Shown here: positions 1 through 43,792 of the stretch, piece by piece
How the letters are laid out: the number at the start of each line of letters is the position of its first letter
How positions within the stretch are numbered: the stretch's first letter is position 1
Source: Thermodesulfobacteriota bacterium
GTDB taxonomy: Bacteria > Desulfobacterota > Deferrisomatia > Deferrisomatales > JACRMM01
DNA length: 43,792 nt
Assembly: GCA_040756475.1 (NCBI GenBank)
Contig: JBFLZB010000016.1
Location: forward strand, 1 to 43,792
Direction of reading: 5' to 3'
Made by a program: the position numbers and the translations under genes
Notes under the pieces: model-generated
What the model was told of the DNA's origin: nothing
Databases searched by the model: none
What the model saw: the letters and a program-made list of their open reading frames with translations, nothing else

Positions 1-17
1 GCGGCGGGGTTCCCCCT

Positions 18-212
18 GTAGGAGCCTGCTCCCGCAGGCGATGCGGCCCCGCAGGGCCGCTCGAACCCATTCCGGCCTTCGGCCGGATCGCCGGCAGGAG
101 CCGGCTCCTACAACGGCGATGCGGCCCCGCAGGGCCGCTCAAGCCCCAGCCGGCCTTCGGCCGGATCGCCGGCGGGAGCCGGCTCCTACAAAGGCGATGC
201 GGCCCGGCGGGC
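18..212. repeat. REP-like palindromes in a 78-bp tandem repeat
   Basis: A GTAG-initiated palindromic unit (GTAGGAGCCTGCTCCC followed by GCAGGCGA) lies at 18-41, and two copies in the opposite orientation, ending in GAGCCGGCTCCTAC, lie at 88-111 and 166-189. Between them are small hairpins built on GCGGCCC/GGGCCGC and CCGGCCTTCGGCCGG. From 37 onward the sequence repeats with a 78-bp period (GGCGATGCGG at 37, 115 and 193), so this is about 2.2 tandem copies running into the stop codon of the response regulator at 212. GTAG plus stem-loop, in inverted pairs, is the format of REP elements mobilised by RAYT transposases; no RAYT gene is present in the window. Confidence 0.8.
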
Positions 213-850
213 TACCGGAGTCTTCGGGGTGTGACGCTGCCGACCAGACCGGCGAGGCGGCGCAGTCGCTGCTGGGCCTGGGCCAGGGACTCCTGGTGGC
301 CGTAGGCTGCGAGCGCGCGGCGGGCCTCTGGGCCGCCCGCTGGGGGCGCGGCCGGGAGAACGCCGGGGTTCCCGAGCCAGCGGTCCACCAGCTCTTCGCG
401 GCGCCGCCGGTCCAAGCGACGGACCCGGTGCTCCAGGGCGGCCAGCACCGCCGCGCGCAGGGCGTCGCCGCTGAAGGGCTTGGCCAGGAAACGAAAGATG
501 CCGCCGCGGGCCGTGGCCTCCTCGGCGATGCGCAGGTCCTTCTCGCCGGTGAACAGGATCCGTACCACGTCCGGGTGGGTGCGCCAAACCCGCTCCAGGA
601 GCGTGGCGCCGTTCATGCCCGGCATGCAGTGATCGCTCAGGAGCACGGCCACGGGCTCCGCCGCGAGGGTTTCGATGGCCTCACCGGCCCCCGGCGCGGT
701 CCGGACCCGGAGCCCGAGGGGCCGCAGGTGGCCCACGCACACGCCGGCGATCCCGGGGTCGTCGTCCACCACCAGGATCGCGGCCGACGGGGTCCCCACG
801 GGCGGGAGAGACCCGTCCGGCAAAGGTGGGGGAGGATCGAGCGGGTTCAT
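212..850 (-). CDS. Response regulator, receiver domain plus short C-terminal tail
   Basis: A 212-residue protein whose residues about 24-140 form a CheY-like receiver. The acidic pocket is D29-D31, the phosphoacceptor is D73 in SDHCMPG, the switch threonine is T101 and the conserved lysine is K124 in AKPF. The SDHCMP-x-M-N-G context resembles receivers of the RpfG/HD-GYP and HDOD type, but here the protein ends about 70 residues after the receiver in a basic, probably helical tail (DRRRREELVDRWL) with no recognisable output domain. An N-terminal proline-rich stretch of about 20 residues precedes it. It is monocistronic, divergent from the regulator at 1254, and no strong ribosome-binding site is visible. 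The partner kinase is not obvious; the hybrid kinase nearby is a candidate only. Confidence 0.85.
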   Translation of the reverse strand: MNPLDPPPPLPDGSLPPVGTPSAAILVVDDDPGIAGVCVGHLRPLGLRVRTAPGAGEAIETLAAEPVAVLLSDHCMPGMNGATLLERVWRTHPDVVRILFTGEKDLRIAEEATARGGIFRFLAKPFSGDALRAAVLAALEHRVRRLDRRRREELVDRWLGNPGVLPAAPPAGGPEARRALAAYGHQESLAQAQQRLRRLAGLVGSVTPRRLR

Positions 851-1052
851 GTCGGAGCGGTCCCCCGGTTACGGCTGCGGCCCGAAGGTTCGCTCGGGCC
901 CGATCGCATGATTGTCCGAAGCTCCCCATCGGCAGGAGGGAGGGGTTTCTTGAGCGGTTTGGAGGGTGTAGGACCCCCCGCCTTCGCGCCGGGAGCCGGG
1001 TCCCGCGGGCGACTGCGTGCGGTCTCGACCGACCTGCGGCGCGGTTTCCCTT

Positions 1053-1131
1053 GTAGGAGTTTGCTCCCGCAGGCGACTGCGTCGGGTCTGACCGGCCTTC
1101 GGCCGGATCGCCGGCGGGAGCCGGCTCCTAC
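1053..1131. repeat. REP-like inverted pair in the 851-1253 spacer
   Basis: The 403-base gap between two divergent response regulators holds a REP-like pair: a left unit at 1053-1076 (GTAGGAGTTTGCTCCC...) and a right unit at 1108-1131 ending in GAGCCGGCTCCTAC, with the CCGGCCTTCGGCCGG hairpin between them. It matches the family at 18-212 and 7084-7170. The rest of the gap must hold the promoters for both regulators, but no convincing -35/-10 pair was found. Confidence 0.8.
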
Positions 1132-1253
1132 AGGGGGGCGGGGTCTGGCATGGGAGGACGGCCCGGAAACGTGACCCGGGGGGCTCAAGGTTTCGGCGCG
1201 GGGGCCGATGAGGGGGAGATCAGGGAGAACTCGCCGGAAAGAGGGGGACACCC

Positions 1254-1685
1254 ATGCGCGCACTCGTCATCGACGATTCATCCACGATCCGCCAGATCAT
1301 CCGCCAGACCCTGGAGAAGCGCCTGGGGTTCGAGGTGGTGGAGGCGGACAGCGTGGGCGAGGCCATGGACCGCATCGCTTGGGGGGGGCGGTACGACCTG
1401 GTGGTCACGGATCTCCTCATGCCCGGACTTCCGGGGTACTCCCTCATCCGCCGCATCCGGCAGGAGGAGACGGGGGGGGAAGTGCCGATCCTGGTGGTGT
1501 CGGTGGAGGCCCTGGACCGCAAGTGCCTCGAAGAGGCTGCCGAGGCGGGCGCGTCCGGCTTCCTGGCCAAGCCGTTCCGGATGGGCGAACTCGAGCGCGC
1601 CGTCCGGTCGGTGCTGGACGCCGGGGAGGCGCACCACCGAACTCAAGGGACTGGAACGCCGGTGGAGACCGCGCCGTCGAGGTGA
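1254..1685 (+). CDS. Single-domain CheY-like response regulator
   Basis: A 143-residue stand-alone receiver. D7-D8 form the acidic pair, D53 in TDLLMPG is the phosphoacceptor, S83 in VVSVEA occupies the switch Ser/Thr position and K106 in LAKPF is the conserved lysine. About 20 low-complexity residues follow the fold. The start ATG has a GAGGGGG ribosome-binding site a few bases upstream. The stop lies only six bases from the stop of the convergent hybrid kinase. With no output domain it probably acts by protein contact or in a phosphorelay, but the target cannot be read from sequence. Confidence 0.9.
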   Translation: MRALVIDDSSTIRQIIRQTLEKRLGFEVVEADSVGEAMDRIAWGGRYDLVVTDLLMPGLPGYSLIRRIRQEETGGEVPILVVSVEALDRKCLEEAAEAGASGFLAKPFRMGELERAVRSVLDAGEAHHRTQGTGTPVETAPSR

Positions 1686-1691
1686 CCGCCC

Positions 1692-4292
1692 CTAGGCTCC
1701 GAGCACCTCGCGCACCTTGCGGGCCAGCGCGTCGCGGGTGAAGGGCTTCTGGAGGAAGGCCAGGCCGGGGTCCAGGACCCCGTGGCGGACAATTGCGTCG
1801 TCGGTGTAGCCGGAGACATAGAGCACCCGCAACCCCGGCCGCTCCTTCCGGAGGCGTTCGGCGACGTCGCGGCCGCTCATCCCGGGCAGGATCACGTCGG
1901 TGATGAGCAGGTCCAGACGGTCGAGCCCGCCCGCCAGGAGAAAGGCGTCGTCGGGGGTGCGGGCGTCGTGGACCGTGTAGCCCAGGGCCGCGAGGACCTG
2001 CCGCACCGTGGCCCGCACGGGGTCTTCGTCTTCCACGACGAGCACGGTCCCGGTACCGGAAACCGGTGTCTCCTCCGGCTTCGGGTCCGGGGCTGGGGCC
2101 CCGGCGTCCTCCGCCGCCCGGGGAAGGTAGACCTTGAAGGCGGTGCCCGTACCGGGCTCGCTGTAGACGGCGATGTGGCCGCCGCTCTGCTTGACGATGC
2201 CGTACACGGTGGCGAGCCCGAGACCCGTTCCCCTCCCTTGCTCCTTCGTGGTGAAGAAGGGCTCGAAGAGCCGGGCGACGACCTCCGGGGGCATGCCCTG
2301 GCCCGTGTCGCTTACCGCGAGCATCACGTAGGGACCGGGGGCAAGTTCGGGGTGGAGCCGGGCGTAGGCTTCGTCCAAGTCGGCGTTGGCCGTGGAGATC
2401 GTGAGCTTGCCACCCCGGGGCATGGCGTCGCGGGCGTTGAGCGCGAGATTGACCAGGATCTGTTCCACCTGCCCGGGGTCGGCCAGGGTCCTTCCCAGGT
2501 CGGGGTTCAAGAGCGCCTCTACCGCGATGTCCTCCCCGATGAGCCGGCGGATCATCGTTTGGATGCCGGCCACCACGGCGTTGAGGTCCAGGACCCGGGG
2601 CTGGAGCACCTGCCGGCGGCTGAAGGCCAGGAGCTGGCGGGTGAGGCTCGCGGCGCGCAAGGCGGCCTGGACCATCTCCCCGAGGTCGGCGCGGGCGGGA
2701 TTCTCCGGCGCCAGCCGCGCCAGCGCGAGCTCCCCCCGCCCCAGGACGACCTGGAGCAGGTTATTGAAGTCGTGGGCGATTCCTCCGGCGAGAAGGCCCA
2801 CCGCCTCCAGGCGCTGGGCCTGGGCGAGCTGCTCCTGGCTGCGGTTCAGCTCTTCCTGGGTGCGCTTGCGCTCGGTGACGTCGATCGCCAGGATCGCCAG
2901 GCTCACCACCCCCCCCGCCTCGTCCAAAACCGGCTGGAGCACCTGCTCGTAGGTGCGCCCCGAGCGCTCGTCCTCGAAGCGCACCGGGCGCCGGGTGCGC
3001 ACCGCCTCCGCGAAGCGTTCCCGGCGCCGGGCGGCTACCTCCGGGGAGAAGAGACCGTGGACGTCGCGGCCCAGGAGCTCCTCCCGGGGGGCCCCCAAGC
3101 GACGCGCCCCGGTCTCGTTGACGGCGAGGATGCGCCCTTGGGCGCTCACCAGGAGCAGGGTCTCGGGGTTTCCGTCCAGGAGGGCCCGCAGGGTCGCCTC
3201 GCGCTCCCGGCGCTCCCGCTCCCGGCGTTCCACGTCCTCGGCCATCCGGTCAAAGGCCCGAGCCACCTCCCCGAGCTCCCCCGGGGCGCCGGCGAGCCGG
3301 GTCCGGGCCGAGAGATCCCCCTCCCCAAGGGCCCTGGCCGCCCGCGCCAGGGCGCGGGCGGGCCGAACGATCAGTGCCCCCCCAAACCCCCAGGCGGCGA
3401 GCACCGCGGCCAGGATCGCCCCTGCGAGCAAGGCCGTATTGACCAGGAGCACCCGGTTGGCGCCGGCGTAGGCCACGGCCGTGGGGATCCCCACCGCGAC
3501 GTGACCCACCTCGTCGCTTCGGTGGCGCAGGGCGGCAATCGCGTAGAGGCGCTCCACGCCGTCGAGGCCCCGGAGCTCCCTTACCCTCTGGGAGGGCCGA
3601 AGGACGGCGCGCCCCAGCTCGGTTTCGGCCGCGGCCCGGCCGACCCACTCCCCTGGCTCGGGGTACCGGGCCAGCACGGTTCCCAGCCGGTCGAAGACGG
3701 CGAGCTGGGAACCCGGCGGCAGCTCGGCTCCCGCCTCGAGCCGTCCCAGCCAGTCCAGGCGCAGACCGGTCACGAGGACGAACTGGAGCCGGCCTGCTTC
3801 GTCGAGAAGGGGATGGGCGAAGGGGAGGACGGCCTCGCCGGTGACCCGACCGATCAGGTACTCCCCCACGGCCGGTTGGAGGGTATGGACGGCCTGGCGA
3901 AAGTGGTGCCGGTCTCCGAGGTTTACCGGGGAGCCCACTCCTCCGGGGGCGCAGACGATCTCCCCGTCGGGCCGGCCCACCAGGAGGGCGGCGAGCTGGG
4001 GGAGCTCGGAGACGAGGGAGGCGGAAAAGCGCTGGCACTCCTCGGACTCCGGCCGGAAGACGGCCGGGACCCGAGAGGCGGCGGCGAGCACCTGGCGGGT
4101 AGCCTCCACCAGGGTCTGGTGCTGGTCGCGCGCGATGCGCGCCAGGCGCAAGGCCTCGCCGTGGGCCGCCTCCCGGGCGAGGCGGCGCAGGGTGAGCCCG
4201 TTCCAGCCGATCAGCCCCACGGCCGGGGCGAGGGCCAGAAGGACCAGGAGGGCGACGCGGGTGCGCAGGCTAGCCAGCAGGGCGAGGACCAT
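1692..4292 (-). CDS. Membrane hybrid histidine kinase (sensor-HAMP-PAS-HisKA-HATPase-receiver)
   Basis: An 866-residue hybrid sensor kinase. Residues 10-30 are a first membrane segment; 35-275 form an extracytoplasmic Cache-like sensor (GDRHHFRQA near 126-134 resembles dCache proteins); about 280-305 is a second membrane segment; 305-360 is HAMP; 365-475 is a PAS domain ending in the usual DVTERK; H507 in GGIAHDFNNLL is the phosphorylated histidine; N615/N619, DTGQG at 662-666 and GRGTGLGL at 686-693 are the ATPase boxes; 750-865 is a receiver with D799 and K849. The ATG at 4292 is chosen because GGGAG precedes it and the membrane segment follows at once; the upstream open frame overlaps the neighbouring PAS/zinc gene. 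It is last in a minus-strand run and may take input from the soluble sensors encoded upstream. Confidence 0.93.
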   Translation of the reverse strand: MVLALLASLRTRVALLVLLALAPAVGLIGWNGLTLRRLAREAAHGEALRLARIARDQHQTLVEATRQVLAAASRVPAVFRPESEECQRFSASLVSELPQLAALLVGRPDGEIVCAPGGVGSPVNLGDRHHFRQAVHTLQPAVGEYLIGRVTGEAVLPFAHPLLDEAGRLQFVLVTGLRLDWLGRLEAGAELPPGSQLAVFDRLGTVLARYPEPGEWVGRAAAETELGRAVLRPSQRVRELRGLDGVERLYAIAALRHRSDEVGHVAVGIPTAVAYAGANRVLLVNTALLAGAILAAVLAAWGFGGALIVRPARALARAARALGEGDLSARTRLAGAPGELGEVARAFDRMAEDVERRERERREREATLRALLDGNPETLLLVSAQGRILAVNETGARRLGAPREELLGRDVHGLFSPEVAARRRERFAEAVRTRRPVRFEDERSGRTYEQVLQPVLDEAGGVVSLAILAIDVTERKRTQEELNRSQEQLAQAQRLEAVGLLAGGIAHDFNNLLQVVLGRGELALARLAPENPARADLGEMVQAALRAASLTRQLLAFSRRQVLQPRVLDLNAVVAGIQTMIRRLIGEDIAVEALLNPDLGRTLADPGQVEQILVNLALNARDAMPRGGKLTISTANADLDEAYARLHPELAPGPYVMLAVSDTGQGMPPEVVARLFEPFFTTKEQGRGTGLGLATVYGIVKQSGGHIAVYSEPGTGTAFKVYLPRAAEDAGAPAPDPKPEETPVSGTGTVLVVEDEDPVRATVRQVLAALGYTVHDARTPDDAFLLAGGLDRLDLLITDVILPGMSGRDVAERLRKERPGLRVLYVSGYTDDAIVRHGVLDPGLAFLQKPFTRDALARKVREVLGA

Positions 4293-4393
4293 GCACGCTC
4301 CCTTCGGGCCCTGCGGGGCCCGTTTCTGGGAACCACCATAGCGGATCCGGCACCGTCGGCAAGGGGTTGCGGCGTTCCAGGCCGGCCCCCCTC

Positions 4394-5023
4394 TCAGGGC
4401 TCCGGCTCTCTTCGAAGTTCGGGGTAGAGCTCGCGGGCGCAGTCGCCGCAAATGCCGTGGGTGAACTGGGCGCTGCTGTGGGCCTGGATGTACTGCTCCA
4501 GGTGCTGCCAGCAGCCCCGGTCGTCGCGGATCTTCTTGCAGTGGGCGCAGATGGGCAGGAGCCCCGTGAGGGTCTTGAGTTCGGACCGCGCTTCCTCCAG
4601 TTCCCGGACCTTTCTGTGGAGCTCCCGGTTGAGGTTGACCCGTTCGTCCTCGAGGGACGACATGCGGGCCAGCACGTCGCTGTGGGTCAGCATGAGACGA
4701 GTGGCGAGGATCGCGACGCCGGTTTCCGTGCCCGCGGCCCACCCCACCAAGGTGTGCAAGCAGCCGCTGCGCGGTGATAGCGTCAGGCGCAGGAGCCGAA
4801 ATTCCCCGGGGCGCGGCCAAGTGGGCCGGGGAGCCTCTGCCTCGTCCAGGAGAAACTCCGCCAGGGGACGGCCCAGGGGCTCCTCGCCAAGCTCCGCGAG
4901 CCGCAGGAAACCTCGGTTGCAAGCGGTAATCCGGCCCGCCCTGTCCACGGCGAGCGCGACGGCGTCCTCGGTGCGTGCGAGGAGGTCCAGGAAGGGGGCG
5001 GAGGCCGGATCACCCGGGGTCAC
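4394..5023 (-). CDS. PAS-like/coiled-coil protein with C-terminal CX2C...CX2C zinc motif
   Basis: A 209-residue soluble protein. Residues about 8-110 look like a divergent PAS domain (DAVALAVDRAGRITACNRGFLRL), 112-155 form a charged coiled coil, and the C-terminus carries C159-x2-C162 and C192-x2-C195 in the pattern LPICAHCKKIRDD...HGICGDCA. This module recurs at the C-terminus of many PAS and receiver proteins and probably binds zinc; its output is not well defined. The GTG at 5023 overlaps the stop of the upstream B12-binding gene (GTGA) and has GGAG five bases upstream, so the two are probably translationally coupled. The hybrid kinase gene starts 101 bases downstream. Likely an adaptor between the cobalamin sensor and the kinase (inference). 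Confidence 0.85.
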   Translation of the reverse strand: MTPGDPASAPFLDLLARTEDAVALAVDRAGRITACNRGFLRLAELGEEPLGRPLAEFLLDEAEAPRPTWPRPGEFRLLRLTLSPRSGCLHTLVGWAAGTETGVAILATRLMLTHSDVLARMSSLEDERVNLNRELHRKVRELEEARSELKTLTGLLPICAHCKKIRDDRGCWQHLEQYIQAHSSAQFTHGICGDCARELYPELRREPEP

Positions 5024-6147
5024 GGCCGCTCCACGGAGGGAAACCAGGCCCGCACCACGTCGGCGGCCGCGCCCGCGTCGGGGGCGTAGGCATCGGCCCC
5101 CAACCGCTGCCAGAGGGCGGTGGACCAGGCAAACGCGAGCCCGCCCACCAGGATCTTGGTGGCGCGCAGCACAGGGTCGCCGCGGACCGCCGTCACCAGG
5201 TCTGCGGCCGCCTCGAGGTTGTAGGGGACGCACACGGAGAGGCAAAGCACCCGGGGCAGCCACGACTCCAGGAGCGCGAGCACGTCGCCGGCCGGCGTGT
5301 CGGCCCCCAGGTAGCGCACGTCCCACCCCTCGAGCTCCAGAAGGTCCGCCACCATGCGCGCGCCGACCTCGTGGTGCTCGTTGGGGGCGCAGGTGACCAC
5401 GGCCCGCAGCCGCCGGGCCCGGGCCGGAGGAGTGAGCCGGCCATACAGCGCCGTCATCATCCGCCCCGCCACGGCGGTGGCCAGGTGCTCCTCGGCGACC
5501 GAGATCTCCCCGGCCTCCCACCGCCGCCCCACCTCGTAGAGGGCCGGCTGGAGGAGCTTCTGGTACACATTCCGAAGGTCGTGCTGGGTACGGCACGCGG
5601 CTTCCGCGAGGGCGACGCAGTCGCGCGTCCGGCCGTCGAGGAGGCAGTCCACCAAGCGGCCCACCTCGGGCTCCCGGGGGGGGCGGAGGGGAAGCGGACC
5701 CGCGGCAACCGACTCGGCGGCCTCGACCGTGGCGGGGTGGGCGCGGAGCATCCACCGGTAGGCGGGGAGGAGTGCGGCCCCGTGGTCGGGCGGAAGCCGG
5801 GCCTCCAGGGCCATCGCCCAGGCCCGGAGCTCCACGGGGAAATAGTCGTAGGAGAAGCCGTGGGCGCGGTACGCCCGGTACACCCAGGGGAGGATGCGCG
5901 CCAGGAGCTCGAAATCCCCCAAGCGCAGCACGGTGCTGAGGAACCGGTGGTGGTTGCGGTGATTGGCGCGCATGACCTCCAGGGGGTTGCCGCCCAGGAG
6001 GTCCCCCAGGTCGCGGCGGGCGGCCAGGGCATCGTCCACGGCTCGGACGAGGACGTCTCCCGCCCCCCGGTAGCCTGCGGCGGCTTCCGGGGAGACGGGA
6101 GGCAGGGCCAGGGCTTCGGCGACGAGAGCTTCCGAGGCGTTCGACAT
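5020..6147 (-). CDS. Cobalamin-binding sensor with CarH-like Wx9EH motif, no DNA-binding domain
   Basis: A 375-residue soluble protein in three parts. Residues 1-160 are a mostly helical region not assigned to a family. Residues 160-240 form the four-helix cap of B12-binding proteins, with W210, nine residues, then E220-H221: the Wx9EH signature of adenosylcobalamin photoreceptors of the CarH type. Residues 247-370 are the Rossmann B12-binding domain with E257-x-H259-x-x-G262, H259 being the expected lower cobalt ligand. CarH has a MerR helix-turn-helix in front; this protein does not, as in AerR/PpaA-type B12 regulators. Its stop overlaps the start of the PAS/zinc gene and a receiver gene lies 12 bases upstream, so a signalling role fits better than an enzymatic one. 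Light sensing is inferred from the motif only. Confidence 0.88.
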   Translation of the reverse strand: MSNASEALVAEALALPPVSPEAAAGYRGAGDVLVRAVDDALAARRDLGDLLGGNPLEVMRANHRNHHRFLSTVLRLGDFELLARILPWVYRAYRAHGFSYDYFPVELRAWAMALEARLPPDHGAALLPAYRWMLRAHPATVEAAESVAAGPLPLRPPREPEVGRLVDCLLDGRTRDCVALAEAACRTQHDLRNVYQKLLQPALYEVGRRWEAGEISVAEEHLATAVAGRMMTALYGRLTPPARARRLRAVVTCAPNEHHEVGARMVADLLELEGWDVRYLGADTPAGDVLALLESWLPRVLCLSVCVPYNLEAAADLVTAVRGDPVLRATKILVGGLAFAWSTALWQRLGADAYAPDAGAAADVVRAWFPSVERP

Positions 6148-6159
6148 GGGCTCGGCTCC

Positions 6160-6576
6160 TCAGGGGCGGGGGCCCAGGACAGCATCGAGGGCGACGGCTA
6201 GCTCCTTGAGGCTCATGGGCTTGGTGAGGATCCGATCGAAGCGGTGGCTCCCGCAGGCCAGGGGGTCCGTGCCCTGGGCGTACCCGCTCATGCCGACCAC
6301 CGGGAGGGCGGGCTCCAGCTCCTTGAGGGCCTGGCACAGCTCCCGGCCGCCCATCTCGGGCATGGCGAGGTCCGTCATCACGAGCGCGACACGCCCTGGC
6401 TCCTTTCTGTACAGAGCCAACGCGTCGGCCCCGGTTCGGGCGGCCAGGGTGGCGAACCCCAGGCGTTCGAGGAGCGCCTGGATGATGGCCATGACCGACG
6501 CATCGTCCTCGGCCACGCGCACGGACCGCCCCCGTCCCTGTTGGTCTGGAAGGCCATTGGCCTCTTCCGGCACCAC
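6160..6576 (-). CDS. Response regulator receiver, probably the tail of a broken hybrid protein
   Basis: A 138-residue frame with an intact receiver from about residue 18: E23-D24-D25 (AEDD), phosphoacceptor D69 in TDLAMPEMGG, switch serine in MSGYA, and lysine in LTKPM. The receiver resembles the C-terminal receivers of hybrid kinases. The first codons (GTG-GTG) lie inside a reading frame that encodes half of another receiver in a different phase, and no good ribosome-binding site precedes them. Expression may therefore depend on re-initiation, frameshifting or an upstream start. It lies 12 bases before the B12-sensor gene and probably shares its transcript. Confidence 0.7.
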   Translation of the reverse strand: MVPEEANGLPDQQGRGRSVRVAEDDASVMAIIQALLERLGFATLAARTGADALALYRKEPGRVALVMTDLAMPEMGGRELCQALKELEPALPVVGMSGYAQGTDPLACGSHRFDRILTKPMSLKELAVALDAVLGPRP

Positions 6577-6758
6577 CGCAGGTGGTAGTCGGTGACCACG
6601 AGTCTCAGCCCGCCCTCGGCGAGGGCGCGGTCGAGCTCGTCCTGGTCCCGGGCCTCCCGGAACTCGCAGTGCGGAAGCTCCTTCTGGAGCGCGCGAACCA
6701 CGAGGCGGCGATCATCGGGGTTGTCGTCCACCAAGAGGATGCGCAAGTCACCTGGCAT
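6577..6758 (-). pseudogene. N-terminal half of a receiver domain, frame lost
   Basis: From the ATG at 6758 the frame reads MPGDLRILLVDDNPDDRRLV and continues as a normal receiver to the phosphoacceptor in VVTDYHLRW. It then loses the fold: the remaining frame to 6378 is a shadow of the downstream receiver, and receiver coding resumes in another phase at about 6576. The simplest reading is an ancestral receiver-(PAS/kinase)-receiver protein that lost its middle by deletion, joining two ends out of frame. The upstream ribosome-binding site is weak (AGGG). Sequencing error at the junction would not restore the missing central residues. Confidence 0.65.
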
Positions 6759-7083
6759 GAGAACCCTATTGCTCCATCGTCTCAGGAGGGCTCGAGACAG
6801 GGGATGGATCCCGAAGAACGGCCGTTTCACACCCATCTCCCGGGCGCCGAGAAAGCTACCAAAGATCAACCTCCATGCAACAGGAACCGAAGGGCGCCTC
6901 CCGGAGCCGGACCGGCCAGAACCGCTCCCGTCGGGCCGCTTTCTCCTTCGGCCTCTCGCGCGGAGACCTTGACCAAAGGGGCGTCTCCGCCCCGGGGCGT
7001 TGCTTGGGGCTTCCCGGTTTCTCGTGGGCGACACTCGATCCGCAGGGCTCGGCTCTCCCATCGTCCCGATCGGCACCCCTCCG

Positions 7084-7170
7084 GCGAGAACCTGCTCCCG
7101 CAGGCGATGCGGCCCGCGGGCCGCCCCGGACCGGCCTTCGGCCGGATCGCTGGCGGGAGCCGGCTCCTAC
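7084..7170. repeat. REP-like inverted pair in the 6759-7179 spacer
   Basis: The 421-base gap between the truncated receiver and the DUF1579 gene contains a REP-like pair: a degenerate left unit at 7084-7107 (CCTGCTCCCGCAGGCGA intact, GTAG lost) and a well-kept right unit at 7147-7170 ending in GAGCCGGCTCCTAC, with the CCGGCCTTCGGCC hairpin between. It sits ten bases from the DUF1579 stop codon. The remainder of the gap, upstream of the minus-strand signalling genes, shows no clear promoter or further gene. Confidence 0.75.
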
Positions 7171-7179
7171 TGCCGTCCC

Positions 7180-7695
7180 TCACCTCCTGCGTCGGTAGTG
7201 CGCCCGCATCACCTCCCGCCATGTCCCGTCCGCGCCTAGCACCCGCGAGGTGAACACCCGGTGGTCGTCGCTTTGGAGCTCGATCGCCTCCTGGTACCTG
7301 GCCGTCTTGCTCTCGTCGGACATGTCGGGACCCTCGGTGTCGAGGGTCAGCACCCTCTCGGCCGCGTCGAGCGTTCCGTCGTAGACCCACAGGTGGGTCA
7401 TGACCGACGCGAGGAACGTGCCCACGAAGCGTCTCCTGCGCGGGTCGTACCCGAGGGTCAGCAGCGAGGTCACGGGGATCCCCTCCGGGGTATCGCCCCG
7501 CCCCTCGGCCTGGATCCACAGCTCCCCCACGGGGCGGACGGTCTCGGTGCCGCCGAACGTCTCCACAGGGGCATCCGGCCCCATGCGCGCCTCCGCTTCG
7601 AAGGTCCACTCGCCGGCGAGCCGTTGGAGCCACCGGTGCTCCTTTTGGGGTTGGGGCACTTCACCGCAAGGTTGGGGTGTCTTCTGGGTCTCCAT
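7180..7695 (-). CDS. DUF1579 family protein
   Basis: A 171-residue protein with the features of DUF1579: EHRWLQRLAGEWTFEAEA near the N-terminus, a central GYDPRRRRFVGTFL strand pair and a C-terminal REVMRAHYRRR. The family is predicted to form a lipocalin-like beta barrel; its function is unknown. The ATG at 7695 is supported by AAGGAG eight bases upstream. There is no signal peptide, so it should be cytoplasmic. It lies alone between the CBS/HPP pair and a REP element, with 112 bases separating it from the HPP gene. Confidence 0.85.
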   Translation of the reverse strand: METQKTPQPCGEVPQPQKEHRWLQRLAGEWTFEAEARMGPDAPVETFGGTETVRPVGELWIQAEGRGDTPEGIPVTSLLTLGYDPRRRRFVGTFLASVMTHLWVYDGTLDAAERVLTLDTEGPDMSDESKTARYQEAIELQSDDHRVFTSRVLGADGTWREVMRAHYRRRR

Positions 7696-7807
7696 TGCGC
7701 CATCTCCTTTCCGCGCAGCGCCCCAGCCTCCCGCCGCCGCTCGGCCGAGCCGATGCACAGCGGCCCCCGCCGTCCGTGGTTATCGAGCGGCAGCGGGCTC
7801 CCCGGCG

Positions 7808-8353
7808 CTACCACCAGAACTCGGGGTATCGCCGGGAGGGGGGGATGTTGTTCACCGCCAGCGCCACGACCAGTAGGATAGCCACGCCGGCGGCCACGGG
7901 CATCAGGACGTAGGCGAAGCCCAGGGCGTGGATCTTCTCGCCGCCGATGACGGCGATGAGCGCGGTGGCCCCGCCGGGGGGATGCAGGGTCCGGGTGGCG
8001 TGCATGAGGGCAATGGAGGTGGCCACGGCAGCCGCCGCGGCGAACCACGGCCAGGGGCCCAGGGCCTGCTGGCACGCCACGCCGACCAGGGCGGAGAGGA
8101 TGTGCCCGCCGACCAGGTTTCGCGGCTGGGCCAGGGGGCTGCGGACGGCGCCGTAGATCAGGACCGCCGAAGCCCCGAAGGAGCCGACGATCAGGACGAG
8201 CTCGGTTCCCTCCAGCCAGAAGTCGTGGGCAAACGCAACGGCGGCGATGCCGAGGAAGGCCCCGGCCCAGGACCAGGCGATCTCCCCCGGGCTCACACCG
8301 GGCGGGCTGGAGGTCGTCCCCCGCATCTTCCGGAAGTACTCTTTCGGAGTCAT
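7808..8353 (-). CDS. HPP family integral membrane protein
   Basis: A 181-residue membrane protein with four hydrophobic helices. It shows the family motifs: GSFGASAVLIYG, SPLAQPRNLVGGH, and the name-giving HPPGGATAL near residue 124. HPP proteins are inner-membrane proteins, some implicated in nitrite transport in plastids and cyanobacteria, but the substrate here is unknown. Its ATG overlaps the stop of the CBS-domain gene (ATGA). In other genomes HPP and CBS domains occur fused in one polypeptide, so the CBS protein is probably its regulatory partner. Confidence 0.9.
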   Translation of the reverse strand: MTPKEYFRKMRGTTSSPPGVSPGEIAWSWAGAFLGIAAVAFAHDFWLEGTELVLIVGSFGASAVLIYGAVRSPLAQPRNLVGGHILSALVGVACQQALGPWPWFAAAAAVATSIALMHATRTLHPPGGATALIAVIGGEKIHALGFAYVLMPVAAGVAILLVVALAVNNIPPSRRYPEFWW

Positions 8354-8976
8354 GGCGCCGCGGCCCCGGCCGGTGGTCCGCCCTGGTGGAGCCGCATCAC
8401 GTCCGCCCGGGCCACGATTCCTACGACCCGGCCGTCGGCGGACACGACAGGGACGCGGTTTACGCCCGAGCGCGCCATCCGTTCGGCCACTTCCGCCAGG
8501 TTGGCGTCTTCCCGGACCGTCACCGGGGGCGCGCTCATGATGTCCGCCGCCGCGCGCCCCCGCACGGGAACGGCCAGGCACTTCCTTCCGTGCAGGCACT
8601 GGGCGATGACCCCCATGAAGCCCTTGGCGGACCCGTCGGCCATGCGCGAGAGGAAATCGGTCTCCGAGACCACCCCCACCGCCCGGCCCTCGGCGTCCAC
8701 CACCGGGACCCCGCTCACCCCCTCGCGGGCCATGCGCTCGGCGACCTCGTGGAGGGGGGTATCCGGCTCGACTGTCACCACGGGGAAGGTCATCACGTCC
8801 CGGGCCCGCAGCGAGCCGCGCACGCGCTGCCACGCGCGCCGCAGCGCCACCCGGTAGAGCTCCCGGAAGTCGCCGGGGGTGATGTCGACATACCCCGGGA
8901 GCTCCCGCATGGCCTCCATGACGTCGGCTTCACTTATCTCGGGTTCGGGGAGGCACGACGGCGTTTCGTCGGCCAT
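8350..8976 (-). CDS. CBS-pair protein
   Basis: A 208-residue protein with two CBS motifs, about 60-115 (RDVMTFPVVTVEPDTPLHEV, then GVPVVDAEGRAVGVVSETDF) and about 143-195 (ADIMSAPPVTVREDANLAEV, then RVPVVSADGRVVGIVARADV). CBS pairs bind adenosine nucleotides and usually gate a partner protein. Residues 1-55 are acidic and helical. The ATG at 8976 is supported by AAAGGA eight bases upstream. The stop overlaps the start of the HPP gene, implying translational coupling. Confidence 0.9.
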   Translation of the reverse strand: MADETPSCLPEPEISEADVMEAMRELPGYVDITPGDFRELYRVALRRAWQRVRGSLRARDVMTFPVVTVEPDTPLHEVAERMAREGVSGVPVVDAEGRAVGVVSETDFLSRMADGSAKGFMGVIAQCLHGRKCLAVPVRGRAAADIMSAPPVTVREDANLAEVAERMARSGVNRVPVVSADGRVVGIVARADVMRLHQGGPPAGAAAP

Positions 8977-9086
8977 GAGGTGAGTCCTTTCGGACCGAAG
9001 TGGACGCTGGGGAATCTCGTCCAGACCGTGTGGGTGGTCCCATTGTATCGGCCTTGGCCGCGAAGCTGGCCGAGGGCCAGAGCGGT

Positions 9087-9149
9087 AGGGTGGGCACGGC
9101 CTTCCGGCTTCCGGTCGTGGCCGTGGTTGCGGTGGGCGGTGCCCACCCT
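9087..9149. repeat. Palindromic repeat in the 8977-9352 spacer
   Basis: Perfect 11-bp arms, AGGGTGGGCAC at 9087-9097 and its reverse complement at 9139-9149, enclose a GC-rich stretch; a second palindrome, GGTGGGC-N3-GCCCACC, is nested at 9131-9147. It lies in a 376-base gap that must contain the promoter of the CBS-HPP genes. No other gene or clear promoter is visible in the gap. Confidence 0.55.
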
Positions 9150-9352
9150 TGCCGTGCAAAGCCTGGGGGCGGGCTGGGGGTCTCCCCGGAGGCGGGGCAG
9201 GCGGCTTTGGCGATGCCCTGGCGGGCACAGGATGCCCTTCCCCTCCCTCGCTGGAATGCCACGGACCATCATCCAGAAGCCCACGGGATCCTGCGCCGCC
9301 GGAGGTGAGGCCCCCGGGCCCGCTCGCCTCGGCGGTCTGAGGCGCGGCCTCG

Positions 9353-10474
9353 TTAGGCACGCACCTCCAACTGCCGAGGAGACCGGGTCAGGACCCTCGG
9401 GCCGCCTTCGCCCACAACCACCGTGTCCTCCTCCCGCACCCCCCAGGGTCCGGTGTACAGGCCGCAGTTGCCGATGGCGATCACCACGCCCGCCGCCAGA
9501 GGCGCCGGTGCCGGCTCCCCGTGGAAGAACGCGTGCCCTGCGGGAAGAGGCGATTCCTCGAACTCGATGCCCACTCCGTGGATCGGTGGGCCGAAGATGT
9601 GGTCCTTGTGCCCGGCGGCCTCGAAGGCCCCGTGCATGGTCTGCTCGAGCTCCGCCATGGTCACCCCGGCGCCGGCCTTGGCGATGGTCTGCTCCAGGGC
9701 GTCCACATACAAGCGATAGGCCGCCGCCTGCTCCCTGGTCGGCTTCCCGAGGCAGACGGTGCGGCCCAGGTCCGCCGCGTACCCGTCGACCACGGGGTGG
9801 ACGTCGATCATCACTAGGTCGCCGGGCTGGAGCTTGCGCGAGGTGGGGGTGCCGTGGGCCACGTTGGTGCGGGGGCCCGAGGCGACATAGGTGCGGTAGA
9901 AGTCCTCGGCTCCCGCCTGCCGCATGGCGTACTCGGCCTCCCCCGCCACCTGGCTCTCGGTCATGCCGGGGCAAAGCCGCTCGACCGCCCGTTTCATCCC
10001 GGCGTCGGCGACCCGGGCGGCGGCCTGGAGCCGGGCGATCTCGCCTTCGTCCTTCACCAGGCGCAGCGCCGACAGGAGCCCGGTGCAGTCCACGGGGACC
10101 ACGGCCTCGGGCTTGGCGTGGGGGTGGGTGAGCATGCCCATCCGGGGCTTGGGCAGGAAGGCGACCTCCACCCCCACCTTCCCCTCCCGGATGCCGAACT
10201 GCTCGAAGTAGTGGGCGATGGAGTGGATCATCCCCACCTCGTCCTCGAAGCCGGCGACGTGGTCGAAGGTGGCGAGGGTGCCCACATCCGCGAGATCCGT
10301 CTCGGGCACCCCCATGCCCACCTCCCCCGCCCGGGTGATCATGGCGTAGGCACACAGGCGCCCGTCGCCCACCAGGTAGTACAGGTTGGCGGGCTTGACG
10401 AGGATGAGGGCGTCCATCCCCTGCTGGTCCATGAGCTGCGTGGCGCGGCGAATTCGCTCCCGGTGGATCGACAT
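9353..10474 (-). CDS. M24 (aminopeptidase P/creatinase-fold) protein with altered active site
   Basis: A 373-residue two-domain protein. Residues 5-130 form the creatinase N-domain and 145-365 the pita-bread M24 domain. Canonical metal ligands D224 and D235 (MIDVHPVVDGYAADLGRT), H299 (PIHGVG) and E349 (GVREED) are present, but the glutamate expected in the EPGxY motif is N336 (GNCGLY), and the histidine of the usual VHExP is E306. The family includes proline-specific peptidases and metal-independent C-N hydrolases such as creatinase, so the substrate should not be assumed to be a peptide. GGAGG eight bases before the ATG supports the start. It follows the exporter operon after 149 bases and is probably separate. 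Confidence 0.88.
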   Translation of the reverse strand: MSIHRERIRRATQLMDQQGMDALILVKPANLYYLVGDGRLCAYAMITRAGEVGMGVPETDLADVGTLATFDHVAGFEDEVGMIHSIAHYFEQFGIREGKVGVEVAFLPKPRMGMLTHPHAKPEAVVPVDCTGLLSALRLVKDEGEIARLQAAARVADAGMKRAVERLCPGMTESQVAGEAEYAMRQAGAEDFYRTYVASGPRTNVAHGTPTSRKLQPGDLVMIDVHPVVDGYAADLGRTVCLGKPTREQAAAYRLYVDALEQTIAKAGAGVTMAELEQTMHGAFEAAGHKDHIFGPPIHGVGIEFEESPLPAGHAFFHGEPAPAPLAAGVVIAIGNCGLYTGPWGVREEDTVVVGEGGPRVLTRSPRQLEVRA

Positions 10475-10623
10475 GGGGTGTACCTCCGTTGGTTCTCCGG
10501 CTCGTGGTTTGCGTCGGCGCTCCGAACTTCGGCGCCGTCAAGTCTCTTCTGACCGTGGGTGCTGTCAAGAACCGAACCGCCCGGCGGCGGAGGAGCTCCG
10601 GCGGCAGGCGAGGGCCGTTTGGC

Positions 10624-12075
10624 TCAAGGATCCGTCCAGACCACGAGGTCCCCCGTGGACCTGCGGTACCGTGACTGGGCCGCGCGGTAGTCCCACCGGG
10701 CCCCGACGTGTTCCGCTTCGGCCCGCGCCAGGGCGGTCTGGGCGTCGAGCAGATCGGTGACGGTATCGGCTCCCGCCTCGTAGCGCTCCCGGGTGAGTCG
10801 CAGGCCTTCCCATGCCTCCTCGACCAGGGCCTCGGCGGTCTGCGTCGCCTCCCGGGCCTCCAGGAGCCGCGACCAGGCGGACCACACCTCCTCCTGCACG
10901 GCGAGAACCAGGCCCTGGGTCCGGGCTTCGTGCCGGGCGAGCTCGGCGCGGCTTCGGGCCTCCCCGTGCACCCGGGAAAAGCCCGTGAAGAGGGGGACTT
11001 CCAAGAATGCGCCGGCCGACCAATCCACGTCCTCGGGGAGGAAGCTCTCGTCCCGAAGCCCATAGGCGCCCGCGAGGTTGATCCTGGGTCCGAAGGCGCT
11101 CCGCGCCTCGTCGACCTGGCTTCGCAGGGCAGCGGTCTCCCGGAGGGCGGCCTGGATCTCGGAACGCTCCCGCACGGCTCGCTCGATCACCTCCCCAACA
11201 TCGCTGGGCGAGGGCGCGAGGACCTCGACAGCGGCGCCGTCGATCCGGGTCCCCGCCGTCACCGGAAGCCCCATGGAGACGTTGAGTCGGCCTTGGGCGA
11301 TGCGCACGAGGCTGTCGGCCCGGACCAGGGCGAGCCGGGCGTCCGAGACCCGGGTCTGGGCCCGGATCACGTCGGCCCGGGGCACCGCGCCGGCCTCTTT
11401 CCTCTCCTGGGCCAGGCGCAGGTGATCCTGGGCCCGGACCAGGGATTGCGCCGCAACCCCGCGGTGCTCCTCGGCGGCGACGAGCCCGAAGAAGGCCTCG
11501 TGCACCGCCAGCGCAAGGTCTTGACGGATCGTGCGCTCGTTGAACCGGACCATTGTCTCTCGGGCCTTTGTCGCCTCCAGCCGGGCCTTGCGCGCTCCGC
11601 TGTCGAAGAGCAGGTAGCGGGCCTCGAACCCTGCGCTCCAGTCGTCCGTGGGGCCGATCGTGCCGGGCACTTCTGCCCGGGCAAGCCCGTCGGGCAAGAA
11701 GGCGTGGGCCTCCCAGCGCCGGTAGGAGGCCCGAGCCGAGAGCTCCGGGTAGTAGGGGGATCGAGCCTCTCCGGCGCCCTCCTCGGCAGCCCGCACCCCC
11801 TCTCGAGCGGCCCGGGCGGCAGGGTTCGCGTCCAGTGCGATCGCCACGCAGGTCTCGAGGGACAGGGGGCCCTGCACCGGGAAAGGGACTGCCGGCAGGG
11901 CCTGGGTCTCTCCCGCGCGCTCCCGGGAGGACTCGGATTCGACCACGAGCCGGGGCACGTAGCGGTCGACGGCGGGGGCCTCCGCCGCCCACGCGGCGCC
12001 TGCAACGGAGAAACAAAGGGTGAGCACTCCGGCGCAGGCCGCCGGCACGGTCCGGGTCACGACACCACGCTCCAT
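10624..12075 (-). CDS. TolC-family outer membrane efflux protein
   Basis: A 483-residue outer-membrane channel subunit. A signal peptide (TVPAACAGVLTLCFSVAGAAWA, cleavage likely before AEAP) is followed by the two internal repeats of the OEP fold, each opening with alternating long helices (LSLETCVAIALDANPAARAAR; then a second half from about residue 265) and a C-terminal DTVTDLLDAQTALARAEAEHVGARWDYRAAQSRY typical of TolC homologues. The ATG at 12075 has GGAGG five bases upstream. It is the last gene of the operon and provides the outer-membrane duct for the HlyD/ABC-2 complex encoded above, whose last permease stop lies 32 bases upstream. Confidence 0.93.
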   Translation of the reverse strand: MERGVVTRTVPAACAGVLTLCFSVAGAAWAAEAPAVDRYVPRLVVESESSRERAGETQALPAVPFPVQGPLSLETCVAIALDANPAARAAREGVRAAEEGAGEARSPYYPELSARASYRRWEAHAFLPDGLARAEVPGTIGPTDDWSAGFEARYLLFDSGARKARLEATKARETMVRFNERTIRQDLALAVHEAFFGLVAAEEHRGVAAQSLVRAQDHLRLAQERKEAGAVPRADVIRAQTRVSDARLALVRADSLVRIAQGRLNVSMGLPVTAGTRIDGAAVEVLAPSPSDVGEVIERAVRERSEIQAALRETAALRSQVDEARSAFGPRINLAGAYGLRDESFLPEDVDWSAGAFLEVPLFTGFSRVHGEARSRAELARHEARTQGLVLAVQEEVWSAWSRLLEAREATQTAEALVEEAWEGLRLTRERYEAGADTVTDLLDAQTALARAEAEHVGARWDYRAAQSRYRRSTGDLVVWTDP

Positions 12076-12107
12076 CTCGGCCTCCGTTCGATTCTCGTCT
12101 TCGGCCC

Positions 12108-13238
12108 TCAAGCCAGGGTCTTGTGGAACCGGCTCGAGGCAAGCCACAGGGAGACGACCCCCATGACCAGCAGCGCCACCAACTCGGGCCAGAGCACGCC
12201 CGGTCCTACGCCCTTCAGAAAGATCCCCCGCACGATCACCAAGAAGTAGCGAAGGGGGTTCAAGTACGTGAGCCACTGGATGACTACGGGCATATTGGAA
12301 ATGGGGAACATGAAGCCCGACAGCAAGACCGCTGGAAGGTAGAAGAAGAAGGTGCTCATCATGGCCTGCTGCTGGGTCTGGCTCACCGTGGAGATGAAGA
12401 GTCCGAGCCCCAGGGTCGTCATGAGATACAAGGATGTGGCCACGAACAGAAGAAAAAGGCTCCCCCGAATGGGCACGCCGAACATGAAAAGACCGATCAT
12501 GGTGATGACCAACACATCTGCGTAGCCGATCAAGGCAAAAGGTACGGTCTTGCCCAGGATGAACTCCATCGGCCGGATGGGGGTCACCAGGATCTGCTCC
12601 ATGGTGTCGATCTCCTTTTCGCGCACTACCGCCATGCTGGTGAGCATCAACGTAATCAGCATGACGATGATCGCGATGACCCCTGGCACGTAGAAGTTAC
12701 GGGACTCGAGGTTCTCGTTGAACCAGGCCCGGGTCTCGAGCGCAACCCGGAAAACCTCCCCCGACTGGCCCCCGCTCCGCCCCCGGCGGTCGGCCAGGAG
12801 CTCTTCGTTCAGGCGCCCGACGATCTTGGCCCCGTAGCCGAGCACGATCCCCGCGGTGTTGGAGTCGGTCCCGTCCACGATGAGCTGGGCACCCGCGGTG
12901 CGCCCGGCTCCCAGTTCGTCGGCGAAGCCCCGGTCGATCTGCAGGAGGGCCTGGGCCTGGGCGCGGTCGATCAGCTCCTGGGCCCGGCGGTCGCTTCCCA
13001 CCGCCTCCACCACGTCGAAGTAGCCCGATTCCACGAATCGCGAAACGAGCTCCCGGCTGGCCACGCTGTTGTCTCGGTCGAGCACGGCCAGAGCCACGTG
13101 CTTGACGTCGGTGGACACCGCGAACCCGAAGACCAACACCTGGATCACGGGCATCAGGAAGATCACCCCCGTCATCCGTGGGTCGCGGAAGATCTGGAGG
13201 AACTCCTTCCGGAGCATGTGCCAAATGCGCTCGATCAC
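12108..13238 (-). CDS. ABC-2 type permease (YbhR/YhhJ-like)
   Basis: A 376-residue ABC-2 permease: one N-terminal membrane helix (about 22-42), a large extracytoplasmic domain (about 45-185), and five more helices from about 188 to the end. The cytoplasmic coupling segment reads VVREKEIDTMEQILVTPI, with the usual E-x-x-T-M-E-Q-I. The start is a GTG 14 bases after the stop of the sister permease; no strong ribosome-binding site is seen, so coupling is likely. It pairs with the permease at 13253 to make the heteromeric transmembrane domain, as YbhS and YbhR do. Confidence 0.92.
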   Translation of the reverse strand: MIERIWHMLRKEFLQIFRDPRMTGVIFLMPVIQVLVFGFAVSTDVKHVALAVLDRDNSVASRELVSRFVESGYFDVVEAVGSDRRAQELIDRAQAQALLQIDRGFADELGAGRTAGAQLIVDGTDSNTAGIVLGYGAKIVGRLNEELLADRRGRSGGQSGEVFRVALETRAWFNENLESRNFYVPGVIAIIVMLITLMLTSMAVVREKEIDTMEQILVTPIRPMEFILGKTVPFALIGYADVLVITMIGLFMFGVPIRGSLFLLFVATSLYLMTTLGLGLFISTVSQTQQQAMMSTFFFYLPAVLLSGFMFPISNMPVVIQWLTYLNPLRYFLVIVRGIFLKGVGPGVLWPELVALLVMGVVSLWLASSRFHKTLA

Positions 13239-13252
13239 GGCTGCGCCCGTCC

Positions 13253-14386
13253 CTACGCCAGTTCCTTCCGAAACTTCCGGGTTGCCAGGGCCACCATGGC
13301 CACGGCGAAGAGGGTCAGGAGGCCGGCCTCCAGGGCCAGGATCTCCAGTCCCACTCCCTTGAGGTAGATCCCCTTGAGGAGCGAGACGAAGTGCCGGGCC
13401 GGGATTACGTGGGTCATGACCTGGATGGGCCGGGGCATGTTGGCGATGGCATACATGAAGCCCGAGAGGAGGAAGGCAGGAAGGAAGGTCAGCACCATGG
13501 CGAGCTGGCTCGCCAGGAGCTGGTTCTTGGTGACGATGCTGATCACCATCCCCAGCGAGAGCGCCCCGGCCAGGAAGATGGCCGCCATGCCGAAAAGCAG
13601 CGCTGCGTTGCCCCGCAGCGGCACCTGGAACAGGAACTCACCCATCAGGACCGCGAGGGCGACGTCGAGCATGCCGATCCCGAAATAGGGGAGGAGCTTC
13701 CCCAGGATCAGCTCAGAGCCTTGGATCGGCGTGGAGATGAGCTGCTCCATGGTGCCCCGCTCCCACTCCCGGGCCACGGTGAGCGAGGTCAGGAGCGCCG
13801 CGATCACCATCATGATGACGGCGATGAGGCCCGGGATGATGTAGTTCTTCGACGCCAGGTCCGGGTTGAACCAGACCCGGGACCGCAGGTCGATCGGGAG
13901 GGCGGGGGCTTTCGCCCCGGCCCGGCGCAGCCCGTCGAGGGCCACCCCTCGGGAGTAGGCGAGGTTCACGGCGTCGGCGTAGCCCATCGCGATGGTGGCG
14001 GTATTCGCGTCGCTCCCGTCCAGGATGAGCTGGACCCGGGCGGGCCGCCCCGACCCAACCCGCGCCGCGAAATCCGTGGGGATCACCAGGGCCGCCAGGA
14101 CTTCCCCTCTGTCGATGGCTCGCTCCAAATCCCGGTAGCTCTCCACATAGGACCGCACGGTGAAGTAGGGAGAGCCGCCGAAGTGACTCACGTACTCCCG
14201 GCTCGCCGGTGTGCGGCTCTGGTCCCAGACCGCGAAGGGCACGTCGTCCACGTCCAGGGTGAGGGCGTAGCCGAACAGCATCAGGAGCAGCATGGGGATG
14301 GCGATTCCCATGCCGAGGCTTCTCGGGTCGCGCCGGATGTGCAGCAGCTCCTTTCGCGCCACCGCCCAAACCCGATGGGCTCTCAT
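13253..14386 (-). CDS. ABC-2 type permease (YbhS-like)
   Basis: A 377-residue paralogue of the following permease with the same plan: N-terminal membrane helix (about 24-44), periplasmic domain ending in NPDLASKNYIIPG, and five C-terminal helices. The coupling segment is VAREWERGTMEQLISTPI. Its ATG overlaps the stop of the upstream ATPase gene (ATGA), so subunits are made in a coupled way. It is the first half of a heteromeric permease pair. Confidence 0.92.
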   Translation of the reverse strand: MRAHRVWAVARKELLHIRRDPRSLGMGIAIPMLLLMLFGYALTLDVDDVPFAVWDQSRTPASREYVSHFGGSPYFTVRSYVESYRDLERAIDRGEVLAALVIPTDFAARVGSGRPARVQLILDGSDANTATIAMGYADAVNLAYSRGVALDGLRRAGAKAPALPIDLRSRVWFNPDLASKNYIIPGLIAVIMMVIAALLTSLTVAREWERGTMEQLISTPIQGSELILGKLLPYFGIGMLDVALAVLMGEFLFQVPLRGNAALLFGMAAIFLAGALSLGMVISIVTKNQLLASQLAMVLTFLPAFLLSGFMYAIANMPRPIQVMTHVIPARHFVSLLKGIYLKGVGLEILALEAGLLTLFAVAMVALATRKFRKELA

Positions 14387-15366
14387 CGCTGCACCTCTTG
14401 CTGCGCTTCGCCCGTGCGGTCGCGGGCCTCGATCAGGGAGACGAACACGTCCTCGAGGGAGGGGAGGATCGGTTCGACCCGGGTGGGGCGGTAGCCCCGC
14501 TCCTCGAGTCGGGAGCGGATCGCGCGGCTCGCCGCCTCGCCGTCCCCCGCCACCGCGTGGAGCCCGCGGCCGAAGAGCGCCGCCTCTTTCACCCCGGCCA
14601 GCCCCTCCAGCTCTGCGAGGGCGTCCTGGGGCCGGTCGCAGACCACCTCGACCACGTCGTCGGGCATCTCGTCGGTCTTGAGGGCCTGGGGGGTACCCAG
14701 GGCGATCAGCTCGCCCCGGTAGATCAGCCCCAGCCGGTCGCAGTACTCGGCCTCCTCCATGTAGTGGGTCGTGACGAAGACGGTCACCCTCTGGTCGGAG
14801 AGCTCGTAGATCAAGTCCCAAAACCGCCGCCGGCTCATGGGGTCGACGCCGGAGGTGGGCTCGTCGAGGAACAGGATCGGGGGCTCGTGCAGGATCGAGC
14901 AGCCCAGGGCCAGCCGCTGCTTCCAGCCGCCCGAGAGGATCGACGTGCGGGAGCGCCGATGCTCGGCGAGGCCGGCCATCTCGATGACCCACTCCTTGCG
15001 CTCTCGGCGCTGCATCTTGGGGACGCGGTAGATGCCGGCGTAGAAGTCGATGTTCTCCTCCACGGTCAGGTCGTCGTAGAGGGAGAACTTCTGGCTCATG
15101 TACCCGATGCGGCCCTTGATCTGCTCGGCTTGGGTGCCGACGTCGAACCCGGCCACCGTGCCGGTTCCGGAGGTGGGCGCCAGGATGCCGCAGAGCATGC
15201 GGATGGTGGTGGACTTGCCGGCGCCGTTCGGCCCGAGGAAACCGTAGATTTCTCCGGCCGAGACGTCGAAGCTGACCCGGTCGACCGCGACGAAGGCACC
15301 GAAGCGCTTCGTGAGATCCCGAACGGTGACGACCGTCTCTCGTTGCCCTCGGTCATCCCGCGGCAT
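14383..15366 (-). CDS. ABC exporter ATPase, consensus site (C-terminal-half YbhF equivalent)
   Basis: A 327-residue ABC ATPase with all motifs intact: Walker A GPNGAGKST at 45-53, Q-loop near YMSQKF, signature LSGGW at 144-148, Walker B ILFLDEP near 164-170 and switch histidine H201 in TTHYMEEAE. The C-terminal 100 residues carry the DrrA-type regulatory tail ending in PSLEDVFVSLIE. It overlaps the upstream ATPase gene by 14 bases and the downstream permease by four. In E. coli the two ATPase halves are fused in YbhF; here they are separate proteins. It probably heterodimerises with the product of 15353-16291. Confidence 0.93.
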   Translation of the reverse strand: MPRDDRGQRETVVTVRDLTKRFGAFVAVDRVSFDVSAGEIYGFLGPNGAGKSTTIRMLCGILAPTSGTGTVAGFDVGTQAEQIKGRIGYMSQKFSLYDDLTVEENIDFYAGIYRVPKMQRRERKEWVIEMAGLAEHRRSRTSILSGGWKQRLALGCSILHEPPILFLDEPTSGVDPMSRRRFWDLIYELSDQRVTVFVTTHYMEEAEYCDRLGLIYRGELIALGTPQALKTDEMPDDVVEVVCDRPQDALAELEGLAGVKEAALFGRGLHAVAGDGEAASRAIRSRLEERGYRPTRVEPILPSLEDVFVSLIEARDRTGEAQQEVQR

Positions 15367-16291
15367 GGCTTTCCCTTTCTCGCCCCACCACCGAGACGAA
15401 CACGTCTTCGAGGGACGGTTCGATGGGGCGGATGCCTAGCAGCTCCAGGTCTGCCCCTGCGAGGAGCTCACGGGCCCGCGCCGCCAATCGCTCGGGCTCG
15501 CGGGTGACCAGGTGAATGCGGTCGCCGAAGAGCCCCACCGAGTCGGCTCCGGCGTCTGCGCGAAGCAGCGCCGCCGCGTGCCGCGGCTCCGACGCGTGGA
15601 TCTCGAGGAGCGTCCCCCGCATCCGTCCCTTCACCTCGGCCGGCGTACCCATTGCCAGCAACCGCCCCTCGTGGAGGAGCGCCAGTCGGCTGCACCGTTC
15701 CGCTTCGTCCAGGTAGGCGGTGGAGACGAAAATGGTGACGTTCTCGCGCAGGAGCTTGAAGAGGATCCGCCAGAAGTCCCGTCGCGACACGGGGTCGACA
15801 CCGTTGGTGGGTTCGTCCAGGAAGAGCACCCGGGGGGTGTGGATCAGCGCGCAGGCGAGCCCCAGCTTCTGCTTCATGCCCCCCGAGAGGTTCCCGGCCA
15901 GGCGCTTCCGGAAGGGAGTGAGGTTGCTGAATCCGAGAAGCTCGTCGATCTTCGCAGTCCGCCCCTTCCTGGCCACGCCGTAGAGGTCGGCATAGAAGAG
16001 GAGGTTCTCCAGGACGGTGAGGTCGGTATAGAGGCCGAAGCGCTGGCTCATATACCCGATCACCTCCTTGACCGCCTCGGCGTCTTGGACGACGTGCTTG
16101 CCGTCGACCCAGGCATCCCCCGAGGTGGGGCGCAGGATGGAGGTGAGAAGGCGCATCGTGGTGGTCTTCCCCGCGCCGTCTGGGCCTACCAGCCCGAAGA
16201 TCTGGCCCTCGGCCACCTCGAAGGAGAGCCGATCGACGGCCGCGAGGTCCCCAAAGGACCTCGTCAGCTCCTCCGCGCGAATCGCGGCCAC
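15353..16291 (-). CDS. ABC exporter ATPase lacking the switch histidine (N-terminal-half YbhF equivalent)
   Basis: A 312-residue ABC ATPase: Walker A GPDGAGKTT at 36-44, signature LSGGM at 135-139, Walker B VLFLDEP near 155-161. At the H-loop the sequence is STAYLDEAE, so alanine A192 replaces the catalytic switch histidine. The same change is familiar in the N-terminal halves of YbhF/RbbA-like tandem ATPases and implies one non-hydrolytic site in the dimer. GTG at 16291 is preferred because GAGGGG lies four bases upstream and the HlyD stop is just before it. The C-terminus again ends in PSLEDVFVSVV. Confidence 0.92.
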   Translation of the reverse strand: MAAIRAEELTRSFGDLAAVDRLSFEVAEGQIFGLVGPDGAGKTTTMRLLTSILRPTSGDAWVDGKHVVQDAEAVKEVIGYMSQRFGLYTDLTVLENLLFYADLYGVARKGRTAKIDELLGFSNLTPFRKRLAGNLSGGMKQKLGLACALIHTPRVLFLDEPTNGVDPVSRRDFWRILFKLLRENVTIFVSTAYLDEAERCSRLALLHEGRLLAMGTPAEVKGRMRGTLLEIHASEPRHAAALLRADAGADSVGLFGDRIHLVTREPERLAARARELLAGADLELLGIRPIEPSLEDVFVSVVGRERESHAAG

Positions 16292-16299
16292 GGTGCCCC

Positions 16300-17448
16300 T
16301 CACTCCCCGCTCGCCAGGAGGATCTCGCCGTCCGCAGGCATGCCGGGCTTGAGCTCTCCGTGGGGGTTGGGAATCTGCACCTTGATCCGGTAGACCAACT
16401 TGACGCGCTCTTCCCGGGTCTGGACGCTCTTGGGAGTGAACTCGGCTTCGGAGGCCAGGAAGGTGACCTCCCCCTCGTAGGTCCGGCCCGGGTAGGTGTC
16501 GGTGGTCACCCGAACCCGCTGCCCCAGGTGGACCCGCCCCAGGTCGGTCTGGCCCACGTACGCTCGAAGCCACACCTGCCCCAGGTCCCCCACAGTGACC
16601 ACGGGGGTGCCGGGCGAGACGTACTCTCCTGCCTCCACGTGCTCGGAGAGGACCACGCCCGAGAGGGGAGCCGCGAGGACGGTGTAGCCCAGGCGCGTCT
16701 CCGCCAGGGCCAGCGCCTCCCGGGCCTGGTCCCTGCGCGCCCGGGCTTGCTCTATCACCTCCGGGCGGGGCCCCGCCCAGACCAGGGCCAGGGCTTGCCG
16801 GGCCTGGTCCAGGCCGGCGCGGGCCTGAGCGATCTGCTCGCCCCGGGGGCCCTCCCGGACCAGGAGGTGGCGCTCCTCGGCGCTTCTCAGGACCGCACTG
16901 GTCGTCTTGTAGGCGGCCTCGGCTCCTTCGAGCTCTTTAGCGGAGATCACCTCTCGCTCGAAGAGGCGCTTTTGGCGGTCGTACTCCGCCGACCAGCGCT
17001 CGGCCTCGGCGCGGGCCTGCTCCACGGCTGCCTCGGCCGCGGCGATCTCCTGGGGCCGGGAGCCGGCCAGAAGCTCGTCGAGCCAGGCCTGGGCTCTTCG
17101 CACGGCGGCTCGTTCCCGCTCGATCTCCTCCGGCCGGGAGCCGGCCTCGAGCTCGGCCAGGGCGGCCTCGGCAGCACGGACCTCGGCCCGCCGCAGGGCA
17201 GCCTCGCGCTCCAACTCCTCGGCGTCCAGGACCGCCACCACCTGCCCCGCGGTCACGACCTGACCCTCCGACACCCGGCGTTCCGCCACCCGGCCGGGGA
17301 TCTCGAAGCTCACCTCGGCGCCGGTAACCTCGATATTGCCGGAGACGAGCAGGGTGCCGGGGCTGGAAGAGGGGCGAAACAAGAGGTAGACGGCGACCCC
17401 GGCGAGCAGTACCGCGAGGATCAGGACCGCGACGAGAGCCCGTTTCAT
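16300..17448 (-). CDS. HlyD/YbhG-type periplasmic adaptor
   Basis: A 382-residue membrane fusion protein: an N-terminal membrane anchor (residues 4-23), a lipoyl-like half (GTLLVSGNIEVTGAEVSFEI), a long alpha-hairpin from about 80 to 255, the second lipoyl half (LAAPLSGVVLSEHVEAGEYV) and a beta-barrel (VWLRAYVGQTDLGRV). The hairpin contains four repeats of an (A/E)G-x-R-P-(E/Q)-x-I motif spaced along the coiled coil, characteristic of YbhG-like adaptors. It links the inner-membrane ABC complex to TolC. It follows the DUF6448 gene after 71 bases containing a strong hairpin. Confidence 0.93.
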   Translation of the reverse strand: MKRALVAVLILAVLLAGVAVYLLFRPSSSPGTLLVSGNIEVTGAEVSFEIPGRVAERRVSEGQVVTAGQVVAVLDAEELEREAALRRAEVRAAEAALAELEAGSRPEEIERERAAVRRAQAWLDELLAGSRPQEIAAAEAAVEQARAEAERWSAEYDRQKRLFEREVISAKELEGAEAAYKTTSAVLRSAEERHLLVREGPRGEQIAQARAGLDQARQALALVWAGPRPEVIEQARARRDQAREALALAETRLGYTVLAAPLSGVVLSEHVEAGEYVSPGTPVVTVGDLGQVWLRAYVGQTDLGRVHLGQRVRVTTDTYPGRTYEGEVTFLASEAEFTPKSVQTREERVKLVYRIKVQIPNPHGELKPGMPADGEILLASGE

Positions 17449-17469
17449 GGTTCACCTCTGGCAAACGAG

Positions 17470-17507
17470 GCCCCCCTTTGCGGCCCGTCGAGGCCGCAAA
17501 GGGGGGC
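17470..17507. other. 16-bp perfect hairpin between DUF6448 and HlyD genes
   Basis: The arms GCCCCCCTTTGCGGCC (17470-17485) and its exact reverse complement (17492-17507) flank a six-base loop. On the minus-strand transcript it lies between the DUF6448 stop and the HlyD start. No U-run follows, so it is more likely a processing or stability element, or a partial attenuator, than a full terminator. Confidence 0.7.
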
Positions 17508-17519
17508 GGTGCGCTGGGC

Positions 17520-18122
17520 TCAGTGGCCGTCGTGGTGGGCAGCGCCGGCTTTGATCAAGCCGTGGAGTCCTTCCACGTAGTGGGTGAACTCCACGTAGGA
17601 CTCCACGAACTCCCGCCCCGCGTCCACGCTGCTCTCCGCGTGCTTGTGCTTCTCCGAGGCGTCGGCGAACCGCTCCCGGATGCCCTTGGTCATGGCGTTG
17701 GCGAGCACGTCGGCCAGTTTGTCCACGGAGCCGCTCTCCAGGGCCTTGTCCGCCAGGGCAACCGCCGGGTCGACGGCCGCGCCGGGCTTGAGGCCGGTGT
17801 AGGGCGCCCCCTCCCCGGCGCGGTGCACCCGCACCAGGGTCTCGAAGAAGTAGAGGTCGGCGAGCTCCTTCTCCGCAGCCCCCTTGCCCCGGACCGCCAG
17901 GGTCCGCTGGAAGGCACCCCGGATCTCCCCTTCCTCTTCGGGGCGCACCCACTTGAGCACCGGGGTCACGTCGCCCTTCTCCAGGGCCGTGCGCGCCGTT
18001 CCCACCACCGGCCCGTCCAGGGTGTCGCAGTGGGCGCCCGCCGCGACGGGCAGGACGAGGGCCAGGCCGAGGGCGGCCACGCACGCGAGGGAAGACAGGT
18101 TCGACTTCGTCGGGTTTCTCAT
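17520..18122 (-). CDS. Secreted DUF6448-family protein
   Basis: A 200-residue exported protein. A signal peptide (LACVAALGLALVLPVAAGA) precedes the conserved HCDTLDGPVVGTARTALEKGDV, a motif found at the mature N-terminus of DUF6448 proteins. The rest is helical, with FFETLVRVHRAGEGAPYTGLKPG and a histidine-rich tail (AAHHDGH). Function unknown; the conserved His-Cys-Asp suggests a metal or cofactor site (inference). The ATG overlaps the stop of the TetR gene and has AAGGAG upstream. Its place at the head of an exporter operon suggests a periplasmic accessory or stress role. Confidence 0.85.
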   Translation of the reverse strand: MRNPTKSNLSSLACVAALGLALVLPVAAGAHCDTLDGPVVGTARTALEKGDVTPVLKWVRPEEEGEIRGAFQRTLAVRGKGAAEKELADLYFFETLVRVHRAGEGAPYTGLKPGAAVDPAVALADKALESGSVDKLADVLANAMTKGIRERFADASEKHKHAESSVDAGREFVESYVEFTHYVEGLHGLIKAGAAHHDGH

Positions 18123-18772
18123 AGCATCTCTCCTTCTCGGCCGCTCTCGCGGCGCTGGGTGGGCCGGGGGAGGCCGGGCGCTTCGATGGCGCCGCGAAAG
18201 ACCTCCCAGGCCCGTTGGGTGTGCTTGGTGACGTCGAACTGGCCGTCGCTCAGGTGCCAGAGGATTGCGGAGGGCTGGACGAGCCCAAGGAAGAGGACCG
18301 AAAGGGTGCCGGCGTCGAGCTCGGGGCGGATGCGCCCGGCGGCCTGGCCCCGGCGGATGACCTCCGCCACGCTCGCCAGGTAGCCGGTCACCACGGCGTG
18401 GACCTCGCCCTTGCGACCCGGGCGGCTCGCATAGAGCTCTTCGGAGAAGACGACCCGCGGAACCCCCACGTTGTTGCGGATGAGCTGCACGTGGCGGGTC
18501 AGGATGCGGCGCAGGCAGTCCAGGGCGTCGTCTACCTCGGTGCACGCCTCGCGCACGTTTCGCAGGAGGCGCTCGCGGATGAGGCCCACGACCGCGTCGA
18601 TGACCCCCTCCTTTCCGTCGAAGTGCCGGTAGATGGCCGAGGGGACGAGCCCCACCCGTCGCGCCACGGCCGCCACGCTCAAGCCCGCCAGCCCCTGCTC
18701 CGAGATCACCGCCAGGGCCGCCTCCGCAATCTGCTCTCGCCGCACCTGGGTCCCCAGCCGCGCCTCACCCAT
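18119..18772 (-). CDS. TetR-family repressor of the exporter operon (CecR-like position)
   Basis: A 217-residue TetR regulator. Residues 10-58 form the helix-turn-helix domain (RREQIAEAALAVISEQGLAGLSVAAVARRVGLVPSAIYRHF), and the remaining all-helical part is the ligand and dimer domain. AAAGGAG precedes the ATG by five bases. It is the first gene of the exporter transcript, as cecR (ybiH) is before ybhGFSR in E. coli, so autoregulation of the whole operon is likely. Candidate operators lie directly upstream at 18785-18843. The ligand is unknown. Confidence 0.92.
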   Translation of the reverse strand: MGEARLGTQVRREQIAEAALAVISEQGLAGLSVAAVARRVGLVPSAIYRHFDGKEGVIDAVVGLIRERLLRNVREACTEVDDALDCLRRILTRHVQLIRNNVGVPRVVFSEELYASRPGRKGEVHAVVTGYLASVAEVIRRGQAAGRIRPELDAGTLSVLFLGLVQPSAILWHLSDGQFDVTKHTQRAWEVFRGAIEAPGLPRPTQRRESGREGEML

Positions 18773-18784
18773 GAACTCTCCTTT

Positions 18785-18843
18785 GTGAATGCATCGTCAC
18801 TTTAGTGGGAGGAGCCTAGCCCTCCCTTGACCCAGGTCAAGGG
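18785..18843 (-). promoter_or_regulatory. Operator and promoter region of the TetR-exporter operon
   Basis: A perfect inverted repeat, CCCTTGACC-N2-GGTCAAGGG (18824-18843), overlaps a minus-strand TTGACC -35-like hexamer; a weak TAGGCT lies 16 bases downstream as a possible -10. A second partial palindrome, GTGA-N8-TCAC, is at 18785-18800 just before the ribosome-binding site. Either could bind the TetR protein; the TTGAC-N4-GTCAA core also resembles CRP/FNR-type sites, so an anaerobic regulator is an alternative. Confidence 0.5.
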
Positions 18844-19056
18844 GACGAAAATCGGAGGGCGCCTGCAACATAAGAGTTCTCTAATGCTTACAGGGCAAGT
18901 GTGGCGCTCTGGAGGGCGAATCTCGCAGCCAGCGGCGCCTGGCTTCTCCAGTGCCGCCGGCATGTGAACAAATCATCACAAATGGGAGGGCGGATCGGGG
19001 CAGGGGCACGGCAAGGGAGGTTCGGCTGCTCCCACATCGCGCGGGCGCGGGTCAAG
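18844..19056. other. Intergenic stretch, nothing recognised
   Basis: Together with the operator region before it and the hairpins after it, this belongs to the 524-base gap between the TetR gene and the small zinc protein. It contains a relatively AT-rich patch at about 18868-18895 (ATAAGAGTTCTCTAATGC) that could hold promoter elements, but no gene, RNA or repeat was recognised. Confidence 0.5.
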
Positions 19057-19082
19057 AAAAAAGGCCCCGCAAGGGGGCCTTT
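19057..19082 (-). terminator. Intrinsic terminator for the small zinc-protein transcript
   Basis: On the minus strand AAAGGCCCC, a five-base loop, GGGGCCTTT and then three further Ts make a perfect nine-bp stem followed by a run of six Ts. It is the only textbook intrinsic terminator seen in the window. It lies 214 bases past the stop of the gene at 19297, leaving a long 3' untranslated region with another hairpin. Confidence 0.85.
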
Positions 19083-19193
19083 GGAGAAGATCGGGCAGGC
19101 TGGGTCCGGGTCAGTCAACGGTGGCTTGGAAGGGAAATCCCCTGCTTTGCCGTCCGCCGCCGGATCATCGCGGGCGCGTCTCCTTCGCCCTCC

Positions 19194-19228
19194 TGGAGAC
19201 GGTGCAGCGTTTCCCTGCACCGTCTCCA
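19194..19228. other. 14-bp perfect hairpin in a 3' untranslated region
   Basis: TGGAGACGGTGCAG at 19194-19207 pairs exactly with 19215-19228 across a seven-base loop. It lies between the stop of the zinc-protein gene and its terminator. It has no T-run on either strand and could be an mRNA-stabilising structure or part of a 3'-derived small RNA. Confidence 0.6.
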
Positions 19229-19296
19229 AGTAGACCTCCCTCGACGGCGACTGGCGGAAGCCCCCCGGCCGGCGGCGGAACTCCGACGGCGGCGGA

Positions 19297-19533
19297 TCAG
19301 CAGCCCGGCAACTTTGCGGGTCGGCACAAGAGGTCTGCGCTCGCCGCCAGGCGACCGCAGGCGTCGCACACGTACTCCAGCTTCTCCCGCATGGACCGGC
19401 AGACGTGGCGAGCGCTCTCCGCCCCCTCCCCGCAGTAATCGCACGTGCCCCCCTGGACCGGCAGCGGAGCGCAAAGATGTCCCTTTTCCTTCGTCAGACC
19501 GCCACAGGTGGCACACTTGTACAGTTCGCCCAT
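19297..19533 (-). CDS. Small protein with three regular CX2CX10C zinc motifs
   Basis: A 78-residue protein with ten cysteines. Nine fall in three tandem units of identical spacing: C7-C10-C21, C31-C34-C45 and C56-C59-C70, a period of about 24-25 residues. Units one and two carry a histidine two residues before the last cysteine (H19, H43), giving CX2CX8HXC; unit three has L68 there. The layout suggests three small zinc knuckles or a zinc/iron-sulfur domain made by internal triplication. The ATG at 19533 has GAGGAG eight bases upstream; an upstream extension of the frame is not supported. Family and function are not recognised; nucleic-acid or protein binding is possible. Confidence 0.8.
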   Translation of the reverse strand: MGELYKCATCGGLTKEKGHLCAPLPVQGGTCDYCGEGAESARHVCRSMREKLEYVCDACGRLAASADLLCRPAKLPGC

Positions 19534-19709
19534 GATCGTTTCTCCTCTTTGGTTGGATACGCCCGGTTTCGGGCGCCGGGGTTTTCCTCTTAGCACAGCC
19601 GGCACGAACGGCAAGGACTCACAAGCACCTCCTGGCTTCGGGATCGAAACCTGGTTCTCTTCCGGATCGTGTGGGTCGACCCGCCGGGGAGCGAATCCCG
19701 GGGTCTGGG

Positions 19710-19789
19710 CCCGTAGGGGCGCACAGCGTGCGCCCGCGGGGGGTTGCGTTCGTCCTCCGGGGAGGGCGCACGCTGTGTGCCCCTACGGG
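19710..19789. repeat. 26-bp near-perfect inverted repeat
   Basis: CCCGTAGGGGCGCACAGCGT plus GCGCCC (19710-19735) matches the reverse complement of 19764-19789 with one mismatch, across a 28-base centre. It lies in the 389-base gap between the zinc protein and pstS. Palindromes of this GTAGGGGC...GCCCCTAC type occur as dispersed intergenic repeats in many bacteria. Only fragments of weak shadow frames cover the gap otherwise, and no gene is supported there. Confidence 0.75.
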
Positions 19790-19922
19790 TAAGACAGCCG
19801 TATTCCCAAGCCCTCAGCGGCTACGCGAACCCACACGGATCGCAACAGACCCTTGCCGGAGCCGTGAGGCCTCGACCGGGTGGTCAGGTGGTGCCCCCTG
19901 GCACGTGCCCCCTCTTGGAGTT

Positions 19923-20828
19923 CTACGGCCCCAAAGCCTTTCGGTTCTTCTCGGCCAAGGCCCCCCCTACCGGGTAGAACCCCTGCTCTTCGGCGATCTT
20001 CTGGCCCGCCGGGGAGAGGGCGAACTGGAGGAAGCGGGCCACGTCGCCGGTGGGCTTGCCGTTGGTGTACTGGAGGAGCGAGCGGGACAGCGGGTAGGTT
20101 CCGTCGTTGACCGCCGCCCGGTCCAGCGGGCTGATCGCGGGGCCGCCCCCGGCCGGCGCCACGTCCAGGGCCCGGATGCCGGGCAGGACCTTGCCGTCCT
20201 CGCCCAGGATGTACCCGATGCCCACGTAACCCGCCGCCGAGGGGTCCTTGCGCACGGCCTCCACGATCTGGGCGCTCCCGTTCATGTGGTTCATGCTGGT
20301 GGCGTAGTCCTGGTTGCCGAGCACGTGCTCCTGGAAGAAGACGTAGGTGCCCGAGTTGGACTGGCGGCCGTAGAGGGTGACCGGGGCGTCGCTTCCCCCC
20401 AGGGCCTTCCAGTTGGCCACCTCGCCCCGGAAGAGCCGGCCGATGTCTGCGACGCTCAGGGCCGCAACGGGGTTGGCGGCGTTGAGGATGACGCACAGGC
20501 CGTCTACCGCCACGGCGAGCTCCACCGGCTCGACGCCTCGGGCCCGGGCGAGCTCGATCTCCTTGGGGCGGATCTCCCGGGAGGAGTTGGCCAAGTCGGT
20601 CTTCCCATCGATGAGGGCCGCGATGCCGGTGCCCGAGCCGCCTCCGGTCACCGCGGCGAAGACCCCGGTCTCCTCCAGGAACGCTTCGGACCAGGCCTGC
20701 ACCAGGTTCACCAGGGTGTCGGACCCCTTCACCTGGAGCATCTTCCTGCGTTGGGCCTCGCCCGGAGGGGCAAGGAAGGCGCCGGCCAGCAGGGCACACA
20801 GGGTGACGAGCAGCACGCTTCTCTTCAT
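19923..20828 (-). CDS. pstS: Phosphate ABC transporter substrate-binding protein PstS
   Basis: A 301-residue periplasmic phosphate-binding protein. A signal peptide (VLLVTLCALLAGAFLAPPGEA) precedes the ligand-binding motifs: VKGSDTL near residue 34, TGGGSGTGIAALIDGKTDLANSSR near 61-84, and YGRQSNSGTY near 155. The ATG has AGGAG seven bases upstream. It is transcribed away from pstC, from a promoter with its own Pho-box array. The C-terminus ends in GFYPVGGALAEKNRKALG. Confidence 0.95.
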   Translation of the reverse strand: MKRSVLLVTLCALLAGAFLAPPGEAQRRKMLQVKGSDTLVNLVQAWSEAFLEETGVFAAVTGGGSGTGIAALIDGKTDLANSSREIRPKEIELARARGVEPVELAVAVDGLCVILNAANPVAALSVADIGRLFRGEVANWKALGGSDAPVTLYGRQSNSGTYVFFQEHVLGNQDYATSMNHMNGSAQIVEAVRKDPSAAGYVGIGYILGEDGKVLPGIRALDVAPAGGGPAISPLDRAAVNDGTYPLSRSLLQYTNGKPTGDVARFLQFALSPAGQKIAEEQGFYPVGGALAEKNRKALGP

Positions 20829-20905
20829 GGGGGCTCTCCTGTCTTGATTCCAGGGCCATTCAAGGGCCCACTGCGTTGCGGCATCGGGTTTCCACAGCTG
20901 CGCCC

Positions 20906-20961
20906 AGGATAGACCCCCCATGTTACGAGATGATGACGAAACGTTGACGGCTGTGTGAAGG
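20906..20961 (-). promoter_or_regulatory. Pho-box promoter of pstS
   Basis: Read on the minus strand there are four heptamers at an 11-bp period: CCTTCAC (20961-20955), CCGTCAA (20950-20944), TCGTCAT (20939-20933) and TCGTAAC (20928-20922), consensus YCGTMAY, followed after ten bases by TATCCT (20911-20906). Seven-base direct repeats with four-base gaps and a -10 ten bases beyond is the architecture of PhoB-activated promoters (E. coli CTGTCAT). Confidence 0.82.
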
Positions 20962-20998
20962 CTCGCCCTGGGGCTCCAGGCAGGCCCGCCGGCATGGG

Positions 20999-21054
20999 AT
21001 TTCACACATCCGCAATCGGGCGGTAACCTGCCCGTAACATTCGGGGGCTACCCT
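20999..21054 (+). promoter_or_regulatory. Pho-box promoter of pstCAB-phoU-phoBR
   Basis: On the plus strand the heptamers ATTTCAC (20999), CCGCAAT (21010), CGGTAAC (21021) and CCGTAAC (21032) repeat at an 11-bp period, with the last two best conserved. TACCCT at 21049-21054 follows ten bases after the last repeat. The layout mirrors the pstS promoter, placing two PhoB arrays back to back within about 120 bp. Confidence 0.8.
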
Positions 21055-21091
21055 GCGGCTTCTCTCAACCGGAGCATTGGAGCCAGATGCC

Positions 21092-22033
21092 GTGAGCTCG
21101 ACACAACCCACCCCGGCCGCCCGTGCCTCCCAGGCACCGGTGAGGCGCAAGCCCCGCGCCCGGTGGGGCGAGCGCTTCGTGGAGCTCGTGCTGGCGTCCT
21201 GCGGGTTCGGCTCGGTGGCGGTGCTGGGGGGCATCTTCGCCCTGCTCTTCTGGAAGGGGGCCCAGGCATTCCGTGAAATCCCGCTGTCGGAGTTCCTCGC
21301 GTCGGCCCGCTGGGACCCCACGAGCCCCGTGGAGGCCGGGTACGGCATCCTCTCCATGGTGGCGTCCACCGCCCTCGTGACCCTGGGCGCCATGGCCGTG
21401 ACCGTGCCCGTGGGCATCGGGGTCGCCTCCTACCTGGCGGAGTTCGCCCGGCCCCGGGTGCGGGAGGTCCTGAAGCCCGCGGTGGAGATCCTGGCCAGCA
21501 TTCCGAGCGTCGTGGTGGGCTTCATCGGGATCGTGGTGGTGGGCCCCTGGATCGCCCGCACCTTCGGGCTCCCCAACGGGCTCACGGCCCTCAACGGCTC
21601 GCTGCTGCTCGCGGTCATGGCGCTTCCCACGGCGGTGAGCCTCTCGGAGGATGCGCTGCGCAGCGTACCCCGGGACCACCGGCTGGCGAGCCTCGCCCTG
21701 GGGGCCAACCCCTGGGAGACCCTGGTGAAGGTCACCCTGCCCGCCGCGGCCCCGGGAATCCTGGCGGCCATGATGCTGGCCATGGGGCGGGCCATCGGCG
21801 AGACCATGACCGTGCTCATGGCCACGGGCAACGCCCCGGCGCTTCCCGACGGCTTCCTCTCGGCGGTGCGCACCATGACCGCGACGATCGCCATCGAGCT
21901 CGGGGAGGTCCCCCGGGGAACCTCCCACTACTTCGCCCTCTTCGCCGTGGGCTTTGCGCTGTTTTGCATCTCGTTCACCGTGAACTGGATCGCGGACCGG
22001 GTGCTCCACCGGTATCAGGGGGGGCGGCAGTGA
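21092..22033 (+). CDS. pstC: Phosphate ABC transporter permease PstC
   Basis: A 313-residue inner-membrane permease with six predicted helices. It shows the PstC features: YGILSMVASTALVTLGAMAVTVPVGIGVASYLAEFA, IPSVVVGFIGIVVVGPW, the cytoplasmic coupling loop LASLALGANPWETLVKVTLPAAAPGI, and GRAIGETMTV. GTG at 21092 is preferred because GGAG lies nine bases upstream; an in-frame TTG at 21077 has GGAG only two bases away. The N-terminal 30 residues are basic and cytoplasmic. The stop overlaps pstA (GTGA). Confidence 0.93.
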   Translation: MSSTQPTPAARASQAPVRRKPRARWGERFVELVLASCGFGSVAVLGGIFALLFWKGAQAFREIPLSEFLASARWDPTSPVEAGYGILSMVASTALVTLGAMAVTVPVGIGVASYLAEFARPRVREVLKPAVEILASIPSVVVGFIGIVVVGPWIARTFGLPNGLTALNGSLLLAVMALPTAVSLSEDALRSVPRDHRLASLALGANPWETLVKVTLPAAAPGILAAMMLAMGRAIGETMTVLMATGNAPALPDGFLSAVRTMTATIAIELGEVPRGTSHYFALFAVGFALFCISFTVNWIADRVLHRYQGGRQ

Positions 22034-22884
22034 AGCGGCTCTGGTCGGCCCTGGGCCGCTCCTACCTGGTGCTCTGCACCCTGGCCACCGTGGCGGTGCT
22101 CCTGGGCTTGCTGGGGCACATCGCCTGGGAAGGCTGGGAGGTCCTGGGGTGGGAGTTCCTGACCACGCCGCCCCGCAAGGGGATGACCGAAGGGGGGATC
22201 TTCCCCGCCATCGCCGGAACCACCATGGTGAGCCTGCTGACGGTCTTCTTTGCCCTGCCCCTGGGGGTAGGGGCGGCGGTGTATCTGAACGAGTACGCCC
22301 GGGACGCCTCCACGACCCGGATGATCCGTCTGGCCATTCGCAACCTCTCCGGGGTGCCGAGCGTCGTCTACGGGCTCTTCGGGGTGGTGCTCTTCGTGGA
22401 CCTGCTGGGCCTGGGGACGAGCCTCCTTTCCGCGGGCCTCACCCTGGGGCTCCTGACGCTCCCGTGGATCATCACGGCCAGCGAGGAGGCGCTTCGCGGC
22501 GTGCCCCAGAGCTACCGGGACGGGGCGCTCGCCCTGGGGGCGACCCGGTGGCAGGCGGTGCGCACCGTGGTGCTTCCCCCCGCCATGCCCGGCATCCTCA
22601 CCGGCGCCATCCTGGGGCTCTCCCGCGCCGCCGGGGAGACGGCGCCCATCCTCTTCACCGGGGTCGCCTTCTATCTGCCCTTCGTGCCCGGCTCCCCCTC
22701 GGACCAGTTCATGGCCCTGCCCTACCACCTCTACATCCTCTCCACCCAGCACCACGCCATTGAGAAGGTGCGGCCGCTCGCCTACGGCACGGCGCTCGTG
22801 CTCGTCGGCCTGGTGTTCGCCCTGAACCTCGGGGCGTTCGCGGTGCGGAGCCGGATGCGCCGAAGACTGGAGAGCGCCCGCTAG
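22030..22884 (+). CDS. pstA: Phosphate ABC transporter permease PstA
   Basis: A 284-residue permease partner of PstC with six helices. Typical elements are EFLTTPPRKGMTEGGIFPAIAGT near residue 45, SGVPSVVYGLFGVVLFV near 110, the coupling loop GALALGATRWQAVRTVVLPPAMPGILTG and AAGETAPILFTG. The GTG start lies in the GTGA overlap with the pstC stop, so the subunits are translationally coupled. The stop is immediately followed by the pstB ATG. Confidence 0.94.
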   Translation: MKRLWSALGRSYLVLCTLATVAVLLGLLGHIAWEGWEVLGWEFLTTPPRKGMTEGGIFPAIAGTTMVSLLTVFFALPLGVGAAVYLNEYARDASTTRMIRLAIRNLSGVPSVVYGLFGVVLFVDLLGLGTSLLSAGLTLGLLTLPWIITASEEALRGVPQSYRDGALALGATRWQAVRTVVLPPAMPGILTGAILGLSRAAGETAPILFTGVAFYLPFVPGSPSDQFMALPYHLYILSTQHHAIEKVRPLAYGTALVLVGLVFALNLGAFAVRSRMRRRLESAR

Positions 22885-23643
22885 ATGGAAGCCACCCGTA
22901 TCGCCTGCAAGGGGGTCGGGGTCTGGTACGGCCAGACCAAGGCCCTGGACGCCATCGACCTCGACATCCCCACCCACCGGGTCACGGCCCTGATCGGGCC
23001 CTCCGGGTGCGGCAAGAGCACGTTCCTGCGGTGCTTGAACCGGATGAACGAGCTCATCCCCGGCACCCGCACGGAGGGGCAGATCTTTCTGGACGAAGAG
23101 GACATCCTGCGGCCCCAGACCGACGTGGTGGACCTGCGCCGCCGGGTGGGCATGGTGTTCCAGCGCTGGAACCCCTTCCCCAAGTCGGTCTTCGACAACG
23201 TGGCCTACGGCCCGCGCATCCACGGGGTGAAGGACAAGGCCCGCCTGGCCGAGCTCGTGGAGAGCGCCCTCAAGATGGCCTCCCTGTGGGACGAGGTAAA
23301 GGACCGATTGCGCCACTCGGCCCTGGAGCTCTCCGGCGGGCAGCAGCAGCGGCTGTGCATTGCCCGGGCGCTCGCGGTGGAGCCCGAGGTGCTCCTCATG
23401 GACGAGCCCGCGAGCGCGCTGGACCCCATCTCGTCGGCCCGCCTGGAAGACCTGATCGGCGAGCTGAAGAGCCGCTACACCATCGTCATCGTCACCCACA
23501 ACATGCAGCAGGCGGCCCGGATCTCGGACTACACGGGGTTCTTCTACGTGGGCAAGCTCGTGGAGTTCGACCGCACCCAGGTGATCTTCACCACCCCCCG
23601 CGAGGAGCGCACCGAGGCTTACGTGACGGGGCGGTTCGGGTAG
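22885..23643 (+). CDS. pstB: Phosphate ABC transporter ATPase PstB
   Basis: A 252-residue ATPase: Walker [10 protein letters not shown] near 38-46, Q-loop [20 protein letters not shown], signature [19 protein letters not shown] and Walker [14 protein letters not shown], with H-loop [14 protein letters not shown]. The [11 protein letters not shown] stretch after Walker A is diagnostic of PstB. It starts directly after the pstA stop. A 161-base gap with an inverted tandem repeat separates it from phoU. Confidence 0.96.
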
Positions 23644-23661
23644 GGGCAGGTGAGGACGACT

Positions 23662-23782
23662 TTGGACAGGATGACAGGATGAAACGGGATAGAGCGCGAG
23701 GGTGGACGTCGGGTTGACCGCACCGGCGTCACTCGACCCGATCCGAGCCGTCTTCATCCTGTCCATCCTGTTATCCTGTCAA
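23662..23782. repeat. Inverted GACAGGAT tandem repeats between pstB and phoU
   Basis: The left arm (23662-23682) has two GACAGGAT units. The right arm (23753-23782) has three ATCCTGT units, reading the other way. The arms are complementary over about 20 bases (TTGGACAGGATGACAGGATG against its reverse complement with small insertions), and the 70-base centre contains a further CGGGT/ACCCG pair. The transcript could fold into a large stem between pstB and phoU. Confidence 0.75.
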
Positions 23783-23804
23783 CAACGGTTTTCCGAGGAA
23801 ACTC

Positions 23805-24497
23805 ATGCAACGACACACGAGCAGGGCGTTTGCGGCGGATCTCGAAGCCTTGCAGGAGAAGGTCCTGCGGATGGGGGCGCTGGTGGAGGACGCCATCGGG
23901 CGGGCCTTGAGCGCACTGGTGGACCGGGACCCCGAGCTGGCTCGGGAGACCATCGGGCGCGACCATTTGGTGAACCGCCTGGAGGTGGAAGTGGACGAGC
24001 ACTGCATCGAGCTCCTGGCCCTGCGCCAACCGGCCGCCGGGGATCTCCGCCTCATCATCACCGGTCTCAAGATCACCACCGATCTCGAGCGCATCGGGGA
24101 CCTCGCGGTGAACCTCTGCGAGCGGGTACTCGAGCTCCTGGAGGCTCCGCCCTTGAAACCCCTCATCGACCTGCCCCGCATGGCGGACCGGGCCCGGGCC
24201 ATGCTGCGCCAGGCCCTCGACGCCTATGTCGCCCGGGATGCCGAACGGGCCCAGGAGGTGTGCGCCCTCGACGACGAGGTGGATCGCTTGAACGACCAGG
24301 TGTTCCGGGAGCTCCTCACCTACATGCTCGAGAACCCCGCTAACATCCCCCGGGCGCTCGGCCTCATCATGATCGGCAAGTACCTGGAGCGCATCGCCGA
24401 CCACGCCACCAACATCTCGGAGATGGTGATCTACCTGGTGAAGGGCAAGGACATCCGTCACACGGTCTGGAAGCGCACGACGCCCCAGGAGGGCTGA
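23805..24497 (+). CDS. phoU: Phosphate-signalling protein PhoU
   Basis: A 230-residue all-helical protein with two PhoU repeats. The metal-binding signatures are visible as LKITTDLERIGDLAVNLCERV (about 90-110) and MIGKYLERIADHATNISEMV (about 190-210), each with the E/D-x3-D-x2-N pattern. PhoU links the Pst transporter to PhoR and damps the regulon under phosphate sufficiency. GAGGA precedes the ATG. It sits between the transporter and phoB-phoR, ending four bases before phoB. Confidence 0.95.
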   Translation: MQRHTSRAFAADLEALQEKVLRMGALVEDAIGRALSALVDRDPELARETIGRDHLVNRLEVEVDEHCIELLALRQPAAGDLRLIITGLKITTDLERIGDLAVNLCERVLELLEAPPLKPLIDLPRMADRARAMLRQALDAYVARDAERAQEVCALDDEVDRLNDQVFRELLTYMLENPANIPRALGLIMIGKYLERIADHATNISEMVIYLVKGKDIRHTVWKRTTPQEG

Positions 24498-24501
24498 AGC
24501 G

Positions 24502-25203
24502 ATGCCCCGCGTCCTCATCGTGGACGACGAGGAAGACCTGCTGGAGCTCCTGGCCTACAACCTGGAGGTCTCGGGCTTCCAGGTGGACCGGGCCCCCACG
24601 GGGCGCCTCGCCGTGGAGCTGGCGGGCCGGCGCACCCCGGACCTCGTCCTCCTGGACGTGATGCTCCCCGACCTCCAGGGCTTCGAGGTGCTGCGCCTCC
24701 TGCGCAGCCGGGAGAAGACCCGGGCGGTCCCGGTCATCCTGCTGACTGCCCGGGGCGAGGAGTCGGACGTGCTCGTGGGCTTCGAGCTCGGGGCCGACGA
24801 CTACGTGGTCAAGCCCTTCAGCCCCCGGGAGCTCCTGGCCCGGGTGCGCGCGGTCCTCAAGCGTTCCCGGGGCGAGGAGCCCGAGCGGCCCCGGCTGCGC
24901 TTCGGGGACCTGGAGCTCGATCTCGACGCCCACCGGGTGCTCCGGGCCGGAGAGGAGCTGGTGCTGGCGCCCCAGGAGTTTCGGCTGCTCGCCTTTCTGG
25001 CCACCCACCCCAACCGGGTCTACTCCCGGGAAGCCCTGATCCAGCAGGCCTGGGACCCGGAGGTGTACGTGGACCCGCGCACCGTGGACGTCCACGTGCG
25101 CCGCCTGCGGGCCCGGGTGGAGCCCGACCCCTCGAACCCCGTTCTCATCGAGACGGTGCGGGGCGCCGGGTACCGCTTCCAGGCCCGCCCCGCCAAGGAG
25201 TGA
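24502..25203 (+). CDS. phoB: Phosphate regulon response regulator PhoB (OmpR family)
   Basis: A 233-residue OmpR-type regulator. The receiver (1-120) has D8-D9-E10, phosphoacceptor D52, T82 and K104. The winged helix (about 130-228) includes LVLAPQEFRLLAFLATHPNRVYSREALIQQAW and the recognition segment VYVDPRTVDVHVRRLRARVEPDPSNPVLIETVRGAGYRF, close to PhoB. It should bind the two Pho-box arrays at 20906-21054. It ends six bases before phoR. Confidence 0.93.
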   Translation: MPRVLIVDDEEDLLELLAYNLEVSGFQVDRAPTGRLAVELAGRRTPDLVLLDVMLPDLQGFEVLRLLRSREKTRAVPVILLTARGEESDVLVGFELGADDYVVKPFSPRELLARVRAVLKRSRGEEPERPRLRFGDLELDLDAHRVLRAGEELVLAPQEFRLLAFLATHPNRVYSREALIQQAWDPEVYVDPRTVDVHVRRLRARVEPDPSNPVLIETVRGAGYRFQARPAKE

Positions 25204-25209
25204 CCCCCG

Positions 25210-26952
25210 GTGGCACGAACCCTCTTCGCCCGACTCGCCGTCCACTCCGCCGTCCTCCTGGTGGTCGTGCTCCTGGTGGCGGGCATGGCGCTCGACCCCT
25301 TCATCGTGGGGCGCGAGACCCGGCGCCTGGAGTTGCGGCTCACGAGCCTCGCGAGCCTCGCGGCGGTGGACCTGCCGCCGGCAGGTCCCGTGCTCCAGGA
25401 GACCGTGCGCCGCAGGGGGGCGGCGGGCGGGTTTCGACTTACGGTGGTCGACCGGGACGGGACGGTGCTCGCCGATTCGGAGTTCGATCCCTCGGGGATG
25501 GAGAACCACGCCGGCCGCCCCGAGATCGCCGCGGCCCGGGCGGGTGCTCGGGGGACGGGGGTGCGCCGCAGCCCCACCCTCGGGGTGGACATGATCTACG
25601 TGGCCGTCCCGGGGCCGCCGGTGGTCCGGGCGGCCCTTCCCCTCACCGACGTCCGCTCCGTGCTCTGGGAGGCCCGCCGGAAGGTGCTCTTCTCGGTGGT
25701 ACCGGCCCTCGCCCTGGCCCTGGGGCTCGCGCTCCTGCTCTCCCGGGGCCTCACCCGCCGGTTCTCGGCCATGGCCGCCTTCGCCGCCCGCCTCGCGGCC
25801 GGGGACTACGGGGCCCGGCTCGCCGTTCACGGCAGCGACGAGCTGGCCGACCTGGAGCGCAGCCTCGGGGATCTTCGCGCCGACCTGGAGCGGCAGGTGG
25901 GCGCCCTCCAGCGGGACCGCAGGCGCCTCCAGGCCCTCGTGGACGGTCTGCCCGACGCCGTGGCCCTGCTGGACGGCGAAGGGCGCCTCGCCGTGGCCAA
26001 CGAGCCCGCGCGCCGGCTCCTGCGCCTGCCCCGGGGAGCCCTCGAGGGGCTGCCCGGGGCGGAGCTGCTGCGCGAGCCGCGCCTCCTGGAGGCCCTGGAC
26101 CGGTTCGGGAAGGAAGGGGGCGCCGCGCCCGAGCCGGTGCGGCTCACCTGGCCCGAGCCCGCCTGCGAGCTGGAGGCGAGGCTGCGGCCGCTTCCCGACC
26201 AGGAGGGGCGCCCCGGGTTGCTCGTGGTGCTGCGCGACCTGACCCGACAGGCCCACCTGGAGCGGGTGCGCACCGACTTCGTGGCCAACCTCTCCCACGA
26301 GCTGCGCACCCCGCTTACCGCCGTGCGGGCGTCGGCCGAGACCCTGCTCGACGGGGCCCTCGAAGACCCCGGGGCAGCCCGCCGGTTCCTGGAGTCCATC
26401 CGGCGAAACGCCCTTCGGCTCGAGACCCTGCTGGCCGACGTCTCCGACCTGGCCCGCATCGAGGCCGGCGCCGAGGACCTGGCAGCCCGGGAGCTCGACG
26501 CCCGCAGTCCGGTGGAGCACGTCCTGGAGCTCTTCCGCGCCGAGGCCGAGGCGGCGGGGGTGACCCTCTCCGGGGAGCTCCCGTCCGAGCCCCTGCCCCT
26601 GGTCTCGGATCCGGACCGGGTGGAGTCGATCCTCGTCAACCTGGTGCAGAACGCCGTGCGCTACACCCCCCGGGGCGGCGCGGTGACCGTGGCCGTGGAG
26701 GCGGCACCCCAGGGGGCGTCCTACCGGGTGCGCGACACCGGCATCGGGATCCCCCCCAAAGACCTCCCCCGGGTCACCGAGCGGTTCTACCGGGTGGACC
26801 CCGGCCGCTCCCGCGCCCAGGGGGGTACGGGCCTCGGGCTCTCCATCGTGAAGCACCTGGTGGAGCTCCTCCGGGGTAACCTGCGGATCGAGAGCGAGCA
26901 CGGAAGAGGCACCGCGGTCACCGTCGTGGTGCCGAACCTGCGGCGGGGGTGA
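25210..26952 (+). CDS. phoR: Phosphate regulon sensor kinase PhoR
   Basis: A 580-residue membrane kinase: membrane helix 10-30, periplasmic sensor about 35-155, second helix about 158-178, HAMP about 180-232, PAS about 240-345, HisKA with H363 in FVANLSHELRTPLTAV, and HATPase with NLVQNAVRYTPRGG, DTGIGIP and GTGLGLSIVKHLV. The large periplasmic domain is like Gram-positive and deltaproteobacterial PhoR rather than the short E. coli form. It starts at a GTG. The transcript may continue into the deacetylase gene, whose start lies 38 bases beyond the stop. Confidence 0.92.
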   Translation: MARTLFARLAVHSAVLLVVVLLVAGMALDPFIVGRETRRLELRLTSLASLAAVDLPPAGPVLQETVRRRGAAGGFRLTVVDRDGTVLADSEFDPSGMENHAGRPEIAAARAGARGTGVRRSPTLGVDMIYVAVPGPPVVRAALPLTDVRSVLWEARRKVLFSVVPALALALGLALLLSRGLTRRFSAMAAFAARLAAGDYGARLAVHGSDELADLERSLGDLRADLERQVGALQRDRRRLQALVDGLPDAVALLDGEGRLAVANEPARRLLRLPRGALEGLPGAELLREPRLLEALDRFGKEGGAAPEPVRLTWPEPACELEARLRPLPDQEGRPGLLVVLRDLTRQAHLERVRTDFVANLSHELRTPLTAVRASAETLLDGALEDPGAARRFLESIRRNALRLETLLADVSDLARIEAGAEDLAARELDARSPVEHVLELFRAEAEAAGVTLSGELPSEPLPLVSDPDRVESILVNLVQNAVRYTPRGGAVTVAVEAAPQGASYRVRDTGIGIPPKDLPRVTERFYRVDPGRSRAQGGTGLGLSIVKHLVELLRGNLRIESEHGRGTAVTVVVPNLRRG

Positions 26953-26990
26953 GGGGGCAGGGCGCGGTTCACCGCGACGGAGGGAGCGCG

Positions 26991-28163
26991 ATGGATGCCG
27001 CCGGAAAGACGGTCTTTCTCTGCGCGGAAGGGATGTGGGCCCGGGGGCACGGGGCATCGCACCCTTTGAAGCCCGAGCGCCTGCGGCGCACCTTCGAGCT
27101 CCTGCGGGCGTACGGCGCCTTCGGCGTCTCCGGCTCGGCCCTGGCGGAGCCGCCCGCCGCAACCCGAGACGAGCTAGCCCTCTTCCACACCGCCGAGTAC
27201 CTGGACGCGGTGGCGGCCCTGAGCCGGGGGGAGGACCGCGCCGATGCCTGGCGGTACGGCTTCGGGCCGGGGGACAACCCCGTGTTCCCCGGAATGTGGG
27301 AGACCGAAGCGCTCAAGGCCGGCGGCGCCCTGGAAGGCGCCCGGCTCCTCCTGGCCGGCCGCGCCCGGACCGCCTTCAGCTTTGCCGGAGGCTTCCACCA
27401 CGCCGGTCCCGCCCTTGCCCACGGGTTCTGCGTCTTCAACGACGCGGCGGTGGTCATCGGCCACCTGCTGCGCGAGGGCCTGCGGGTGGCCTACGTGGAC
27501 GTGGACGTCCACCACTGCGACGGCGTGCAGGACGCCTTCTACGACTCGGACCGGGTGCTCACGGTGTCGCTGCACGAAACGCCGCTCACCCGCTTCCCCG
27601 GAACCGGCTTCCCCGAGGAGGTGGGAGAAGGGCCGGGCCGGGGCTACAGCCTCAACGTGCCCCTGGCCCCCTTCACCACCGACGACGTCTACCTGTGGGC
27701 CTTCCGCCGGGTCGTGCCCCCCGCCGTCCGGCGGTTCGCGCCCGACGTGCTGGTGACCCAACTGGGGGCCGACACCCACTTCTCCGACCCCCTGGCCCAG
27801 CTCCTCCTCACCACCCGGGGGTACGTGCGGGCGGTGGAGGCGCTGCGGGAGCTCGCCGCCCCCACCCGCGGCTGGCTCGCCCTGGGCGGGGGCGGCTACT
27901 GCGTGGAGCTCGTGCCCCGAGCGTGGACCCTGGCCTACGGGATCCTCTCGAACCAGGAATTCCCCGACGCCTTCCCCGAAGCCTACGCCGCGGCCTACGG
28001 CCCGGGGTACCTCCACGACGCCGCAGGCCCGGTGCCCAGCCGGCGGGCGCGGGACGCGGCCTGGGCCTATGCTCGGGCCTCGGTCGAAGCCCTGGCCCGG
28101 GAGGTCGGAGACCTCTGGGGAATCGAGGGCACCCCAACCCGGGGCCCGGAGGGCGAGATGTGA
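26991..28163 (+). CDS. AcuC-type (class I HDAC-like) deacetylase
   Basis: A 390-residue arginase-fold deacetylase. The histidine dyad H136-H137 (GGFHHA), zinc ligands D172, H174 (DVDVHH) and D261 (LGADTH), and catalytic Y303 (GGGGY) are all present. It resembles acetoin-utilisation protein AcuC, which activates acetyl-CoA synthetase by removing acetyl-lysine. The ATG at 26991 is chosen for GGAGG seven bases upstream; a GTG at 26949 overlapping the phoR stop is in frame but has no such site. Its place behind phoR suggests co-transcription; whether it has a phosphate-related role is open. Confidence 0.92.
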   Translation: MDAAGKTVFLCAEGMWARGHGASHPLKPERLRRTFELLRAYGAFGVSGSALAEPPAATRDELALFHTAEYLDAVAALSRGEDRADAWRYGFGPGDNPVFPGMWETEALKAGGALEGARLLLAGRARTAFSFAGGFHHAGPALAHGFCVFNDAAVVIGHLLREGLRVAYVDVDVHHCDGVQDAFYDSDRVLTVSLHETPLTRFPGTGFPEEVGEGPGRGYSLNVPLAPFTTDDVYLWAFRRVVPPAVRRFAPDVLVTQLGADTHFSDPLAQLLLTTRGYVRAVEALRELAAPTRGWLALGGGGYCVELVPRAWTLAYGILSNQEFPDAFPEAYAAAYGPGYLHDAAGPVPSRRARDAAWAYARASVEALAREVGDLWGIEGTPTRGPEGEM

Positions 28164-28269
28164 GGAGTGGGTGGCACCCGGCAACCATCGGGGGCGACGG
28201 AGCTGTGCCGAGGGGGCGACTCGGGGTATTCTGAGCGGGCATTCATTCCTCCCCTGCCCCGAGGCCCCC

Positions 28270-28941
28270 ATGCCCCCTCCCCGCTCCGCTCCCGATGCCC
28301 CCCCTCCCGACCTCCTCCCTTACACCGCGGCGGAAGAGCGCGTCCATGTGGTCACCCACGGCCTCGGTGCGCTGCTGAGCGTCGCCGGCCTGCTTGCGCT
28401 CCTGTGGCTCGCGGCCGAGCGGGACGATCCCTGGCGCATCGCGAGCGCCGCAGTCTACGGTGCCACCCTGGTGGTGCTCTTCGCGGGCTCCACCCTGTAC
28501 CACAGCGCCCGCACCCCTGCCTGGCGCCGTGTGGCCCGCACCCTGGATCACTCCTCCATCTACCTGCTCATCGCCGGCACCTACACGCCGTTCACTCTGG
28601 TGACCCTTCGGGGAGCCTGGGGATGGGCGCTCTTCGGCGCGGTGTGGGGCCTGGCCGCCGTGGGGATCGCCCGGGAGGCGTTGTGCCGCCATCGGCGCAA
28701 GGGAGTCTCCATCGCGCTCTACCTGGGCGTGGGGTGGGTGGTCGTCGTGGCCGCGGGCCCCTTGACGGAGCGGCTGGCCGCGGGCGGACTGGCGCTCCTG
28801 GTCGCGGGGGGCCTGTGCTACACCGTGGGCACGATCTTCTACGGCCTGAAGCGAATCCCGTTCATGCACGCCGTCTGGCACCTGTTCGTGCTGGCCGGGA
28901 GCTGGTGCCATTATGCTGCCGTGGCGATCTACGTGGTGTAG
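28270..28941 (+). CDS. Hemolysin III / PAQR-family membrane protein
   Basis: A 223-residue integral membrane protein with seven predicted helices. Family signatures are ERVHVVTHGLGALLSVAG near residue 23, FAGSTLYHSA near 72-81, LDHSSIYLLIAGTYTPF near 98, and FYGLKRIPFMHAVWHLFVLAGSWCHY at the end. The conserved histidines (H30, H79, H99, plus the C-terminal HxxxH region) match the metal site of PAQR proteins. Named for a Bacillus hemolysin; its physiological role is uncertain. A GAGG lies five bases before the ATG. Confidence 0.93.
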   Translation: MPPPRSAPDAPPPDLLPYTAAEERVHVVTHGLGALLSVAGLLALLWLAAERDDPWRIASAAVYGATLVVLFAGSTLYHSARTPAWRRVARTLDHSSIYLLIAGTYTPFTLVTLRGAWGWALFGAVWGLAAVGIAREALCRHRRKGVSIALYLGVGWVVVVAAGPLTERLAAGGLALLVAGGLCYTVGTIFYGLKRIPFMHAVWHLFVLAGSWCHYAAVAIYVV

Positions 28942-28949
28942 GGCCCAGG

Positions 28950-29020
28950 CGCCCCCAGAATCCACCACCAAATCCGGGGCGGGGTCCGGGAGCCCCGGAG
29001 CGTAGCCCCGTGCCGCATCG
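28950..29020 (-). repeat. Diverged, inverted copy of the ~90-bp promoter-bearing repeat
   Basis: The reverse complement of this stretch matches the repeat at 29091-29178 over its core (GGGGCTCCCGGACCCCGC, then GGTGGTGGATT...GGGGGC) with clear divergence elsewhere. It faces away from the regulator gene. Together with the forward copy it fills most of the 305-base gap between the hemolysin III and XRE-cupin genes and can pair with it over about 20 bases. Confidence 0.65.
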
Positions 29021-29090
29021 ACTGAACCGCCCCAGTCCATGGAACCCGGTGAGGCCAGGCGCACCGGTTCCGCGAGGGATCCCTCCTCCA

Positions 29091-29178
29091 ATTGCCGCGG
29101 ATTGCGGGGCGGAGCGCAGGGGCTCCCGGACCCCGCTTACCACCCAGGCGGTGGATCGAGGGCCCGCCACGCTGTTGA
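29091..29178 (+). repeat. ~90-bp repeat ending in a -35 element (copy A)
   Basis: This 88-base stretch is a diverged copy of 33270-33359. Shared blocks include ATTG(C/T)CGCGGAT, AGCGCAGGGG(C/T)TCCC, CCACCCAGGCGGTGGATCG and CTGTTGA at the end. It is non-coding in both places, oriented with the downstream gene, and its terminal TTGA forms the -35 of the promoter next described. Confidence 0.75.
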
Positions 29179-29203
29179 CCAGGAGAGCACTTTCGTTTAC
29201 AAG
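29175..29203 (+). promoter_or_regulatory. Sigma-70-type promoter of the XRE-cupin gene
   Basis: TTGACC at 29175-29180 and TACAAG at 29198-29203 are separated by exactly 17 bases. A start near 29210 would leave a leader of about 37 bases with GGAG seven bases before the ATG at 29247. The -35 element is the end of the repeat. Confidence 0.6.
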
Positions 29204-29246
29204 GGTCGGAGACGGGAGCTTGCCAAACCTCGGTTGGAGAAATTCC

Positions 29247-29786
29247 ATGCTCGGAAAGAAGCTCAAGACAGCCCGACACGCCCGGGGCCTGAGCCTGGAG
29301 GAGCTGGCCCGAAAGACGGGGTTTTCAAAAAGTTTTTTGTCCCAGATCGAGAACGCGAAGAACTCCCCGTCCATCGCGAGCCTGAAGCGCATCACCCAGG
29401 CCCTGGACGTGAGCATCGGCGAGCTCTTCGAGTCGGACCGGGGCGACCAGATCTATTTCCTCAAGAAGGCGGACCGCATCCCCTTCGAGGTGGTCAAGGA
29501 CAAGGTCATCTTCGAGTTCGGCGCCTCCAAGGTCCCCAACCGCAAGATGGAGGTCATCTTCTTCACCCTGCTCCCCGGGGGGGAGAGCGAAGGGGACTAC
29601 ACCCACGAAGGGGAAGAGTTCGGCACCGTGGTGGAGGGAACGCTCCACCTGGAACTGGGGGGCCGGGAGTACGTGATGGACCCGGGGGATTCCATCTACT
29701 TCAACTCCTCGGTTCCCCACCGGTGGAAGAACACCGGCCCGGCGCCCATGCGGGCGCTGTGGGTCATCACCCCGCCGTCGTTTTGA
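29247..29786 (+). CDS. XRE-family regulator with C-terminal cupin domain
   Basis: A 179-residue regulator. Residues 1-60 are an XRE helix-turn-helix (LKTARHARGLSLEELARKTGFSKSFLSQIENAKNSPSIASLKRI), and 105-175 form a cupin barrel (DYTHEGEEFGTVVEGTLHLELGGREYVMDPGDSIYFNSSVPHRWKN) that normally binds a small ligand or metal. The middle section (DRGDQIYFLKKADRIPFEV) is typical of the PuuR/SutR-like group. It probably controls the DUF2889 and CoA-transferase genes that follow in the same direction; the effector is unknown. Confidence 0.92.
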   Translation: MLGKKLKTARHARGLSLEELARKTGFSKSFLSQIENAKNSPSIASLKRITQALDVSIGELFESDRGDQIYFLKKADRIPFEVVKDKVIFEFGASKVPNRKMEVIFFTLLPGGESEGDYTHEGEEFGTVVEGTLHLELGGREYVMDPGDSIYFNSSVPHRWKNTGPAPMRALWVITPPSF

Positions 29787-29834
29787 CCAGGGGGCTCGGG
29801 GGGGATGGGTGAGGCCCCGGGATTCCCCTGTAAA

Positions 29835-29904
29835 ATCGCTATCGGTATCGCGATCGGTATCGACATGGGGTTCGATACCGATACCGATACCGATACGGAT
29901 ACGG
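29835..29904. repeat. GATACC/GGTATC hexamer repeat, inverted arms
   Basis: The left arm (29835-29863) holds ATCGGTATCG units; the right arm (29872-29904) has five consecutive units close to GATACC. ATCGGTATCGA and TCGATACCGAT pair over 11 bases around an eight-base loop (CATGGGGT). It ends six bases before the ribosome-binding region of the DUF2889 gene. Confidence 0.8.
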
Positions 29905-29914
29905 AAGAGGCGAA

Positions 29915-30367
29915 ATGGACATCTTCCAGCGAAGCATCCACTCCAACGTCAAGCGCCGCGGCGAAGACCACCTCCTGGTGACGAGCTCGCTGCTGGACCT
30001 GGAGCACTCCATCCACTTCGAGATGGTGGTGCGGATCTCCACGGCCACCATCGAGGCCGCCAAGGGGGCCATGAGCAAGACCCCGCTCACCCTGTGCCTG
30101 CGGGGCACCGAGGGGATCTCGGAGCTGGTGGGGCTCACGATCGGCCGCGGCGTGGTGCGGCAAATCCAGGGGCGGCTCGGAGGTCCGCGGGGCTGCGCCC
30201 ACATGGTGGAGCTCATCCTCGACGCGGTGCGGCTGGTGTCGATGCTCCTCATCGGCGACACGGTCAACTACTGGAGCGAGCTCAAGGAGGAGATGACCGA
30301 GGAGGAGATCGTGGCCCGGGGCAAGGAGAAGCTCAAGAACACCTGCCTCGTGTTCGCGGAGCCTTAA
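29915..30367 (+). CDS. DUF2889 domain protein
   Basis: A 150-residue cytoplasmic protein matching DUF2889: N-terminal RSIHSNVKRRGEDHLLVTSSLLDLEHSIHFEMVV and C-terminal CAHMVELILDAVRLV, with a conserved cysteine-histidine pair near 92-94. Biochemical function unknown. GAGG precedes the ATG. It lies between an XRE-cupin regulator and a glutaconate-type CoA-transferase pair, flanked on both sides by hexamer-repeat spacers, which suggests a role in the same acyl-CoA pathway (inference). Confidence 0.85.
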   Translation: MDIFQRSIHSNVKRRGEDHLLVTSSLLDLEHSIHFEMVVRISTATIEAAKGAMSKTPLTLCLRGTEGISELVGLTIGRGVVRQIQGRLGGPRGCAHMVELILDAVRLVSMLLIGDTVNYWSELKEEMTEEEIVARGKEKLKNTCLVFAEP

Positions 30368-30390
30368 CCGCCCCGCAGACGGTCCATCGT

Positions 30391-30457
30391 CGGTATCGGG
30401 ATCGATGGCGATACCGATCCCGATAGCGATGGCGATACCGATGGCGATGGCGATGGG
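30391..30457. repeat. GATACC/GATGGC hexamer repeat, inverted arms
   Basis: A run of hexamers of the type CGATGG/CGATAC follows the DUF2889 stop. TATCGGGATCG (30394-30404) and CGATCCCGATA (30415-30425) form a perfect 11-bp stem, and a tail of GATGGC units follows. It is the same hexamer family as the repeat before DUF2889, so the gene is bracketed by the two. Confidence 0.8.
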
Positions 30458-30478
30458 AGCAAGGGCGAGGGCGTTGAC

Positions 30479-31399
30479 ATGCAGACCAAGCGGGTGACGC
30501 TGGAAGAGGCCATCGGGCAGTTCGTGCACGACGGCGACGCGGTGGTGCTGGGGACCGCCCTGGAATCCCTCATCCCCTTTGCCGCCGGGTACGAGATGGT
30601 CCGCCAGGGCCGGCTGGATCTGACGCTGGTGGGGCCCATCTCCGACATGCTCTTCGACGTGCTCGTGGGGGCAGGCTGCGTCCACCGGGTGGAAGCCGCC
30701 TGGGTGGGAAACGTGATGATGGGGACGGGCTACAACTACCGGCGGGCGGTGGAGGACGGCGTGCCCCGCCCCATCGAGGTGGTGGAGCACTCGAACCTCA
30801 CGCTCCAGGCCGGGCTCAAGGCCGCCGCCCAGGGGCTTCCGTACCTGCCCACCCGAACCGCGCTGGGAAGCACGATCCTGGAGCGCAACCCCGGACTGAC
30901 GACCACCCGCTGCCCCTTCACCGGCGAGGCGCTGGTCGCCGTGCGCGCCATCCAGCCCGACGTGGCCGTGCTCCACGTGCAGCGGGCCGACGCCCGGGGC
31001 AACGCCCACGTGTGGGGCAACCTGGGGGTAACCCAGGAGGCCGCCCTGGCGGCCCGGAAGGTGGTCCTGGTGGCGGAGGAGATCGTTGCCCCGTCGGTCA
31101 TCGCCAGCGATCCCAACCGCACCTTGATCCCGGGGTTCCTGGTCTCGGCCGTGGCCGAAGTGCCGGGGGGTAGCCACCCTTCCCCCTGCCAGGGCTACTC
31201 CAACCGTGATCACGGCTTCTACTCCGCCTACCACGCCGCGAGCCGCACCCGGAAGGGCTTCCTGGAGTGGCTCGACCGGTACGTCCTGGACCCCGGCAGC
31301 CACGCCGGGTATCGGGAGCTCCTCCGGGGAGAGGGCCGGCTCGACGCCCTCGCCGTGGCCGAGCACGCATACTCCGCACCGGTGGATTACGGATACTAG
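30479..31399 (+). CDS. CoA-transferase subunit A (glutaconate CoA-transferase-like)
   Basis: A 306-residue class I CoA-transferase alpha subunit (TLEEAIGQFVHDGDAVVLGTALESLIPFAAGYEMVRQGRLDLTLVGPISDMLFD...). Features include GAGCVHRVEAAWVGNV, and VAVLHVQRADARGNAHVWGNLGVTQEAALAARKVVLVAEEIV. The C-terminal CQGYSNRDHGFYSAYHAASR is usual for GctA-like subunits of dicarboxyl or ring-cleavage acyl-CoA pathways. GAGGG lies seven bases before the ATG. It pairs with the beta subunit 106 bases downstream; the acyl substrate cannot be told. Confidence 0.92.
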   Translation: MQTKRVTLEEAIGQFVHDGDAVVLGTALESLIPFAAGYEMVRQGRLDLTLVGPISDMLFDVLVGAGCVHRVEAAWVGNVMMGTGYNYRRAVEDGVPRPIEVVEHSNLTLQAGLKAAAQGLPYLPTRTALGSTILERNPGLTTTRCPFTGEALVAVRAIQPDVAVLHVQRADARGNAHVWGNLGVTQEAALAARKVVLVAEEIVAPSVIASDPNRTLIPGFLVSAVAEVPGGSHPSPCQGYSNRDHGFYSAYHAASRTRKGFLEWLDRYVLDPGSHAGYRELLRGEGRLDALAVAEHAYSAPVDYGY

Positions 31400-31406
31400 T
31401 CGTGAT

Positions 31407-31497
31407 GCGTGAGACGTGAGACGTGAAGCGTGAAGGGCAGGAGCCGATGAGCCCGCTTCACGTCTCACGCTTCACGCTTCACGTCTCACGCTTCACG
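31407..31497. repeat. GTGAGAC/GTGAAGC heptamer repeat, inverted arms
   Basis: Left arm 31407-31435 has four heptamers (GTGAGAC twice, GTGAAGC, GTGAAG). The right arm 31456-31497 has six in reverse complement (CTTCACG, TCTCACG in mixed order). The arms pair over about 28 bases around a 20-base loop, almost filling the gap between the CoA-transferase subunits. Confidence 0.85.
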
Positions 31498-31505
31498 AGC
31501 AAGCC

Positions 31506-32282
31506 ATGAGCACAGAGAATGTGACCCCCGAATACACGCCCGGAGAGCTGATGATCGCGGCGGCGGCCCGGGAGATCAGGGACCGGGAGCTCGTCTTCGT
31601 GGGCATGCGGCTGCCGCTCCTGGCGTTCCTCCTGGCGCGCTCCACCCACGCACCTCGGGCGGTAGGGCTCTTCGAGAACGGGGTACTCCGGGACACCCCG
31701 GCTGCGGCGCCCCTCATCACCATGAGTGACCCCCCGAACATCCGGGAAGCGCGGATGTGCATGGGGATGGAGACGGTGATGGGCCTCTTGCAGTCCGGCC
31801 GGGTGGATCTGGGGTTCATCGGCGGGGCCGAGGTCGACCGCTACGGCAACCTCAACACCACCGAGGTAGGGGACGGCGACAGGATCGTGCGCTTGCCCGG
31901 CAGCGGGGGGGCGTGCGACATCGCGTGCCTGGCCGGCCGGCTGGTGGTGGTGATGAAGCACGAGCGCCGCCGGTTCGTCGAACGGGTGCGGCACGTGACG
32001 AGCCCGGGCTACGGGCTCGGAGGCCGCTGGCGGGAGGACCAGGGGCTGGTGCGGGGCGGGCCCGCGGCGGTCATCACCGACAAGGCCGTCTTCGGGTTCC
32101 ACCCCCGTACCCGCGAGATGGTGCTCCTCTCCGTCCACCCCGGCACGTCGTCCGAGGAGGTCCGCGACCTTACCGGGTGGCCCTTGACCCTGCCTCCTCG
32201 GCCGGCGACGACGGCGGAGCCGACCCCGGTAGACCTGGAGGTGATCCGCAAATATGACCCGGAGGGGTTCTGGAGCCGATGA
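31506..32282 (+). CDS. CoA-transferase subunit B (glutaconate CoA-transferase-like)
   Basis: A 258-residue beta subunit. E57 in LFENG is the expected catalytic glutamate that forms the acyl-CoA thioester. Other family features are VDLGFIGGAEVDRYGNLNTTEVG and GSGGACDIACLAGRLVVVMKHERRRFVERV. There is no strong ribosome-binding site after the repeat; the transcript's hairpin may affect translation relative to subunit A. It is the second half of the heteromeric enzyme. Confidence 0.92.
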   Translation: MSTENVTPEYTPGELMIAAAAREIRDRELVFVGMRLPLLAFLLARSTHAPRAVGLFENGVLRDTPAAAPLITMSDPPNIREARMCMGMETVMGLLQSGRVDLGFIGGAEVDRYGNLNTTEVGDGDRIVRLPGSGGACDIACLAGRLVVVMKHERRRFVERVRHVTSPGYGLGGRWREDQGLVRGGPAAVITDKAVFGFHPRTREMVLLSVHPGTSSEEVRDLTGWPLTLPPRPATTAEPTPVDLEVIRKYDPEGFWSR

Positions 32283-32317
32283 GCGCGATGCCCGGGGTGG
32301 AGCCGCGGTAGGATCCC

Positions 32318-33238
32318 GTGCTCCTTCCCTCCTACCGGAAGAGCCTGGACGACGGCCGCCTCGCCGCGTCCCTGCGGGAGGCCTGGCGCCGCCTGCGCTC
32401 CTGCGAGCTGTGCCCGCGGCGCTGCCGGGTAGACCGCCTGTGGGGCGAACGGGGCTTTTGCCGCACGGGGCGCCGGGCACGGGTGGGGTCGGCCGGTCCC
32501 CACTTCGGGGAGGAGGCTCCCCTGGTAGGGCCGCCGGGCACGGGGGGCTCGGGCACAGTCTTCTTCTCCGGCTGCAACCTCCTGTGCCGCTTCTGCCAGA
32601 ACTGGGAGCTGAGCTGGGAGGGCGACGGCCGCGAGGTGGCGCCGTCCGAACTGGCGCGCACCTTCCTGGCGCTGGAGCGCGGGGGGTGCCACAACGTGAA
32701 CCTCGTGACCCCCTCCCACGTGGTGCCCCAGATCCTCGCGGCCGTCGCCCTGGCGGCCCGCCGGGGGCTCGCCATCCCCCTCGTCTACAACTCGAGCGGG
32801 TACGACGCGGTGGAGACCCTGCGGCTCCTGGACGGGGTCGTGGACGTGTACATGCCCGACCTCAAGTGGGCGAGCCCGGAGGTGGGCGAGCGCCTGGCCG
32901 CGGCGCCGGACTACGGGGATGTGGCCCGGGAGGCCGTGCGCGAGATGCACCGCCAGGTGGGGGATCTCGTGCTGGACGAGCGGGGCGTGGCGGTGCGCGG
33001 CCTCCTCGTCCGGCACCTGGTCATGCCCGGGGGCCTGGCGGGGACCCGGGAGGTGATGGCGTTCCTCGCCCGGGAGATCTCGCCGCACACCTACGTCAAC
33101 GTCATGGCCCAGTACCGCCCGGTGGGCGACGCCCGGGAGCTACCCCCCCTCGACCGCCGGGTCACCCGGGCCGAGCACGCCCAGGCCCTTGCCGAAGCCC
33201 GGCGGGCAGGCCTGCGTCGGATCGACGGGCTGGCGTGA
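32318..33238 (+). CDS. Radical SAM protein of the COG1313/PflX type
   Basis: A 306-residue radical SAM enzyme. The cluster motif is C86-x3-C90-x2-C93 (SGCNLLCRFCQNWE). An N-terminal cysteine set, C29-x2-C32-x3-C36 and C48 (CELCPRRC...RGFC), may hold a second metal site. The sequence GPHFGEEAPLVG and the barrel motif YNSSGYDAVETL are typical of PflX-like proteins, often annotated as pyruvate formate-lyase activating enzymes though no target is proven. GTG start, 35 bases after the CoA-transferase. No glycyl-radical enzyme gene is nearby. Confidence 0.9.
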   Translation: MLLPSYRKSLDDGRLAASLREAWRRLRSCELCPRRCRVDRLWGERGFCRTGRRARVGSAGPHFGEEAPLVGPPGTGGSGTVFFSGCNLLCRFCQNWELSWEGDGREVAPSELARTFLALERGGCHNVNLVTPSHVVPQILAAVALAARRGLAIPLVYNSSGYDAVETLRLLDGVVDVYMPDLKWASPEVGERLAAAPDYGDVAREAVREMHRQVGDLVLDERGVAVRGLLVRHLVMPGGLAGTREVMAFLAREISPHTYVNVMAQYRPVGDARELPPLDRRVTRAEHAQALAEARRAGLRRIDGLA

Positions 33239-33269
33239 TCCCCCTCCCCCTCCGGGCCTACCCCTTCCC

Positions 33270-33359
33270 ATTGTCGCGGATCGTATTGCCCAGCGCAGGG
33301 GTTCCCCGAACCCGTTTGCCACCCAGGCGGTGGATCGGGGGCTTTGCCAACCCTGTTGA
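33270..33359 (+). repeat. ~90-bp repeat ending in a -35 element (copy B)
   Basis: Second direct copy of the repeat at 29091-29178, with the shared blocks CGCAGGGGTTCCCC, CCACCCAGGCGGTGGATCG and CTGTTGA. It occupies the gap between the radical SAM gene and the xerC-like gene, again pointing toward the downstream gene, with the ATG 78 bases beyond its end compared with 69 in copy A. Confidence 0.75.
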
Positions 33360-33383
33360 GGGGTGCTCCGAGTGTGCTACCCT
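33356..33383 (+). promoter_or_regulatory. Possible promoter of the xerC-hslVU genes
   Basis: TTGAGG (33356-33361) at the end of the repeat and TACCCT (33378-33383) are 16 bases apart. The hexamers are weaker than in copy A, but the position relative to the repeat is equivalent. Confidence 0.4.
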
Positions 33384-33436
33384 TCCCGCTTTCCTTTCCC
33401 TGGAGCCTGGGCGGGAGCGCTGGAACGAGGGAGCGG

Positions 33437-34360
33437 ATGGCAGGCAAGGCCGAAGGGGGGGAGGACCCCTGGGTGGAGGCGTTCCTCCACCACCTGACCT
33501 ACGAGCGCAACACCTCTGCCCACACGGTGCGAAACTACGGACGCGACGTGCGCTCCTTCGCCGCCTGGGCGGCGGGGCGCTCCGGCGCAGGCGCGGGACC
33601 GCGCTTCTGGACGGCGGTGGACGCGGGGGCGGTGCGCGCCTTTCTGGCGTCGCTCCACGGGGACCACGCCCGCACGTCCATTGCCCGCACCCTGTCGGGG
33701 CTGAGGGGCTTTTTTCGGTATTTGGTGCGCGAGGGCCAGCTGGCGGCCAATCCCGCCGAAGGCCTCGCGGCGCCGAAGGCGCCCCGGAGGCTCCCGGGGT
33801 TTCTGCCCGTGGACGAGATCTTCCACCTCCTGGGAGCGGTGGAGGGGGAGGGGCTCCTGGCCGCCCGGGATCGTGCGCTCCTGGAGTTGCTCTACGGCAC
33901 GGGCATCCGGGTGGGGGAACTGGTGGCCCTCGACGGCCGAGACCTGCGGTTTGCCTCGCGCACGGCGCGCATCCGGGGCAAGGGCCGGGTGGAACGGGAG
34001 GCCCCCCTCACCGAGCCCGCGGCCCGGGCCGTGGAGGCCTATCTGGAGGCGCGCGCCGCCGCCGGTCTCCCCCTGGAGCCCGGGGGGCCCGTGTTCCTCA
34101 ACGTGCGGGGAGGGCGCCTCACGGACCGGAGCGTGCGACGGGTGCTCGACCGCTGGCTCCTCAAGGCCGCCATCGCGCGAAAGGTGAGCCCCCACACCCT
34201 GCGCCACACCTTCGCCACCCACCTCCTGGCGGGGGGCGCGGATCTGCGGGCGATCCAGGAGCTCCTGGGGCACAAGAGCCTCTCGACCACCCAGAAGTAC
34301 ACCCACGTGGGGATCGAGAAGCTCATGGAAGTGTACGACAAGGCACATCCGCGGGCGTAG
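33437..34360 (+). CDS. xerC: Tyrosine recombinase, XerC-like
   Basis: A 307-residue tyrosine recombinase. Residues 10-105 form the SAM-like core-binding domain and 120-300 the catalytic domain. The active-site set is complete: R158 (GTGIRVGEL), K182 (GKGR), H253 and R256 (HTLRHTF), H279 (LLGHKS) and nucleophile Y288 (QKYTH). It sits directly upstream of hslVU, the order of codV-clpQ-clpY in Firmicutes, which supports a housekeeping dif recombinase rather than a phage integrase. GAGGGAG lies just before the ATG. Confidence 0.9.
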
Positions 34361-34367
34361 GGAGCTG

Positions 34368-34396
34368 CCCGTTGTCCGTTGCCCGTTGTCCGTTGG
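34368..34396. repeat. CCGTTGT/CCGTTGC heptamer repeat
   Basis: Four direct heptamers (CCGTTGT and CCGTTGC alternating) fill the spacer just after the xerC stop, 52 bases before hslV. Unlike most repeats in this region there is no inverted partner arm. Confidence 0.8.
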
Positions 34397-34448
34397 AGAA
34401 AGAGCCCGTTCCACCATGGACCATGGTCGAGGTTCTGGAAGGAGACGC

Positions 34449-35000
34449 ATGAGCTTCGAGGCTCCAAGATTTCACGGCACCACCGTGGTCTGCGTGCGGC
34501 GCGACAACCGGGTGGCCATGGGGGCCGACGGGCAGGTGACCTTCGGCAGCACGGTGCTCAAGCGCACGGCCCGCAAGGTGCGGCGGCTGCGCGACGGCAA
34601 GGTGATCGCCGGATTCGCCGGGGCCACGGCCGACGCCTTTACGCTCCTCGAGCGCTTCGAGGGCAAGCTCGAGGCCCACCGGGCAAACCTCCACCGGGCT
34701 GCGGTGGAGCTCGCCAAGGACTGGCGCACCGACAAGTACCTGCGACGCCTGGAAGCCATGCTGCTCGTGGCCGACGCCGAGGCCACCCTGCTGCTCTCGG
34801 GCACCGGCGACGTGGTGGAGCCCGAGGAGGGGATCGTGGCCATCGGGTCCGGAGGGCCCTACGCCCTGGCGGCGGGCCTCTCGCTCCTGGAGCACACGGA
34901 GCTTGGGGCGGCCGAGGTCGCCCGCCACGCCCTCAAGGTCGCGGCGCGCATCTGCATCTACACCAACGAAGCCCTGGAGATCGAGGAGCTGGGAGGCTAG
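34449..35000 (+). CDS. hslV: HslV peptidase subunit of the HslUV protease
   Basis: A 183-residue beta-type proteasome-like peptidase. The pro-segment is [10 protein letters not shown], with the mature catalytic threonine T11 in HGTTVV. Family signatures: [64 protein letters not shown] precedes the ATG by four bases. It forms a dodecamer that is capped by HslU, encoded immediately downstream with a two-base gap. Confidence 0.96.
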
Positions 35001-35002
35001 GG

Positions 35003-36322
35003 ATGTCCGCATTCACCCCCCGGGAGGTGGTCTCGGAGCTCGACCGGTACATCGTGGGCCAGGACAAGGCCAAGAAGGCCGTGGCCATCGCGCTTCGCAA
35101 CCGGTGGCGGCGCCAGCAGGTGCCCGAGCACCTGCGCGACGAGATCACGCCCAAGAACATCCTCCTCATCGGCCCCACCGGGGTGGGCAAGACCGAGATC
35201 GCCCGGCGCCTGGCCCGGCTTGCCGGCGCCCCCTTCGTGAAGGTGGAGGCGAGCAAGTTCACCGAGGTGGGGTACGTGGGCCGCGACGTGGAGAGCATGG
35301 TGCGCGACCTCACCCGGGTGGCCGTGGCCATGGTGCAGGAGGAGGAGACGGCCAAGATGACCTCCCGGGCGGAGGAGCTCGCGGAGGAGCGGCTCCTGGA
35401 CCTCTTGCTGCCCCGCCGGGCCGGGCCGGCGGAAGAGCCCGACCCCACCCGGGAGAAGCTGCGCCAGATGCTGCGGGCGGGGGCGCTGGACGACCGCATG
35501 GTGGAGGTGGAGATCACGGCGGCCTCCCCGGCGCCGGCCATGGAGATCTTCACCGGCCAGGGCATGGAAGAGATGGGCATGCAGATCCAGGACATGCTCG
35601 GCAACTTCTTCCCCAAGAAGAAGAAGCGCCGCACCGTGAAGGTGCCCGAGGCCCTGGAGCTCCTGCGCGAGCAGGAGGCGGGCCGCCTCGTGGACCCGGA
35701 GCGGGTGACCGAGCTCGCCCTGGATCGCGCCCAGAACCACGGGATCATCTTCATCGACGAGATCGACAAGATCGCTTCCCGCGAGGGCGGCCGCGGCCCC
35801 GACGTCTCCCGGGAGGGGGTGCAGCGCGACATCCTCCCCATCGTGGAGGGCTCCACCGTGCATACCAAACAGGGCACGGTGAAGACCGACCACATCCTCT
35901 TCATCGCCGCCGGCGCGTTCCATATGTCCAAGCCCTCGGACCTCATCCCCGAGCTCCAGGGGCGCTTTCCCATCCGGGTAGAGCTCGACGCCCTGGGCAA
36001 GGAGGACTTCGTCCGCATCCTCACCGAGCCCCAGAACGCGCTGACCCGGCAGTACGCCGAACTGCTGCGCACCGAGGGGATGGAGCTCACCTTCTCCGAG
36101 GACGCGGTGGACGAGATCGCCGAGATGGCCGTGCGGGTCAACGACAAGACCGAGAACATCGGCGCCCGCAGGCTGCACACGATCCTCGAGCGGGTGGTGG
36201 AGGAGCTGAGCTTCCAGGCCCCCGACCTGGAGGACCAGAGCCTCACCATCGACCGGAACTACGTGCGCCGCCGCCTGGCCGACGTGGTGGCCGACGCCGA
36301 CGTGGCCAGGTACATCCTGTGA
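35003..36322 (+). CDS. hslU: HslU AAA+ unfoldase
   Basis: A 439-residue ATPase. Walker A GPTGVGKT at 57-64, pore-loop region GYVGRDVES at 90-98, the I-domain insertion about 110-235, and Walker B IIFIDEID at 248-255. Sensor regions follow ([38 protein letters not shown]). The C-terminus ADVARYIL is the tail that inserts into HslV. The ribosome-binding site is GGGAG at the hslV end, so the pair is translationally linked. Confidence 0.96.
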
Positions 36323-36323
36323 G

Positions 36324-37296
<973 letters not shown>

Positions 37297-37311
37297 CGGC
37301 AGTGTCACCCC

Positions 37312-37349
37312 GTCCGACTCGTCGGACTCGTCTGACCCGTCGGACCGGT
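37312..37349. repeat. GTCNGAC nonamer array before argD
   Basis: Four palindromic heptamers GTC-N-GAC (starting at 37312, 37321, 37330 and 37339) recur with a strict nine-base period, separated by two variable bases (TC, TC, CC). The same array type lies after argF. Confidence 0.85.
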
Positions 37350-37376
37350 GTGGGCGACGCGAGCGAGGGCTAGACC

Positions 37377-38573
37377 ATGGGCAATCAAGACATCATCGGC
37401 CTTTCCGAGCAGTACCTGATGGCCACCTACGCCCGGTTCCCGGTGGCCCTGGTGCGGGGCCAGGGGATGCGGGTGTGGGACGCGGACGGCCGCCAGTACC
37501 TGGACTTTCTCGCGGGCATCGCAGTGTGCAACCTGGGGCACTGCCACCCCCACGTGGTGGAGGCGGTGCGCGAGCAGGCCGGACGGCTGATGCACGTCTC
37601 GAACCTCTACCACATCGAGCCCCAGGCGCGGCTGGCAAAGCTCCTGGTGGAACACACCTTCGCGGACCGGGCGTTCTTCTGCAACAGCGGCGCCGAGGCG
37701 AACGAAGCCGCCATCAAGCTCTCCCGCAAGTACCAGAAGGACCGGGGGGAGCCCCGGCGCACCGGGGTCGTCTCCGCCACCATGAGCTTCCACGGCCGCA
37801 CCCTGGCGACCCTGACGGCCACGGGCCAGGACAAGGTGAAGGTCGGGTTCGACCCCCTGCCGGCGGGTTTCAGCTACGTGCCCTACGACGACCCGGAGGC
37901 GCTGGAAGCGGCCGTGGGGCCCGACACGGCAGCGGTGCTCCTGGAGCCCGTCCAGGGGGAGGGGGGCATCCGGGTCCCCTCGGCGGGGTACCTGCGGCAA
38001 GTGCGGGAGCTGTGCGACGCCCGGGGCGCGCTGCTCATCTTCGACGAGGTGCAGACCGGAGTGGGGCGCACCGGCACCTTTCTGGCCTGCGAGCAGGAGG
38101 GGGTCGCACCGGATTTGTGCTCCCTCGCCAAGGCGCTGGGGGGCGGGGTAGCCATCGGGGCGCTGCTGGCCACCGAGACCGTGGCCCGCAGCTTTAGCCC
38201 GGGCACCCACGCCTCGACCTTCGGCGGCAACCCCCTGGCGGCGGCCGCAGCTCTGGCTTCCGTGCGCACCGTGCTCGGCGAAGGGTTCCTGGCCCACTGT
38301 CGCCGCATGGGAGAGTATCTCCTGGCCGGCCTCCGGGTAGCGGCGGGCGCCTGCCCTGCCGTGGCGGCGGTGCGGGGGCGGGGTCTCCTGGCGGGGCTGG
38401 AGCTCGCCCCGGGGTACCCGGCGGCCCACCTGGTGCGGGAGCTCCTGGAGCGGGGCTTCCTCACCGGAACCGCCGGCGAGGGAGTGCTGCGCCTGGCCCC
38501 GCCCCTGATCGTGGAGAAGGAGGAGATCGACGCCCTCCTGGCGGCACTGGCAGAAGTGCTCGAAACCCTGTGA
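37377..38573 (+). CDS. argD: Acetylornithine aminotransferase
   Basis: A 398-residue class III aminotransferase. [16 protein letters not shown] (104-119), [13 protein letters not shown] with PLP-contacting D223, and lysine K252 in SLAKALGGG that carries the cofactor are all visible. It converts acetylglutamate semialdehyde to acetylornithine; such enzymes often also serve in lysine synthesis. Its ATG (start of [10 protein letters not shown]) is preceded by a GAGGG eight bases upstream. It follows argB after an 80-base repeat-bearing gap. Confidence 0.94.
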
Positions 38574-38629
38574 GAGCGGCGCCCGCCCCGGCGTCCCGCA
38601 GGGATTGCCCCTTGCAGAGGAGCCCGACC

Positions 38630-39544
38630 ATGCCCCGCCACTTTCTGCGCCTCACCGACTCTACCCGGGAAGAGCTCCTGGCGATCCTCGCGCTGGCCCG
38701 GGACCTCAAGACCCGCCAGGCGCGAGGGGAGCCCCACCGGCTCCTGGAGGGGAAGACCCTCGCCATGCTCTTCGAGAAGAGCTCCACCCGCACCCGGGTC
38801 TCCTTCGAGGTGGGGATGTTCCAGCTCGGCGGCCAGGCGCTCTTCCTCTCCCCCCGCGACACCCAGATCGGTCGGGGCGAGCCGGTGCAGGACACCGCCC
38901 GGGTGCTCTCCCGGTACGTGGACGCCGTCATGGTTCGCACCTTCTCCCAGGACCTCCTGGAGGAGCTCGCCCGCTGGTCGAACGTGCCGGTGATCAACGG
39001 GCTCACCGATCTCTACCATCCCTGTCAGGTCATGGCGGACCTCCTCACGGTGCTCGAGCGCCGCGGGAGCCTGGAGGGCCTGCGGGCGGCCTGGATTGGG
39101 GACGGAAACAACATGGCCCACTCCTGGATCAACGCCGCGGCGGTCTTGGGGTTTCGCCTGCGGCTGGCATGCCCCGAGGGTTACCGGCCCGCGCCCGAGG
39201 TCTTGGAAGCCGCCCGGGCCGCCGGCGCCGACGTGGCGGTGGTGGCAGACCCGAAGGAGGCCGCCGCCGGGGCCCACGCGGTCAACACCGACGTGTGGGC
39301 CTCCATGGGCCAAGAGGCCGAGCAGGAGGCCCGGGTCCGGGCCTTCCGGGGCTACACCGTGGACGCCCCCCTCATGGCCGCCGCCGACCCCGCGGCGACC
39401 TTCCTCCACTGCCTGCCCGCCCACCGGGGCGAGGAGGTCTCGGACGAAGTCCTGGAGGGGCCCCAGTCCGCCGTATGGGACGAAGCCGAAAACCGCCTCC
39501 ACGTGCAGAAGGCGATCCTCGTGACGCTGCTCAAGGGTTTCTGA
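38630..39544 (+). CDS. argF: Ornithine carbamoyltransferase
   Basis: A 304-residue transcarbamylase. The carbamoyl-phosphate loop is STRT at 52-55 in [12 protein letters not shown]; other motifs are MVRTFSQ, the HPCQ motif in [10 protein letters not shown], and [11 protein letters not shown] with the catalytic cysteine. DGNNMAHSW matches the ornithine-binding region. AGAGGAG seven bases before the ATG supports the start at 38630 rather than the upstream in-frame codons. Confidence 0.95.
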
Positions 39545-39547
39545 CCG

Positions 39548-39590
39548 GTCTGACGAGTCTGACGAGTCTGGCGGGTCCGACCCGTCCGAG
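39548..39590. repeat. GTCNGAC nonamer array after argF
   Basis: Five units at a nine-base period (39548, 39557, 39566, 39575, 39584), three of them exact GTC-N-GAC, with spacers GA, GA, GG, CC. It starts just after the argF stop and ends 20 bases before the argG ATG. Confidence 0.85.
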
Positions 39591-39609
39591 CTTCGAGAAA
39601 GGAAGAAAC

Positions 39610-40815
<1,206 letters not shown>

Positions 40816-40817
40816 GG

Positions 40818-40884
40818 CGCGTGAAGCGTGGGTCGCAAAGCGTGAGGGGCCGGGGGCTCGGCACTTCCTCTCACGTCTCACGCC
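40818..40884. repeat. GTGAAGC/TCTCACG heptamer repeat, inverted arms
   Basis: The spacer between argG and argH has GCGTGAAGCGTG and AGCGTGAGGGG on the left (40818-40848) and CCTCTCACGTCTCACGC on the right (40867-40884). Units match those at 31407-31497. It ends five bases before the argH ribosome-binding site AAAGGAG. Confidence 0.75.
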
Positions 40885-40897
40885 CAAAGGAGATTCC

Positions 40898-42295
40898 ATG
40901 TCCGAGAAGCCCTGGGGCGGGCGATTCCGGGAAGAGACCCTGAAGATCGTGGAGCGGTTTACCGCTTCCATCGGCTTCGACCGGCGGATGTACCGGCAGG
41001 ACATCCGGGGTTCCCAGGCCCACGCGCGGATGCTTGCGGCCGTGGGGGTGCTCACGACGGAGGAGGCCGAGACGCTCGTGGCGGGCCTCGACCGGGTGCT
41101 CGCGGAGATCGAGGCGGGCACCTTTGTCTTCCGCGACGCCGACGAAGACATCCACATGGCGGTGGAGAAGCGCCTCACCGAGCTCGTGGGCCCGGTGGGG
41201 GGCAAGCTCCACACGGGCCGGAGCCGCAACGACCAGGTGGCCCTGGATCTTCGGCTCTACCTGGCCGACGAGGTCCCGGAGGTGCTGGACCTCCTGCGGG
41301 GGCTGTGCGAGGTCTTCCTGACCCGGGGCGAGGCCGAGGCCGCCGTGCTCCTGCCCGGCTACACCCACCTCCAACGCGCCCAGCCCGTGACCTTCGGCCA
41401 CCACTGGCTCGCCTACTTCGAGATGTTCCTCCGGGACGCCGAGCGGTTTCGCGACGCCCTGGGGCGGATCCGACGCTCTCCGCTCGGGGCCGGCGCGCTC
41501 GCGGGCACCCCCTATCCCCTGGACCGGGCACGGGTGGCCCGGGAGCTCGGGTTCGCCGAGGTGTGCCGCAACAGCCTGGACGCCGTGTCGGACCGGGACT
41601 TCGCTGTGGAGTTCCTCTTCGCCGCGACGGTGGTCATGACCCACCTCTCGCGCCTGTCCGAAGAGCTCGTCCTCTGGTCGGCCCAGGAATTCCGGTTCGT
41701 GGAGCTCTCCGACGGCTTCTGCACGGGCTCCTCCATCATGCCCCAGAAGAAGAACCCCGACGTGCCCGAGCTCCTGCGGGGCAAGGCAGGGCGCGCCGTG
41801 GGGAACCTGGTGGCGCTGCTCACCACCCTCAAGGCCCTGCCGCTCGCCTACAACAAGGACATGCAGGAGGACAAGGAGCCCGTCTTCGATTCCCTGGACA
41901 CGGTCAAGGGCAGCCTCGCCATAGCCGTGGAGATGGTCCGGAGCCTCCGAGTGCGCCCCGAGAAGGCCGAGCAGGCCCTCCAGGCCGGCTACCTCACCGC
42001 CACGGATCTCGCGGACTACCTGGTGCGCAAGGGCCTGCCCTTCCGCCAGGCCCACGAGGTGGTGGGCCGCATCGTCGGCCACCTGGAGGCCGCCGGCGGC
42101 ACCCTGGAGGGGCTGCCCCTGGAGACCCTGCGGTCCTTCTCGGACCGGATCGACGCCGACGTGTACGCCGCCCTCGATCCCCGGGCGAGCGTGGCGGCCC
42201 GCCGGGCCGTGGGCGGCCCCAACCCCGAGAACGTCCGGCGGGAGGCCCGCCTGGGCCGGGAGCGCCTCGATGCGGTCTGGCCGAGGAGGGACTAG
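40898..42295 (+). CDS. argH: Argininosuccinate lyase
   Basis: A 465-residue fumarase-superfamily lyase that splits argininosuccinate into arginine and fumarate. [12 protein letters not shown] (105-116), [10 protein letters not shown] with H157, and the signature [12 protein letters not shown] (277-288) with its catalytic serine are present. The ATG is preceded by AAAGGAG. It ends the arginine run; the lipoprotein frame overlaps its last 26 bases. Confidence 0.96.
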
Positions 42296-43334
42296 GCTTG
42301 CTCTCCCCTCGCGGGAGAGGCCCGGGGCAAGGGGTGGGTCGGTCGTCCTGGCCCTCCTCGTCGTGCTGACCTGCGCCTCCTGCGGCCGCCGGGGTGACCC
42401 CCGGCCGCCGGAGCTCCAGCTCCCCCGCGCACCCCAGGCCGTAGCCCTCTCGGCACCCGGGGGCCGCCCCACGGTCTCCTGGACGGCCCCCCGGGACGAC
42501 CTGGGGGGGCGCACCCTGACCGGCGAGGTCCGGTACCGGGTGGTGCGGCGCGCCTGGCCCCCCGGGGAAGCCCCCTGCGAAGGATGCCCCGAGGACCTAC
42601 GGCCGGTGGCCGAGGTCGACCCCGCGGCCCGAAAGACCCAGGGGCTGCCCGAAACCTCCTGGACCGACCCCGACGCCTCCCCCGGCTGGACCTACCGCTA
42701 CCGGGTCGAGGCGACCGACCGACGCGGCCGCCCCGGCCCTTCCTCCGGCCCCGCCCAGATTCTCTGGACCCCCCTTCCCGCACCCCGGACCGAGGCCCTT
42801 CCGGGGGACGCCGAGGTGTTGCTCCGAACCGCCCCCGCCGAGGTCCCGCCCGGCTTCGAGCTTCTGGGCCTGCGGGTCTACGACGCCTCCTCGCGCCGGG
42901 TCGGAGCCGCCGCGCCGGGGCAGTGGGAACTCCGGGTCGGAGGCCTCCCCAACGGCGTTCCCTGGACCGGGTCGGTGCATCTGGCCGCCCGCACCCCCGA
43001 GGGGTGGGAAGTGGAGAGCCCCGGGACCCCGGCGTCGGCCGTCCCCATCGACGCCGTCCCCCCCCTGCCCCCCTCGGATCTCGTGGCCCTGGCGGAGCCG
43101 GAGGGTGTATTCCTCCACTGGGCCCCCTCCGGGGCCGAGCGCTACGCCGAGGTGATCGTGCTGCGGGCAGACGAGGGGGACTTTGCCGAGCTCGCCCGCC
43201 TGAAGGGCGAGGCCGTCTCCTACGTGGACGCCAGCGCGGCGCCCGGCCGCACCTACCGCTACAGCGTCCGGGCGCGGGATGCCGCCGGAAACGAGAGCCT
43301 GCCGGCCCGGGAGGCCGTGATCCGGGCGCGCTGA
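42270..43334 (+). CDS. Fibronectin type III-like lipoprotein
   Basis: A 354-residue predicted lipoprotein. A basic N-terminal region is followed by [20 protein letters not shown], with C38 (or C35) the likely lipidated residue; C-G-x-x-G-D-P resembles small lipoproteins found after argH in related genomes. Two fibronectin III-like folds follow, about 54-167 and 275-350 ([18 protein letters not shown]...[15 protein letters not shown]). The only in-frame start is the ATG at 42270, inside the end of argH. A palindrome, CTCTCCC-N5-GGGAGAG (42301-42319), lies in its first codons. Function unknown. Confidence 0.75.
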
Positions 43335-43377
43335 GGAGGCGGGGCTTCACCGGCGCAGAACGGGAGACGAGGCGACG

Positions 43378-43792
43378 ATGAAGATCGCGGTAGTCGGGGC
43401 GGGGGCGATGGGGTGCCTCTTCGGGGGGATGCTCGCCCGGGCGGGGGAGGACGTGGTGCTGGTGGACGTGAGCCCCGCGGCCGTAGAGGCGCTGGGCCGC
43501 CGGGGCGTGCGTCTCTGGGAGGGGGAAAACGTCCGGGACGTGCCGGTCCGGGCGGTCCCGAACCCCGCCGCCGCCGGGCTCGCGGACCTGGTGCTCGTGA
43601 TGGTGAAGGCCCAGCACACGACTTCGGCGGCGGGCTCCCTGGGACCGCTGCTCGGCCCCTGCACGGCGGTCCTCACTCTCCAGAACGGCCTCGGGGCCTC
43701 GGACGTCCTGGCCGAGGCCGTGGGGGCAGAGCGCCTCCTGGTGGGGGTGACGGCCCAGGGGGCGACGCTGCTCGCCCCCGGCGAGGTGCGCC
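43378..43792 (+). CDS. 2-dehydropantoate 2-reductase-like protein (partial, runs off window)
   Basis: The first 138 residues are visible. MKIAVVGAGAMGCLFGGMLARAGEDV is the GxGxxG NADP-binding fold, VMVKAQHT holds the conserved lysine of ketopantoate reductases, and TLQNGLGASDVL the asparagine motif. A GAGG lies five bases before the ATG. The product would be ketopantoate reductase (pantothenate synthesis), but paralogues acting on other 2-oxo acids are common, so no gene symbol is given. Confidence 0.85.
   Translation, partial: MKIAVVGAGAMGCLFGGMLARAGEDVVLVDVSPAAVEALGRRGVRLWEGENVRDVPVRAVPNPAAAGLADLVLVMVKAQHTTSAAGSLGPLLGPCTAVLTLQNGLGASDVLAEAVGAERLLVGVTAQGATLLAPGEVR

Follow-up and report, generated by a model that had tools for sequence, protein, structure and literature searches.

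What does a cobalamin-binding protein that carries no DNA-binding domain sense, and on which protein does it act? The question is raised by two overlapping genes in a stretch of 43,792 nucleotides from a Thermodesulfobacteriota bacterium (contig JBFLZB010000016.1), which as a whole is called the window here. An earlier note on this DNA proposed a CarH-type cobalamin sensor that feeds a phosphorelay in a neighbouring hybrid kinase through a zinc adaptor. The features that bear on the question are as follows.

1692-4292, minus strand: hybrid histidine kinase (Cache-like sensor, HAMP, PAS, HisKA, HATPase, REC), a neighbour about 100 bp downstream of the partner gene
4394-5023, minus strand: partner gene, 209 amino acids (PAS-like domain, putative coupling helix, Cys-rich tail), overlapping the sensor gene as GTGA
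4394-4561, minus strand: C-terminal Cys tail of the partner (C159/C162, C192/C195), candidate output module
4586-4654, minus strand: putative coupling helix, partner residues 124-146 (LEDERVNLNRELHRKVRELEEAR), common to nearly all partner proteins
5020-6147, minus strand: sensor gene, 375 amino acids, with a photoglobin-like domain and a cobalamin-binding domain
5074-5406, minus strand: Rossmann B12-binding domain (residues 248-358; E257-x-H259-x2-G262, G281-x3-P285; Pfam E 2e-16)
5446-5658, minus strand: four-helix B12 cap (B12-binding_2, residues 164-234; G207-x2-W210, E220-H221; Pfam E 2e-17)
5740-6105, minus strand: photoglobin-like (non-heme globin) domain by hhalign (residues 15-136; N62, H63, H66 and W88 conserved)

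The cobalamin domain of the sensor

The cofactor motifs reported previously, W210-x9-E220-H221 and E257-x-H259-x2-G262, are present in the 375-residue protein and are near-universal in an alignment of 29 homologues: W210, E220, H259 and G262 occur in all 29, and H221 and E257 in 28 each. Because it is kept across these homologues, the W210-x9-E220-H221 motif is not a chance match. The published signature of light-responsive cobalamin proteins is GxxW / EH / GxxH / GxxxP (PMC11796333); the sensor has GxxW, EH and GxxxP, and departs from GxxH with NxxH (N256, with N in 25/29 homologues). The upper-ligand position of CarH, H132, is occupied by Glu211 (Glu in 27 of the 29), and the bis-His light state of CarH is therefore not expected in the sensor. 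The cobalamin adenosyltransferase family CobA/CobO was found in 13 of 13 host genomes. We infer that adenosylcobalamin sits between the Rossmann domain and the cap that carries the Trp and Glu-His residues.

As the earlier note had it, neither a MerR-type nor any other DNA-binding domain was found in the sensor, whose N-terminus has no Pfam match. Photocobilins are the nearest solved sequences in a comparison with PDB sequences, and CarH ranks behind them. An AlphaFold2 model made with 29 sequences reached pLDDT 92.6 and pTM 0.89, against a pLDDT of 51 for a single-sequence prediction. Residues 157-371 align with the photocobilins 8j2y/8j2w at a VIA-align Z of about 25 and 2.1-2.4 A; the Foldseek and VIA-align match lists are dominated by the B12 domain, and the fold likeness covers that domain.

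A B12 domain of this kind might also mark a methyltransferase corrinoid protein with no sensing role. It matches the NCBIfam models MtgC (56 bits) and MtbC (47 bits), and its fold is similar to that of methylamine corrinoid proteins (Z 23), but it matches the CarH model better (73 bits), and the sensor's 17-56 bits against the corrinoid methyltransferase families MtgC, MtbC and MtaC lie below all the NCBIfam cut-offs of 310-450. A photoglobin-like domain fused to the B12 domain, signalling proteins as the conserved partner genes, and the failure to recognise a methyltransferase gene adjoining the cassette also argue against this reading, to which we give hardly any credence.

A photoglobin-like N-terminal domain

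Profile searches of PDB sequences and Pfam gave no significant match for the N-terminal domain, and the window sensor alone matched a photoglobin HMM only weakly (E 0.07). An hhalign comparison with only seven photoglobin sequences was suggestive (P 0.005), and the addition of Desulfobacterota photoglobins settled the matter. Against a profile built from Actinobacteria, Azospirillaceae and Desulfobacterota domains, the N-terminal 150 residues of the sensor gave a probability of 91%, a P of about 1e-6 and a score of 44, whereas the top score among 200 column-shuffled controls was 23. By profile comparison, then, the N-terminal domain is photoglobin-like and homologous over its full length, which makes the sensor a divergent photocobilin and not a CarH minus its DNA-binding part. 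The earlier description as a CarH-type sensor without a DNA-binding domain thus holds for the adenosylcobalamin-type site; it missed the photoglobin-like N-terminus, and the protein as a whole is photocobilin-like.

Does the domain bind a bilin? Asp270 of SasPcob is its biliverdin-binding residue (PMC10979010). It aligns with Asn62 of the sensor, which is Asn in 28/29 homologues, and SasPcob Trp296 aligns with Trp88, invariant in the 29; both equivalences were set by alignment, not structure. AbPcob likewise is without the biliverdin Asp, and it is a weak biliverdin binder. Heme oxygenase (PF01126) was found in 0/13 host genomes of the sensor clade and in 2/7 hosts of typical photoglobins, a weak contrast, though one member of the clade, L073, has a heme oxygenase gene beside the cassette. 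HutW, an anaerobic heme-opening enzyme that would be an alternative source of bilin, was sought and gave no match above the cut-off.

Several related loci are worth recording. At L073 (9794-11077; Nitrospiraceae), the heme oxygenase gene comes after the Cys-tail partner and has an extra C-terminal half that is weakly photoglobin-like. A divergent sister group (L142, L144-L148) retains the layout of a photoglobin-like plus a B12 domain, and the lower axial His is gone from several of its members; at L031 and L017, a member of the sister-group type adjoins an ABC-transporter-like permease. In the Desulfobacterota loci L153 and L154, the neighbours of typical photocobilins include a gene for heme oxygenase and one for a kinase that carries the same helix as the partners described below.

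A conserved partner gene with interchangeable outputs

The sensor and partner reading frames (5020-6147 and 4394-5023, minus strand) share the GTGA overlap already described. The 209-residue product does have the two CX2C pairs noted before, C159/C162 and C192/C195, and its PAS-like character, which is weak in Pfam (PAS_8, E 0.0015, under the cut-off), is backed by relatives. Scanning 84,980 named genomes with the sensor N-terminal domain yielded 43 sensor loci, spread over many phyla and mostly in uncultured anaerobes. The 3' end of the sensor gene is complete in 35 of them, and in 32 of these 35 a PAS partner gene lies directly after the sensor, usually overlapping it. The outputs of these 32 partners are GGDEF (18), a Cys tail (7), and a histidine or hybrid kinase (5), with two cut off by a contig end. 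The three exceptions have a SpoIIE/PP2C phosphatase gene in the partner's place (L092), a different kinase (L105), or none (L093). The GGDEF version occurs in cultured Ilyobacter polytropus DSM 2926, on plasmid pILYOP01 (the pair is WP_013388897.1 and WP_013388898.1), and the kinase version in Pelovirga terrestris. At least 12 output changes took place on the sensor tree, whose backbone is poorly resolved, and outputs are mixed within its starred clades. Since the partner gene holds differing outputs across relatives, sensor and partner together look like a natural plug-in cassette.

Some loci have the parts split. L067 and L030 have three separate genes, of which the B12 gene comes first, the PAS-Cys tail gene second and the photoglobin-like gene third; in L141 the three run photoglobin-like, PAS-GGDEF, B12. 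In L068 a photoglobin-like gene adjoins a receiver-Cys tail protein. Whether fused or split, the parts of the cassette occur side by side, and this is good reason to think that they function together.

The core common to the partners is a PAS domain followed by a 23-residue helix (LNNELANLTRELHRKNRELEKAN-like), which probably couples the sensor to the partner's output. Nearly all partners score 44-103 against the helix consensus, the PP2C protein 22, and the window hybrid kinase 21. Genes adjoining Desulfobacterota photocobilins score 64-91, some of them without a PAS domain, and the remaining long ORFs of those loci score at most 43; because the consensus was derived from the partners, only the scores of the photocobilin neighbours are independent. 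Two of the Desulfobacterota photocobilins with helix-bearing partners adjoin a heme oxygenase gene.

The Cys-rich tail

The tail spans partner residues 155-209 and contains both C-X2-C pairs. Neither Pfam nor NCBIfam has a match for it, and the PDB sequences gave no significant one, but it is common: the pattern C-x2-C...C-x2-C, with LLPICxxCKxIRDDxGxW, has seven copies in the source genome and is present in 21/39 relatives. It recurs on many sensor and receiver proteins (L164-L168, L170 and L171 among them), under no family name. In the examples inspected, the tail is C-terminal and a coiled coil precedes it; the proteins that bear it are receiver, PAS, GAF or membrane sensor proteins. The 209-residue protein had been taken for an adaptor; its tail, however, stands where other partners have catalytic outputs (GGDEF, kinase or phosphatase), and it therefore looks like an output instead. 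We suggest that the tail has a signalling role; that it binds zinc would be a guess.

The neighbouring hybrid kinase

The hybrid kinase does adjoin the pair, at 1692-4292 on the minus strand about 100 bp downstream, and sensor and Cys-tail protein could act specifically on it. The genes share a strand, no convincing terminator was found in the gap, and at L073 the order is sensor, Cys-tail partner, heme-oxygenase gene and similar kinase. That locus is the only one of seven other Cys-tail loci with a kinase of the same type nearby (about 35% identity), and its kinase is no closer to the window's than copies elsewhere in what is a widespread kinase family. The other six loci have no adjoining kinase of the window type or, in L100, another type. 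Of the three genes whose joint conservation the earlier note proposed to check, the sensor-partner pair is thus conserved (32 of 35 relatives), whereas the kinase is not (1/7). Since the kinase is neither generally conserved nor equipped with the coupling helix (score 21), its coupling to the sensor, and with it the suggested phosphorelay, is unsupported, and we regard a kinase-specific function as improbable.

Just upstream of the sensor, a receiver-domain gene (6160-6758, minus strand) is disrupted: only half a receiver is encoded at 6579-6758, and it leads, in another frame, into a second receiver at 6160-6579 that is complete. This suggests a deletion, a frameshift or an assembly error.

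Proposed mechanism and stimulus

We believe that the two-gene cassette works as a photocobilin-like sensor with a dedicated partner and with light as its main cue, and we put the probability of this reading at roughly 60%. The sensor would hold adenosylcobalamin at the site inferred above. When the adenosyl group is lost, with light as the most likely cause, the sensor would shift in conformation or oligomeric state, and the change would reach the PAS-plus-helix core of the partner through protein-protein contact. That core would then set the activity of whichever output is attached to it, mostly a diguanylate cyclase, elsewhere a kinase, and here the Cys-rich tail. There is a published precedent: photocobilin domains with bound adenosylcobalamin act on a diguanylate cyclase that is a separate protein and alter its activity according to the light (PMC10979010). 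The simplest model would have the sensor treat its partner likewise. Physical contact between sensor and partner is presumed, as is light as the stimulus, which is plausible because the adenosyl-contacting residues match those of proven photoreceptors.

Many hosts are anaerobes, and some have record names that hint at dark sites (mine borehole, groundwater, digesters), which argues against light as a universal cue. The same cassette could instead respond chemically, to adenosylcobalamin supply or to cobalt redox state or oxygen exposure, and this would fit the mostly anaerobic hosts, several from dark sites, the absence of PF01126 from 13/13 genomes, the change of the biliverdin-site Asp to Asn and the missing upper His. 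Yet the adenosyl-contacting W-x9-EH set is shared with photoreceptors whose function is proven (PMC11796333), and adenosylcobalamin held in a protein is inherently photolabile. We consider a chemical cue rather unlikely, although a good deal less so than the corrinoid or kinase-specific readings.

We would tentatively go further and propose that a widespread, mostly anaerobic photoglobin-B12 clade lost biliverdin and that its dedicated PAS-helix partner was repeatedly given new outputs, among them an undescribed Cys-tail output domain; we hold this at somewhat less than even odds. If the cassette works as proposed, one B12 sensor core serves many bacterial phyla, including anaerobes of apparently dark habitats, and a short conserved helix wires it to a kinase, a phosphatase, a Cys tail or cyclic-di-GMP signalling. 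The cassette would then be a ready modular part for optogenetics, the question of whether adenosylcobalamin in anaerobes senses light or something else would become testable, and a common, uncharacterised Cys-rich signalling tail would be exposed.

Comparison with known systems

The photoglobins of Schneider et al. 2022 are reportedly non-heme globins that occur together with B12 domains and with signalling modules, and in this they resemble the sensor. Among cobalamin regulators, AerR uses hydroxocobalamin, and CrtJ/PpsR is a PAS protein. AerR resembles the sensor as a stand-alone cobalamin protein that acts on a separate regulator (PMC6199135, PMC9144470); CrtJ, however, is a transcription factor, and AerR has no globin-like domain. 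CarH/LitR (5C8D; PMC10442372) shares the Wx9EH and ExHxxG cofactor residues, including the lower axial His, but the sensor has no MerR DNA-binding domain, and it has Glu211 for His132 and NxxH for GxxH. In CarH, His132 is the upper ligand required for monomer formation (PMC10442372); its equivalent is likewise missing from photocobilins and CtMerR.

Photoglobin-B12 proteins linked to signalling modules were already known (PMC10979010, PMC10151467), while the papers surveyed, in which the key photoglobin description figures through citations, mention neither the Asn62 clade nor the Cys-tail output, nor a dedicated PAS-helix partner whose outputs were exchanged repeatedly. The photocobilins (SasPcob 8J2W, AbDPcob 8J2Y; PMC10979010) are alike in joining a globin-like photoglobin domain and a CarH-like cobalamin domain in one protein, in having no DNA-binding domain and in their ability to regulate a diguanylate cyclase in trans. 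Of their defining traits, the sensor has the CarH-like cobalamin domain (W-x-EH and E/DxH motifs) and, judged on the sequence profile only, the fused photoglobin domain. In contrast, its globin domain is N-terminal and has Asn62 for the biliverdin Asp270, the 13 host genomes searched have no PF01126 heme oxygenase, and the clade has a dedicated PAS-helix partner, encoded by a separate gene, with interchangeable outputs.
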